The position numbers and the translations under genes were made by a program. A stretch of DNA of 64,000 nucleotides, from positions 5,394,001 to 5,458,000 of the forward strand of contig CP079215.1 of assembly GCA_019316985.1 (NCBI GenBank). Reading direction: 5' to 3'. This document shows, one piece after another, positions 1 through 64,000 of this stretch (position 1 is the first letter of the stretch; the number at the start of each line of letters is the position of its first letter). The stretch is from Paraniabella defluvii. GTDB taxonomy: Bacteria; Bacteroidota; Bacteroidia; Chitinophagales; Chitinophagaceae. The notes under the pieces were generated by a model. The model saw nothing but the letters and a program-made list of their open reading frames with translations, searched no databases and was not told the DNA's origin.

Positions 1-2761
1 CACGGCCCAGATATCGTCGGGGCTGTAGCCATCTTTATATCTGATCAGAGATTTATCATCGAGCAGGTTTTTGTTTACTCCCGCAAGTGCGGCGCCGAAA
101 TGATCATACCTCGATTTCAAAGCAGCGCCATTGACGCCTATATTCCAGATAAACCTGTCCCTGGGGCGGTATATTACAGCATAACGGGCGCTAAACTCAA
201 TTCCTTTTGTATTCAGCATTCCGGCGTTCATCCCGTACCCGTAAAGGCCGGTGGATGCAGGCAGGTCCAAAACCACTATCAGGGGATCTGTATTTTTATC
301 ATAGAAGTTGATGTAACCTGTAAGACGGTTGCCTAATACAGTGTAATCAATTGAAAGGTTTTTGGTAAGGGTTTTTGCCATTCCAGCTCATTATTTCCCA
401 AAGTGGTAAGGCTCATTCCTTGTCCGAAATAGTTTACCGTTTGCTCAAATGTGTAAGTAGAAGTTGATGAAGTAGAGCCTATATTCTGGTTACCCGTATA
501 CCCGATGCTGCCTTTTAGCCTCAGTAAATTAATCCATGCAGCTTTCGATAACACCTTTTATGCAAGTTCCACCCCAGGCCAACTGACCAGAAAGGCGTAT
601 ACTTACGTGCAGAGCCAAAAGCGGTGGAGCCGTCTACCCTTCCGGTCAGGTCAGCAAAATAAGTGTCGTCAAAGAGTAGTTGACGGACAGCAAAAGGTTA
701 TTTCGCCTTGCTATCGAATTTGCATATCCCGGTCTGGAATTCTCAGGGTAGCCAAATGAAAATATCGGGTTACCATTACTTCCTGCCGGAAAACCAACAG
801 CTACATAATTTTCCCTGTTATTATCCCGGTGTTCCAGTTCTCCCTGCAGGTTAATATTGATCCGGTTACGTTCAATAAGCTTGGCATATGCCGCCTGTAC
901 ATTGAGCTGGAAACTGTTAGATGCCGTATTACTTCTGGAATATTGCCCTTTTTAAACAGATCCACTTCATCAAAACGGGTTAACTCGGGGGTGCAAATGC
1001 TTTGGTTGATGCATTATTTTTAATAACATTCGCACTGGCTGAAAAACGCCATTCCTTCCCGGAGTGTAGATCAAACTCAGTTGATTCTGTATCTGGTGTC
1101 CGATGGTGTTATTAATATTATTAAACTGGGCATCATACAATGGGTTATAAACGTTGTAGCTGCCCAGCGTGGTATTCATCGACTGCTCCAGGTACTTGGG
1201 AATGCTACCATCATCGTTATATTTTCTGTAGTACGGATTAGCCCGGGAGTATAAAGAGAATGACCCGTAGGGAGATTCGTTGGCGTTACTCCCGCTTAAA
1301 TTGAACCTGTTTACAAAGCTAAATTTATCTATCCGGTAAGTCACATCAATATTAGCTCCATAAGTATTCCTGCCCGAACCTTTCATTATTCCGGGAACAT
1401 CCGGTAATTACCTCCAAGAGAGAACATAAATTCTTTACTTCCCCGCTAACCTGCAGTGAGTGTCCGTTAGTTACAGCGGTTCTCAGGGGCTCGTTCATCC
1501 AATAAGTATTAACACCCCGCTGTACCTCCTTTAATTTATTATCGTATAACTGGTTTAAAGCAAGTTGCTGTTCGGGTAATGTGTTGGTATAAAGTGTATA
1601 CCTGCCGGCTAGTCTTTCAAATTCAAGCTTCTCAGCTGCATTCATCAGGTTATAATCACTAAGATCCGGCATCTGAACCATAAAATCAGCGTTATAGCTT
1701 ACTCTCAATTCTCCGGGTTTAGGTTTTACCGTTTCCACTACTACCACACCGTTTGCGGCCTTTGCACCGTATATAGCAGTTGACGCGGCATCTTTTAATA
1801 AGGTTACCGATTCTATACGGTTAATATCAAGGTCGGTGATCCGTTGAAGCGTGGTGGGAAATCCATCCAGAATAAATAGCGGCTGATTAGGATCTTCTGC
1901 AAATTCGTCGTTCAGAGTAGCCGCAGCTAAACTGGTTTTACCACGTAGTTCAATGGTAGGCAGTGCATTGGGGTTAGAACCCTGTAAATTGTTCTCCAGT
2001 ACAATAAACGAAGGGTCTAATGTTTTTAAGCTCTGCACTACATTTAAATTACCTATCGTTCTTAATTCGTTGCCGCTAAAAGTTGTAGTGGCGCCCGTAA
2101 AACTTTCCTTTCTGCGGGAAAAAGACCCGTGTTGATCACTACATTTTCTTCTGTAGCTTCGAGAATTTTGAGCTTTATCAGCAGGCGACCTTCTTTCTCA
2201 ACCGGTACCTGTTGCGGTTCGTACCCAACGGCTGTAATGCTTAACGATTGTCCTGCCTGCACATCAATTAAAAACTCGCCGCTGCTATTTGAAACAGTTC
2301 CTCTTCTGGTACCCGTTATTATAATTGAAGCGCCCTGTATGGGTACACCTTTTTCATCCTGCACTACTCCCCGTACCATTACCCGGGGATGTTCTGCATC
2401 AGGACTGAAACAGGCTGACCTCTTTGCGCCGCATTCTTCCCCTGATCGGTCAGTATAACCTTTTCAGTAAGTTTCGAAATAATTACCACCTTATCTTCTA
2501 TCGAATACCCCAAACCTATGGGCGATAATATCCGGTTTAACACATCTTTCAAAGGGGCCCTGGTTACGGTTAATGAAACCGGGTCTGCATGACGTATTAA
2601 CTGGTCGTTATAAAAAAGGAATACCCCGTTTGTTTTTCTATTTTCTGCAACACAAGCTCCATCCGCTCGTTTTTGCAATTAATGGTTACATACTGACCAT
2701 ACCCCACAGCAGCAAACACCTGGAGACAGGCAAAGAATAATAGAAACGTCATTAATCTCAT
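1..2761 (-). CDS. SusC/RagA TonB-linked outer-membrane receptor with STN domain (C-terminus cut by window)
   Basis: An outer-membrane TonB-dependent glycan importer. From the start at 2761 (MRLMTFLLFFACLQ) one reads a signal peptide, then an STN domain (about 2420-2690, IGLGYSIEDKVVII), a CarboxypepD_reg-like beta domain (2070-2380, GVPIQGASIIITGT), a TonB plug (1360-2040, SVTLLKDAASTAIYGAKAANG) and barrel segments down to base 1 (RLKGSIGYTGNQNI at about 500). The C-terminus lies off the left edge. Several single-base shifts break it (near 2620, 2380, 2050, 1370 and 350), but each segment continues the family pattern. The STN domain together with the adjacent FecR and sigma factor implies trans-envelope signalling, in which substrate binding activates the anti-sigma/sigma pair. 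A SusD partner is expected just outside the window. The substrate cannot be read directly; the upstream rhamnosidase suggests a rhamnose-containing glycan. Confidence 0.92.
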
Positions 2762-2814
2762 AATGAAATAAGCATTTAAATTGTAATCCCCGATACGCCT
2801 TAAAAAAAACGCAC

Positions 2815-3943
2815 CTATCTTTTTTGATAAATCTTTATTTGGTTGCCAGCCACCCGATATGTAACGGTGCTGGTAGCTTCAAACATTTTAAGCAGTTTTT
2901 GTACATTTTCTGTTCGTGGTATTCTACCACTAAAAGTGAGCCCTTTTAACCTGGGGTCGAGTTCTATACTTGCGTTATACCATCGGGATACCTGTCTCAT
3001 AATTTCAGATATCTCGGTTTGGTCAAAATCAAAATACCCGTTTTTCCATGCCATTACTTTCCCTACATCAATGCCGCTAATGGTTTCAATAGCCCTGCCG
3101 GCTCGTACCACCGTTTGTTGTCCCGGCCGTAGTATTACGTTTTTGCCCGAGAGCGGTGTCTGCACTTTTACACTCCCCTGTAGTAATGTGGTTTTAACAG
3201 TAGCCTCATCATCATAAGCGTTAACGTTGAAATGGGTACCTAAAACGGATATTTGCTGCCTGCCAGGTACTTCAACAATAAAAGGTTGGTTTTTATTATG
3301 CGTTACTTCGAAATACGTTTCTCCCTTTACAATAACTTTTCGCTCGGGGCCGGTAAACCTGGTTGGAAACCTGATGGAGGATACGGCATTTAACCACACC
3401 ATTGTACCATCCGGTAAACGAAGTTTGTAGCTCCCTCCTGCCGGTATGCTTACTTCGTTAAATTTTACTTCCTGGTTTGCCGATATACTGTTATAAGCAA
3501 TAGTGCCGTCTTTTAGTTTTACAATCTCAGAACCACCTTCGGAAGCAACATTTCCCGCTCCGGTGCTGTCTAACTCTATCACCGTACCATCATCCAGTTT
3601 AAGGAGGGCTTTTTCCGTACCGGGTACAATACTCCCTGTCACATTATGCGGGCGGGTTGGTAATATATATTGGTAAATAAGCGCACCAGCCAATATCAGT
3701 AGCAAAACGGCGGCTACCCTGAACAGCCAGCGAAAAGCAACTACAGGCTTGCTTTTGCGTTTTTTTATTTGTTTATGTATGCGGTTGTATATGTCGTCGC
3801 CTAGGGCATCAATATCTCTCCCCTCAAAATTATTCAGTTCTTCCACCTGCGCATACCATTTTTCTACATAAGCGGTTTCTAACGGAGATGCGTTACCTCT
3901 CTATATATTTATTGAGTATGGTTTTAAAGGCCTCTTTCGTCAT
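2815..3943 (-). CDS. FecR-family anti-sigma factor
   Basis: An inner-membrane anti-sigma regulator that passes the signal from an STN-bearing SusC to an ECF sigma factor. A long segment (2815-3846) shows one membrane helix (WLFRVAAVLLLILAGALIYQ), the FecR periplasmic core (PAGGSYKLRLPDGTMVWLNA, GETYFEVTHNKNQPF, VLGTHFNVNAY) and the C-terminal STN-like DUF4974 domain (WKNGYFDFDQTEISEIMRQV). The usual N-terminal cytoplasmic part is found upstream in another frame: MTKEAFKTILNKYIER from 3943, then NASPLETAYVEKWY, with one missing base near 3895. I therefore place the start at 3943 and not at the internal ATG at 3846. It lies between the sigma factor and SusC, the standard order. Confidence 0.94.
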
Positions 3944-4173
3944 GTAAACAACTTTGCTACTTTATATAATACCATATTCGAAAGAGTCGTACTATTCAAA
4001 TTCGAAAAAAAGTAATATTTTTTTATAATAATATAATAAGCGCCAAGAAGACACCTGTTGTCATTATCCGTTTTCAATGATCGTTAGGAAAAAAAGCCTG
4101 CAAACAAGGGCAGGATGCTGCTATATGAGAAAAATTGCAAACTTATAGCCGGAAAGCCGGGCTCTCAAACGCT

Positions 4174-4712
4174 TTAAAGCTTCGAGAGTATATTTTTTAC
4201 TGTTTGCTCCGAAATATTTAATTGTTTTGCAATTTCATTATTTCGCAAATGCTCATTCCGGCTAAGCCGGTATACTTCCTGCATTCTTTCAGGAAGCAAC
4301 TGCACCTCGCTGTCAATAAGGGCTTCTAATTGTTTATAATAAAGCATTTCCTCGTTGGAAAGCGTTATTTGTTCGATAGCATCTACATTTAAAGGGAAAG
4401 TTCGTCCTCTTGCCTGTTCTCTTTGTACCTTTTTATTACGGCATACTTCACTGCCGTAAACAGGTAAGCACGCAGCGACTCGTCTACTACTACGCTATAC
4501 CGGTTGTTCCAAAGACTTACAAAAACATCCTGCACCACTTCTTCCGCATCGCTTGAATTATCCAGCCGGCTCATTGCTTTCTGATATAAATCTTTCCAAT
4601 AACGATCGTATAACAAGCGAAAATTTCGCTCGTCATCAGACCGCAATAAAGCGCTGTCACCTAAAAAGGTGTCTATTGGGGAATGATCATCCATAGCGTC
4701 GAATGGCGGCAA
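4174..4712 (-). CDS. ECF RNA polymerase sigma factor
   Basis: A sigma-70 family ECF factor, about 178 residues once one frameshift near 4400 is bridged. The N-terminal part (4389-4712) has sigma region 2 (RNFRLLYDRYWKDLYQKA, DAEEVVQDVFVSLWNNR). The C-terminal part, read in the next frame from about 4395 down to the TAA at 4174-4176, has region 4 with its helix-turn-helix (LLPERMQEVYRLSRNEHL, NEIAKQLNISEQTVKNILSKL). It is followed by FecR (230 bases on) and SusC on the same strand, so it is the FecI-like activator of that receptor locus. The start could also be the second ATG (MDDHS). Confidence 0.92.
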
Positions 4713-4868
4713 AATTAATTAATGATAAATAAAATGTTAAATTTTTATTCACCATCAAAATAAAAAATCGCGGCAGGCAGTTTTGAGGTGTCGCTTCGCA
4801 CGTGAAAGCGGGGTTGAAAATAGATACCACTGCAATGGTTATGACACTACAATAATATATTGCCTGCA

Positions 4869-6293
4869 TTACGTTACCTCTATTACCTCCATACCCAGTA
4901 AGGCTCCCAGCTTAATAATTTTAGATTTAATATGCCCTACGCCAACCGCGCAGTGATGCGCAGGGCCATGCCGGTTCCACTCCTGTACAAACCGACGGGC
5001 TCCCATTGCAAACCGGTAGCGGCTATTGGTATTGCCAATTTCTAATACGGGTCCGGGTACCGATGCGCCTTCGGCAACCAGCAACGCCAGCCGGTTGCCG
5101 GGTTGCTCTATCACCGATAATAAAGTAACCGGCCCGTTCTTAACGCTCATTTCCACCGACAACCCGGCGCCTACCTTTCCATGATAAACCTGTAGCGGTT
5201 TCACCTTGGTTTTACCTTCTGCTATAGCTATATGACCCGGACCATCATGCCCCATCAACACTACATCGTCTATATAATCCATAGCATAGTACTCGGTAAA
5301 AGATCCACCAGCGCCAAAACTGTCCATGATCTTCATAGCCTGTGCGTTCTTTATTTCGTACTCGCCGGCTACAGGAATACCCCTTGCAGTGAGCATAGAA
5401 TTACCCAGTATAATAGAGGCAATAGCAGTTTCGTTCCCGGGGTTTCCCGTTCCTTTATAATAATAGGCCAGGAGCCTAGCCGGTGAGCGGCTACCAGCTT
5501 ATCTAATGCAACAGCAGTAACAGCGGCTTTCCTGATTTCTGCCGGGTCGCAATCGGGCTGCATCTCAAATACGTCATTAAAGCGGGCAATGCAATCATTA
5601 ACTTCCGCCTCAGAAACCTGCTTGCGAAGAGCAGCCAGCTCCTCTACTTCCAACAATTCAATATGTCCTCCAAAATATTTGTACTGCAAAGTAAGATCGG
5701 TATAAATATCCAGCATACCACTATAATAATGCCCCATACATCCCAAACGGTTATACGACATCCGGTGTGCTACCGTTGCCGCCTCTACCCATTCTTTTAT
5801 TGCCATCCAGCATTCGTCGTCGCCGTTGAGCAGGCCGGTTACCTGGTGAAACCGGATACCTGCCCGCTGAAATACATTGGCAATTTCGGGTACCGGGCAG
5901 GCTGAACAATAAGCCAGCCACTCCCCGTCATACCAACCCGGTCGTTAATGGCGTTGAAACGTTGATAATTGATCGCGGCCTCAGGCGAAAGGTTGAGAAT
6001 AATAACCGGTACCCTGGCCTTTTGTACCACCGGCAATACCGTTGCAGATAAAGCGTAGGTTGTAACATACAAAAAGATAAGATCTACAGCTTCTTTCCTG
6101 AACAAACTGCCTGCTTCAAAAGCTTTGTCAACATTATCTACCAGGCCGGCATTTATAACCGTAGTATGATACTGCGATAAACGGTGATGCACCAAATCCA
6201 GATAGCCGTGCAACCGGGCTTCCAGTCCGTCAAACTGCGGCCAGTACGTATCTAGTCCGATACCAAAAGGCCGATCTTTAATTGAGGGAACAT
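4869..6293 (-). CDS. L-fucose/L-arabinose isomerase-family protein
   Basis: A cytoplasmic aldose-ketose isomerase family member of about 475 residues, pieced together over four frames. The N-terminus from 6293 reads MFPQLKIGL then GIGLDTYWPQFDGLEARL, the characteristic opening of this family. The middle contains PVIILNLSPEAAINYQRFN and RMSYNRLGCMGHYYSGMLDIY. The C-terminal domain contains GGSFTEYYAMDYIDDVVLMG, HDGPGHIAIAEGK and ARRFVQEWNRHGPAHHCAVG. The next gene upstream is the GH106-like rhamnosidase (27 bases apart), so they are probably co-transcribed, and the enzyme probably acts on the deoxysugar released. True substrate (rhamnose, fucose or another sugar) is not decidable from sequence; many relatives are annotated only by fold. 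Frameshifts near 6255, 5930, 5850 and 5400 look like base-calling errors. Confidence 0.82.
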
Positions 6294-6320
6294 AATGCGA
6301 AATTTAAAGTATGTAGATTA

Positions 6321-9300
6321 TTAGAAGAAAGAAAGAGTTACCGGCCCGATCAAACCCGACGACAAAAGAGGAGCGTCTTTTTTAAATGCGATGTTTGTTT
6401 TAGTGATCCGCTTGTTTTGAGGTAGCGCCGCATCACCAATCAGTCGGTTGGGCCATAAATTGATCACCTCAACTTTAAGGTGGTTATTCTTTCGGCGCAG
6501 GTTGCCGCTTACGTTTATTTGCCAGGGGCCGTCCATATAATACCACGGTCTTTACCATTGATTGTGATACGGCAAATGTCTTTTACTTCTCCCAGTTCTA
6601 ATAAAACAATTGATTGATCATCAATTGGGCCATTTACATCAAATACTTTTTCATATATAGCTTTTCCCGAATAGTATTGAATACGCGGATCCTCATGGCG
6701 TGTCCAGTCTGTTAGCTTTTCAAATACCATGCGGCCTGCACCACCTCTTTCTTCGTCGAAGTTGACCGCCCACGGGCCTGACAATGTTTGCCGGTAACGG
6801 GGTGCCTTTTCTTGTTGAAAGGAATTAAAACCGCGCTTTGCCAGATTATGCCTGTTTTTGGGAAATACCACAAACACAGATTGGAATACGTCAAAGCTGA
6901 GCCGCATAAGGATGCGGTTGTTTTTAACAACATATTCCGGGAGCAACACGCTGCCGTCTACTGCATTCCATAGTTCCGGTACAGTTTGCGAAACCCTGAA
7001 ACTGCAGGTAGCGGTTATTTTCTTTTTATGCCGGTTGGTGAGAAAATAGATTTCTGCTTCAGCACTACTCCGGTGAATAAAATCGATCCAGGCTTCGGGG
7101 TTATCGAATTCAAAATCCGGCTCAATTCCCTTCGATTCTAAAACCTGTCGTATATTATCGGTATCCAGTACGTTACCCTCGTTATGTAAAGAGGTTGCCC
7201 CCTTTTACCAGTTTGATCCCACAGCAGATTTGTAATTGTCTTTATCTCGCTGTCGCATTGGGGATAATTTTAAGACCCGAGTCAGTGTCGGGCGCCTTGC
7301 CTATTATCGTGGCACCGTTGGCTGCCAACTGTTGTATCTTTTTAAGTACCGGTAACGGCATACGGCGCGATGCGGGCAGTACCAGCAGCCGGTATCTCAT
7401 ACCACCCACCCGGTAAAACCAGCCAGCCATCTTTTACAGATAGCCTGGTAAGCAGGATCTCTTCATTACATACATCATAGTCATATCCATTGCCCAGGCG
7501 GGGTTAATATGTTTTTGAGCTACCAGGTTGGGCGCATTATCGCCGTTATAAAACAATACGTCTGCTACAAACGTACCGGCTCTCAGCAGGTGCTGACAGC
7601 GGGCGATATAAGTGAGAAAACCGGATGAAAGTTCCCACCAAGTAACGTTAGGATTAAAGTGTGTACCGGCGCCATATTCATAACCTGGAAGCCCGTCCTC
7701 CGGGCGCGTGGAGGTAGTGGAATGTATAACGATACGGTTAATGCCTTCACAAAAAGCCCTGTCCAGCGACTGTTTTAGGGAAGCCGGGCTATCCTGCCAG
7801 TGCCGCATGGTGGTAAATGCTTCGGCAGATACCGTTTTCCGACCATAGATATGTGCAGCGGAAGCTACCATTTTGGTCACCTTATTCTGTCCGAAATCGA
7901 GCCTGAACAACACCATAAGTTTTATCATCAGTAAGCGTATTCTGGTCTTCATGATTAGGTCCCAGCCAAAATTCCCCGGCGGGCATGTCGCTTCTACCCA
8001 GGTTTTTCAGTCCGTCGAGACAAATGGTGCCCGAACGGCTTGGGCCAGCTGCTTCATTTTGCACTAATAGTCCCTGCTGATGGCAAAGCTCTGCAAAACG
8101 GCCGTAATGCTCATCAGCCATGCAATCGGCTATAGTTTTACGGTAATCATTCAGAAAGCGATCGGATATATCGGCGCTGCCTATAATAAAACCACTTAAA
8201 ACGGGTAAGTAAGGAGTGGCATCATACCCACGGTAGTGCCTGAACTTTTCCAGGATCTTCCCCGTCCAGTTAGGAAAACCATCTTCAAAACTATCGTCGC
8301 AGAAATAAGCAGGTTTGGCACCCACTTTTGCCGCTTCCTCCAAAAGAAGCGTTCCGAAATGTTTAAACTGCAGTTCTACGCCACGCCTGTCAAACCAGTC
8401 GATAGAAAGGCCGTCTGCTTCGGGTTGGGCGATCATCAGCCGGGAGCCCGTCATGCGATGGCCGGTACGTACAATGATCCAGTTGCCATGGGGCACCTCC
8501 CAGTTTAAAATGCCGTCTTTTACCAATGATGTAAGGTCTATAATTTTGTCTACGGCTATGGGGTATCATTGTTTTCATTGATCCAGGGTTTTAATACCGG
8601 ATCCATAATTTCGAAAGATTTTGCAAAATTGCTGGCGTCTCTCCGGTTCGTTTTTGCGTCAAGGTTTCCCAATCGTTCACCGGTTATGCGAAAGTTCCCG
8701 CTCGCATTTATGGGAATGGCAACTATAGAAGTATCCTGGTAGTCGAGCTTTTCGAGTGGCAGGCCTATATAATCTTTATAACCGGGCGGATTAAAAACCT
8801 TGTCGTAACCCGACCTGCTATTAGGTAAAGGCAGCGCATCATTAAAATGTATGGGGCCTTTTACCTCCAGTGTGCTTTGTAAATACCATCTTCCCGAATC
8901 CCGGGCTGTATCCAGGGACCGCCCATGCACCATCCCGAACTCAGATTAATGCCCACTTCTATATTAAGCCGTTTGGCTTCCTTCATCGCAAAACGAAACA
9001 ACTCCTTCCATTCGTCCGAAAACAATTTTACGCCCTGCGGTATTCTTGCGCCACCCAAACCATCGGCACTGTTCACCAGTAAAACACCGCCGATGCCTTT
9101 ATTTTTAAATTCGGTTAAATCCCGCTGAATACCCTTTTTATTCACGAGACCATTGAACCACCACCAATAGCAGGCTGCACGTGTATGGTCGGGAGGCTGT
9201 ATAAAATACCGGGCGAGCTCACCGCTCCCGTTTACTTTTGAATGAAACAGCAGTTCGCCGGGGCTGAAAACAGAGGTGCTCAAACCGGCAAAACCACTGA

Positions 9301-9331
9301 TCTTTATAAAATTTCTACGATTCAGACTCAT
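6321..9331 (-). CDS. GH106-like alpha-L-rhamnosidase
   Basis: A large secreted glycoside hydrolase of about 1000 residues, resembling family GH106, which removes terminal alpha-L-rhamnose. The start at 9331 gives MSLNRRNFIKISGFAGL, a Tat-like signal. Family features follow: YWWWFNGLVNKKGIQRDLTE with IGGVLLVNSADG, then HGNWIIVRTGHRM, a barrel segment with AYFCDDSFEDGFPNWTGKIL and YRGYDATPYLPVLSG, an Asn-Glu-Ala stretch (LLVQNEAAGPSR), DVLFYNGDNAP, and a C-terminal jelly-roll part (YYSGKAIYEKVFDVN, INGKDRGIIWTAP, SGLIGPVTL). At least six single-base shifts break the frame. The neighbours (isomerase, sigma, FecR, SusC) make a small rhamnose- or fucose-oriented utilisation locus. The family call is by motif memory; the bond specificity is inferred. 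Confidence 0.85.
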
Positions 9332-9575
9332 TAGTTTTATGTATTGATATTGATGATGGCAAGTTTGAAAAGGAGTATTTACTAATAAAAATAAACAAAA
9401 TGAAACAAAACAAAATATAAATTGAAACATTATTTAACATTCTTAACCGAAAAATAATATAGCTTCCTCTCCCTTCTGACGATGTATATCAAACAAGGTT
9501 TTAACTCTACAAACGCCTATCTTGCACGCCAATTGATTCAATAATCTGTACTATCGCTATCAAATAAATGTTTTA

Positions 9576-10449
9576 ATGAGCAATGAGCAGTCGGCTATAA
9601 AAACTACCTATTTTAGTATCGCAGGTAATACGCTTCTGGCGCTGGTAAAGGGCATTGCGGGCTTTTTGGCAACTCTTACGCGCTGATAGCCGATGCAATA
9701 GAATCGACAACCGATATATTTTCTTCGGTACTGGTGCTGCTGGGGTTAAAGTACGCTAAAAGACCTGCTGATGAAAACCACCCTTACGGACACGGACGTA
9801 TTGAGCCGCTTATCACCTTCCTGGTGGTGGCATTCCTGGTAGTTTCAGCTACGATAATAGCCTACGAGAGCATTCAGAACATCAATACCCCACACGAACT
9901 ACCGGAACCCTGGACCCTGTATGTGCTGGGAGGAATTATACTCTGGAAAGAAATATCGTACCAGGTTGTTATCAGAAAAAGCAGGCAAACCAACAGTTCA
10001 TCTTTGAAGGCAGACGCCTGGCACCACCGGAGCGATGCCATCACTTCTATTACTGCATTTATAGGCATCTCAATTTCCCTGGTAATGGGCAAAGGTTATG
10101 AAACAGCCGACGACTGGGCAGCGCTCGCTGCATCGGCATTTATCCTGTACAACTGTTACCATATATTCAGACCCGCGCTGGGAGAAATTATGGATGAACA
10201 TGTATACGACGACCTGGTGGATGAAATAAGAGCAAAATCGATGCAGGTGCAGGGAGTAATGGCAACAGAAAAATGCTTTGTACGTAAATCAGGCATGAGA
10301 TATCACGTAGATCTGCATGCCATTGTAAATGGCTCCATTTCTGTAAGAGAAGGTCATGATATCGCCCACAGGCTGAAGGATTATCTTAAAAACAAATACC
10401 CAATCTGGGCAATATTTTAGTACATATAGAGCCCAGCCGTATCCAGTAA
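9576..10449 (+). CDS. Cation diffusion facilitator (CDF) metal exporter
   Basis: An inner-membrane divalent-metal/proton antiporter of about 290 residues. The N-terminus is read from the ATG at 9576 (MSNEQSAIKTTYFSIAGNTL), with a missing T near 9665 before NSYALIADAIESTTDIFSSV, the transmembrane metal-site helix. The main part has HPYGHGRIEPLITFLVVAFL, the second metal motif HHRSDAITSITAFIG, several further helices, and a cytoplasmic C-terminal domain (GMRYHVDLHAIVNG, HDIAHRLKDYLKNKYP). A missing base near 10400 moves the stop from 10420 to 10449. The metal (Zn, Co, Fe or Mn) cannot be told from sequence. It stands alone and converges on dinB. Confidence 0.93.
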
Positions 10450-10497
10450 TATAAGGCGCAAAACTCTTCACAGTTGACACTGTTGCTTAAAACAATT

Positions 10498-11574
10498 TCA
10501 GCTGCGCTTCTTCATTATTATCTTTTTCCTTTTCGAAATTCGATAGTCCCACACCCAATAACCGGATGCTTTTCCCTGGATAGGCGCGCTATGCAAAATG
10601 TTTAACGCAGCCTGTTGAATATCTGCGGCAGTATTAATAAAAGCAGTAAGAGATATACTACGGGTCATTAATGAGAAGTCGTGAAATTTAAATTTAACGG
10701 TTACTGTTTTTCCTTTAAAGCCTGAGCGCGCCAGGCGTATTGCTAATCTTTCTGCAAGTATTTTCAGTTCGGCCTCCATGCTTGCGCTGGTAACCAGGTC
10801 TTCCTGGTAAGTGTCTTCCACACTCACCGATTTTGTTTCCCGGTGCGGCTGCACTTCCCTGTTGTCAATACCTCGTACAATCTGGTAATAAAACTTACCC
10901 GGCTTTCCAAAATACTGCACCATTTCTGTCTCCGACAATTTCTTCAGGTCGGCTCCCGTATGCAGTCCCATGGCTTTCATCCTGGTCGCCGTTACTTTAC
11001 CAACACCGTAAAATTTTTCTACTGCGAGCGCTTCCATAAATTGTTCTATACGCGAAGGCCCTATAAAAGTTAAGCCATCCGGCTTATTCATATCAGAAGC
11101 TATTTTTGCTACGAATTTGTTGACAGAAACTCCTGCCGAAGCCGTAAGCTGTAATTCGTGTTTTATTGCTTGCTTAATTAACCGGGCAACTTCGAGAGCG
11201 GAGCCGACGCCCTGCTTATCAATAGTAACATCCAGGTAAGCTTCATCCAGAGAAAGCGGCTCTATCATATCTGTATAGCGATGAAAGATCTCGCGTATCT
11301 GGCGGGATACAGCCTTATAAGCATCAAACCTGGGAAATACAAAAATAGCTTCGGGACAAAGACGTTGCGCCGTTTTAGAAGGCATGGCCGATCTTATACC
11401 AAACTTTCTTGCCTCGTAACTGGCCGTAGCTACCACGCCTCCTCTTCCTTCCGGAAGACCTCCCACAACAACAGGTTTACCCTGATACGCAGGAAAATCC
11501 CTTTGCTCTACAGATGCATAAAATGCATCCATATCTATATGAATAATTTTACGATGAAGTATTGTACCATCCAT
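10498..11574 (-). CDS. dinB: DNA polymerase IV (Y-family translesion polymerase)
   Basis: Error-prone Y-family polymerase used to bypass damaged bases; 358 residues and uninterrupted, unlike most long genes here. Metal-binding motifs are HIDMDAFYASVEQ (D14, D16) and PLSLDEAYLDVT (catalytic D110, E111). The palm, fingers and helix-hairpin-helix thumb (EKFYGVGKVTATRMKAMGL) are present, followed by the little-finger domain (SVSVEDTYQEDL). The C-terminus ends ISKRKKIIMKKRS with no clear beta-clamp peptide. The start MDGTILHRKIIHIDMD fits the family. Single gene, converging on the CDF exporter with 48 bases between the stops. Confidence 0.97.
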   Translation of the reverse strand: MDGTILHRKIIHIDMDAFYASVEQRDFPAYQGKPVVVGGLPEGRGGVVATASYEARKFGIRSAMPSKTAQRLCPEAIFVFPRFDAYKAVSRQIREIFHRYTDMIEPLSLDEAYLDVTIDKQGVGSALEVARLIKQAIKHELQLTASAGVSVNKFVAKIASDMNKPDGLTFIGPSRIEQFMEALAVEKFYGVGKVTATRMKAMGLHTGADLKKLSETEMVQYFGKPGKFYYQIVRGIDNREVQPHRETKSVSVEDTYQEDLVTSASMEAELKILAERLAIRLARSGFKGKTVTVKFKFHDFSLMTRSISLTAFINTAADIQQAALNILHSAPIQGKASGYWVWDYRISKRKKIIMKKRS

Positions 11575-11638
11575 ACCGGCAAAGCTTTTGCTGGTTTAAT
11601 ATGGCTTCGGGGATAGCATATCCTTTTCTAAATACAGG

Positions 11639-11881
11639 TTAGGCAGCCTTGCGCTCAAGAGCTTGAATGATGCAAGTCAATAGTTCCTGTTCTATACCGA
11701 TCTCGTCATACGCTTCAGTGGATACAACACGGAAATTATGCTCATCATCTCTTTCAAAAACCAGCTCCCTCCCATCAACCACAATGTAAAATTTGTAGCT
11801 GTAGGCAAAAGTAACCAATCTTCCTTTCAGCACCCGCTCTTCTCCCTTATAGTTAAGGGCTAATTCAAAATAGTGTTCCAT
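11639..11881 (-). CDS. Small conserved hypothetical protein
   Basis: An 80-residue acidic soluble protein (MEHYFELALNYKGEERVLKG ...) with alternating hydrophobic and polar residues that suggest a small beta-rich fold (RLVTFAYSYKFYIVV, GRELVFERDDEHNFRVV) and a C-terminal helix (EQELLTCIIQALERK). I recognise no named domain. The ATG at 11881 is preferred over an in-frame TTG at 11896. It sits 64 bases upstream of the dinB start on the same strand. No signal peptide or membrane segment is seen, so a cytoplasmic role is likely. Confidence 0.7.
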   Translation of the reverse strand: MEHYFELALNYKGEERVLKGRLVTFAYSYKFYIVVDGRELVFERDDEHNFRVVSTEAYDEIGIEQELLTCIIQALERKAA

Positions 11882-12049
11882 TTGTAATGGGCGCAAAAGT
11901 AAGCTAAATTATTGAGTATAAAGGCCAAAAAAACTCCGCTCATTCACAATCGCCAGGCGCCATGAAATGCAACAGTAAAATTGCGCTACGCCAATGACTA
12001 ACCGGTACATTCGTTTCGGAATACATGTTTTTAGAAGAGGCATGAATAA

Positions 12050-12180
12050 TTAAACAGACAGGGTGAAATAAAAGTGCTTCCCGCTATATCCAAGGCGTTT
12101 TATACTGATAGTGGCCCCATGGCCTTTGATGATCTCGCTGCACAAATACAAGCCGATACCAAACCCAATGAGTTGTGTTT
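12050..12180 (-). pseudogene. Remnant of a histidine kinase ATPase domain
   Basis: The minus strand from about 12180 to the stop at 12050-12052 encodes only the tail of a GHKL ATPase: FGIGLYLCSEIIKGHGATIS (the G2 box and following strand) then KHFYFTLSV and stop. The rest of a kinase (dimerisation His, N box, G1 box) is not found upstream; that space holds the DUF4304 gene. I read it as the 3' stub of a deleted or disrupted sensor kinase. A rearranged assembly join is the alternative. Confidence 0.6.
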
Positions 12181-12204
12181 AAAAAACGTCATGGTATCTG
12201 AGTC

Positions 12205-12889
12205 CTAAGTTAAAAATTCGATAGACTGATACCAATTTTCATTATTTTTTTCTTCTCCCGCCGAATGTATACTATCCAAGATCTGGTCCAGAGACTTTTT
12301 ATAGTGATACTTTATAAGGAGGTTATTAAGGTTGTTCTCGAATATGGCCCAGCGTTTTTCTTTACCAAAGGCCTCATACAATTGGCCGGCGTACTGCTTT
12401 AAACGGTTAAGATCTTTATTAACCAGCAGGTATTCAAAAAGTTCCAGGTAATTGTTCAATCCGTTTTTCTGAATCATCAGATCGACAAGATCTTTGGTGG
12501 ACTGAATTTGATTGAAAAAACGATAGCCTTTTTCATATCTGCTACAACAATATCCTCCAGTGCCTGCATATTCAACTGCTCATTCACAATATAACCATCT
12601 GTTTTAGCCCCTGTTATATCCGAAATCCGCTCTCTGAAATAACATTCATATTCCTTGGGTGCGGCGTTTTGTGCTTTACTTATGGCCTGGTCAATATAAG
12701 TTGAATGGATGCCACAGTTGATGTAGAACCTTATTTGAGTGCCGGTATTACCCCGGCTGTTCTGGAAATTAAAGACGAAAATAAGATCGTCTTTCTGCTT
12801 AAAGAAGTTAAGTCCTTTTTTACAAATCCTTCGTTCTTTAAAAGAGGCTTAATTGTTTCTGCCACCAGTTGATTAAATCGTTCTTTCAT
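12205..12889 (-). CDS. DUF4304 domain-containing protein
   Basis: A cytoplasmic protein of about 228 residues. The N-terminus from 12889 (MKERFNQLVAETIKPLLKNE) continues through KGLNFFKQKDDLIFVFNFQN and TQIRFYINCGIHSTY, matching the DUF4304 pattern as I recall it. The C-terminus is helical (NNYLELFEYLLVNKDLNRLK ... NENWYQSIEFLT). Two missing bases, in A and T runs near 12815 and 12525, split it. The function of the family is not established; members often occur near polymorphic-toxin immunity genes, but no toxin is seen next to this one. Confidence 0.75.
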
Positions 12890-12940
12890 AAGCCGGTCCT
12901 ATTTATACTGTAAATTATACATAATGTCAGGCATTTAATA

Positions 12941-13317
12941 TTACACACTTTCTAATAAATACCAGATCAGCAAAGTACTGACAACAATGATACCAAAGGT
13001 CAGCCCCGTGATAAGGGCCGGCGAGCTGCGGTAACTGTCAGAGTCAATTTGCGTGCTGATCTTTTATAGTTTAAGAAGGCGAGTAAAGAAATCAATGCAC
13101 CAATTGCAACCAATACAATGCCAATAGCCGAAGAATATCCTCTTTGCTGCACTACCGTTTCCCTGCCGAGCATAATGGAAACCTGCTTGACAAACAATGA
13201 GAATTTTACCACCACAAATCCAAATCCCATGATTCCTATGGCAGTTCTTACCCAGGCCAAAAAAGTGCGTTCGTTGGCCAGATGATCATTCGTTTTTTTA
13301 ACGGGTTGGTTGTCCAT
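12941..13317 (-). CDS. DUF202 family inner-membrane protein
   Basis: A small membrane protein of about 125 residues with three predicted helices. The start MDNQPVKKTNDHLANERTFL leads into the family signature LANERTFLAWVRTAIGIMGF and the first helix. A second helix follows (SSAIGIVLVAIGALISLLAF). A single-base shift near 13040 hides the third helix, which reads ALITGLTFGIIVVSTLLIWY in the next frame and ends at the TAA at 12941-12943. The family (YidH-like) has no agreed function. Confidence 0.88.
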
Positions 13318-13520
13318 TTGCAGATTTTATTAAAATTAAAGAATAGTTGGCCCATGATAGCAAGGCACCTCATAATTAATTTTTCACCTGCGCAGACCTT
13401 TTGTGTTCAAAAAATATTCCGGAATAAAACCGATGCGTACCTAATTACACTACTATTGTCTTTTTCCTGCCATCGGTTTCGTCATTATGCCGAATCAAGT
13501 ATATTCGCTGATCCAAATTT

Positions 13521-14432
13521 ATGAATATGGAAAGACGGGATGCTTTAAAGTCGCTGGCTATGGTTGCCGGGAGTCTTACCTTTAGCAATAAAGCTTTACA
13601 TGCGTTTGAACCTGGCCGCAAAGACAGGAAAGTATTAACGGTAGCCCATATCACAGATGTTCATATCCGACCGGACTATGATGCACCCAACCGTTTTAAA
13701 AACTGCCTGAAGCAGATCGTAAAGCATCACCAACCCGATTTCTTTCTGAATGGCGGGGATTCTATTTATGATGCTTCCTATAACAGCGTAGTAAGAGAAA
13801 GAGTACACGAGCTGTGGAATATCTGGGATGATTGCTGGAAAAGCCTGAATAAAAAATATGACATCTATTCCTGTATCGGCAATCATGATCCCTGGTGGAA
13901 GGCTCCCGATAAAGATGATGAGATGTATGGAAAACCATACGTAGGTAAGCGGTTAAACATGCCTGACAGATATTTCAGGGCGCAAAAAGGCAACTGGCAT
14001 TTCATTATTCTGGATGGCAACAATAAGGGTATTATGCTGGACGAAGAACAGCTATTATGGCTTGAAAAGGAACTAACGCAGATACCGGCTGATCATTATG
14101 TAGCCCTGATGTCGCATTATCCGGTTTTAAGCGCCACTGTTCAGCTGCAAGGTGGCGGCCACAGTGATTTTCGCCAGTTAAAAGACCTGTTCTATAAACA
14201 TAGGGACAAAGTAAGGTTATTTCTAAGCGGGCATAATCACCTGCTGGATGAAACAGTTTACAATAAGGTCACTTACTGTAGCACAGGCGCTGTAAGCGGC
14301 TACTGGTGGGAAGATGGCGATAAAGAGTCGGCGGGACACAGCTGGTTTAAACAAACGCCGCCGGGTTATACCATACTAAAACTTCACCCCAACGGTATCG
14401 TAGAGCACACCTATCATGCACACGGATTTTGA
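13521..14432 (+). CDS. Secreted calcineurin-like metallophosphoesterase
   Basis: A 303-residue intact protein with a Tat-like leader (MERRDALKSLAMVAGSLTFS) and the dinuclear-metal phosphoesterase motifs in order: HITDVHI (D46, H48), LNGGDSIYD (D80), CIGNHDPWW (GNHD 119-122), ALMSHYPV and LFLSGHNHLLDE. It is probably exported to the periplasm and hydrolyses a phosphomonoester or diester; the substrate is unknown. The start may be the second ATG (MERRD). It has no obvious functional partner, and its 3' end converges on the GntR gene. Confidence 0.92.
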   Translation: MNMERRDALKSLAMVAGSLTFSNKALHAFEPGRKDRKVLTVAHITDVHIRPDYDAPNRFKNCLKQIVKHHQPDFFLNGGDSIYDASYNSVVRERVHELWNIWDDCWKSLNKKYDIYSCIGNHDPWWKAPDKDDEMYGKPYVGKRLNMPDRYFRAQKGNWHFIILDGNNKGIMLDEEQLLWLEKELTQIPADHYVALMSHYPVLSATVQLQGGGHSDFRQLKDLFYKHRDKVRLFLSGHNHLLDETVYNKVTYCSTGAVSGYWWEDGDKESAGHSWFKQTPPGYTILKLHPNGIVEHTYHAHGF

Positions 14433-14476
14433 TCATTGGTCTGGCACTTTCTCATTTGCCTGATCGGTATCCAATC

Positions 14477-15190
14477 TCAGGATGTTAGCCGCTTGCCCAC
14501 TCTTTCAAAATGAGGCGCCAGATGTTCTTTCATTCCTTTCCTGAAATCTTCGGGCTTCCCTTTTTAATCAGCTCCAGTAAATCGCGGTGAGTGACCTTGC
14601 CCACCTTGGCCTTACCGGTTAGCTTCTGCTCTTCTTTCACTACGTATTCAAACACAGGAGTAATATATTCTGAAAACGAAGAAAGGTGTCATTTCCCGTC
14701 ATCTGGTATAGCTTGCTATGAAAATCTATCTCAAACTTCAATCTGAAGGGTTGCTGGATCTTGTTCACTTCTTTCTCCACAATTCGTTCCAGTTCTTCAA
14801 TACCTTTACTGGTTACACGTGCAAATAACAGATCTGCCAGTCCCATTTCTAATACCAACCGCAGTTCAAAAAGGTCCTGGAGCGTTTTCTGGTCCAGCAA
14901 CAACGGATCCATCACGCGCTCAAAACCGTTCATTATATCAGGCTCAGCCAGAATGGTTCCCCGCTTTTTCTTCGATTCAATCATTCCCAACATACGCAGG
15001 CGGCTTAATGCCTCACGCACTACATTGCGGCTAACATCAAGCGCCTCGGCCAGCTCAATTCTTTAGGCAAAGCGTCTCCCGGTTTAAAAGCCTTCTTCTT
15101 TAAAAATTCTCTTAATCGCAGTTCCACCATATCGGCCATTGTGGCCGACTCTATCCTTTGAATGTCGTTACTGAGGTTTACATTAGCCAT
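14477..15190 (-). CDS. GntR family, FCD-type transcriptional regulator (probable sialic-acid repressor)
   Basis: A one-component regulator of about 237 residues. The N-terminal winged helix is read from 15190 (MANVNLSNDIQRIESATMAD) through LREFLKKKAFKPGDALPKE and ELAEALDVSRNVVREALSRL, with a missing base near 15062. The C-terminal all-helical FCD ligand domain has DLFELRLVLEMGLADLLFAR, FEIDFHSKLYQMTGN and, in the next frame, VTHRDLLELI ... KEHLAPHF (metal-site histidines), ending at the TGA at 14477-14479. It lies 129 bases downstream of four sialidase-locus genes on the same strand, with its own candidate operator at 15239-15253. It is the only regulator inside the sialic-acid locus, so it is the likely binder of the shared palindrome. 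The ligand (Neu5Ac or ManNAc derivative) is inferred. Confidence 0.9.
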
Positions 15191-15238
15191 ACGAAATATT
15201 GAAAATTTTTAATAAAACGAAAGTAGAATTATTTATGA

Positions 15239-15253
15239 ATATGTAGGACAAAA
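15239..15253 (-). promoter_or_regulatory. Candidate autoregulatory operator upstream of the GntR gene
   Basis: On the minus strand this reads TTTTGTCCTACATAT, matching 12 of 15 positions of the palindrome found upstream of the other sialic-acid units, with the TGTnnnACA core kept. It lies about 50 bases before the GntR start codon. A one-mismatch -7 box (CAAAAAGA on the plus strand, 15249-15256) overlaps it. This suggests autorepression. Confidence 0.55.
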
Positions 15254-15319
15254 AGACCGTTATAACATTTTTTTTTAAGGCCGCACAACAAATAATAATT
15301 GCCACAACGAATATCAGTC

Positions 15320-16504
15320 TTATAAGGGTCTGCCACCCTGCTTGTTTATATATTTAAACAATGAGATTATCTGAAATATGTTGAAACGATGGTTATTTTT
15401 ATTGCCCGGTAAATGGTTACGGATCCAATTTTCAGATAACCTGCAGGCAACCACTTCTTTGGGATTCCCTCTCCCGTATAATATCAATACAGAACCATCT
15501 TTTAAAACAGCTATGTCAGAGTAGTTCACCTTGCCTTCGGCAACGAGCAAGGGCGGATACCAGTAGCTTCCATTATTTCCGCTAACCTGAATCACCAGGT
15601 TTTGCCGCCCCGGACCGGAAGGATAGCTGGAAAGCAGGTAATTACCGGTAGCGTATTTAACTGTATTTAATCCTGCATCTACCGTTGTGATAGCTGCTTT
15701 GGAGCTTTCCTCAAACGGGCTCCAGTTTTGCCGCCATCCCGGCTGAAAGAGATGAGTCTTTTTGTAGTTTAGCTACACCTCCGGGTCTTGCGTCCATCAA
15801 AATGATTCCGTTACTTAGCTCAGCAAGACGGCTCTCATTTCCCTGCAAACTGTCTGACATAGGTACGTAGCCGCCCCCTGCCATGTTTTGCCCTTATCGT
15901 CGCTATATAGGGTAGACACGCCGTATTTGCGCTGAAGCGGCGCGTAGCCGATACTACGCCGGTGCCAGACCTGTATTAATAAACGGCCATTTTTCAATAA
16001 TATTCCGTGACCCGGGCCCGGAAGATGAAAAGCCCTTTTATACGGGTCGCCCGCGAACAAATGCGTTAGTGGAGAAGGAGCAGACCAGCTGTTGCCATTA
16101 TCCCTGCTGGTTATATGATAGAGTACCGAGGAGTCGTTATTAAAATTTTCTGCATAAAATAAATGTACACTTCCCTCCTGGCCGGCAACAGGAGTAGGAT
16201 TGGCATAGCAATTACCATTGCTGCTTCTTACCACTACCTGTGATGGCTCCCAGCTTTTACCGCTATCGCGGCTTCTTTTAAGTACAATATGATGAGGACT
16301 GGCATCGCCGGGTTGAAGTCTGCCCTCTGAAAAAGCCAATACATCACCATTAGCTGCAACTACTAACCCATAAACAAAGTGTTCCTTTATTTCGTCGCCC
16401 GGTGCTGCTTGGGGCCACACCACCGATTCAACCGGCTGCTGTGCGCACAAACTCTTTACGAAGAGCACGTATATGGCGAATAATAACGGGTATCGAACTG
16501 TCAT
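15320..16504 (-). CDS. Secreted sialidase-fold (BNR/Asp-box) protein lacking a normal FRIP motif
   Basis: A six-bladed propeller of the sialidase superfamily, about 394 residues with a signal peptide (MTVRYPLLFAIYVLFVKSLC-AQ). Asp boxes are visible: SRDSGKSW, SRDNGNSW, SDDKGKTW and, in another frame near 15750, SRDGGK-W. The position where GH33 sialidases have the catalytic-arginine motif (Y/F)RIP instead reads HFVYGLVVAANGDVLAFSEG, so the first triad arginine is missing or displaced. It may act on another uronic or sialic linkage, or bind only. It starts 21 bases after the previous sialidase stop and is the last structural gene of the operon. Frameshifts occur near 15830, 15750 and 15600. 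Confidence 0.82.
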
Positions 16505-16525
16505 AAAGTTTCTAGCTACGTGGCG

Positions 16526-17705
16526 TTACATATCGTTTTCCTGCAACACCGGGCCCGCAGTAAATATCGCTTCAGGCGGCAGGGAAATGAAGATCATTTT
16601 TTCATAAGATTTTTTCTTTCCGGCTTCAATAAATAAACCTATCCTGCCATTGGACAATTTAGTGATACTCGAATAGCCGCAGGGGCCTGCATACACCAAC
16701 TTGCTGTTCGACCAGCTCTGGCAATTATCAAAACTGGTTTTTAAAGTCATGTGTGTTCTGCCTGTTGACACGGCAGGATTAAGAAACAAATGAGCTGCTG
16801 TACCCTGCAAGGAGCCAAAATTGACGATGCTTGCCTGGCAAACAGATTCGGTAAGCTGATAGTCGTGACTAATGGGGCTCCAGGTAACACCCCATCTTTG
16901 CTGGTGCTAATGGCCCTTGAGAATTTTTCGTTATAAGAACGCATATTCATCATCAGCATTCCATCTGAAAGTTCTGTCACCTGGCTTTCGTTGCATCCGG
17001 GCGTAATAGAGGCACTCCGTTTCCAGGTTTTACCATGATCATCTGAAAACAATACATGCGCGCCGTACCCGTAAGGACCTTTTCTTATTGTACCAGCCGG
17101 ATCATTGTAGCTATGATTTGCCGGTACTACCAATCGACCTTTATAAATACCATTTCTAATCTGGATGCCTATTCCCGGACCCGTTGCATACCAACCCCAG
17201 GAAGTATCTCTTGCTGCATCCCCATGCTAACCGGCTTCGACCAGCTTAACCCATCATCGTCGGAATAACATATAAAAGGTAAACGCGGCGACCGGGAAGT
17301 TTTATGGATAATAGCCGTCTCCCCGTCCTTTCCATCATTCCAGGACGTAGCTAACCAAATGCGGCCCGTTTCCATATCTACAACCGGACACGGATTGCCA
17401 CAGGTATTTTGCCCATCATTCCAAACCACTAATTCTTCACTCCATGTTATACCATTATCTTTTGAACGCTTTACTAAAGGTCGATGTCACCGGTATCGCC
17501 GGCTTCCTGGCTTCACAGAACGCAAGCACCGTTCCTTTTTTGTTACCACAATTGCAGGGATCCTGTAGTTTTTATACCGGCCTTTACCTTGTTCCCAAAG
17601 CACCGATTTCTGAATAGCCGGCTGCAATGCTTTTGGTTGCGAACGGCCCATCAGCGGCATGAGCAATACTATTGCAACCGCTACTAAAACACCTGATCTC
17701 ATCAT
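16526..17705 (-). CDS. nanH: Exo-alpha-sialidase (GH33)
   Basis: A secreted sialidase of about 393 residues that cleaves terminal sialic acids from glycoconjugates. The signal peptide (MMRSGVLVAVAIVLLMPLMG) is followed by the canonical arginine motif YKNYRIPAIVVTKK, then AFCEARKPGDTGDID read in the shifted frame, and Asp boxes YSDDDGLSW, FSDDHGKTW, STSKDG and SFDNCQSW. The catalytic-region stretch GCNESQVTELSDGMLMMNMR carries the nucleophile-region Glu, and the C-terminal Tyr lies in GPCGYSSITKLSNGRIGLF. Together with the arginines this supports an active enzyme. It lies between the sulfatase and the FRIP-less paralogue in one operon. Frameshifts occur near 17520, 17460, 17190 and 16810. Confidence 0.9.
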
Positions 17706-17735
17706 TTTATATTTATTTAATATTAAGATATTTTA

Positions 17736-19167
17736 TTATCCCCGTTTATAGGCTTCCAGCATTTCTGCCAACTTTTTTCTACCTGCCTGTATTTTTTTGC
17801 CCCGCCAGGTTTACCGCTTCAACCTGCGATTGTTTCATATCATACAGCTCACGGGCTTCAACAGCATTGGTACTTAAGTTGTACCAGAGGGTATACCTGA
17901 AATCTTTATCGCGGACAGTGTATCCCATATGTGTAGGATGCTGTGTGGTGATTGCTTTATACGGCCTGCAAAACTGGCTGTAAGCTACGTGATCCCATGT
18001 CATACCAGGGTTGGATAATAACGGAGCCAGGCTTTTACCACTTAACTGAGTAGCAGCTTTTACACCACATAAATCGATAAGTGTTGGATAAATATCTATC
18101 GCCTCAACAATAGCATCTGATTTACCTCCTCTTTTGCCGACAGCCGGAGCCGATATGATCAGGGGAATACGTGTATCGAGCTCAAAGTTGGTAGATTTAC
18201 ACCAAAGATCCTGTTCGCCCAAATGGTACCCATGGTCGCCCCATAATACTATTATGGTATTATCTCTTAATCCCAAACGATCGAGCTCCCGTATAATTTT
18301 GCCGATCTGCACATCTACATAACTGATGCAGGCATAGTAAGCGCGTATAAGGTCCTGCTCTTTCTGCGTGCCGATTGATCCCCGATCGGGAATATCGGTA
18401 TACCCTCTAAGTTCCTGCCATTGGTGAAAAGCAATACCGGGCGCGTACAACGGCCGGTATTTACCGGGTACAGGGGAAAAGTTTGTATGCCGGTATAGAT
18501 CCCAATATTTTTGAGGTGCACAAAAAGGCAAGTGTGGCTTCTTAAAACCAGTAGCCAAGAAAAAGGTTCGCCAGACTCTTTTAACTTATTTAATAGTTTG
18601 ATGGTCTCGTTTGCGATCTGCCCGTCAGGGTATTGATCGTCATCCGTTTCAGTAAATTCAACCGCGTCTCCTTTTCCTCCTTTCTTATTTCTTTCCAGCT
18701 GGTATTCCCGGCTACTTATAATAACGTTGCCGGGCGGTAAGGTTGACCAGGAAACAGCATCAAGCGTTTTTTCGTATTATGAAATATCTTACCTATACTA
18801 ATAGCCGTATACCCTGCATTCCTGAAAGCCTGCGGCAAAGTAACCACCTCCGGAATCTTTTCCTGAAATGTGTCACCAGGTCGGTAACCCCGTTTTGATC
18901 CGGACGAAGCCCCGTCAATACCGATGCCCTGGAGGGATTGCAAACAGCCTGCTGGCAATAAGCATTATTAAATACAATACCGTTACCCGCCAGTTTGTCC
19001 ATATTCGGTGTGATGGCCTTCCGGTCGCCGTAACACCCCATGCTGGGTCTTAAATCATCTGCCACAATAAACAAAACATTGGGCCGGCTCAACGCCTGTC
19101 CATATCCCGCCAATGTTAATACAGACAATAACAGGATGGCGGAATATTTACCTAAAAAATAAAACAT
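17736..19167 (-). CDS. Secreted sulfatase (S1 family, iduronate-2-sulfatase-like)
   Basis: An arylsulfatase-superfamily enzyme of about 475 residues with a signal peptide ([20 protein letters not shown]). Calcium-site aspartates lie in [17 protein letters not shown] (D37, D38) and the formylglycine motif is [11 protein letters not shown] (C76 to be modified). Later motifs are [42 protein letters not shown] and [12 protein letters not shown]. The C-terminus, in the next frame, ends EMLEAYKRG at 17736. An anaerobic-type or formylglycine-generating maturase is needed and is not in the window. Placed between two sialidases, it probably removes sulfate from host-type or algal sialylated glycans; the substrate is inferred. 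Frameshifts occur near 18870, 18750, 18560 and 17790. Confidence 0.9.
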
Positions 19168-19231
19168 AATTACCGGATTGTCGTTAAGACTTTTTAACTC
19201 ATTCTATTCTACTAAAGGTTCTTCAACGCAG

Positions 19232-21138
19232 TTACCTCCTGTACACCACAATTCCTTCCTGCGGGCTTTCTACGCCGCCCTCACCTGCGATCACCATTTT
19301 TCCATCGTTGGCAAAAGCTCCATCCATATTACCAATGGGTGATGCATAACCCCTGTAGGCCGTACGGGTAAATAACATCCCTGTTTGTACAAATGATGCA
19401 CCGTCGTTGCTGCTTTCAAATACTGTTGGAGTAATGCCGTAATTCGGACCGTTGTAAACCTGTGGATCCTTTTCCCTGCCTGCGGGATTGATCAGATATA
19501 GTTTACCTGCATTATCCTTTAAAGTTACACCTCCATACATATGACCAAAAGTTGAGGTAGCTACTCCCGGTGCGATAGCCGCTGGTATGGTCCAGGTATC
19601 ACCACCATCGCTGCTATAGCATACCAGCTTGCTTTGGGGGCAGTATTACCATGAGACAACGTTAGCATCAAGCGATTGTCTGCGAGTTCAATTACAGAAC
19701 CTGACGTAATATTTGTTCCGCCTATATTCTGGCTTTTTCTCCAGGTGGTTCCGCCATCATCCGACAGGGCTACCTTAACGGAAGTTCCCCATAAATCAAT
19801 GGCATCACTAACCGGTTTTTATAAGCCGCAGCCTGCAGCTGAATGCCATGCCCGGGACTGCTTTTTACAAATCCCCGGCTGATATCTTTTAATGATGCTG
19901 TAATATCAACAGGTGGAGACCAGGTTGTCCCGTTATCTGTTGATATTACCTGGTACAGGGCCTGTTCGGCCGGATAACTAAAAACGCCGTTAGCTGTTAC
20001 GCTGGTTGTTAGCCTGCTGTAATGCAAAATAATCTTACCATCTGTTGCAGCAACCACCTGGGGAAAACCATACGTGTCATCAGATCCTTCACCGGCGATC
20101 ACGGTAATATTATCTTCCCAGGTTTCGCCGTTATTGGCAGACCTGCGCATAATGATATCGGTATTACCCACCGGTAACGTATTTTGCGCAACACGCTCAA
20201 ATGCGGTTTTCGGGTTTCCCCGTCCTTCTGCAAAAAGCAGCAGGTTACCGTTGGCTGCTTTAGCCAGGGCCGGGGCCTGTATACGTGCATATCCTTTTTC
20301 ATTTTCATGCATAGCATAATTAACAGTATACATATCGGTGCTTTCCAGGTAAAAGTCGTGTACGGTAACAAAATTTCTCCAGGGCCTGATCATGGGTGTA
20401 AAATAATACAGGCTTCGCGGGAGAGCTTGAAAAGAAAACATAGCGTGCCGTTAATCTTCATGTAAAACAGGTTGTCGTGTATTACAACTTCCATCTCTGC
20501 CGGCACGCCGGGCACAATCACTTCGTTGGCGGTGGGCCAGCCCAGGTCGGGATTTACAGAAGCTCCCAGTTTACCATACAGGTCTACAAAAAAGTGGGTG
20601 CTACGTTACTGTTACCATCAAAACCAAACACAAAGCTGCCGCCTGTTTCCCAGCTACGCCCAAGTTCCAGGCCCGCTGCCGTACCGCTGAAGGTGCCTAC
20701 AGTAACTTTCGCATACATATAAAAGCTTTTTCCCTCTCCTACCGGTACGAAATATTTAGCCATAGCCCAGTTATAAGTATAACTATTGGGGTCACCTCCC
20801 AGATGGTCTGCATTTGTAAGAGGGTAATAGTTCCTGTGCGGAATCAGCCGCATGCCCTGGTTCTCCCTTATCCACGAAACGGTATCATTCATTGCCTTGT
20901 AATCGGTAAAGCCCTTAAAAAGGATCTTTCCGTTATCTGCAATGCCGTCCTTCATCAGCCACACACCGGCCTGCCTGCTTTTGTCAAACGGAAAAGGCAG
21001 CGAGTCGGTTACGTTAGCGCGGCTTGAATCGGGAAAAGGTCCCGGAAAATCAAAATGTTGTTCTTTGTAACATCCGCTCGTCAATAGCAATAATAAAAAT
21101 GAGCAGATGGGTACGCTGAATATAATAAGCTTTTTCAT
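19232..21138 (-). CDS. Sialidase lipoprotein with N-terminal lectin-like domain
   Basis: A surface lipoprotein of about 635 residues. The lipobox is LLLLLTSGC (C23). Residues about 30-270 resemble a sialidase-associated concanavalin-like domain (GVWLMKDGIADNGKILFKG, FYMYAKVTVGTFSGTAAGLE), suggesting glycan binding. The C-terminal propeller begins KGYARIQAPALAKAANGNLL with LLFAEGRGNPKTAF, a variant of the RIP motif with an inserted residue, then Asp boxes RSANNGETW, STDNGTTW and, near 19740, DDGGTTW, and ESSNDGASF. HYSR and GHGIQL motifs fit sialidases of gut and soil Bacteroidota. It directly follows SusD (52 bases), so it probably works at the cell surface with the importer. Frameshifts occur near 20590, 20430, 19800, 19640 and 19540. 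Confidence 0.85.
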
Positions 21139-21190
21139 TACTTTATATTTGATCCGTTTGTGCTTATGATGTAGATTTTTTTACCCGTCC

Positions 21191-22738
21191 TTACCAGAGT
21201 AAAGGATCGATAGGTATGTACCAATTGTCCTGGTTTTGCAGCTGTGCGCGTATCGCTTCACTTTGCGGCGCACTGTATTTGGCGGCGACTGCATCTGCCA
21301 GCTGATTTTTGCCGGAAAGCCTTGACCACAACATCAGGTCGTACCAGCGCTTACCTTCAAAAGCATTTTCCCTTGCCTTTTCTTTAAAGATCAGGCCCAG
21401 CATAAACTCTTTGTTGCGGTAGTCGGTTTGCGCCGGGTCCAGCTCTTTTAATCCTCTGGCCACACGAAGCATGTTTACAAAATTGAACGCAGTGGAATAG
21501 TCGTTCAGCATAAGATCGGCCATGGCTTTAATAAGATAAGCATCAGCGCTCCGGTAAAAGTTCCAGCTGGCGTCGCTTTGGAAGGGCGGTCGCATAGAAG
21601 CTACATTGTCGGAGCCTATGTATTTCCATATTACCGTATCGCCATTCACCACTTTATAGCTAAAAGCAGTTCTTATATCTCCACCTTCATAAGAAAAAAT
21701 GTTCCTGATCACCTGCGATGCCGGCTTCAGGTAATATTTGCCGCCATCTTTGGCCAGCGAAGAAGTAAATTCCTGCAGTCGGTTTACCTCAAAGGCATTA
21801 TTATACATGTATCCCAGCAGGAACATCGAATGCAGGGAAGCATAAGAGCCGGTAAATTGGTTAATCCAGGTTCCGGAAGTACCTAATGTATGATTACTGT
21901 TCCGTACAGGAGAGTTGGCAAATGCGGAGGCGGCCTGGTAATCGCCCAGCCATAATGCTAATTCCGACGCAAAAGTGGCTGCCATTGCCTGCGATACGCG
22001 GCCATATCTTTCCTGGGCGGGAAGCGTATTGCGGTTCCACTGGTAGTTAATCGGCAATATACCCAACACCGTTAATACATCGTTATAAATCATACGCAAT
22101 ATATCTTCCCGGTTGTTCATATAATAAAATCCGTTCCTGATCTCTGCATTTGTCATCGACTGCGCTCTCCTTACCACCGTGTCTCCTGATTCGCTTATAT
22201 ACCTGAAGTTTTCCGCAGCATCAGAAAGAATGATGGGAAATTGCCTGAAGTTTTTTGCCAGGATGAAATAGGCATAAGACCTTAAAAGCAGGGCTTCAGC
22301 ATAAAAGGCGCCTGCATCCCTTTCAAGGATCTTATCGTCAAGCTTTGCCACTCCATAAACTTTCTCGAGCTGCCTGTTACACCTTGCTATAGTTTTATAA
22401 ATGCCGGCATAGTTGGTGTAAGGATTTTGCACACTTATCGCATTCAGCACAAATTCGTTGATATAAGGATCAGGCTCCTTCTGCCCGGTAGTGACCATAT
22501 CAGCGCGTGCATCTCCCCATAACAAAAATTTATGCACTTCCTGGGTAAGCGGCTGGTACATGCCCATAGCAGCAGCATTCAGGTCGTCCCTGTTTTTATT
22601 AAAATCTTCATCCTTTACTACCGAATAAGGATTCACGTCGTAAAAGTCTGAACACCCGGCTATACAGATGCACAGGGGCGTCAAAAAAACCAATACCGGT
22701 AATAACAGGCTGCTCGTATTTTTTAAAACTCTGTTCAT
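21191..22738 (-). CDS. SusD/RagB-family surface glycan-binding lipoprotein
   Basis: A 515-residue uninterrupted SusD homologue. Lipobox LCICIAGC (C29) followed by SDFYDVNPYSVVKDEDF. TPR-type helices carry the typical RNRQL-like segment (YKTIARCNRQLEKVYG), EALLLRSYAYFILAKNF and YLIKAMADLMLNDY. The C-terminal part has LIFKEKARENAFEGKRWYDL and the usual close (NWYIPIDPLLW). It caps the SusC encoded immediately upstream (17 bases away) and binds the oligosaccharide or sialic acid for import. It is comparable in role to NanU of sialic-acid loci; the ligand is inferred from neighbours. Confidence 0.94.
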   Translation of the reverse strand: MNRVLKNTSSLLLPVLVFLTPLCICIAGCSDFYDVNPYSVVKDEDFNKNRDDLNAAAMGMYQPLTQEVHKFLLWGDARADMVTTGQKEPDPYINEFVLNAISVQNPYTNYAGIYKTIARCNRQLEKVYGVAKLDDKILERDAGAFYAEALLLRSYAYFILAKNFRQFPIILSDAAENFRYISESGDTVVRRAQSMTNAEIRNGFYYMNNREDILRMIYNDVLTVLGILPINYQWNRNTLPAQERYGRVSQAMAATFASELALWLGDYQAASAFANSPVRNSNHTLGTSGTWINQFTGSYASLHSMFLLGYMYNNAFEVNRLQEFTSSLAKDGGKYYLKPASQVIRNIFSYEGGDIRTAFSYKVVNGDTVIWKYIGSDNVASMRPPFQSDASWNFYRSADAYLIKAMADLMLNDYSTAFNFVNMLRVARGLKELDPAQTDYRNKEFMLGLIFKEKARENAFEGKRWYDLMLWSRLSGKNQLADAVAAKYSAPQSEAIRAQLQNQDNWYIPIDPLLW

Positions 22739-22755
22739 TGTTGATTTTTTTATTC

Positions 22756-25557
22756 TTACAAGGAAACTTTTACACCCAGTATAACGGATCTGGGTAACGG
22801 CGACGCACCGAAGTCGATACCGCGTAATAATACATCTGATGATGAAATCACTTCCGGATCCAAACCACTGTAAGAGGTTAGGGTAAACAGGTTCTCGCCG
22901 GTGACATTTACTTTTATTCCTTTAATAAAAGTCCATTTTGCTTTAAGTGGAAGCTGATAACCTAAGGTCAGGTATTTTAAACGGGCGTAGCTGCCGTCTT
23001 CCACCCATAAATCAGACGCCATACCATTAGACGAAGGATCTCCATACGCAGCACGGCTTAAGCCATTACCCGGATCGCTGGCCGACTTCCATCTTCCGGC
23101 TACGTCGGGCGACTGGTTGGAATAGTCGCTCATCAAACGCATTTGTTGTCTGTAGCTGTTATAAATGTCCTGGCCGTAAGCAAAAGAAAACCCTGCATCT
23201 AAAGAAATATTTTTATAGCGAAAGCCGGTACCAAAGCCACCATAAAGGTTGGGTAAGGGTTTGCCGATTACCTGTTTGTCCAGCTCATTGATCTTTCCGT
23301 CTTTATTTAAATCTTCCACTATGTAATCGCCGGGTCGGTAGGCAGTGCCATCGGCCTTTTAAGATTCACATCTGCTGCTGATTGAAACACACCTTTTATA
23401 CGATACCCGTAAAAGGATCCGATCGTCTCCGACTCGCGGGCAATACCGCTGATCCCGGCCATACTCCTGATGACATCACCGTTGCTCAATTGCTCCACGG
23501 TATTTTTAAGGTGGAAAGGCTTCCGTAAACATTCCACGTAATTTTTCGATTCTCAACAATGCGCCCGTTAACAAACAGTTCAATGCCGCTGGCAGCAAGT
23601 GTACCGCTGTTTTCGAATTGAGGATCAAGACCTAACTCAATAGGGTAATTACGGAAGGTAATCAGGTTCTTTGTGATGCGATGATAGTATCCTGCGTCAA
23701 TATCCAAACGCCTTTTAAATAAACTCAACCTTACACCCGCATCAAAGGCATCGGTTATTTCAGGTCTGATGCGTTCATTGGCTACATTACCCAGATACAC
23801 CCCGCCATATCCGAAATAACTGATTGCATAATACAGGTTATCCTGGTAATAACCCCGCACATCATAATTTCCTGTTCGTCCCGCACCTGCATGTAATGCC
23901 AGCTGGTTGTAGCCGAACGATCCAGCAGGTCGAGAAATATATCTGAACCTCCGTAGAAATTCCACCGGCCTTTGGGCCCGAAATTGGAAGAGCCCTCTGC
24001 GTTGAAGTTTACAGAAAATGACAACCGGTTGAAGAAATCAAGATTGCCGGAAAAATACAACCTGTTTAAATTAGACCGGAACCTTATATTGGAGGCGCTG
24101 TCTACAATGCCCTGTTTTAATGTTTCATAGTCGTCGGTACCGGCATTGATCTTACGTGCAAAAAGCGCTTTATCTTCATAAGTTTCAAACCATGCACCTA
24201 ATTGCCCCTGATATTTTATATTTTTGCCCAGTTACCGGTTTTAAGTACATAAGTATTCCAGATAAATGTGAACTCGCTTGAATTACGATTGGCATTTTGC
24301 CTGATCCTGTTTTTATCGGCCACAATGCCCAGCGCCGGCCTGTACTGACTCTCCCGCATATTATAATAACTAACCGATAAAGAAGTATTTAACGACAGGT
24401 TCTTTTCGATATGCCATAAGCCTGTAATAATGCCATCTACCCGGTTTTCCTCGTTGGTGTTTTTCATGTTTTGGACCAATGCCTGCGGGTTACTCTTGCC
24501 CAATACATCCACATCAGCTAAAAGTTTTGTGGGCACTCCTTCCTCGTTGTAGGAGTAACTATTCAAAAAAGGTGCTTTAGTGGCAGCTGTGAAAAAGGGT
24601 GAACTCCCCAACTATATCCTTCTTCGGAATACCTCGACCCTGTATTGGAATAACTCAGGTTATTGGATATTTCAAATTTTGACGATAATTTATAATCAAG
24701 GTTAAACCTCATCGTAGTACGGTTAAACTTCGATGCTTCAATAGTTCCTGTACGGCCCATATGACCTACACTGAACATATAGTTGGCGTCGCCCGAACCT
24801 CCTTTTAATTTTACATGATAATCGTTATAACGCGCAGGACGTGTTACCATATCCACCCAGTTGTTGTTGTTGTTGTAGGAGCCGATGCCGGTTTGAAAAT
24901 AGGGTTGGCTGCTATATCTCCGTCCGAAGCCCCGTTCTCTTTCATATAGGCAGCCAGGTAGGTTTTAAATTGATCAGCCCCCATACGGTTAACATCATAA
25001 TCAGCCCGCAAAAAACCGGTATTTGCAGTAAATTCAATTTTAGTGCCACCAAACTCCCCTCTATCTGTAGACAGGTAAATAGCACCGTTAGCACCACGTC
25101 CGCCCAATGCTGATAAGTCTTTAGCCTCTTTCAAAACAGTAACGGATCTTATATCATTAACATTTAAAAATCCAAAGCGGGTAGGCTCATAATTGGAAAG
25201 AAAGGGCGATAATTCCCTTGAATATTTTATGGGGATGCCATCAACATAAATCGTAGGAGCTGCTTTAAGATTAACGGTGTTGATTCCCCTGATCATTAAA
25301 AGAGGAGCGGCACCGATAACACCGGTTTCGGTGACCTGCACACCCGGCGTTCCCGGTAATAATTCGGCAAATGAAACCGCATCGCTCTGCACGGGAAAAT
25401 TTAGCGAAGCAGCGGGTACCAGGATTCCCAGCTTTTCCATTTTTACGATGCTTACCGAGTCTGCTGCTTTTTGCGCTTTAGCACTATCCAGCCAGCCGCT
25501 CAATATGGCTACGCCACTCCAGGTAAGCAGTCTAAAATATATCGAACTGTATTTCAT
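22756..25557 (-). CDS. SusC/RagA-type TonB-dependent receptor lacking the N-terminal beta domain
   Basis: An outer-membrane importer of about 930 residues. The signal peptide (YFRLLTWSGVAILSGWLDSA) is followed almost directly by the plug (SFAELLPGTPGVQVTETG, LLMIRGINTVNLKAAPTIYV, RSVTVLKEAKDLSALGGRGA), with no CarboxypepD_reg-like domain between. Barrel segments follow in several frames (VKLKGGSGDANYMFSVGHMG, DINPLVKD-type DLNKDGKINELDKQVIGKPL, FGTGFRYKNISLDAGFSF), ending PRSVILGVKVSL. It pairs with the SusD downstream. At least six frameshifts are present, for example near 24880, 24600, 24230 and 23530. Import of sialic acid or sialylated fragments is inferred from context. Confidence 0.9.
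24861..24876. repeat. Short TTG trinucleotide run inside SusC
   Basis: Five TTG units in a row on the plus strand. On the coding (minus) strand they encode a run of asparagines (GSYNNNNNWVDM) in a surface-loop region of the SusC receptor. The unit length of three keeps the frame, so copy-number change would only alter loop length. Confidence 0.6.
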
Positions 25558-25573
25558 TTCTGCTATTTAAGTA

Positions 25574-27007
25574 TTATTTTACGGGTATCAGGTCTACCAT
25601 GTCCATCAGCATATCGCAGCAATATGACGGACTGTTATTACTTCCAAATCCGGCAAATGCGAAATAAAGCGTAACATCCCCCTTTCTGTCACATTAATTT
25701 CTCCGCAATTGTTATATACCAGGTAGTTCCACTCCTCGAAGGTGCCATTGCTAACCGCCATATTAATATTTTCAGCAACCAATATGTCTTTGTAAATCAC
25801 CAGGAACTTTCCACGCGTAGCGGCGCCCCTGTGTATCATTCGTATCCGGTATTTACCCACAGGCACATCAGGAACCGTAAACCAGAAGTAATCGCCCACC
25901 TGCATGGCATTGAATGCAACAATTTTGGGTTCTTTATTCTGGTGATAGCTTTGGGTGCCTGTATTTAATACGATAGAGGCCGGCGCTTCTGTAAACACGT
26001 TTTGCGCGCCATACGGACTGCCGGGCGGATACAGGTTAAAACGGATGGTTGCCGGCTTGGCGGCTACAATCTGCAGCACTGTATCCAAAGTATGATAAAT
26101 GCCATTGCTGCATACACGATCAATCCCGAGCACCTTGGTTTGGTTAAACGGAAACGTTTCATTGATGAAATATTTCCCGAAAGCGTCAACCCTAAAACTT
26201 TGAGCCTCCCTGGTATACAACGAGTAAAACCTTTTACCGCTGAGGATATTCAGAAAATAGCTCGAATCAGGGATAATATGGTACTTCACCCATTCTTCTA
26301 TATCAGAAATATCGGCCTTATTAAAATTGGCTCTGTTTAAAGCTTCATCGCTTTCAATAAACAGGGTTATAGTGCTGTCTTTTAAATACCTGCCGTAACC
26401 TGTTTCTTCAAATATGTTCAGCATGGTTGTATACTTGCCGCTTTGCTTCAATGTTTCGTATACAGATGTTACAGGTGGGGTTAATACGTTGTTAATCACG
26501 TTCACGTAACCATTAGTAAATTCAATATTACTTTCAGTAATGGTAGCAGCATTATTAAGATTAATGGCGTTGTAGGATTCGCTGATGTCGGCAATCAGGT
26601 ATTTATTGTTGAATACGGTTGGGGCGGGTAAAGGGCCGAACTCGAATTCGTTGGCATTAATTTTTCATTAAGCAAATGATACCTGAAGTAATTGATCCAG
26701 AACTCAGGGCTTCTGTCTTTTATAGATGTTATGGCTTTGCCGGTTTCAGAAAGGGTTTTGAACAACTGCTCAAATGCCGTATTGCTGGGGATGAACACGG
26801 TATAGGAACCCGCGGTTTTTAAAAGGTTCCGTTGTTTTACGTAGTCTGTCAGTTCCTGAAAATACTCAGGTCGGGCCGGGTATCGATATAATCCATTATC
26901 TGCATTTCGTCATTCGAATCGTATCGTGCGCCCGACATCTCTCTTTTACAGGCTGGGGTGGCAAACAGTATAACGGATATAATCAGTATAACAGAAAAGC
27001 GTTTCAT
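25574..27007 (-). CDS. Fasciclin-domain lipoprotein (second of two)
   Basis: A surface lipoprotein of about 478 residues. Start at 27007, lipobox ILFATPAC (C20). The first FAS1 domain has YTVFIPSNTAFEQLFKTL and a following WINYFRYHLL. A second FAS1-like part has YLKDSTITLFIESDEALN, VKYHIIPDSSYF and SNGIYHTLDTVLQIV. The C-terminal 150 residues form a beta-rich module (GDYFWFTVPDVPVGKYRIRM). The true end, after a missing base near 25680, reads FGSNNSPSYCCDMLMDMVDL and stops at 25574. Its place between a SusD and a SusC suggests a SusE/SusF-like accessory glycan binder or adhesion factor; this is inference. Frameshifts also occur near 26870 and 26595. Confidence 0.86.
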
Positions 27008-27033
27008 ACCAATGATTTTTGACAGTGATCGGT

Positions 27034-28576
27034 TTATTTATTCTTATAATATTCCTTTTGCTGAAGCTTCGGATTATTTTCTATTTCCGTACGATGGTAG
27101 GGTAAAAACCAGCTTTCAGGGTTTAGCAACCTTGCCCTTATAACCTGGTATGAATATCCCATGGCATTATTGGTAGCCGACTTTGTGAGCAATACGTTTT
27201 GCAATCCGGCCCTTCTGGCGATTCTTACAGCGGCAAACCACTCCTTGCCCTCGAAACCCAGTTCAGCTTCTCTTTCCATTAAAAGCCTGCTGAAAAACTC
27301 CTCTCCTTCTCCCCTTCGCCCTGGTTTAACTTTGGAATGTTACAATGCTCCCTGATGAGGTTGATCATTTCTTCGGCTTCTGCATAGCGATTCAGCATCG
27401 CTAAAGCTTCGGCTTTCATCAGCATAATTCCCTGTACCTGTAAAGAATATAGTTCACGGTTCTGCGATCATTATTAGGCCGGTACGAGAGCTGGTACGCC
27501 TGCTGGCCCAGGAACTTATATACTTCAGCACCACCGCCATAACCATTAGCTATGCTGGTTCCCATACGATAACTGGCATACTCTTTAAACCTGATAGTAT
27601 CTGAACTGACATATCCGGGCAAAGAAGTGGGGTACAGAATTTCCGAATTGGCGAGTAACAGGTTGACAGGGTTTGCCAAATAGGTAGCTCCGCCGGTGGC
27701 AGTTGTAGAAAAATTAGCAAACCAATTATATACGGGCGAGGCGGGGCCTGTTTGCACATGCTGCAATTCGAAAATTGTTTCGGCCGAATTACCCGGGTTA
27801 AAAATGCTGTACCATTCTAATGGCGTTAATAACCTCGATTGATACTGCTGATCTAAAGGGGCACACATCGCCAAAACACCCTGGTAATCATTTTTCCAAA
27901 GCTTTACGTCGGCCCATAAAGCACGCACTGCATTTTTGGTGATCCTGCCGCAACGATAGGTTACTTCTTCAAAAGTTTCAGGCGCCTGTGCCAGTGCTGT
28001 AGTAAGATCGGCTTCAATCAGGTCTAATACTGCAGATTCAGCAGATGCCGCGGTATTCACCTGCTGGTTGTCCGACTCATAAGGTTCTGTAATAATGGGA
28101 ACTTCTTTAAACGCTCTCACCAGGTAAAAATAATTGAGCGCTCTTAGCCCGTAAGCTTCTCCCAGCATGGTTTTCAGCTCTTCTTCTTTAAAAGTAGGAT
28201 CATTGGTTAAGCCCAATGGCGCATTTTTGATAAAGGAATTGATCCACCCTATCGATTTATATACATTACTCCAGGAGAGCAAACCATTCTCCGGGTAAAT
28301 GTCATGCGACAGAAATTGCCCGTGATTCGTGGTAAACGCGTCGCCCGGACCGGGTTCATAGAGACTGGAACGAATATCGCCCCAAACCTGATAAGAGTTA
28401 AGGTTACCCTGCACAGAAGTATATAACCCCATTAATGACGCAAATACCTGGTTCCGGTTTTGCCAGAATTCGTTATGCACCAGGTTATCCGGCACATCTA
28501 CTTCCAGCAGTTTATTACAGGAAACAGACAGGGTGATGATTACAATGAGTAGGCAGTATTTTATTTTTGCTGTCAT
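27034..28576 (-). CDS. SusD/RagB-family surface glycan-binding lipoprotein
   Basis: A SusD homologue of about 514 residues. Lipobox TLSVSC (C20) then NKLLEVDVPDNLVHNEFWQN. Family landmarks are WSNVYKSIGWINSFIKNAPL, GEAYGLRALNYFYLVRAFKE with VPII, AVRALWADVKLWKNDY, and at the C-terminus EREAELGFEGKEWFAAVRIA and LNPESWFLPYHRTEIENNPK. Two frameshifts lie near 27440 and 27310. It follows its SusC partner by 50 bases. It shares only family-level similarity with the SusD at 21191, so the two importers probably handle different glycans. Confidence 0.93.
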
Positions 28577-28626
28577 CTGTTTATATTTTTATGGCTTTTC
28601 AGCCAACAGTTATGCTCTTTTTTATC

Positions 28627-31600
28627 CTAAAATCCTATATTCAGCCCTAATGTATATTGCCTTGGAGGAGCGGTAGTGGCATTATCTATACCAAATAAAT
28701 ACACACTGCCGGTAATCGGAACTTCCGGGTCCAGCCCGAGGTAACGCGTCCAGGTGTACAAATTATACCCTGTAACAAAAAGCTGAGCTGGCGCACTCCT
28801 AACCCGATTTTTCTTACGAATTCCTTACCGGCGGTATAGGTTAAGGACACTGTTTTTAAACGCAGGTAGGATCCGTCTTCTACCCAACGTGTTGATGCTG
28901 CCGCATTCCATGAGTTATCGGGTTGTGCTCTTGGTATTTCTGTAACGTCACCCTGGCGTCTCCAACGTGCCAGTACAGACTGCGACTGGTTATGAGAAAC
29001 CGTCATTCGCTCCATATACTGGCGGGTAGCATTAATAATATCGTTACCGGTTTGGTATTGCAGGTTCAGCGTTACGATCCAGTTCCGGTAATTGAAAGTA
29101 TTATTCCATCCGCCAAAGAACTGGGGACTGGCATCACCTATCTGTACACGATCCAGCTCATTAATTACCCCATCGCCGTTAATATCCGCATAGATCATAT
29201 CGCCTCCTTTAAACTGGCGGCCGGTAGCAGAACCATAACGCATATATTTGGGCGTAATGCCATCTGCCTCGTAAATGGTATTGCCTTGGGCATCCTTTAA
29301 TATAGCATCGTCATCACGCGAGTATACTCCCAATGCTTTATATCCGTAAAATGCGCCTACAACATCGCCTTCCTGTAGCTTAGATGTAAAACCAGACTGG
29401 CTTACCGTAAACGCGTTAGCATCAAAAAGCTCCGGTAATTTTATAATCCTGTTGCGGTTGGTAGCAATATTGAAAAAGACTTCCATCGCAATTTCGTATC
29501 GCTACCTTTCAGGATAATGCCGGTTATCCCCAGCTCCCAACCAGCGTTGCGAACGGTTCCAAAGTTGATATACTGCGATGCATAGCCTAAGGTGGAAGAT
29601 AGCCGCTCCTGTAATAAAAGATTATTCGTAGTTCTGGAATAAAAGTCGAGCTGGCCGGTAAGCCTGTCCTTAAAAAAGCTCCAGTCTAAACCAAGATTGT
29701 ATTCGGAGGTGCGCTCTTCCCTGATATTATCATTAGCGAATTTAGAAGGATACGTATAGGTTTGACCAAGATAACCGGTTCCGGTGCCATAGGCAATATC
29801 ATACAGGTTATTCAGCCTGGGCAAATTTCCTGTAACGCCATAAGCAAACCTTGGCTTTATAAAAGTGATCCATTCAGCATCTGCTAAAAAAAGACTCTTT
29901 ACTTATTTCCCAGGCGCCGCCAATGGCAGGAAAAACAGAGTAAGGGTTATCGGCGCCGTATCTTGAATCGCCTTCTGTTTTTCCGGTAACCGTCAGGAAG
30001 TAACGATCCTTCATGGCGTAATGCCCCTGCACAAACATGCCCAGGTATTTCGATGTGCCGTAGCTACCTGTAGCCGCAGATATAATCGCAGCAGCGTCTG
30101 CCGATTTCAATTGAGGGGAAGCGCTATTATAGTATTGAATCTCCGTAGAATTATTCCTGTCTATGTTATAGGTAAGCACCCTGTAAAGGTAAGACGATGG
30201 TCTTTCTGCCTGAGCGCCGACCAGGTTAAACGGTTATTGCTGTTGATCATGAGCTGGTAACCTTCCGTTTGCAAACCGGCATTATACAGCACTTCCCCGG
30301 GCAGGGCATCTGTTGCATAGCCTGGCAAAAATATTCATCAGCCGATTCCTGAAATCGGTTGATACCTGCGCCCTGAAATCGATATTGCTACGTATTTTAA
30401 AATCTACCGAAGTGGATGCCATAAAACGATTGGCCCTGGTGAAATAAGTAGAGTAATCGATCAATGCTAGCGGGTTATACCTGGAGTGTGAAGAAATGGT
30501 AATATTACGATCCAGGAAATAATTTAAACCATTACGTGAGTATACGGGGAAATAGGCAGGAATCTGCCTGGCCAACAACAATGGGTTGAGCTCCTGGCTA
30601 CCATTGGTAATAGGATGTTCCTGACCTCTTTTGTCGGTTAACGAATTGGTATAATTAAGATCGGCTGTAACTTTAAACCTGTCTGAAACTTTATAGTTCA
30701 AATTAAACCGCGTGTTAAATCTGTCATAACCGGTTCCTTTTGTGGTTCCGTATTGATTGGCATAACCCAGGCCCCAGTAATAGTTGATCCTGTCGCCGCC
30801 GCCGCTCAGCGCCGTATTGTACTGTTGAAAATCCCTTTCCTGGTAATAACATCTGTCCAGTCGGTATTATTATTAAAGATCCAGGCGTCCGAACGGGTTA
30901 AATCACCTCTCAGCTAAAAAAAGGAAGTACCATTATCTAACCCTCCGGTAGTTTTTTCAATATAATAAATACGTTGCTCATCGCCCGACAACATAGGAAT
31001 GGTCCGGGGCACTTCCGTTAAGGTAAATTTTGTGTTAACCTGCAGCTGGGCCTTTCCCTTTTTACCGCGTTTGGTTTGAATAACGATTACGCCGTTCGCT
31101 CCTCTTGATCCATATAACGCAGTGGCAGAGGCATCTTTTAAAATATCTATTGAAGCGATATCCGACGGATCAAGATCACCAATAGGGCTGAAACCGAAAT
31201 CGGTAATACTGGCTACCTGGTAGTTATTACCGATGATCTCCGCGCCATCCACAATCCACAAAGGATCGTTCATACCCGAGATACTTGAAATGCCCCTGAT
31301 GCGTATACTGGCAGCGGCACCCGGTCGCCGCTGGCCGACACTACCTGCAAACCCGGCGCCATACCTTGCAACAACTGTTCTACATTTACTACAGGCATCT
31401 TCTCCGTATTCTCCAGGTCTACCGAAGCCACGGCACTCGACAATTCTCTTTTATCAATGCTTAAAAATCCCAGGTCGGCCTTTTTCTGAACGGTCGACAC
31501 CACTTTCACAATCTCCATCGAACTGCTGTCTTCCGAAAGGTAAATGGTAAAAAACGTCTGAGTGCCTATTTCTTTTTCCTGGGTCTGGTATCCCATATTC

Positions 31601-31846
31601 GAAAACACTACTTTACTGCCGCCTTTTGAGTTGACAATTTCAAACTTCCCCTCTTCATTGGTTTTATTGCCATTTAGCGCCAGGTTGTTGGCATTTACAA
31701 TCATTACAGAAACATCCGGTAACGGCTTTCCCCGTTTTTATCGTATACAACGCCCTAAGCACCGTTCCATCCTGCGCCTTTAAAGCCAGGCCTGCCACCA
31801 GGAAAAAGAGAACCGCTATACCTTTATAGAAAAAGTTTTCGTTCAT
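28627..31846 (-). CDS. SusC/RagA-type TonB-dependent receptor
   Basis: A full-type SusC of about 1070 residues. The signal peptide (FFYKGIAVLFFLVAGLALKA) is followed by a CarboxypepD_reg-like domain (DKNGKAVTGVSVMIVNANNL, GGSKVVFSNMGYQTQ), a plug (MPVVNVEQLLQGMAPGLQVV, NDPLWIVDGAEIIGNNY, ASIDILKDASATALYGSRGA) and a barrel (NYKVSDRFKVTADLNYTN, GHYAMKDRYFLTVTGKTEGD, GDMIYADINGDGVINELDRV), ending QYTLGLNIGF at 28627. The start at 31846 is favoured; an ATG at 31861 is possible. Roughly eight frameshifts are present. It has no STN domain, unlike the receptor at the left edge, which fits control by GntR and not by sigma/FecR. Confidence 0.92.
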
Positions 31847-31868
31847 GACTTTGAAAAGCATTTAGTTT

Positions 31869-33802
31869 TTAAAATACGCTATTGATTTTGTGGATGACCC
31901 CGTTACTCCCCTGCGTATTAGATGCAACAGGTTTAACTGTTTTTCCTGCGGTGTTGGTCACTGCAAAATTTTCCCACCGGCCTGCAACTGTTAGCAGCTC
32001 CCCGTTTTTATTAGCAATCTGGCCGTTAAAATCACCGTCGGTAAAAACATAACGGTTGGGAATGATATAAGACTGAACAAAGTTTCTTAGTTCGGTTGCG
32101 TTTAAAGCGGCTACATTAATACCTGCTGCTGTGATGGCGGCATTTCTTGGCGCTATTACTGTGTAAGTAAAAAAGCCTGTCAATTGTAACTGTGAGGCGA
32201 TACCGGATCGATCCAGTGCCGAAATATAAAGAGACAGCTCGGGATCCTTTTTCATGAGGTTGTACACCGTTATGGTATCGTTGAGTTTATCGAGCGGTTT
32301 CAGGAAGCCATCGATACCATAGATAGCGCCGTTAGAAGCTTCCCACTCAGGTGCCGAAGATACCAGATTTACCGAATTCCCGGTATAATCGTAAAACTTA
32401 CCGGCATCGTAAAGGATGTATCCAAAATTGGTTGGATAGAATTTTTGCGAAATCCCCGTCGGCACGCACATCGATATTAAAGATGCCGGCTTTACATTGC
32501 TGCACCCTGTACAGCCGGTCAACGTCAAGCATATCCTCTGCCAGGGGAAACCCCACACTTCATCCGACTGTATCAAAACCGTTTTAGGGCTATGCTGGTA
32601 ATATTGCCAATCGAACAACCCGTCGCTCAGGCCAGCATTCAGGAACATCCAGTACCACTGACTGAATTTTTGTACTTTAAGTAAACGCCCCTACCACGCT
32701 GTTCATTTCGGGAGATTCAATCAGCTTGTTTACCTTATAAATAAAACTATTGCTCGCATGTACCGATCCGGTTATAATGGAAGGAACATCTGCAATCATA
32801 CGTGAATAGCCTGAAATAGATTTCCAATCGGGATCCAGACGCTTCAGATCACTTTTATACCAGAGGTTTTCTATAAGAGCCGACCTGATCAGGGTATACA
32901 TAACTCTCCTGGGTACCGAATCAATAGTATTATCAATATATTGTAAATAGGGCTGAAAGTATTTACGGATGGCTTCGTTGGTTGGGGCTAAAACGGTAGA
33001 CAAAACGGACTCATTTGCGAGGTTTCTGCCAAAGAAAAAGATTTGTACAAGGTAGTATCTACCCAGCCAAATTCATCTTTTTCACCCAATTCAAATTGCA
33101 CATGCTTTTCGATCCATGAACTGAAAATAGAGGTTTCGGGATCTGCGGCCAGCGCTTCATCTGTTCGGGGTGCAATATTTAACGGAGCCGCCAGAACATG
33201 TATCACCCCGTTACTGGCATCTAAATCGGGTTCTGCAATAGCTACTCCTTCTATCATAAAGCTTTTGCCTTCTTCCGGCGCGCCATAAAGAGTAACATAG
33301 TCTTCCTGCTGGATTTGCAAAAATGAGCCTGAAAAAGTCTGATGCGCTTACCCGGGTTGTTACCTTCTGTGCGGGTGGTAAAATTGGTAGTCCTCGATTT
33401 AGTAATTAAGGATGTTGCATTATTATATAGCTTATTAATATCATACTCGTAATACATCCCATTGATGAAATGATAATTTACATATCGCCTCGAAACATCA
33501 CCAGGCATTGACTCAACAGAGCTATAGCCCAGCTTCGTTAAATAAGCGGTTACCTGCTGATCGGTTGGGGCAAGGCAGGTATACATGGCTGACGAACCCA
33601 GCGTTTTTCTTAAACCGGCTTTGTCTATCATCTTAACAAACAAAGAGAAGCGCCCGTCTGCCTCCAGCACTTCTACAATATTTTTATCCAGAGCGCCCTT
33701 CGGGTTGTAATACTGGTTTAATTCCTTAGCACAGGAAGCCAGTAAAAAATTACCTAACAGGCATGCATATAAAATAATGTGCAGCTTTCGAACCATTTTC
33801 AT
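31869..33802 (-). CDS. Fasciclin-domain lipoprotein (first gene of the SusCD operon)
   Basis: A lipoprotein of about 640 residues with several FAS1-like modules. Start at 33802 or 33796, lipobox NFLLASC (C24 from the second ATG). Module segments are DGRFSLFVKMIDKAGLRKTL with MYTCLAPTDQQVTAYL, VNYHFINGMYY, MSTVLAPTNEAIRKYFQPYL, GIDGFLKPLDKLNDTITVYN, GFFTYTVIAPRNAAITAAGI and, at the end, GKTVKPVASNTQGSNGVIHK. It lies 22 bases ahead of SusC and about 180 bases behind the best promoter in the locus, so it is promoter-proximal. A role as a cell-surface glycan binder is inferred from position. Frameshifts occur near 33360, 33000, 32660 and 32480. Confidence 0.87.
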
Positions 33803-33975
33803 CTGTTTGATTTTTGATTTCTTTATGGCCAGATGGAATTCCACACAAAAAAATATTCGTTCTTTTCAGGTATAAAAATGAATATTTTCTTATACTTCAT
33901 TTCATCTGTAAAATATTATGCTATTGGACGGCCACAGTAACAGAGCCAATTGAAAAAGCATCTAAAATATTGTAT

Positions 33976-33990
33976 TAATGTTCTACAAAA
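33976..33990 (-). promoter_or_regulatory. Candidate GntR operator over the SusCD-operon promoter
   Basis: TAATGTTCTACAAAA on the plus strand matches 13 of 15 positions of the palindrome TTATGTTCTACATAA, and the TGTTCTACA core is exact. It shares its right-hand five bases with the -7 box at 33986-33993, so a bound repressor would block polymerase. Confidence 0.65.
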
Positions 33991-34015
33991 TTATAGTCCC
34001 CATCTGTCATCCAAA
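33986..34015 (-). promoter_or_regulatory. Bacteroidota-type promoter of the fasciclin/SusC/SusD/sialidase operon
   Basis: On the minus strand there is TTTG (34015-34012), 18 bases, then TAATTTTG (33993-33986), matching the TTTG / TAnnTTTG consensus of the primary Bacteroidota sigma factor. Transcription would start near 33980, giving a leader of about 180 bases before the fasciclin start. Confidence 0.6.
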
Positions 34016-34121
34016 TAATCACGCTCGTTATCGAATTATGTTTTTGTAAAGTTTATGCAGTGGCAAACTGCCGCAATCCTATCGTTATTTTCTGGCCGTT
34101 CAGACCAGTTAAAAAGTTTAC

Positions 34122-35355
34122 TTAATCCTCCCGTTCCTGAACAGCAGGTTTTAAAACCGACAGCTGAACGATCAATACGATCAGCACCACGCCCGACACC
34201 AATGCAAAATCACGCCCCAGGTGACCTTCATCTGACGATTTACCCAGCATCCCGGTGATAAAAGCACCAAAAATACTCCTGTCATATTCATCAATCCATA
34301 CGCCGTAGCCCGGTACCGCGCGGGCACAAACTGACATAGTATGGGCATGTTATTAGCATCGAACATGCCGAAGCCAATACCAAATAAAACCGCCGCAAGG
34401 ATCAAAACAAATGTGGTATTACCAAAACCTAATAATAAAATGGCAGGGATTGTTAAAAATACACCTATGGCACTGGTGTATACGCGTGCTTTTATATTTT
34501 TTTGCACCCATTTATCAGAAATAATTCCGCCCATGATTACTCCCAGGAACGAGGACGCTGCAATGGTGATAGTAGCTATCGGACCGGCGATTGCCATATC
34601 TATTCCCAGGCTATCGGAAAACAATGTAGGAAGCCAGTTCTTGGTAGCCCACCCCGGTAAACTGGGCATTGCAAAATAGAATAGGATCACCCAGAAAGAC
34701 AGGTTGCTGAAAAGCCATCCTACGCCTTTTAGTATATTATTGTTTGTTGGCTGGGGAATGGCAATATTCTGAAGGGGCTGCGTTCTTTTCTCTTTCAGAA
34801 ATAAGGCCAGTACAATTGCATATACTATACCCACCAAACCGAAAAGATAAAAAGTCTGGTGCCAGGAATATGCTTTGGCGAAAGTGGCGCCGAAACCGCC
34901 CAGTGCCTGGCCAAAATACAAACCAGTCATATGGATACCAATTGCCAGCGACCTTGTTTTAGATGTATGATAATCGGCTATCAGCGACAAGGCGGCCGGT
35001 ATATAAACCGCCTCACTTAGGCCCATGATGCCGCGCAACCATTTCAGTTGAGCAAACGAATCTGCAAAACCCATAAGACAGGTAACAGCCGACCAAACGA
35101 AGAGGCTGAATACGATCAGCCATTTACGGTTCGCCCTGTCTGCTATTAGGCCCGATACGGGGCTCATGAATCCATAGATCCACAAAAGATGGACATCAGA
35201 ATACCAAAGGTTTCCGCGCTTTGTAATTCTTCAATATCTATTTGCATAGCCGGCCGCATAGTGGAGAGCATTTGCCGGTCGAGGTAGTTGAGCAGGCCTA
35301 CGAACCAAAGCAGGCCTACTACCATCCACTTGTATTTAGGGTTGTCTGTGATCAT
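34122..35355 (-). CDS. nanT: MFS transporter, probable sialic-acid importer
   Basis: A 12-helix major facilitator of about 411 residues in the inner membrane. It starts MITDNPKYKWMVVGLLWFVG with LLNYLDRQMLSTMRP, and has the MFS signature after helix 2 (GLIADRANRKWLIVFSLFVW), GIMGLSEAVYIPAALSLIAD (helix 4), GVIMGGIISDKWVQKNIKAR between helices 8 and 9, and QFVPARYRATAYGLMNMTG. Two missing bases (near 35180 and 34220) split it; the last helix reads ALVSGVVLIVLIVQLSVLKP. It follows N-acetylneuraminate lyase by 40 bases. Bacteroidota sialic-acid loci use an MFS NanT, so N-acetylneuraminate/proton symport is the best guess; the substrate is inferred. Confidence 0.85.
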
Positions 35356-35395
35356 ATTGCAATATCGTTTGTTGGCCAGGTTGAAAACGCATCCG

Positions 35396-36345
35396 CTATG
35401 CTACCCGGGCAGCGGCTGTGTTTGATTTCCTGGCCTGCTCCAGCGTTTCAAAAAATAAGATCTCGTCAAGGTATGTCTTCAGGTCGGCAGACTGAACTTC
35501 GTTCAAAGCCACCAAAGGCAACCGGCAGCCGCCAAGGTCGAGACCCGTTAATTTTAATATCTGTTTTTGAGTAGGGATAGGAGGATATTTTCCCAGCACC
35601 CTGATCATTTTTATACAGTCGAATTGTGCAGCAGCCGCTTCTTTAATTTTTTTCTGGTTGAACAGCTCAATGACTTTATGATACATAGGTGCTGCAAAAC
35701 TATAAGTGCTTCCAATTGCGGCTTTTGCCCCAATGGCCAGTGCAGGCAACAATAATTCATCATACCCGAATAAAATATCATACTTCCCATTCTTATAATT
35801 CAGGCAATCCTGGTATTCATGTAAGGTATTGGCAGTATATTTAATACCTGCCAGATTCGGTATCCGGGCTTCAGCCTGTTTCAGGAAATCGACCATACCT
35901 ATGGTTAACCCGTAACGGACGGAATATGATAATAGTAAAAGGGAAGACCGGGAGCTGCCGCCGCAATATGGGTCATACAATCGGCCAGGTTTTCAGCAGA
36001 CTGGGGTTTGAAATAAAATGCTGATACAGCAGAAATGGCATCGGCACCGGCTTCCTGCGCGTGCGCTGCCAGCTTGCAGGCTTCTTTGATGGAACTATGT
36101 CCCACATGGGCAAATATTAATATGCGTTTGTTAGCGGCCCGCACGTAAGCCTCGGTTGTGGCCATGCGTTCTTCGGTAGAAAGGCTTAACCCTTCCCCAT
36201 TGGTACCCCCAACAAAAATGCCCTTCACACCGTCAGCAATTAACCGCTCTACCACCTGCGGTACAAGGTTCAGCTTCAATTCTTTGCTTTCGTCAAATGT
36301 ACTAAACGTCGCTGCAAGCAGCCCTTCAAGTTTATTAATTTCCAT
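35396..36345 (-). CDS. nanA: N-acetylneuraminate lyase
   Basis: A class I aldolase of the DHDPS superfamily that splits N-acetylneuraminate into ManNAc and pyruvate. About 316 residues. Start MEINKLEGLLAATFSTFDES. Signature motifs: VKGIFVGGTNGEGLSLSTEE (the GTxGE loop), YYYHIPSVTG (active-site Tyr), LAGIKYTANTLHEYQ (Schiff-base Lys) and DILFGYDELLLPALAIGAKA with GSTYS. A single-base shift near 35925 splits it right after IPSVTG. It lies between the NanH sialidase and the MFS transporter. The order and motifs make this the most confident catabolic assignment in the locus. Confidence 0.94.
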
Positions 36346-36437
36346 CCTGATTTTTTATAGTTTTATTAGTCCGATCAACCAGTGCTTATTCCAGGAGCGC
36401 CTGTTGGCAATTCTGCTGAAATACGGGATGATCCTTT

Positions 36438-38102
36438 TTATTTCATGATTTCGCTGATGTTTATCTTTTCAAAAATGAGGTGCGCCTGGCTGCCTTCATA
36501 TATCACCCCTATAGTGTCATTATCAACAGATGTAATACAGGAATAGCCGCTGCCACTAAATTCGTCCAGCAAAATAAATTGATCTGCAGGCCATGTATTA
36601 CCATCATCCTGGCTCACTTTTAATGTTAATTGATTACGTTTGGAAGTTGAATTGGGATTAAAGAATAACAGCACATTTTTTTGCTGCCGTCTTTGGCTTT
36701 GTACACATGTTTGTATAAACTGCCCATACAAACCGGTTCAGGTAATGCATTGCGCGAAGTTTGATGCACCACCCATGTTTTCCCCATATCTTTTGTTATT
36801 GCTACGGCACGACCGTTGCCGGGCCCTGTAAGCTCCTTGTTGGCATTCGTTCGCATATTCAGCATGATCGAACCATCAGTTAGCTGAGCTGCCATGCACT
36901 CGGTTGTTGACAGATCATAAGCCGGGCTGCTAGTCACCCAGGTTTCACCTCTGTCTCTGCTGTAAGTTATAGTAGAAAAGGCTTTGCCGGTTTTATCGCG
37001 TCCCTGCGTGGGAAACACTAATGTGCCGTCATCCATGGTAAAGCCGCTTCCCGGTGCGGGTGCCCAAAGCCACCACTCTTCCTTCTTGCACATTTTGGTC
37101 AGGTTTACCGGCTGTGACCATGTCTTGCCATTATCGGTACTTTTAACCAATAAGAACTGGGCAGTTTGTTTGATATCAAATCCCGGCTGCGAGCCTTTGC
37201 TCCTCCATTGATGGTTCCAGTTAGTGCTCGTATCAGTAAGCCCTTCTGTCCATTTACCTTTATCATCCAATACCCCATGCATCCAAAGCCCGGCCACAAA
37301 AATATTCCCGTTTTTTTATCTACCAGTATGCAGGGATCCGATACGCCGTTAAACTTTTCAGGCAAACCATTAAAGGTACCCATATCGATAATCTTTTGCA
37401 ATGGCAACCAGCTGTTACCTTTATCGGTACTTCTGTTTAACGCAATATCAATATCCCTGCAAGTCCCTGCGCGAATCGTAACGGGCGTCGTAGATAGCCA
37501 GCAGATCACCATTAAGCGCAGTAGCCAATCCAGGTATCCTGGAAGTATGCACGTTATCCTGCATAAACTGGCGAACGGCACTGGCAATACGATAAGTAAA
37601 GGGCTGCGGCAGATCTTTTTTATGGGAAGATCATCTATTACAAGGCCCGATATCCCGATCTTTATTTTATTGCCAACTATAGCCGACTCTTTTACATCAA
37701 CACCAATCCATATGTAGTTTTTTGTTTTGGACAATCTTAAATTGCCATTCAGCGTAACGGTATTGCCAATAACAGTGGGGTGCTGCTATTAAAAAGCGGT
37801 GCCTTCAACGTTGATTCCTCCAACAGGTAGGAACTATCGGTGTTACAATAAACTTTAATACTGCTTATATCTTTTACATCAGTTGACCCGTCGAAGCTGA
37901 GCACCAGTTGTTTCAGGTATTGGGCAGCTGTTGCAGCACCCGGTATAATTTCGGTACGTGATACTATAACGACACCACGCTCTTTTATAACCGGTATCGT
38001 AAAATTTCTATGATTCAATCTGATATCCTGGGCAAGCAAGGCAGACGAATGGCATACCGTTAATACCATCAAAAATCCTCCTATAATACGTGTAAGATTC
38101 AT
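36438..38102 (-). CDS. nanH: Exo-alpha-sialidase of the Bacteroides NanH type (GH33)
   Basis: A secreted sialidase of about 555 residues. The signal peptide (GGFLMVLTVCHSSALLAQ) leads to an N-terminal beta domain typical of the Bacteroides enzyme (NYIWIGVDVKESAIVGNKIK), then the propeller with the arginine motif HTSRIPGLATALNGDLLAIY and DARYDSRRDLQGDIDIALNR, Asp boxes RSTDKGNSW, STDNGKTW, SRDRGETW and SQDDGNTW, and TECMAAQLTDGSIMLNMRTN (acid/nucleophile region). The C-terminal GYSCITSVDNDTIGVIYEGS carries the catalytic Tyr and Glu. Frameshifts occur near 37745, 37610, 37490, 37280 and 36690. It leads the unit NanH-lyase-MFS, with an operator and -7 box about 200 bases upstream. Confidence 0.93.
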
Positions 38103-38289
38103 ACAACAATCATATTAGTGCGTACATGCTGATATTTATAAAAATGTTTAACCTTCCGGTTGACAAGCGAGCAATAATATTTTGATCTTATAAAACGCCG
38201 CAGCCGGGTAAGTCCCACTCATTGTTTATTTCCCTTCAAACCCATCAAGAAGTCTGAAAAGTTATTGGTTGACAAGCACCATTTAGTTC

Positions 38290-38312
38290 TTATGTTCTAC
38301 ATAACAAATGTA
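38290..38312 (-). promoter_or_regulatory. Perfect palindromic operator abutting a -7 box, upstream of NanH-NanA-MFS
   Basis: TTATGTTCTACATAA (38290-38304) is a perfect inverted repeat of TTATGT around TCT, identical to the site at 41466. Directly next to it on the plus strand is CAAATGTA (38305-38312), which is TACATTTG on the minus strand, a TAnnTTTG box. A weak ATTG lies 20 bases further upstream. The transcription start would fall inside the palindrome. Confidence 0.65.
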
Positions 38313-38349
38313 TATTTTATTTTAGATTATAGCAATTTTTTTTTAATTT

Positions 38350-39303
38350 TCAGAAAACATGATCCTGGTTTTGATCCAGAAACCAGCCCGGCAGATGTTG
38401 TTGCGCTCCTTTACGCACTGCCTGCACATCTGCTTCCGCAATCCAGGAATAAGGCCATCGTAAACGGGTGCCCACTGGCGCCCAGGCGCCTGCGGCAGCC
38501 AAAAGCTTGTCCAGCGCCGGGTTACTAAAACCCTTTTGGGCATAGGGCATAATATAAGCCTCGAAGAACGACTGAATAGCATTTTGAACCCGCAGTGCTT
38601 CGGTTATATCCGTTTGCATTAATTGCCACCATCGCTGTGCCGCCCGCGGGTTGATACACGCTACATTAGAATAAGCCCCGGCTGCCACCCCGTGTTGCAT
38701 CCCGGTAGCAAGATGATGCCCGGGCACAAATATGGCAGCCCGGCCGGCTAAAGGCTTCATTTGTTCGTACCATTGCAGATTCCCGTCCGATAGCTTTACA
38801 CTAATCAATGCCGGTACGGCATCAAACAGGCGCTGATATGAAGCGGGAGATAAAACCCTTTTAGCGTGGGGAGGGTTGTATAATACCAGCGGAACAGGAT
38901 GGGCTTCTTTCGATATTCCGCCCAAAAAATCTCGGGCTTCCTCATCTGTAAGGGCCACCCAATCGGGAAGAATAACCTGGTATGCTGAGGGTTTTAACAT
39001 ACGGGTACGCCTGATCCGGTCGAGCATAACTACCGGTACACTGTGTGAAATGCCGATCTGGAAAGGCATATTCGCTGCGTTGCACTTCTCCGCCAGTAGC
39101 TGGCTCACCTGGTCTAACTCAGTCTCTGTTTGGGTATGAAATTCGCCCGCCGTACCATTGGAATAAATACCATCGACAGCAGCCGCAATCAAAGCATCGA
39201 TTTCTACAGATAGCCTGCTGAAGTCTATACTGTTATCGGGCTCAATAGGTAGTAAGAGCGTGCCCCAGTTACCTTTGCATGTATCTTTATGTAAGGGTTG
39301 CAT
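38350..39303 (-). CDS. Second DHDPS/NAL-superfamily aldolase
   Basis: A 317-residue uninterrupted class I aldolase, clearly a different subfamily from the lyase at 35396. Motifs: DGIYSNGTAGEFHTQTETEL (GTxGE-like loop), PLVLYNPPHAKRV (active-site Tyr) and ALISVKLSDGNLQWYEQM (Schiff-base Lys). The N-terminus WGTLLLPIEPDNSIDFSRLS matches the family start. It lies between the mutarotase and NanH, inside the sialic-acid locus. It may handle another nonulosonate (for example KDN or an O-acetylated form) or a different 2-keto-3-deoxy acid; the sequence does not decide. Confidence 0.88.
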   Translation of the reverse strand: MQPLHKDTCKGNWGTLLLPIEPDNSIDFSRLSVEIDALIAAAVDGIYSNGTAGEFHTQTETELDQVSQLLAEKCNAANMPFQIGISHSVPVVMLDRIRRTRMLKPSAYQVILPDWVALTDEEARDFLGGISKEAHPVPLVLYNPPHAKRVLSPASYQRLFDAVPALISVKLSDGNLQWYEQMKPLAGRAAIFVPGHHLATGMQHGVAAGAYSNVACINPRAAQRWWQLMQTDITEALRVQNAIQSFFEAYIMPYAQKGFSNPALDKLLAAAGAWAPVGTRLRWPYSWIAEADVQAVRKGAQQHLPGWFLDQNQDHVF

Positions 39304-39335
39304 GTTTTTGTTTTGGTTGTTCCTGCAAATATTTT

Positions 39336-40450
39336 TTATTGCGGATGGGCTACTAAAACCCGGTTAGTGCGTACGCCGGGCCTGGCCTCTCCTGGGGAAT
39401 GATAATAGTATGATTCCATACAACCAGCGGTGTGGTAACGGGTGCCCAGGTACTGGCTAACGGGTTATTTTCCGGGTTGGGTTGCAGATCGGTAAAAACA
39501 TTGCCGGATATCGTCCATTCATCCTTCTTTGTATTATAGGTCAGAATTTCTGTACGAAAACCAGGGTGTTTATCCTTAAGGATAGCGTTCTGCTCTGCAC
39601 GACTGCCATCGTCGCCACCAAAAACAAATAGCTGTCCGCTGTAGGTATAAGCGGGTGTTGGGGCTGCAGCTACAGCATGTGGCAGCTCCTTTATTTTTCT
39701 CCATCCCTTTTCCTGATTGTATACAAAGGCATCTGCGAGGTATCGCCGGTGTACCGCGGAATCATCCGGGGAAATAAACAGGCTGACGCCACTTAACAGG
39801 TACAACTCGCCATTAACCTGCCCGGCAACGCTTAGCATGCACCCTTCGCCCGGCCACGGTGGAAGCGTTGTCCAAACCAGTTTCTCCTGGGTTGATTTAA
39901 GTCCAGCTTCCAGAAAATATGCTCAGCCGATGAAGCCGCCGGGGAGGATAGTCCGCCTGCTACATAAACGATATTGTCGATAATCACCCCGCAGGAATTT
40001 GCCAGGGGATGAGGCAGAGAAGGCAAACTATCCAACAATAACTGCTCCTTATTGTAGCTAATAAAATAAACATTTCTAAAGTGCTGTGTTTGGTTCGCTC
40101 CTCCTATCAATAACAGGCCATCATTCCAGTTAAGAGAAACTCCATATCCATCGCCTGCGGAAGCTTCCCGATTTCTTTCCAGCTTTTTTTTTTTTTTTAT
40201 CCATGGCCATTATCTTATCGTTCCATGATTTTACGCCACCCGACCAGGGCCGTGTACCTTCAGGAAACTGCGATCCTCCGGCTACAATAAGATGATCATT
40301 GCTTACACCGGCGTAAGCCCCGGCAAAGCCAACTTTATCCGGCACAGGAGGTAACTGCGACCATTGAAAAAAAAGGACTGGCTTTTTCGGCTGTTTTGCA
40401 GGATGACATCATTATTATAATAATTATCAGGAAAACCGGTCTCTATTCAT
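39336..40450 (-). CDS. nanM: Kelch-repeat N-acetylneuraminate mutarotase (NanM/YjhT-like)
   Basis: A six-bladed kelch propeller of about 370 residues that equilibrates alpha and beta sialic acid after sialidase action. The start at 40450 (MNRDRF) with one shift gives LIIIIMMSSC, a lipobox, then QWSQLPPVPDKVGFAGAYAG and HLIVAGGSQFPEG-RPWSGG. Repeats show LLLIGGANQTQHF, IVYVAGGLSS, LYLLSGVSLF and LFVFGGDDGSRAEQ. The end, after an inserted-base shift, reads ARPGVRTNRVLVAHPQ, a close typical of Bacteroidota NanM. A 15-base T run at 40184-40198 sits in a Lys-rich stretch. It is 28 bases after the esterase stop. Shifts also occur near 40430, 40365, 40140 and 39840. Confidence 0.88.
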
Positions 40451-40478
40451 ATTTTACAGTTTTGTATTCAATGCCCGA

Positions 40479-41441
40479 TTATTCCGGCTGCAGCCATTGG
40501 TTGGCCTCCATCCAGTTCATACATCTTTGAAACCAATCGTCCTTATTGGTTCTATTGTGCAGCCCATAACCATGTCCCCTGCACCGTAAATATGCATCTC
40601 CGCTTTTACACCGGCTTTTATTAAAGCCTGGTAATAGGCAATACTGTTGCCAACCGGTACCACCTTATCATCGGAGCTGTGCAGCAGGAAAGCTGGTGGT
40701 GTAAGCGCTGTTATCTGTTTCTCGTTAGAGTAAAGGTTTATCGCTGCTGAGCTGGTTGTATCTTTTCCCAGCAAGGCTCTTCTCGAACCTTTGTGGCTCA
40801 GGCTATCTACAAAACTAATCACCGGATAAACGAGTATCGAAAAATCGGGGCGTAAACTCGTTCCCCGATTGTTGGCTATAACGCTGGTAGTAAAATGTGT
40901 AGACGCAGTTGAAGCAAGATGACCACCGGCAGAAAATCCTATGATGCCGATTCGACCCGGGTTTATATTCCACTCTGCCGCTTTTTCTCTTATCAGCTTA
41001 ATAGCCTGTTGCGCGTCTTGTAGCGGGCCAATGGTTTTATTAAGCATTATTTTTTTCGTTGGGTAGCCTGTATTTCAATACAAAAGCAGCTACTCCGTTC
41101 CGGGCAAAAGCTTCCGCTACTTCACTGCCCTCCTGGTTCATCACCAGGTAAGAGTAACCACCACCTGGGCAAATAACTACCGCCGTGCCATTGGCTTTGC
41201 CCTTTTCCGGTAAATAAGCTGTCAGCGTAGGATGGGTTATATTCCTGGCTAAAATACGGCCATTAGAGGTCGTATCCCATTTTTCAATCAACCCGGTTGA
41301 AGCAATAGCGTTCGGAACGGTACTATACAGCGGGATAATCTGTTGGGCCGTGCTGTTTGCGGGACAAAGGCTCAGGATTGAGCCGGTAACTAAAGCGAAT
41401 AAGAAGAGAGCAAAAGAAGGCTTCCTTTTCATAACAAGCAT
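40479..41441 (-). CDS. Secreted alpha/beta-hydrolase esterase (acetylesterase-like)
   Basis: A secreted esterase of about 320 residues. The signal peptide (SFALFLFALVTGSILSLC) is followed by AVVICPGGGYSYLVMNQEG (oxyanion loop), FVLKYRLP, RIGIIGFSAGGHLASTA (nucleophile Ser in GFSAGG), LLHSSDDKVVPVGNSIAYY (catalytic Asp) and, in the next frame, YGAGGHGYGLHNRTN (catalytic His), ending ANQWLQPE at 40479. All three triad residues are therefore present. It resembles the acetylxylan-esterase/BD-FAE group. As the first gene of the esterase-NanM-aldolase unit, with an operator just upstream, removal of O-acetyl groups from sialic acids is a reasonable inference; xylan-type activity is the alternative. 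Frameshifts occur near 41045 and 40580. Confidence 0.87.
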
Positions 41442-41465
41442 ATTGAAGAGGATAAAAATACGTAT

Positions 41466-41480
41466 TTATGTTCTACATAA
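41466..41480 (-). promoter_or_regulatory. Perfect palindromic operator upstream of esterase-NanM-aldolase
   Basis: A second exact copy of TTATGTTCTACATAA, 25 bases before the esterase ATG at 41441. No good TAnnTTTG box adjoins it here, so the promoter itself is unclear. Exact identity with the 38290 site in another intergenic region of the same locus is the main evidence. Confidence 0.65.
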
Positions 41481-41534
41481 TAATATTTTTGGTGATTTTT
41501 TTATCCTCTCCGGGTGTTTACCCCGGACTGGCTC

Positions 41535-42389
41535 TTATTTATTGATGGTTCGCAGTGCTTTTTTAATTATGTATGCCGTTGCCTTGCCGGGGCTCTCCTT
41601 TTCCCAGCGTTGGCACAGTTCTTTTACAAAACCAGGCTTTGATTTGCCGGCATCATTCAGCCAGGTACCTACATTGTGCTGAACGTACCGGGAAGGATCT
41701 GCTTTTAGCTGGTTCGGTATACTTAAAGCCAGTTCGGGATGCTCTATAAGTGTGCCGATATGCTCACACCAAACTCCACGCGGTAGATTCTGAAGCAAAT
41801 CGCCTGATGTTTTCATTTTCATGCCTTGCCCATTGGGATAAAATAAGCAGGCTGGTTTCAGGTTGCCGGCAATCTTATTTCTTATCGCCATCCAGCTTAT
41901 TTCCCGTACGCCAAAATGCTTATCTGCAGCAAATACCTGCATTATTCTCAAGGCCTCTTCAATAGGTAAGGCCGCATTATGTGCAATTGTATAGGTAGCC
42001 CAACAGTGCACTATATCGGCTATATGGGAAGCTATTGTCAGAAGAAAATCATGATCACCGTTTTTTGAAATTTGCTCCAAAATCCCATTACCAATTACTT
42101 CGTTAATCGTATTGACGGTCTGTTTTTTTAATTGATCAATCGCTTCGAGGATGGGCGCAAGGTAAGATAAACGGTTGTTTTCCATTAAAAGATGGTACAG
42201 TAATATACGCTGGTCTACAGCCAGCCAATCAACAAGATTTGCTGTTTCGATGGCACGGCTGTTAAGTTGCCCGCGTATTGCTGCAGGAATATCCTTTACA
42301 GACCTGGCTCCTTTTCGTTTCCTTTCAATCATGCCACTAAAACCGGCAAAGTTTTGATTTTCACTGTTTTCATTTTCTAAAAGTAACAA
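41535..42389 (-). CDS. DNA alkylation repair protein (HEAT-repeat AlkC/AlkD-like)
   Basis: A 284-residue uninterrupted alpha-helical protein of the HEAT-like alkylbase DNA glycosylase group. Distinctive part: DPSRYVQHNVGTWLNDAGKS followed by FVKELCQRWEKESPG, the stretch shared by AlkC-type proteins, preceded by GVREISWMAIRNKIAG and WCEHIGTLIEHPELALSIPN. It probably removes N3- or N7-alkylated bases. The start near 42389 may be one of several in-frame ATGs; MIERKRKGARSVKDIP is an alternative. It lies upstream of the sialic-acid esterase on the same strand but is separated by its own promoter region and probably not related in function. Confidence 0.82.
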   Translation of the reverse strand: MLLLENENSENQNFAGFSGMIERKRKGARSVKDIPAAIRGQLNSRAIETANLVDWLAVDQRILLYHLLMENNRLSYLAPILEAIDQLKKQTVNTINEVIGNGILEQISKNGDHDFLLTIASHIADIVHCWATYTIAHNAALPIEEALRIMQVFAADKHFGVREISWMAIRNKIAGNLKPACLFYPNGQGMKMKTSGDLLQNLPRGVWCEHIGTLIEHPELALSIPNQLKADPSRYVQHNVGTWLNDAGKSKPGFVKELCQRWEKESPGKATAYIIKKALRTINK

Positions 42390-42495
42390 GCGTTTGATGT
42401 AGCGGGGCTGCTATGTATGATATTGGAATAATGCATGGAACAAGACAATTTTCAAATAAAAAAACATTAATTAATTATCGTTTTATTTTAATTAC

Positions 42496-42503
42496 TATAT
42501 TTG
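42496..42503 (+). promoter_or_regulatory. TAnnTTTG -7 box before the DUF2975 gene
   Basis: TATATTTG fits the Bacteroidota -7 consensus and lies 20 bases before the proposed GTG start at 42523, in a very AT-rich stretch. No clear TTTG -33 element is seen at the expected spacing. Confidence 0.4.
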
Positions 42504-42522
42504 TAATAATAATTAATTAGAC

Positions 42523-43037
42523 GTGAAAAAGTTCAGGTTATTTCAAAAACATTGTTTTATGTTACCAGGCTATTGGGTATATTGTATTTTTTAATGCCGT
42601 TGTATTCGCTGGTTTGTGTGGTTACAGGATGGGCAACCGGGCCCTATGGCGATGGTGCCTACCTGCACATATATTATCCTTTTACCAATATCCCGTTTTT
42701 GAATATTGATAACAATATTCCATATATCATTTTCGAATTCCTGCTACCGTTAGGCTTATACGGTTTATTCTTTTGGCTGACGGGTAATGTATTCAAAGCC
42801 TTTTATCAGCCTCGCTTATTTACTGGTTTTGGTGTGAAACAGTTGCGTAATTTTTATGTCGCTAATCTGGCAATTCCATTACCTGCATTGTTATTGAGCA
42901 ACGTTTTTGCGGAAGCCGACGGCATTGCCTTTGCTCTTGTAATTGTGCACGGCATATTGGGCATATTTGCTTACTTCATGGCTGTTATTTTTAAACAGGG
43001 ACTGAAATTACAAAACGAACAAGAATTATTCATCTGA
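42523..43037 (+). CDS. DUF2975 family membrane protein
   Basis: A four-helix membrane protein of about 171 residues. Helices: LLGILYFLMPLYSLVCVVTG, IIFEFLLPLGLYGLFFWLTG, NFYVANLAIPLPALLLSNVF and GIAFALVIVHGILGIFAYFM. The GTG at 42523 (VKKFRLFQK) joins the main frame if one A is restored near 42545, and sits right behind a -7 box. An in-frame TTG at 42552 is the alternative. It is followed after two bases by a small Cro-type regulator; this DUF2975/HTH pairing is common in Firmicutes and Bacteroidota. Function unknown. Confidence 0.85.
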
Positions 43038-43039
43038 TT

Positions 43040-43246
43040 ATGCCCATTGTTGTAAACCTTGATGTGATGCTTGCCAAACGTAAAATGCAAAGCAAGGAAC
43101 TGGCCGAAAAACTGGGAATTACTCCTGTTAATTTATCCATTCTGAAAACCGGCAAAGCCAAAGGTGTTCGATTTGATACATTAGAAGCTATTTGTAAAAT
43201 ACTTGATTGCCAACCAGGGGATATCCTGGAATATGTAGAAGAATAA
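43040..43246 (+). CDS. Cro/C1-type helix-turn-helix regulator (YozG-like)
   Basis: A 68-residue DNA-binding protein, complete: MPIVVNLDVMLAKRKMQSKE, then LAEKLGITPVNLSILKTGK (helix-turn-helix) and FDTLEAICKILDCQPGDILE (helix 4-5, typical of the family). It starts two bases after the DUF2975 stop, so the two are translated together. It probably regulates its own operon and possibly the ABC genes that follow 84 bases later. Confidence 0.93.
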   Translation: MPIVVNLDVMLAKRKMQSKELAEKLGITPVNLSILKTGKAKGVRFDTLEAICKILDCQPGDILEYVEE

Positions 43247-43329
43247 CTTATTCCATATAAACATTGAATCATGCTTAAAAGCGCCTTGGCCGGCGCAGGG
43301 CAGCGTATTGCCCTAAACCCGCAAAGATT

Positions 43330-44203
43330 ATGAATACACTAAGTATTACCGGTTTAAACAAAACCTACTCTAATGGTACCAGGGCTATTGACAACATTTC
43401 CCTGACCGTTGAAAACGGCATGTTCGTTTGCTCGGACCCAACGGAGCCGGTAAGTCTTCTTTGATGAAAACCATAGCAGGTCTGCAAACTGCCGACTCCG
43501 GCGAAATAAGATTCAACGGGGTGGATATTTTAAAAGACCGGCAGTTTATACAAAAACAAATGGGGTTTTTACCCCAGGATTTTGGTGTATATCCGAAGGT
43601 TGCTGCCTATGACCTATTAAACCACATAGCTGTATTAAAGGGCATTGGTAATGCAACAAAAAGAAAACAGCACGTAATGTTCTTACTAGAGCAGGTAAAC
43701 TTATACCCTTACCGCAACAAAGAAGTATATACCTTTTCCGGGGCATGAAACAACGTTTTGGTGTGGCCCAGGCTTTAATAGGCAACCCACAGGTGATACT
43801 CGTTGATGAACCTACTGCCGGCCTGGACCCCGAAGAAAGAAACAGGTTTAATCTCCTTCTGAGCGCCCTAAGTAAAAATATTATCGTATTGCTGTCAACT
43901 CACCTGGTGGAAGATGTGCATCAGCTATGTTCGCAGATGGCTATTATTAATAAAGGCAGCGTAGTAGCTTATGGAGCACCTGCGCCATTGATCAACCAGC
44001 TTAAAGGTAAAGTTTGGACCAGGCTTATAGCAGTACAGGATCTGGCCAACTACCAATCTGATTTCGAGTTGATCAGCTACCGTTTTACCGAAGGAAATCT
44101 TTTTATAGTAGTATATGCCCATCAACAGCCGCGGGGCTTTACGCCTCTTGAGCCTACACTGGAGCATTTTTATTTTCACCGGCTTAGAAACACCGAACAA
44201 TGA
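43330..44203 (+). CDS. ABC transporter ATP-binding protein
   Basis: A nucleotide-binding subunit of about 291 residues. Start MNTLSITGLNKTYSNGTRAI. Walker A LLGPNGAGKSSLMKTIAGLQ, Q-loop GFLPQDFGVYP, signature FSGG-MKQRFGVAQALIGN (split by a missing G at 43741), Walker B VILVDEPTAGLDPEERNRF and H-loop LSTHLVEDV. A C-terminal extension of about 80 residues (WTRLIAVQDLANYQ) fits ABC-2 exporters of the type linked to M1 peptidases. It overlaps the next start by four bases (ATGA, 44200-44203), so the two are translationally coupled. Another frameshift lies near 43420. The substrate is unknown. Confidence 0.94.
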
Positions 44204-47200
44204 AAAACCTATTTCTTTTCGATGTAAGATATGCGCTGCGGACTGTTGGTCACTACCTGTCGGCAATTCTGTTACTGGGCGCCGGAGTGTTTTGCGGAAG
44301 CAGCTTCAATTTATCTGCCGGCGAAGGTATTTACATGAACGGATCTTACATTACCGGATTTATGCTGGGACTGATGAGTCTCACCATTGTGTTTATTGCC
44401 ACCGTTCTGGGCAGCAGGCTGCTGTTTAAAGAGCGGGATAATTGCTTTGAACCGCTACTCTTCTCCACCGCGCTTACCGGAAAGCAATATGTTGGCGGCA
44501 GGTTTATTTCCTTCACAATACTAACGTTCTGGTATTTTACCTGGATGTCGTTAGGATTTGCCATAGGCCAGCATTACAGAACCGGAGCTGAAATGGGCGC
44601 AACTGTAAAAGCCATTTATTACTTATACCCGTTACTGGTCTTCGGGCTTATTAATACATTGTTGGTATGCAGCGTGCTATTAACAGTAGCGCTGGGCTTC
44701 AATAACCGGCTGCTTATGGTATTGGCCGGGATATTCCTATACATGATCTACATGATTGCCCTTATATATTCAGGTTCGCCTTTCATGACGAGTACGATGC
44801 CCCAGTCGGAGGCGGCTCAGCGTATTTCTGCTGTAGCCGACCCGTTCGGCTTATCGGGTTACTTCAGCAACAGCAGGCACTTTTCTGTCAGCAACCGCAA
44901 TAATTTATTGGTACCACTTTCAGGTTATTTCTTACTGAACAGGCTAATCGTGGTTTTTATTGCTGTGTGCCTTGTATTTTATACAGCAAATTATTTTTCG
45001 CCGCGGAAACTTCGCCGCCGCTTTCCGGGAAATCAGAAAAAGCAGGTTGCAGGTTATCCGAAGGCTACTCCGGTACCTGTCCTCCGTCCCACATTTTCCC
45101 GGTTTAACCCGAGATCGATGGTTAATGCTATTATGTCTTTCACCAAAATCGACCTGATATACCTGTTTAAAAATGTGGCAACCACAACAGCATTGATTTT
45201 ATTGCTCTTTAATCTGGGCATGGAGTTATATGCTGAAATTGAAAAAGGCATTCGCATTCCTCAGCTATATCCATCGTCAGGATTGATGGCTCAAACCATT
45301 AACCAGAATTTTTATATGCCCGCCGCTTTTATCATGCTGTATTTTGCCAATGACATCTGCTGGCGCAGTTATACTTCCGTTTTCATTTGATAGAGAACAC
45401 CGCTTATTACCGGTTTACCCGGCACCTGGCGCATTTTACCAGTATCAGTATTCTTGCTACCATTTTTACTTTTTTTCTTTATCGCTGAAGGGATCCTGTT
45501 CCAATGCTTTTACCAATATTTCATTTTCGACTATAAAGCTTATGCCGGCGTGTTTATATTTAATACACTGCCTCTTATTTTGCTAGGCGCCGGAGTTGTT
45601 AGTATTAATGCCATTGTCGTTAACCGGTATACAGCTTTAGGTATTACCATTATAATAACATTAATATGGAGCACGCCACTGGCAGCCAAATTAATTACAA
45701 TGCCTGCCTTAAGATTTTTATCGGGGTTTAATGGCGTTTACAGCGATTTTTCGGGCTACGACAGATATCTGTACTGGTTTGTTATAAGATGGTTGCTGGG
45801 GTGCAGTGTAATCGTTGTAATAATTCTGGGTTTCCGGCTATTAAAAAAACTGATTATAAAATAATAACCGGTTGGGCCGGCGCGATAATCGCAGTGTTCA
45901 GCCTGTTTGTGTATAGCAAACTTGAGCAGGGTATATAAACGTCATACAACCGAAGCCCAAACAGAGCGTGCCATCAACTATGAAAAAGCTTACCGGAAAT
46001 ACCAGCACCTGCCACAACCTAGTGTTACGGAGGTGCGCACACAAATCGATCTGTATCCTGCCAATGCCGCTTACGTTGTTGCAGGAACCTATACCATTTG
46101 CAATCTTCAAAAACACCGGTTTCAGGCATTCTGATCCAGTTTAATGAGGAGTTAAACACAGCATATGCCGTGCTCCATATTAGTAATCAGCGCATCAAAC
46201 TGAATCAAAAAACCACGGAAGTGCTACTGCCCCGGCCTATGTTTCCAGGGGACACTGCAAAACTGGAGTTCCGGTTGCATTACAAATGGTATCCGGTAAA
46301 TGGACACCACCCATTCAATGCAATGGTTGCCAACGGCTCTTTTATGAGAATCAGCCGCTACTACCCGGTTATCGGCTATCAATCTTCAACGGAGATAACA
46401 GATAGTTTCGTAAGAAAAAAAGCATGGCATGGGTCCTGCTACAACCTTGCCCGCACCCGAAGCTCCTGCTATCAATCGAACCGGTTTCATACGGCTGGAT
46501 ATGACCATTTCAACAACATCCGATCAAACAGCTATTGGTACCGGCTCCTTGTAAGGCGTTGGAAGGCGGGGAACAGAAGTTTTTACAGGTATCAATCAGG
46601 TCAGTTAATCCCATTCAGGTTTGCTATAGCCTCAGCACGCTACGCCGTGCAGAAATCTGCATATAAAAACATTCCTGTTTATGTTTATTATCACCCAAGC
46701 CACGGGGAAAATGTTGCTCAGCTGATGAAAAATGCCCGGCTTACACTGGACTATTGTATAAAGAACTTTGGACAATATCCCTTTCCCTCTCTCACGTTTG
46801 CAGAAGTATCGTCTTTTACCCGGGGATTTAATGCTACAGCGTATCCCTCGGTTATTTTCATGGCAGAGCGCCTGGCTTTCCACGCAAACCTAAAGGCCGG
46901 CCGGCAACAGGATGTAATTAATGAACTTGCAGGGCATGAAACAGCTCACCTTTGGTGGGGTAACAACCAGGTAGCGCCCGACGAAAGAGAAGGAGCAGTA
47001 ATGCTAACAGAAACCCTGGCTATGTATACAGAAATGATGCTTTATAAAAAACTCTATGGCGAAAAAAAAAAGATGAGAGAGCGACTAAAGATGCATCAGC
47101 AGATATACGAATCAGAAAAAGGCTATTCCTCCGAAATGCCATTGTATAAGGTAAACGAATCGAGCCCACATATTGCCTACTCGAAAGGTGCAATAGTAAT

Positions 47201-47375
47201 GGTTCAATTGTGTGATCTCGTTGGAGAGGATAAGTTGAATGCGATCCTCCGCCTGTTTCTCCAAAAGTATCGTTATCCTCACCGCGCTACAACTATCGAC
47301 TTTTTGCAAATCCTGTATCAGTATACCCATCCCGACCAGCATAGGGCCATCAAGGCTATGTTTACCGGTATCTGA
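44200..47375 (+). CDS. ABC permease fused to an M1-family aminopeptidase
   Basis: A membrane protein of about 1060 residues with two parts. The N-terminal half (44200-45860) is an ABC-2 permease with repeated helices (LSAILLLGAGVFCGSSFNLS, TGFMLGLMSLTIVFIATVLG, LPFLLFFFIAEGILF, LPLILLGAGVVSINAIVVNR). After a linker with a further helix (GWAGAIIAVFSLFVYSKLEQ) the C-terminal half is an M1 gluzincin: IRLDMTISTTSDQTAIGTGS, FTRGFNATAYPSVIFMAERL, the zinc motif NELAGHETAHLWWGNNQVAP (HETAH = HExxH) and MLTETLAMYTEMMLYK with the distal Glu ligand. About seven frameshifts (for example 45387, 45450, 45860, 45935, 46110, 46425 and 46560) break it. The peptidase probably faces the periplasm. Substrate unknown. 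The tail after 47375 may be missing. Confidence 0.87.
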
Positions 47376-47960
47376 CATTGACTGACAATCCGAATCCCAA
47401 GCCTTTAAAAAGAAACCAAGAACACCTCGCAACGCCCAACCTGCTGGCCCATGAGCAATTAAAAATTTAATAATGATTTCATATTTCTTTCCCGCTATCT
47501 GAATTGGTTGCAGCACCTTATCATTGCTGGTAATTTCTATGAAAGTAAAACTGACATGTACTCTTACACTGCCATAGCCCCGCCCAATTGCAACGTGACA
47601 TTTTTAGCAGGCAGCCCAATATATTACTGACATTAGTGCATGAAATTACCGAAGGTCTCAAAAAGACACATGTGTTTTTTACTACATATGACCAACAGCC
47701 TATCGTAACAGGCCACATCAATAGCTGAAATACGCCTTTTCTTCTAACCGGTCTGGTTGCTCATTTAAAAGAGACGGCTTACAGGTAGGCATCATTTTTC
47801 GGGTCTTATAATTCAATACCAATGATAGTTTGATTGAGTGGTCACTGATGTATTTTTCTGTTATCATTATTGATGATAAGGCATGGAAATTGTTGTAAAA
47901 AATTATCAATGAAGAATTTAGAGTAATTATTTCGATAATCTTTAAACTCCTTCAGAAAAG

Positions 47961-48015
47961 ACCTCCTGTAGAAACAGGAGGTATAAGCCCTCCCCAGCTC
48001 TATAGCTGGGGTTTT
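47961..48015. terminator. Tandem perfect hairpins, terminator-like in both directions
   Basis: Hairpin 1: ACCTCCTG / CAGGAGGT (47961-47968, 47975-47982), loop of six. Hairpin 2: CCCCAGCT / AGCTGGGG (47992-47999, 48004-48011), loop of four, followed by TTTT. Read on the minus strand, hairpin 1 is followed by CTTTTCT. The pair could be a bidirectional terminator, or the subterminal hairpins of a lost IS200/IS605-type or REP element. Confidence 0.5.
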
Positions 48016-48361
48016 CGTATTAGCCCTACTAACACGCTCTTAAATATCTTTAGATCGTTTTTTATTTTTTCAGATTATTGCAGTTACTGAAGTATCCGGC
48101 ACCTGGTTGAAGGTTGCGATACATTAGAACACTTGCGTTAATTTTATTGATATCATACTAATATAAAATACCGTGCCACAGTTTGCAAAATTTGTTAATA
48201 CAAAATCAAACCAGGATGAATCCTTGATGGCGTTGCATTTTATAATTCCCAAAGTTAACTTTAAAACAATGCAAAAAAACACCTGTTAAAATGGAGTAAG
48301 ACTATTATTGCGCGAAATAAAGACATTAAAAGGATAATACCCTATTAATTTTTGTATGTAT

Positions 48362-48441
48362 AAAATCGGCAGCGTTAACACTAACAACTGTTCGCCGGCT
48401 ATGTATAATGTACACTATCCCTAACAGGGCTGCCGGATTTT
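48362..48441. repeat. Long-arm inverted repeat (possible structured RNA or element end)
   Basis: The left arm AAAATCGGCAGC (48362-48373) pairs with the right arm GCTGCCGGATTTT (48429-48441) with a single bulged G. Between them lie 55 bases with a small nested hairpin (CCC TAACA GGG, 48419-48429). A further inverted repeat, CATCCGG / CCGGATG (48485-48491, 48519-48525), follows just before the glycosyltransferase stop. Confidence 0.45.
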
Positions 48442-48535
48442 GGAGGTTGCGGGAGCAAGCTGATATGACTATTAAGGTGGATAGCATCCGGCTGGTATGT
48501 CAGGAAACCCGCACCGTACCGGATGATATGCGCCA

Positions 48536-49331
48536 TCATTTACTGCTGCCCCACCAACCCCATTTATTAAAATAAGTTACCGCGCTGCGTAAATGGCACC
48601 AGGTTAGCTTCAGGTTGGTATAAGATCCCTTGGTATAATGATGATAGATGCTAACACCCGGGTAGTACACTGTTTGCGCCTTTTGCAATATCCGCCGGGT
48701 AAGATCAGCATCTTCCATATATAGAAAAAAATGTTCATCAAATCCCCCGTTTTCCGCAGGGTATCCATTCTCAGGAACATAAAACAACCCGAAAGAAATG
48801 GTATATTATAAATAGGCAGGCTGTAATCGTGATCTCGGTACTCGTATTTACCCATCTTTTTGCAAGCAGATCGCGTACAAACCTGGGAAAAAAATCTCCT
48901 GGAAAACAAATTGGAGAAGGTTGGATTTTTCCTGCACAGGTATTGAAGGCTACCATCAGGATATAATACCCTGGGTAATAACTGGCCTATATTTTTGTGG
49001 CCCTCCATATAGTTATACAGGTGCTCCAGCACATCATGTTCAAAGTAAACGTCCGGGTTTAACACCAGGTGATAGCCTGCCTTCAATGCCATACTTTTTG
49101 TAAAGCTATATTATGAGCGGTCCCAAACCCCGGGTTTGCATTGTTAAAAATGTAAGCTATTCTTGAAGGGTCTATAGCAGCCAAAGGCTCCAACTCAGTA
49201 CCGGGCGAGTTATCTATAAGAAACAGGAATACATTCAGATCGGTAGAAAGAAAGCTTCTAACAGCTGCTTCCACGATAGCATAGTCATTGTTATATAAAA
49301 CGATCGATCCTGTTATTTGTACCTCTTTCAT
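48536..49331 (-). CDS. Family 2 glycosyltransferase (rhamnosyltransferase-like)
   Basis: A cytoplasmic GT-A glycosyltransferase of about 265 residues. Start MKEVQITGSIVLYNND. Features: FLFLIDNSPGTELEPL, IFNNANPGFGTAHNIALQK (nucleotide-binding), YHLVLNPDVYFEHDVL (DxD-like NPDVYF), PFLSGCFMFLRMDTLRKTGG and FDEHFFLYMEDADLTRRILQ (the ED base region), ending AVTYFNKWGWWGSSK. Frameshifts lie near 49095 and 48770. It resembles WbbL-type enzymes that add rhamnose or a similar sugar to surface polysaccharide. It is isolated from any visible polysaccharide cluster. Confidence 0.9.
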
Positions 49332-49559
49332 TATGCAGTAAACCGTGATAAAAATATTGTATTAAGATCATATATACCAGAAAATCAGGATTTTCTGTTT
49401 CTTACCAGTCATAAATAATTATAGCTAATACATATTGGAGTAATTTTTAGCAACTGAAACAATTGATAAAAGGTTACCGGCGAATTGTAAATGACGCAGC
49501 GAGGCTACCCATTTTCATGTATTTTGTTGCCCGAAATGACAAAATATCCGGGTCAAAAT

Positions 49560-51077
49560 ATGATGAAACCAATCACCTTATTCATTCTTGTATTCATGAT
49601 CGCATCAGCAGCAGTTGCACAAAACAACGCGAGCCGGTACCGGCAATATGCAGGCCGGTATGGCGGCAATTCGGGTATATGCCTGTTTGAAGACGGAGGG
49701 TTCATGCTGTACGGGTATGCCACTGCAGTATTTGGCAAATATATTTTTGAGAAAGATTACCTGTCATTTTTCCCCGACCAACCCGAACTTTTTGAAGTAT
49801 ATGCGCATTACAACAAAGCTTTGGGAGATAGCACGCGGATTAACTTTGCAGGTTTTCAGGAAGGCAGAACATTTATACAATTCAATAAACAAAAGCCTCA
49901 GAGAGTGTTTAATGAAGACGCCAATTGCTTTGACGCTCCGTTTGTGTACCAGGGCGTTCAACCATTAACCAGCTTTACACTGTCCTTTATCAAAGAAAGC
50001 GTATGGCGGGATCAGGGCAAAGGCAATCCATCCTGGCAATACGAGGTAAAAAGCAATTACAATGATTTTATCTGGATATTTAATGAGCCTAAACGCGAAT
50101 ACGAAAATTTTAGCGCCAGGCTAACAGCGGCTTCCGGAAAACCCGGCTCCAATTGTCTAACTATGGCGGCAACGAAGGATATGTCAAACAAATACCTGAT
50201 AAAGAAGAAAAGCAACAATGGCTTGAAATTCTGGAATGGAAAAAACAGTATGATGCATCGAAGCACCCTGGAGGTACTGCTGTTTTTGCCAACAAACATT
50301 ATCACGTTTTTCCACAGCCCGACTCCTGAATTATATCTGGGATGAAGCCAGCCAACAGTACATAAGCAGGCAGGCAGGCAACAATGAAGTGTATTATCAA
50401 AATAATCAGTATAATGATGACCGCTTTCTGCGGAAGTACGTTAAACTGGAACCTCAAAATAAGGGAGCGGTTAATTTTGCCGAAGATAGCGCCACAAATA
50501 ACAGTATTTTTTATACCATTTGCGGCGAAGGGTCCCGTCCCTCCTATCGCTACCAGGGATTTGTTGAATATAAAGACACTTCAGCAAAAGGAACACCGCT
50601 TATGCAAACGGCTCCTGCCCCGCCGCCTGAAATAAGTTCCGCTAACATCGCCACCCAGGATCATTTGCCAGGCTCTATCAGCAACAGCGATACAGGACAA
50701 CCGGTAATTCTTGTAAAACCATTTGCTGTAGACAGGCCAGACGGGTTTTATATCATCGAAAAGAAAAACAATGACGACTACACCAAAACGGTGCTGGCAG
50801 CTGCTCCGTCGTTAACGCCCAAAGACTTTGAAGCAGTACAATATAAAACCGGCGCATATGACGAATCCATTATAGAGATACGGTTTACCAAAACCGGCAC
50901 CATTAAATTACAGCAATTCAGTTCGGACCAGGTTGGGAAACAGGTAGCCCTGGTGGCCAATCGCAAAGTGATTGTTATGCCCTTTTAGCGGAACCCATAA
51001 AAAGCGGCCGCATTGATATTCACTGGGGACGCTCCACGCAGGAAGCAGCCACAATTGCCGGGTGGCTACAACGATAG
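49560..51077 (+). CDS. Secreted protein with a free-standing SecDF P1-head-like domain
   Basis: A secreted protein of about 505 residues assembled over four frames. The signal peptide MMKPITLFILVFMIASAAVA-Q (start 49560 or 49563) is followed by about 330 residues I do not recognise (YRQYAGRYGGNSGICLFEDG, GYATAVFGKYIFEKDY, QWLEILEWKKQYDASKHPGG). The C-terminal 120 residues match the first periplasmic head region of SecD: VLAAAPSLTPKDFEAVQY, ESIIEIRFTKTGTIKLQQFS, VGKQVALVANRKVIVMP then EPIKSGRIDIHW, ending GWLQR. No SecD membrane helices are present. Frameshifts lie near 50150, 50325 and 50985. It heads a run of secreted and lipid-anchored proteins. Function unknown. Confidence 0.8.
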
Positions 51078-51111
51078 GTAATGTAAAGTAGTTCAACAAT
51101 TTTTAGAGGTT

Positions 51112-51960
51112 ATGAACATCAGACTAAAAACACTCCCAACAATTCTTTCACTGATAATAATCAGCCGGGTTAATGCACAGGTATTGGATTCTGCAGCCCT
51201 TCATAAAATAGGCAACCAGCTGGTTAGGGAAGAACTGAAAGGCAGGCAAGGGAAAACCCAACCCGGCGACAATTGTTTACGCGATAAAGATGGACATTTT
51301 TTGTCTTGTTTATCAGCCGAATCTTCTGTAAACTGGGTGACCGATTTTAATAAAGACGGCTCGCCTGATGCCGTATTCCTTTTTACGGATGAGGGCCTGG
51401 GTGGTGGCGGTAATGCCTACGGTTTCGACTACCGTGTTGTATTGCTCAACAGTAAACGTTCAATCATCGAACAGTATACCATATTTGGCGGAGGAAAATT
51501 CTCTTACGGCCACCTGGAGATAGACCAGGTAAAAGATGGTAAGTTATATGCTACCTATAACGAAAATCCAATGTCACGATCATATGAGGAAGATGGAGAA
51601 AACTTTAAAAAAGTATCCGTCGTTTTTTCATTCCTGGGGAACAGGATGGTAGAAGAACGCTATGCCCATTGCCCGCTGGCTTCCATGAAAAAGCAGATAT
51701 TTAAAAAAGATAACGGGTTGGCAATAGATAGTATGCTGGAAATGAACGACCAGTTCAACGAAGAATACACAGAGATTGTACGGATGGAAGATGGTTCAAA
51801 ACTCGTTGCCTCATTAAGCGGATGCGAAGACCTGGATCTTTATTTCAGCAGAACCATTCAATATAAAGCTTCTCTGGAAACTAATACTGTAGCTATAAAA
51901 GAAGAGCTGTTGAAAAACCTGCAATTTTTAAAAGACAACAAACAGTTTTTAAAACGGTGA
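51112..51960 (+). CDS. Secreted hypothetical protein with DxNxDG-type motif
   Basis: A 282-residue uninterrupted protein with a signal peptide (LKTLPTILSLIIISRVNA-Q). The middle has VNWVTDFNKDGSPDAVFLFT, an FG-GAP/EF-like DxNxDGxxD calcium-type motif also typical of XAC2610-like proteins, then a glycine-rich turn (DEGLGGGGNAYGFDY). The N-terminal half has two Cys (DNCLRDKDGHFLSCLSAE), which may form a disulfide. The C-terminus is helical (IKEELLKNLQFLKDNKQ). The stop codon overlaps a GTG start of the next gene. I do not recognise a named family. Confidence 0.75.
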   Translation: MNIRLKTLPTILSLIIISRVNAQVLDSAALHKIGNQLVREELKGRQGKTQPGDNCLRDKDGHFLSCLSAESSVNWVTDFNKDGSPDAVFLFTDEGLGGGGNAYGFDYRVVLLNSKRSIIEQYTIFGGGKFSYGHLEIDQVKDGKLYATYNENPMSRSYEEDGENFKKVSVVFSFLGNRMVEERYAHCPLASMKKQIFKKDNGLAIDSMLEMNDQFNEEYTEIVRMEDGSKLVASLSGCEDLDLYFSRTIQYKASLETNTVAIKEELLKNLQFLKDNKQFLKR

Positions 51961-52193
51961 TTCATCATACTATACTGCAGCTAAATCAACTGGGAACAAA
52001 GAGCATAAAAACAGATCGCAACGGAGGCACTGCCTTACATTTGTCGCTACCCGACGGATGGAATGCGCATTTATTTATATCGGGAAATAAAGAGCAAGGT
52101 AGCTTCATTACCATCCGTTTTGAAAAACCTAAACATAAAACAGGGATGATGAATTTCTGGGAAAGTATAGAAAGCAAGCAACTGTTACAGTGA
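51957..52193 (+). CDS. 78-residue hypothetical protein, translationally coupled
   Basis: A small soluble protein starting with GTG that overlaps the previous stop by four bases (GTGA). Sequence features: THLSL-like strand ALHLSLPDGWNAHLFISGN, then EQGSFITIRFEKPKHKTG and MMNFWESIESKQLLQ. No signal peptide. Its end overlaps the GTG/ATG start region of the following lipoprotein in the same way. No family recognised; a frameshifted extension of the upstream protein is the alternative. Confidence 0.55.
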   Translation: MIHHTILQLNQLGTKSIKTDRNGGTALHLSLPDGWNAHLFISGNKEQGSFITIRFEKPKHKTGMMNFWESIESKQLLQ

Positions 52194-52207
52194 TGAAAAT
52201 TTTATTT

Positions 52208-52985
52208 ATGAAACGGTGGAACCTTCTTATTGTATTAATTTTTCTTTGTTCCTGCCGGGAATCGCAGCAACCCGTTTACCAACAAACCCCGGCAGGTGGC
52301 AGCGGGGTTGCATCAATACATTATAAGGATACAATTCCCGAAATACTATTCAGGAGCGAACTTGATTCAGGCAGAAAGGTGCCTGCCGGTAAAATATTTA
52401 CCGACACGGTAACATTTGTTGAACGGAATGAAGAGGGCGACTATTTCCTTTTTTTTATGAGAAAGAAAAACCGGCTGGTATCTTTGGTATATGACGACCC
52501 GGCGAATCAAAAGCGTGAGTTTCTGCGCGGAGACACATTGGCGATACGATGGAAAATGGACAGCATATGGATTGCCGGCGAGGGTGATCAGTTAGATTTT
52601 AAAGTGGCTGGTTGATGTACTGAAGATCAAAGACAGTAAAGTAGCCGATTTACGTAAAAGCTACACCAAACCACTCCGATATTGGTATAGCAAGGATACT
52701 CATTACTCTGAAGAGTTTAAAGACTATCTCTATCGCCTGGTTGAATATTATATTGCCTACTCAAAACAACCGCTGGTATTACTGCATCTGCAAAACCCGG
52801 GGCAAACCAACTTTGTTTATTCTATCGAGGAAAGACAAGACAAGGGCAGGCATTATATTATTCTGGGATTGTCGAATGACCAGGGCACTCACTCCAACAT
52901 TATACAATGGCTTTATCTTGACGCAGAAACGCATGCATTCTACGAATATGACCTTGCTAACGACATACTCATTCCTTTTTCCTGA
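52208..52985 (+). CDS. Hypothetical lipoprotein
   Basis: A lipoprotein of about 260 residues. MKRWNLLIVLIFLCSC gives a lipobox ending in Cys; starts at 52190 (GTG) or 52193 (ATG) are possible. The first part (KDTIPEILFRSELDSGRKVP, EGDYFLFFMRKKNRLVSLVY) ends in a beta segment DTLAIRWKMDSIWIAGEGD. One shift near 52610 joins it to SKVADLRKSYTKPLRYWYS and HYIILGLSNDQGTHSNIIQW, ending YEYDLANDILIPFS at 52985. The next gene starts five bases later. No family recognised; probably periplasmic face of the outer membrane. Confidence 0.7.
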
Positions 52986-52990
52986 CGCTT

Positions 52991-54003
52991 ATGAAACAAA
53001 TATCGTTTATCATTGTATTATGTAGCGTGCTGCTGGTAGCCTGCATTAATAATAACAAGGATTACAGGCAGTCTTCAGCAGGCACATTTACCGCCGATAC
53101 AGATACAACCCTATTAAAGCAGCAGGGAATGAGTAATGAGGTTAATGACAGTCTTGCCTTATTACAATTAACACAAAAACTCTATCGTTGGACGGAGGAA
53201 AAAAGCAGGGGCAACGACTTTGCTCCCTACTTATCACTGCCTGACGACACGCTGTACGCGGGTATTCATTTAACTAAACATCGCAAAAGATTAAAGGAGT
53301 TGGAAGAAACGGAACTTTTTACTCAGGGGTTTATAGATAATTATAATACAATCGCTTTAACGATTGATAAAGCAATAAAAGCCAAGGCGCTTGTGTGGAA
53401 CGTAGGCGAACTGCCGCCATTTGGCAACGATGCCTCTCCCTGGTGTAACTGCCAGGACTTACCTGACAATTATGCCGGCAAAATACGGATCATGCAGGTA
53501 TCTGTTAACAGGGATACCGCGTCTTATAACTGGAGCTGGGGTAACGGGTTGGTATACCACATCAAAGCCCTGAAAGAAAAAAGTGTGTGGAAAATTGATT
53601 ACATGGAAGGTTTTGACCGGGATTTCTATATGCAGTCTTTTGTTTATACCGATAGTATACAGGAAGCTGGGAAAATGGCTTTGTGCGTATCGACATAGAA
53701 GATGAATTTGTAACAATATGGTATCATACACAATGCGTGTACTTCTATCCTGCTCGCAAAATAAATACACAAACCGTAGAAATGATATGGGACCGCGATA
53801 TGGATTGTAAATTTGATAATGGAACAGGCCAGACATTCGGACTGAAAAAATTTCCGGTAAAAGGCCAGCCATTTGCAAAATTTACTTTAAGAGATGACAA
53901 AGTTTATGCTGACTATTACTATAAAGAATGGGTGCAACAGTATGCTAAGCAGATTCAGGACGACGTATTTACACCGACTTACTCAAGAAGACCAGATCAA
54001 TAA
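52991..54003 (+). CDS. Hypothetical lipoprotein
   Basis: About 337 residues, lipobox SVLLVAC from the start MKQISFIIVLCSVLLVAC. A helical N-terminal half (LALLQLTQKLYRWTEEKSRG) precedes a beta-rich part with Cys pair WCNCQDLPDNYAG and TASYNWSWGNGLVYHIKALK. A frameshift near 53675 joins this to SWENGFVRIDIEDEFVTIWY and RDMDCKFDNGTGQTFGLKKF, ending TYSRRPDQ. The alternative is two adjacent genes, since the second part could start at a GTG at 53683. No family recognised. Confidence 0.65.
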
Positions 54004-54142
54004 TAAACGCCCTTTAAACAACCGCTTTATAAACGAATTGTAAAGCACAGGCAGCGTATTGTAAAATTTGATAAAAAATCGCCCGGAAATTATTTACTTC
54101 AATTTCATTGTAACATGTTCATTATCCATAATAAATCATTAG

Positions 54143-54663
54143 ATGAAAACCCTTCAATTTAAACAACACCATACCCCGAGCGCCTTAATTACTGGAGCTA
54201 TTTACCTGCTGTTTATATTCGTATTAGCCTATTTCTGGCTGGGGAGCATTGATGGAATGGCCGGCAAGGTAAACAGCATTGGGGATGCAAAAGGTGCGGG
54301 TTTCATGGTTGGAATAGCAGTAATGGCTCCTTTGTTTATTTTACTTCGTCTTTTACGTCCATTAGTCACTATTGATATAGATGCCCGGAAATTAACGATC
54401 AAACAAAAAGGAAGGCAAGATATGATGGTACATTTTAATGCAATTGACCGTATTGAATTAAATGCAAAAAAATTAACAGGCTGGATATATATGATAAACA
54501 ACATAACTTACTTACATACCTGCAACCATCTGACAAACCGGAAATGCTACAACCCATTATCCATGCTATTATTGAAGCAACAGGTTTCTATACTAACCGT
54601 GGATCGCGGAAAATGATGGGAAAAACGATCGACACTCTGGTTTGCAGCAACAAGGCAGCCTAA
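54143..54663 (+). CDS. Small inner-membrane protein, PH-like
   Basis: About 173 residues. Two helices near the N-terminus (ALITGAIYLLFIFVLAYFWL and GAGFMVGIAVMAPLFILLRL) are followed by a soluble beta domain (LVTIDIDARKLTIKQKGR, FNAIDRIELNAKKLTGW) and a C-terminal helix (MLQPIIHAIIEATGFYTNRG). The arrangement resembles STM3941-type or bacterial PH-domain proteins, but this is only a fold impression. A missing base near 54505 shifts the frame; the true stop is 54661-54663. A 140-base gap before it suggests a separate transcript from the lipoproteins upstream. Confidence 0.65.
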
Positions 54664-54703
54664 CAGGGTACATGCTCCTTATTTATTCATTCAACTAAAC
54701 AAT

Positions 54704-55067
54704 ATGAAACTGACAAGAAAATTCATTCTATTATTACTGGTTACAAACATTGGCTGGTATGGCTGTACAACAAATACCCATGAGAAAAACTATTTTTCTG
54801 AAGCAGGACTTAAACTCCCCTCTACTTCTGATAGTAAGCTTAATCAGCTAATGCAGAAATTTCCGGGTTTATACAATGAACTTTCTGCAGCAGTAGAAAA
54901 AAGGCGATAAGGAGGCGCGCCCGGAATTCACAAACACGTATGCAGACTGGCTGATACAAATAATTGAAGCAAAAGAAAATCTTCCCGATAACGAAAAGGC
55001 CAGCATCACCAAAGAACTGGAAGCCATCAATAAAAAATGGGTAGAGCAGATCGATAAACTCCTCTAG
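54704..55067 (+). CDS. Small helical lipoprotein
   Basis: About 121 residues with a lipobox (LLLLVTNIGWYGC). The mature part is predicted helical: DSKLNQLMQKFPGLYNELSA, then after one missing A near 54900 EARPEFTNTYADWLIQIIEA and EKASITKELEAINKKWVEQI. No family recognised. It starts 40 bases after the previous stop. Confidence 0.65.
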
Positions 55068-55113
55068 AAAACACTAAACAGAAAATAACAGGTTTCTTCT
55101 AATTTTGAGTATA

Positions 55114-55685
55114 ATGGAGGAAAAAAACTTTTATTATATACAGCATTATTTCTCTTTACCGGCTGTACGCAGGTAAATGAAAAAAATACCGCAGGTAACC
55201 GGGATACGCCGCCGCCGGCATCTGATACCCAAAGCCTGGCCCGTATGCCTAATACAATACAGCCTGTTGCTGAAGATAGTACACAATACCTGTTTAACAT
55301 TGAAGGAAATTATGCACTGGAGCGAAATGATGCCAATTGCAAAATGGAATTAACAATTTTTAAGAACAAGAAGCAATTGGAATACCGGCTAAAAACCAAT
55401 ACCAGGCATTGGCAGGGCGACGTTGAAGTAACGCTTAATGAAAAACGCGATGGCTATTACATTACTTTTAAAAATATAGAGTGGAGCGAGTACGAAGGAG
55501 GAGCCTTGCCGGACGAAAATGACACAGAAGACCAGGAGCAGGTAGCGTTACCACAAGAAGTTCAGGGAGTGTTATATAAAAATGAAATAACCATTCAGAA
55601 CACGGGTAATGCTATGAATTATTATGTGAAATTCGGCGACTGCGACCTCAAGTATATCCGTCTTGTAAAAACCAAACTCCTGTAA
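55114..55685 (+). CDS. Hypothetical lipoprotein, beta-rich
   Basis: About 190 residues. The start at 55114 and one shift in the following A run give KKLLLYTALFLFTGC, a lipobox. A proline-rich linker (NRDTPPPASDTQSLAR) leads to a compact beta domain (YLFNIEGNYALERNDANCKM, LEYRLKTNTRHWQGDVEVTL, YYITFKNIEWSEYEGG) with two Cys (NCKM, GDCDL) likely paired. Ends LKYIRLVKTKLL. Looks like a lipocalin-like or inhibitor-type fold; no family recognised. Confidence 0.65.
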
Positions 55686-55848
55686 AGCAAACATGAGTGC
55701 GTCTATTTTTCTTATTTTAATATTAGCCATCGCACCACCATACACCTTTATTCTATTAAGGCAAACCCACCTGCTTTATGCTCTAAAGCAAAGAAAGAAA
55801 TATGGCACGAAAATCTCCTATACAAAGGAAATTTTAAAAACAGCGATA

Positions 55849-56703
55849 ATGAATAAGCCTGTTATTTTGTTCTTCCTGCTATGTTGCTGTTGCACTACGC
55901 AATTGCGGGCTCAGCCATTTCTGCTGACATCTGCCCGAACAAAGCCCTCTTTCAGCCTGAAGATCTATTATGGTACAGAAGGAAAAGGGGCATTTGTACA
56001 GTATTCAGGGGACAAAAGGGGATCATCCCTCTCCAGCTCAAAAGTTACCGCCGCAATAGTATGAACCCCGATGATGGTCAGGCCGAAGAAGAGGTATATG
56101 TTTGGAACGAAATGCTTAACGGCAAAATTTCGGGCTCCTACGGGCTCGGGAAGGACTAAAATATGTTACGGATGCCTGGTATGTAAGAGGCAAAGATCAT
56201 CGTAAATTTAATTTAGCCGAGGAGAACGAAAAGGTAAAATATGATGGCGTTGATCAATACCTGCTTCACGGTACGCTTATTACATTCAACCACTATTATA
56301 ACGATACGCTCGTTTTCAGGTACCCGAACAAAACGGTAAGTACGCTTATTTTACCCGAAATTATGCAGCCTGGAGGCGCCAGGCAAAGCTATATAGCAGA
56401 CTATAATTTTGACGGCTACGATGATGTAGCATTTTCTGTTGCAGATGCAGGCATGGGTGTTTACCGGCAATTCACTATTTACCTGTACAACCCCGATACC
56501 AACAGTTTTACCTGCTGCCAGAGCCTGATTACGACGCAAAAGCCCGATGCAGCTGCCTGTGTAATGTAACTGTAAACCATAAGCAACAGGAGCTGACGAC
56601 ATCCTGCCGGGGCGGCGCACGCTGGTGGCAGGACGTATGGCGCTTTAAAAACGGGAAACTGGTGTGGGTACGATCGGAGGAAGAACCGGCTGCAGCAAAA
56701 TAA
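55849..56703 (+). CDS. XAC2610-related secreted protein
   Basis: About 285 residues over several frames. The signal peptide MNKPVILFFLLCCCCTTQLR-AQ is followed by KGAFVQYSG / QKGIIPLQLKSYRRN, then EEEVYVWNEMLNGKISGSYG and the family-typical core YIADYNFDGYDDVAFSVADA with MGVYRQFTIYLYNPDTNSFT, and a C-terminal GGARWWQDVWRFKNGKLVWV. That core matches XAC2610-related proteins as I recall them; the Xanthomonas founder is an immunity lipoprotein against a peptidoglycan hydrolase effector. Four shifts (near 56010, 56155, 56545 and 56600) break it. An in-frame upstream ATG at 55693 gives only an unlikely 52-residue extension. Confidence 0.7.
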
Positions 56704-56805
56704 TACAAAGAGAAGCAACCTGTTAGAATATTTGAATATAGCCCGCCCAAAAACAGCAACAAATACTCACTTACTGGTGATATATTTACAAACTTTTAAT
56801 TAAGA

Positions 56806-57552
56806 ATGACAAGTATAGCGATAATTGAAGACGAGCCGGCGGTACGCAAAGAGATCAGCTACCTGATACAGCAGGAAGAAGGTGCTGAAATTGTTGGCTG
56901 GAGCGATAGCGTTAAAACTGCGCTTATTCTTATTAAAGAAAAACAGCCTGATGTAATTCTTATGGACATCCAGCTTCGTGATGGAACGGCTTTCGACATT
57001 TTAAAACAGCTTACCCCCATACCTGAAAATATCATTTTCATTACCGCTTATAACCAGTTTGCTATTCGTGCTATTAAATACGGGGCACTAGATTACTTAT
57101 TAAAGCCTATCGACCAGGGCGAATTAAAAGAGGCACTGGAACGGTACCGCCGTCGCAGCAGCAATAACTCGCAATGGATGCAACAGCTGTCCCTGGCACA
57201 AGAGGCATTAAAGGAGGAAGTAATATTGCCGGAAAGTATTGCCCTGCATTCGCTCAATCATGTGCGTATCATCAATGTGCAGGATATTGTATACTGTAAG
57301 GGTGATGGGCCATACTTTTTTTTTTTACCTGAACAGTGGTGAAAAAGAATTGGTATCAAACCATTAAAGTTTTATGAAGAGCTGCTGAAAGCGCCTCATT
57401 TTTTGAGGTCCCACCAGTCGTACCTCGTTAATAAAAAGTATATATCGGGTGTAAACCGGTCTGAATATATCGTACTGAAAAATAAAGAAGAAATTCCTAT
57501 TTCGCTTCGTCGAAAAAACTTTATTCTTAACCAGCTATTTACTGCCGAATGA
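56806..57552 (+). CDS. LytTR-family response regulator
   Basis: A two-component regulator of about 248 residues. Receiver domain: TSIAIIEDEPAVRKEISYLI, phosphoacceptor in DVILMDIQLRDGTAFD, IIFITAYNQFAIRAIKYGAL with DYLLKP. LytTR DNA-binding domain: IVYCKGDGPY, then after an extra T in an 11-base T run (57316-57326) and a missing A near 57355, LVSKPLKFYEELLKAPHFLR, SHQSYLVNKKYISGVNRSEY and ISLRRKNFILNQLF. The stop overlaps the kinase start by four bases (ATGA, 57549-57552), so the pair is coupled. Targets unknown; the envelope-protein cluster upstream is a candidate. Confidence 0.95.
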
Positions 57553-59462
57553 TATTACGCACTTTTTATAAGCTTTGGCTGATACCTGCTTTCTTTTTAT
57601 TTTCCTGCAGAAACGGTATAAATGATGCCAGGCAATCCGATGCTTTTGTGCAACAGGTAAAACAGCTGGAAGAAACCAGGTCTTCGGCTGCCAACACAGA
57701 CTCCTTACTGAAAAGCTGGATGGCATTAAGCCAAAAGCCCTTATTACAAAGAGATACCGTATTATCGGCCCAGGTCAACTATAATATCGGACGGTTATAT
57801 GCCATAGCAGGCAGCGATTCGGCAGAGACCTATATAGTAAAGGCGCTCGAACTAATAGAGGCAACAGAGGGCAACCTCGAACTAAAGGCACGTATTTATA
57901 ACGGTATGGGCAATATAAGAAGCAGCGATACCAGGGAGCATCAGGCCAACTATTATTATAACAAGGCAGCGGCTATCGTATTGGCCGACAGCACTATAGA
58001 CCTCTCTCCTCTTACCCGCAGCATTATGTTGCTATCTGCTGCACAGAGTAATACTTTTCTTTACCAGTACGAGCTGGCCCAGCAGATGAATATGGCAGCA
58101 TTGGTATTATCCCCTCAGCTTCCTGCCGGGCACATTAACCAGCAGCGGGTATTAGTGCAAATTATTCAAACACTTAATGCGCAGCAAAACCTGCGGACAG
58201 TATAGCTGGTTACCTGAAAAAACTGGAGCTATTACACCAGCAAAATCCTGATACCTACGACGAAAGCTACCTGTATGAATGTAAGGTCAAGTACTTTGAG
58301 GCTGCTAAGCAAAACGATTCACTTTTAAAATACCAGTTGCTGAAAAGTAAAATAGACCGCGAAAAATACAAAGCTGTGCCGGGTTCCAATACAGCTGTCA
58401 ACAATCTTTTTGTGGATTATATGAATATTGGAGGCGCTTACATCGAAATGAAGAATAAGCGCCTGGCGGCTTCCAATCTGCAGACCGCGGGTGAGCTGAT
58501 GAAGCAACATCCGGATGAAATCGCGTTGGGTAATCAAATCATCTACAAAACCAACCTGGCATCTTTATATAGCTTACAGGGCAATAGCAGCGACGCTTTA
58601 AAACTAATGAATGAGGTTTACGATCTGCAAAAGACAAACTATGAAACCAAAAATACCCAGGCGGTTACCGAAATGAATGCCCTATACCAGCTCCAGGCTA
58701 AAGACCGTTCCATAGAAGCGCTTAATGAAAACATGAAGATCAACCAGCTTCAGTTGCAGCAAAACAGGCTTTGGTTAGTAATAGCCATTCTCCTCTCAGT
58801 ATTGCTGGCTGCAGGCTTCCTGTTTCTATACTACAGTTATCGTCAAAGGCGTAACGCCCAGGAGAAAGAAAAGTATTATTACAGCAACAATTGCTGCGCA
58901 CCCAAATGGAGCCTCATTTTATTTTCAATACGCTGGCAGCGGTGCAAAGCTTTGTGAGATTAGATAAGAAAGAAGCCGCTATCAAATATCTTAACCGGTT
59001 CAGCAGGCTGCTGCGTAGTAGTTTGGAATTAAGCCGGGAAAAACTGGTACCCTTATGCGAGGAAATGGACACCCTCGAAAACTATCTCCATCTCCAGCAA
59101 ATGCGGTTCGAAAATGCCTTTCGCTACAGCATCACCCAGCAGCAGGGGTCAGACTGGGATGCGGTAATGCTACCCCGATGCTGATACAGCCTTTTGTAGA
59201 AAATGCCATTCTGCATGGTATTGACCTCAATAACGGAGAGGGACAGATAGATATCAATTTCGAAATTAAAAATGATGTGTTGGAAGTAACTATTACCGAC
59301 AGCGGTAAATTGGTAACCAAGGGTATTGAACCAGCTCACCGTTCGTTATCAGGGGCTATCAGCCGTGAACGCATCAGCTTACTGGGTAAAAATGCAAGCA
59401 TTTCCACGGCAACAAAGGGAAAAGGCACTATTGTTAAGCTGCGTATCCCGGTTTCCACCTGA
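57549..59462 (+). CDS. TPR-containing LytS-type sensor histidine kinase
   Basis: A sensor kinase of about 640 residues. The N-terminus MILRTFYKLWLIPAFFLFSC looks like a lipoprotein or signal segment. TPR-like repeats fill the sensory part (VNYNIGRLYAIAGSDSAETY, AYIEMKNKRLAASNLQTAGE, TNLASLYSLQGNSSDALKLM), then a coiled segment and one membrane helix (LWLVIAILLSVLLAAGFLFL). The kinase part has LLRTQMEPHFIFNTLAAVQS (phosphoacceptor His), YLHLQQMRFENAFRYS, MLIQPFVENAILHGI (N box) and ITDSGK (G1). It ends VKLRIPVST. Frameshifts lie near 58195, 58880 and 59175. Coupled to the LytTR regulator; the signal is unknown. Confidence 0.93.
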
Positions 59463-59521
59463 TCATTTACAGGAGTAAAATCAGAGTCCCTGTCCGGCAT
59501 CGAGGTCGCTGGTATAACCTG

Positions 59522-60102
59522 CTATATCTTTTCAACACTGCTGCTACTTTGCTGCAATTGCGCCGCTATTCTGCTTCTTTCGGTTGCCGTCTTGTTCTGG
59601 CTAAGCTTTTTTGTCCGAGCAGTTCCTTAACCTCTATTTCAAAGGCTACAATACCCTTCAGCATGCCGTATTTGAATTTATCGGGTAGTTCATCCCATTG
59701 TTTCCGATACTCCGGCTCATAAAAGCCGATCATTTTTTCTAACAGCTTTATTTTTCCTTTATCCTCTCCTATTATGTTAGCGGTGCCATAGGCATGAACG
59801 GCTATATAGTTCCAGGTAGGTACTGCTTCCTTTTTATCATAATGAGCAGGAGAAATATATGCATGAGGTCCCGAAAAAATAACCAACGAAGATTGATGCT
59901 TTATATGCTGAGCCTGCCCGTTTGCCAGAGCAAAATGAGAGCTCAGCACAATCCGGCCCGCATGCTCCTCCACTACAAACGGCAGCGGAGTGGCTACGGG
60001 CTTGTCGTTTACATTGGTAACTATTGTGGCAAAGCTGTAGCGCTTCATAAAAGTTACCTTTTCCGTATCATTTTTAAAGGCATATGCCTGAGGTGTATAC
60101 AT
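59522..60102 (-). CDS. paiB: PaiB-like FMN-binding negative regulator
   Basis: About 193 residues of the PaiB family (FMN-binding split-barrel). Start MYTPQAYAFKNDTEKVTFMK. Typical segments: SFATIVTNVNDKPVATPLPF, LSSHFALANGQAQHIKHQ, VIFSGPHAYISPAHYDKKEA, VPTWNYIAVHAYGTANII, and LKGIVAFEIEVKELLGQKK. A missing A near 59615 moves the stop from 59566 to 59522, giving the usual tail LSQNKTATERSRIAAQLQ. It lies 34 bases after the paiA-like acetyltransferase on the same strand, as in the Bacillus paiAB pair. Confidence 0.92.
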
Positions 60103-60136
60103 GAATTTAATTGATGGTAAACGAACATATATAGGA

Positions 60137-60664
60137 TTAATAACTTCTTAACACCTTCTTCATCATAATATCTGTTTGCTCATCATCACCCAGCTTAAAA
60201 ATGTGTTGGTCAAATGCCACAAATCCGTTTTTTGTATAAAAGCCAATAGCTTTTTTGTTGTTTTCCCAAACACCCAGCCATACGTACTGCATTTTATTTT
60301 GCGTTGCTACATCTATGGCTTTAGCGTATAACGCCTGTCCTACTTTTTGTCCCTGGCAGGCCTGTAATACATAAATCCGCTCTATTTCCAACCCTTTGTC
60401 GTCCTGCAACTCAGTTTGCGAACCGCCAAGATTTATTTTAAGATAACCTGCTACCTTATTATCCAGCAAAGCAAAATAGAATGCCGAATGCTGGTTGCTT
60501 AGTTCTGCTGTAAGCTTTGTTACCGTAAATTGTTCTTCCAGGTATTTCTTCATGTTCTCCGGGGTATTGGCTGCAGCAAAAGTTTCGTAAAAAGTTTGGC
60601 GGCCAATTTCCTGTAAAACCATGATATCATCCGTTGTTACTTTCCTTATTATGATCTCTCCCAT
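60137..60664 (-). CDS. paiA: GNAT N-acetyltransferase, PaiA-like
   Basis: A 175-residue uninterrupted acetyl-CoA-dependent acetyltransferase. Start MGEIIIRKVTTDDIMVLQEI, then FYETFAAANTPENMKKYLEE, the core VAGYLKINLGGSQTELQDDK, IERIYVLQACQGQKVGQALY (acetyl-CoA loop) and VWENNKKAIGFYTKNGFVAF with FKLGDDEQTDIMMKKVL. Pattern and neighbour (paiB) fit a spermidine/spermine acetyltransferase of the PaiA type; amine specificity is inferred. Confidence 0.9.
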   Translation of the reverse strand: MGEIIIRKVTTDDIMVLQEIGRQTFYETFAAANTPENMKKYLEEQFTVTKLTAELSNQHSAFYFALLDNKVAGYLKINLGGSQTELQDDKGLEIERIYVLQACQGQKVGQALYAKAIDVATQNKMQYVWLGVWENNKKAIGFYTKNGFVAFDQHIFKLGDDEQTDIMMKKVLRSY

Positions 60665-60798
60665 TATTGATAATTTATTACTTCCCGATACCTTCTTAAG
60701 ATTATGATTGACAGCCCGGGCGCTGCACTGATACTGTTGTAATCCTATTACAAAACTAAACGCTTATTGGCTTACATTTATAGACCAATTTCAATATA

Positions 60799-62299
60799 AT
60801 GGATAGTCCAATTACAAAGAGCCTTTTTAGCCGTATAGGGCTGAATACATCGTTGCAGCGGCCGGTATACCTGCAACTTTCCGATGCTATACTTTTGCTG
60901 ATAAAACAGGGAAAGATAAAAAGCGGGCAAAAGCTCCCTCCATCAAGAAGCATGGCCACCCTATTGGGTATTAACCGCATTACAGTTTCAAAAGCAATAG
61001 ACGAATTGCAGATGCAGGGATGGCTGGAAAGTTTTGTAGGGCGCGGAACTTTTGTATCTGCCCACATACCTGAGTCAGATCCTAAAAAGCTGGCTTCGCA
61101 GGGTGTTCATCAACCGCAGCAAATAGCAGGGTTTGCTATAAACATGCCTGAGCATCTGCAAAATACAGTCTTTGTGCCTCACGCAGCACTTCACCTCGAC
61201 GATGGATATCCCGATCCCAAACTGGCGCCTTTAAAGAGCTGTACCGCGCCTACCGTAATCAGCTTACACGCGGCGGACTCTATTACAAGTTTGGCAGTTA
61301 CGGCAGCCCTGCCGGCCCGGAGCTTTATACGAACGCTATATCGCGCTATCTGAATGAAAGCAGGGGATTAAAAACCGGCGCAAAGAATATATTATCAGTT
61401 CGCGGAACATTGATGGGCATTAACCTGGTTTGCAATGCCCTTATTCAACCCGGCGATATCATTGTTTCAGGGGTTCCGGGATGGAAAAGGGCCGAGCATA
61501 ACTTTATACATGCAAAAGCAAATCATATAGGCATACCGGTAGATAAGCATGGCCTGGTAGTAGAAGAATTGAAAAAGATCTGCAAGAGGCGAAAAGTAAG
61601 AATGGTATATGTTACTCCTCATCATCATTACCCCACAACCGTTTCCCTGCGTATTGACCGCAGGTTGGAATTGTTGCAATTAGCAAATCAATATGGCTTC
61701 TTTATTTTTGAGGATGATTATGATTTTGATTTTCATTATAATTACCGGCCGCTGCTGCCCTGGCCAGTGCAGATGAGAGCGGGATGGTGATTTATTGCGG
61801 ATCGTTTAGTAAATGTTTTCTCCGGCTTTCCGTATGGGTTACCTGGCAGCGCCTGAAAATATTATTACCCACCTGGCTAATACCCGTGTGCTGCTCGACC
61901 GCCAGGGCGATCATATACTGGATAATGCTATGGCCGAACTATTGAACGATGGAACGGTGTACCGTTTTATCAGGAAAGCGTTGACAATATACGGGAAAAG
62001 GCGCGATCATTTTTGCAACCTGCTTAAAGATGAATTAAACGGTATAACAGACTTTTCAGTGCCCGAAGGCGGCATGACGGTATGGGCACGGTTTGATGCA
62101 TCAATTCACCTCGAAGAGCTGGCCCGGCAGGCTTATAAAAAGGTCTTTATTTTTCAGACGGCTTTTTGCACCGTTATACCGGCTACTGCGAAAACGCTAC
62201 CCGGCTCGGGTTTGCATCTGCATCCCCGAAGAGCTCACGCAAAGCGTATCGATCATAAAAAAGCTGATTCATATAAAATACGCCGGCCTTAAACAGTAG
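60799..62299 (+). CDS. MocR/PdxR-type GntR regulator with aminotransferase domain
   Basis: A PLP-dependent regulator of about 500 residues. The N-terminal GntR winged helix is QRPVYLQLSDAILLLIKQGK, KLPPSRSMATLLGINRITVS and WLESFVGRGTFVS. The class I aminotransferase fold follows: ELYRAYRNQLTRGGLYYKFG with GSPAGPELYTNAISRYLNES, LVCNALIQPGDIIVSGVPGW, MVYVTPHHHYPTTVSLRIDR, YGFFIFEDDYDFDFHYNYRP and the PLP-lysine region IYCGSFSK then MGYLAAPENIITHL. Shifts lie near 61235, 61765, 61810 and 62145. It is divergent from paiA across 134 bases. MocR proteins usually control the divergent neighbour, so paiAB is the likely target. Confidence 0.93.
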
Positions 62300-62306
62300 C
62301 TTCTCT

Positions 62307-63508
62307 TCAGGAAGGCATTACCGAATACGATTTTTTCCAGTAAGTGATCTCTTTATTATATAACGCCTGGTTGGCAAGATGAACGCATATAGCGGTTCTG
62401 GCTCCCGTGTACACATTAGAGTCGGGTAACTGCCCCGACCTTACAGCCTTATAAAAATCTATTAATGCATACCAGGTACCGTCTTTGGTAGGTTCAGGCA
62501 ATAGGGGCGTACCGCCTTCCTTATTCCAGGCAATCTGGGAGGCGCCTGTTACACCGTCTACTATCTGGTTTTTAGGACCTGCATTTTTTCAGGATAAAAG
62601 ACCCTTTATCAGTTAATAAGGAAATAGTGCCTTTGGTGCCTTTTATTTTGAATAAATAGCCGTCGTAGGCATTGCCGCAGGTAGATCCGAAATTACCAAT
62701 AATACCGGCTTCGGGATAACGAAACATTACCTGCACGTTATCGTAAGTTTCCCGGCCATCTTTAAAAATGTCGATACCGCCTGTTGCCTGAAATTCTGTA
62801 GGGTGTGTGTCAAAAGCCCAGTTAATAAAGTCGATCTGGTGCGATAGCAGCTCTGCAACGAGTCCGCCCGAATATTCTTTATACATCCTCCAGTTGATCT
62901 GGCGCTCGAGCGACGGGTTTGGTACCGGCCTCCGCCAGGTTCCGTTTCTCCCAGCGGCAGTCAATCTGGTTTACTTTACCTAATACGCCATTAGCGATGA
63001 TGTCTTTTACTTTATAATAAAGCGGCGAATAGCGGTACTGGTGCCCTATCTGTATGATCTGTTTGGGACGATTTTTCGACAGTTCCACCAATTTCAAAGC
63101 CTGGGGTATATCAAAAGTCATTGTTTTCTCCAGGTACAGGTGCTTACCGGCCTGCAAAGTAGCTTCGGCTACAGGATAATGCATATTTAAGGGCACGGCA
63201 ACCACAACGGCGTCTACATTGCCATCTTCCATCAGCTTATGATAATCTTTATAAGCTGTTACAGGAGCTTCTTTTGTTATTTTACGGGCTTCGTCGATTC
63301 GAAAATCAAGTACATCACAAATAGCTGTAATGCGGAATTTATCTTTCAATCCCTGAATCACATGCATCATGCCTTTACCACGGTCTCCGCAGCCCACCAC
63401 TCCTATTTTAATTACCGGGGCCTGATAGCCGGCAAATGATTGTATATCGCTCAATAATGCGCCGCCGGTTAATAGTCCTGCGCTTTTTATAAAAGATCTC
63501 CGCTCCAT
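62307..63508 (-). CDS. Secreted Gfo/Idh/MocA-family oxidoreductase
   Basis: An NAD(P)-dependent dehydrogenase family protein of about 400 residues. Tat-like leader [20 protein letters not shown], then the Rossmann domain [58 protein letters not shown] and the signature [20 protein letters not shown]. The C-terminal domain includes [40 protein letters not shown] and [13 protein letters not shown], ending [14 protein letters not shown]. Frameshifts lie near 62900, 62590 and 62510. It converges on MocR with seven bases between stops. Periplasmic members often act on sugars or their derivatives; substrate unknown. Confidence 0.9.
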
Positions 63509-63870
63509 AATATGCTCTTCTACCCTTAGGGCCTTTTTATTGCTGGTAAAGTTAATTTGTAACAGGCAGTAATTACCACCTGATTTTTTTATTGATATTT
63601 AAAATACGCCTGTCCTTTTATTCCGTAAATGGCAAGTGAATATAGTGTGTCTCCCGCTTTTTTCAAAGACTGTTTTTACCTGGTGCAGGTTGCTTGCTGT
63701 TTATATTGGTTTTTAAACAGATTCCTGTCAAAAAGCCCCTGATCTTGTAAAACAGGTTGAATAAAACGGTCATTGTAAAAAAAGTGAAAACCTATGTACG
63801 ACTGCACCGGTAAAACCGGCGCAAACCATACATAGGCAGTATATCAGAAAAAGCTGTTACGATACTAGCA
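63509..63870. other. Intergenic region without a gene
   Basis: About 360 bases between the oxidoreductase start and the stop of the next minus-strand gene. Nothing coding seen. A short imperfect hairpin, GCACCGGT / ACCGGCGC, lies near 63803-63822 and may be part of a terminator for the gene at the right edge, though a clear T tail is lacking. Confidence 0.4.
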
Positions 63871-64000
63871 TTACCATTCAATAGCCTGATCCTCATCGGG
63901 TATCAGTATATTCTTCAGGCGTGCCATGGTCATGGAGCCGTCGGCCCTGTACCTCACCCTTTTACCGGGCATCGTACTGATATCGTCATATTTGTATTTA
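63871..64000 (-). CDS. C-terminus of an unidentified protein (cut by window edge)
   Basis: The minus strand is open from base 64000 to a TAA at 63871-63873 and encodes KYKYDDISTMPGKRVRYRAD then GSMTMARLKNILIPDEDQAI-EW. Base composition and residue make-up look coding. Only 42 residues are visible and I do not recognise the family. Confidence 0.5.
   Translation of the reverse strand, partial: KYKYDDISTMPGKRVRYRADGSMTMARLKNILIPDEDQAIEW

Follow-up and report, generated by a model that had tools for sequence, protein, structure and literature searches.

We consider it quite probable that the palindromic sites preceding three gene groups in the analysed window (the whole stretch of 64,000 nucleotides of the Paraniabella defluvii genome, contig CP079215.1, positions 5,394,001 to 5,458,000) are operators of an FCD-type GntR repressor (FadR subfamily, NanR-like) encoded in the same window at about 14474-15190, which would act by steric block of the promoters and be released by an inducer. 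The proposed mechanism comprises the following steps: (i) a repressor dimer on the palindrome would cover the -7 box of primary-sigma promoters (TTTG/TAnnTTTG), their start site, or both, (ii) RNA polymerase would be unable to bind or initiate in the presence of the bound dimer, and (iii) the inducer, a sugar acid and most likely sialic acid or one of its catabolites, would bind the FCD domain, upon which the repressor would be released. The promoters blocked in this way would be those of the SusC/D import operon (operator at 33976) and of the sialidase-NanA-MFS operon (38290), whereas the third one, at 41466, is probable and less clear. The regulator probably also represses its own gene via a site located 13 nt upstream of its -7-like box.

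The gene groups behind the three operators are all encoded on the minus strand (Table 1). The operator at 41466 precedes genes for an alpha/beta hydrolase, a NanM-like mutarotase and a DHDPS-family aldolase; the operator at 38290 precedes a BNR sialidase-like gene, a NanA-like aldolase and an MFS transporter; and the operator at 33976 is followed by a fasciclin-domain protein, SusC, a NanU-like SusD and further genes. Based on gene order and strand, each group is predicted to form a single operon. Frame shifts are abundant between 14474 and 41432 of the window: the genes for the regulator, the aldolase, the transporters and the sialidase-like protein, all intact in the close relative G119, are interrupted in this assembly.

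Table 1. Predicted regulatory elements and genes of the locus, in window coordinates.
Feature	Coordinates	Strand	Remark
Operator copy TTTTGTAGAACATTA	33976..33990	-	2 mismatches vs palindrome
-7 box TAATTTTG	33986..33993	-	5-base overlap with operator
-33 element TTTG	34012..34015	-	N18 from -7 box
Perfect palindromic operator TTATGTAGAACATAA	38290..38304	-	
-7 box TACATTTG	38305..38312	-	abuts operator at 38290
Possible -33 element TTG	38333..38335	-	N20; direct reading
Perfect palindromic operator TTATGTAGAACATAA	41466..41480	-	without exact TAnnTTTG box nearby
Alpha/beta-hydrolase, esterase-like	40517..41432	-	first gene behind operator 41466
NanM-like kelch mutarotase	39353..40440	-	broken frames, approximate limits; matches below cut-off
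Second DHDPS/NAL-family aldolase	38350..39303	-	
BNR/Asp-box sialidase-like protein	36441..38102	-	first behind operator 38290; broken frames
N-acetylneuraminate lyase-like aldolase (NanA)	35396..36345	-	broken frames; NCBIfam below cut-off
MFS transporter	34125..35355	-	broken frames, approximate limits
Fasciclin-domain lipoprotein	31869..33802	-	first behind operator 33976; broken frames
SusC-like TonB-dependent transporter	28686..31850	-	broken frames, approximate limits; orthologue in G119
SusD-like lipoprotein	27037..28576	-	approximate limits; best NCBIfam match NanU, below cut-off
FadR-subfamily (GntR HTH + FCD) regulator gene	14474..15190	-	frame-shifted in assembly, end approximate
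Putative autoregulatory operator TTTTGTCCTACATAT	15239..15253	-	2 mismatches outside centre; ~50 bp upstream of gntR start
-7-like box TACTTTCG (5/6)	15218..15225	-	13 nt downstream of gntR operator

The content of these gene groups suggests that the locus is likely to serve sialic-acid scavenging. This assignment is likely rather than proven, since NanA, NanM and NanU are best matches that all score below the curated cut-offs and the sialidase-like protein behind the 38290-type operator in G119 lacks the YRIP motif, which is found in one of the three sialidase-like proteins of that genome (sialidase2). For the esterase-like hydrolase, a role as sialate esterase is a guess. Outside the window, an N-acylglucosamine 2-epimerase-like gene (PF07221) is matched in two pieces at C1:4037233-4038214, about 12 kb from a second FCD-GntR pair, and the genome contains no further PF07221 match.

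The palindrome TTATGT-NNN-ACATAA is present in the window as exact copies at 38290 and 41466 and as a two-mismatch copy at 33976, the latter with counterparts in G119, N. hibiscisoli, N. ginsengisoli, N. aurantiaca (G277) and G022. TGTTCTACA has four copies in the window compared with 0.38 expected, and four or more copies were obtained in none of 100 shuffles. The fourth copy, at 31376, was rejected as an operator: it lies within the susC reading frame, is non-palindromic and is missing from the G119 stretch (L065) that holds the respective susC, and is thus probably a chance occurrence. With up to three mismatches, TTATGTTCTACATAA has seven matches in the window vs 3.26 expected, and one of 100 shuffles reached seven. 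The exact TTATGTNNNACATAA occurs in three places of the 6.13 Mb genome: two are window sites, and the third lies some 0.5 kb away from the second FCD-GntR pair. The exact composite of TAnnTTTG and TTATGTNNNACATAA has a single genomic occurrence, in the window. When one mismatch was allowed, no enrichment was found for ATGTNNNACAT in the window (23 vs 30.4 expected) or for TTATGTNNNACATAA in the genome (30 vs 41 for the reversed control), and the composite with up to two mismatches gave three matches in the genome, the same as for the reversed control. Since relaxed versions of the motif do not exceed chance expectation, the case rests on the exact copies, their position and their conservation.

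Additional sites of this type were observed elsewhere in the same genome. A one-mismatch operator, TTAAGTTCTACATAA, is located at C1:957339 (L009) upstream of another SusC gene, and the second FCD-GntR pair has its own cluster of similar sites (C1:4050353-4053193; L001, L019), in which the copy TTATGTCATACTTAA stands directly 3' of a TAATTTTA box, in the same register as at 38290.

The primary-sigma (sigma-ABfr type) promoter consensus (PMC7366714) consists of a TAnnTTTG -7 box and a TTTG near -33. Both elements are present at 33976, where on the minus strand TTTG is separated by N18 from TAATTTTG, the last five bases of which are the first five of TTTTGTAGAACATTA. At 38290-38312, TACATTTG is followed at once by TTATGTAGAACATAA on the minus strand; this promoter has the exact -7 box alone, the -33-like element being merely a TTG at N20. 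The original prediction had described the promoter at 33976, the sharing of five bases between its -7 box and the palindrome copy, and the perfect palindrome abutting the -7 box at 38290, and all three are seen by direct reading. The site at 41466, on which the original prediction made no claim, does not share this arrangement: no exact TAnnTTTG box was found within the 80 nt before it and the 60 nt after it, and the 5/6 box TATTTTTA located 5 nt downstream in the window is missing from G119. Thus, one operon of the three lacks a convincing -7 box and stays outside the simple picture.

The contact between box and operator is conserved in orthologous promoters. For each of the two promoters we compared six sequences, which we chose for the presence of an orthologous first gene; the locus L122, with a 43% identical fasciclin homologue, was left outside the fasciclin set. 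The abutting geometry is retained in all six sialidase-like promoters, and the five-base overlap in all six fasciclin/SusC promoters, five with an exact box and one with a single mismatch. In five relatives, the 23 nt of box and operator of the sialidase-like promoter are 96-100% identical to the window, compared with 40-56% for the 50 nt upstream (ungapped in both cases); for the fasciclin/SusC promoter, the 23-nt core is 61-91% identical vs 24-40% upstream. The TTTG at -33 of the 33976 promoter is inexact in G119. Niabella aurantiaca has this promoter-operator element twice in tandem before the fasciclin/SusC genes (L098:16938 and 17127), and the five-base overlap is also kept in the second copy (L098:16938).

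To describe the contact in more diverged loci, we used target sites with up to one mismatch; sites located more than 90 bp inside reading frames and pairs with unnamed genes were dropped before counting, two-mismatch sites were left out of the target sets, and sites directed towards gntR genes were counted apart. Among the 42 target rows obtained, window and G119 included, an exact TAnnTTTG ends at the base directly before the operator in 13, and a 5/6-or-better box is found there in 23. Merging of similar promoters reduced the set to 28 rows including the window and G119, with an exact box directly before the operator in 8 and a 5/6-or-better box in 14, and to 26 rows without these two genomes. 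Half of the latter (13/26) have an exact -7 box 0-3 nt upstream of the operator, compared with a mean of 0.13 and a maximum of 2 in 2000 Markov controls; the other half has no exact box at offsets -3 to 0. The exact boxes occupy three registers (eight at offset 0, two at -2 and three at -3), and in 11 of the 13 targets TTTG or TTG is found 15 to 24 nt upstream of the box. The box therefore slides among a few registers and yet remains in touch with the operator, a pattern that favours two separate elements joined by function.

The position of an operator over a -7 box or a start is typical for transcriptional block, and most members of the regulator's family are repressors. Some GntR-family proteins are activators, and a candidate regulator that activates, or both represses and activates, would be in line with the 41466 copy, which has no exact -7 box nearby; we consider such a role improbable, since in the two named promoters the operator lies over the -7 box or the expected start and this contact is kept in relatives. 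Steric repression rather than activation, as proposed in the original prediction, is thus the best-supported reading: we infer it from the geometry, given that the contact is kept in orthologous promoters and recurs at few registers in diverged loci, and that the regulator belongs to a family with known repressors.

The window gene at 14474-15190, which the original prediction had not named, likely encodes the regulator of these operators, judging from sequence comparison. The genome contains four FCD matches, one of which, at this gene, lies within the window. The window copy with its broken frames scores 37.1 bits for the N-terminal GntR winged helix and 41.5 and 40 bits for the C-terminal FCD domain, and the intact orthologue L067 scores 62.3 and 62.6 bits, respectively, all over the cut-offs; the orthologue in G119 is intact and 93% identical to the joined query. 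NanR (PRK03837) is the best NCBIfam match of L067, at 106.7 bits compared with a cut-off of 260. In a profile search of solved structures, which lists NanR and PdhR by name as repressors, the profile A1 matched E. coli NanR (PDB 6on4, 6wfq, 6wg7) over nearly the whole length with an E value of 4.6e-19. Residues H157, H201, H223 and E114 are invariant in all 19 aligned homologues, an alignment that leaves aside the frame-shifted window copy; the three histidines align with histidines of E. coli NanR, and we take them to be the metal-binding histidines of the FCD domain. A second gene with a GntR HTH and no FCD match is present in the window at 60799-61353.

The putative autoregulatory operator TTTTGTCCTACATAT has an identical copy in G119. 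In five of the 26 gntR-directed rows, which take in divergent sites whose main target is another gene, the operator is followed 13 or 16 nt downstream by an exact box, and in a further three (window, G119 and L067) by a 5/6 box at 13 nt; the remainder has no common register. These sites also bear on the possibility that the palindromes work as an RNA hairpin in the mRNA leader rather than as DNA operators, as their expected position at transcript 5' ends might suggest. We regard a hairpin as highly improbable, since the 33976 element overlaps the promoter box, some gntR genes have the element upstream of their box, and a 15-nt A/T-rich palindrome with a 3-nt loop would be expected to form a weak hairpin.

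Homologues of the regulator at an E value of 1e-20 or better were found in 97 of the 394 family genomes and are at least 51% identical in 38 of them; by a threshold of our own choice, the genomes with such a homologue (at least 51% identical) are called carriers. Forty stretches were analysed, which represent G119 together with 36 other loci that surround a regulator homologue. In 31 of these loci the regulator is at least 51% identical; by our tally, 27 of the 31 have an operator copy with up to one mismatch, and the remaining four (L075, L076, L084 and L086) have a symmetric two-mismatch copy; in an extra stretch, the susC promoter of L076 has a symmetric two-mismatch copy abutting TATTTTTG. 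The five less related loci include two with exact copies that have other central triplets (L102, L103), two with two-mismatch copies (L099, L101) and one, L100, in which no operator copy was found.

At the level of whole genomes, the exact nan-type operator TTATGTAGNACATAA is present in 24 of the 38 carriers vs 18 of the 356 others (Fisher 1.1e-17), counts that are not independent events because the genomes are related, the Fisher test ignoring phylogeny. Accordingly, an exact nan-type site is missing from 14 carriers and present in 18 genomes that have no regulator above the threshold. Most operator copies in carriers (23/34) are located within 30 kb of the regulator, eight being on another contig and three far away. 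Nan-type loci have 36 distinct sites with no more than one mismatch; when reverse complements are counted together, their central triplets are ACT (17), AGA (11), AGG (4), CCC (2) and AAT (2). A central-triplet code (AGN for nan-type sites vs other FCD regulators) was considered and rejected; it is a tendency alone, with two sites coming from other loci.

Scanning of a named genome collection with the exact composite identified 56 stretches, 52 of which belong to Bacteroidota by title, the others being three Clostridia MAGs and one stretch labelled Actinomyces. A homologue of a gene of this locus was detected by blastp on the fetched DNA in 43 of the 56 stretches, and a homologue of this GntR protein in 26. 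In six stretches (L105, L106, L114, L132, L139 and L153), a LysR-family gene follows the composite at a distance of 9-45 nt, perhaps an unrelated use of the same architecture; in two, by eye, the composite precedes a gene for a glycine-rich protein. The pattern is A/T-rich, so some of the collection matches will be due to chance. In our estimate, the odds are even that the fused cassette, with TAnnTTTG at a few fixed registers (0, 2 or 3 nt before, or overlapping by five bases) on TTATGT-NNN-ACATAA, is a type of repressor-controlled promoter that is widespread in Bacteroidota and serves mainly FCD-GntR regulators of sugar-acid/sialic-acid loci, with further occurrences before LysR-family genes. 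If true, repressed promoters and their regulators would be predictable from DNA alone.

The LysR-associated matches would also fit sites that belong to another factor, either a LysR-type protein or a Bacteroides Crp-like global regulator, with the FCD-GntR gene as an incidental neighbour. The Crp-like motif wwwTATGTTnTAnAACATAwww, as given in PMC3878776, has similar half-sites; however, it has six bases between TATGT and ACATA compared with three here, and a Crp-like site (TATGTTnTAnAACATA spacing) was ruled out on this ground. Moreover, the sites follow the FCD-GntR gene across genomes, are present before gntR genes too, and share 26 of the 56 composite stretches with a homologue of this protein, which makes ownership by another factor a doubtful, improbable reading.

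The proposed control of the operators by the FCD-GntR repressor would differ from the HTCS and sigma/FecR modes with which the original prediction had contrasted it. Locally this contrast holds: no Y_Y_Y match, the domain indicative of HTCS control, was found in the window, and the single FecR match (3166-3453) is separated from the three operators by about 30 kb and from the gntR site by 12 kb. The case is nevertheless less exceptional than had been implied, because GntR repression of polysaccharide-use genes is already known in Bacteroidota. The results suggest that some SusC/D loci can do without HTCS, SusR or sigma/FecR control. They provide a likely regulator, an operator and an exact promoter geometry recurring in many genomes, and thereby a testable model for the switching of a sialic-acid locus in Chitinophagaceae.

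The known example is AusR of Zobellia galactanivorans, which is described in a review (PMC8286568) as a GntR repressor of alginate catabolism relieved by breakdown products; it shares with the regulator proposed here the family and the control of polysaccharide-use genes, and differs in the substrate. The switch is therefore of a familiar kind, and the point of interest is the fusion of promoter and operator into one cassette, which accompanies GntR genes in several lineages of Bacteroidota. We found no account of FCD-GntR control of sialic-acid loci in Chitinophagaceae in the open-licence papers searched. The predicted regulator of sialic acid use in Bacteroides thetaiotaomicron, NanR (BT0433), belongs to the ROK family (PMC3878776), whereas our candidate is a GntR protein. 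E. coli NanR is similar in its near-full-length sequence match and in its sialic-acid context; however, it binds direct repeats TGGTATAW (PMC4494728), whereas the sites described here are inverted repeats forming a GT-N3-AC palindrome. We therefore class the candidate as a new FadR-subfamily member, likely a repressor, rather than as an E. coli NanR orthologue. Few regulons of this subfamily seem to have been charted in Bacteroidota, judging from this one survey (PMC4494728), which has 0 Bacteroidetes among 634 factors. In the same source, the operators of FadR, PdhR, LldR, DgoR and ExuR have three nucleotides between GT and AC, and this GT-N3-AC consensus of the subfamily is matched by the putative operator TTATGT-NNN-ACATAA at 38290, at 41466 and in the loci of relatives; unlike in the other FadR-subfamily regulons, the promoters at this locus carry the Bacteroidota TAnnTTTG box.
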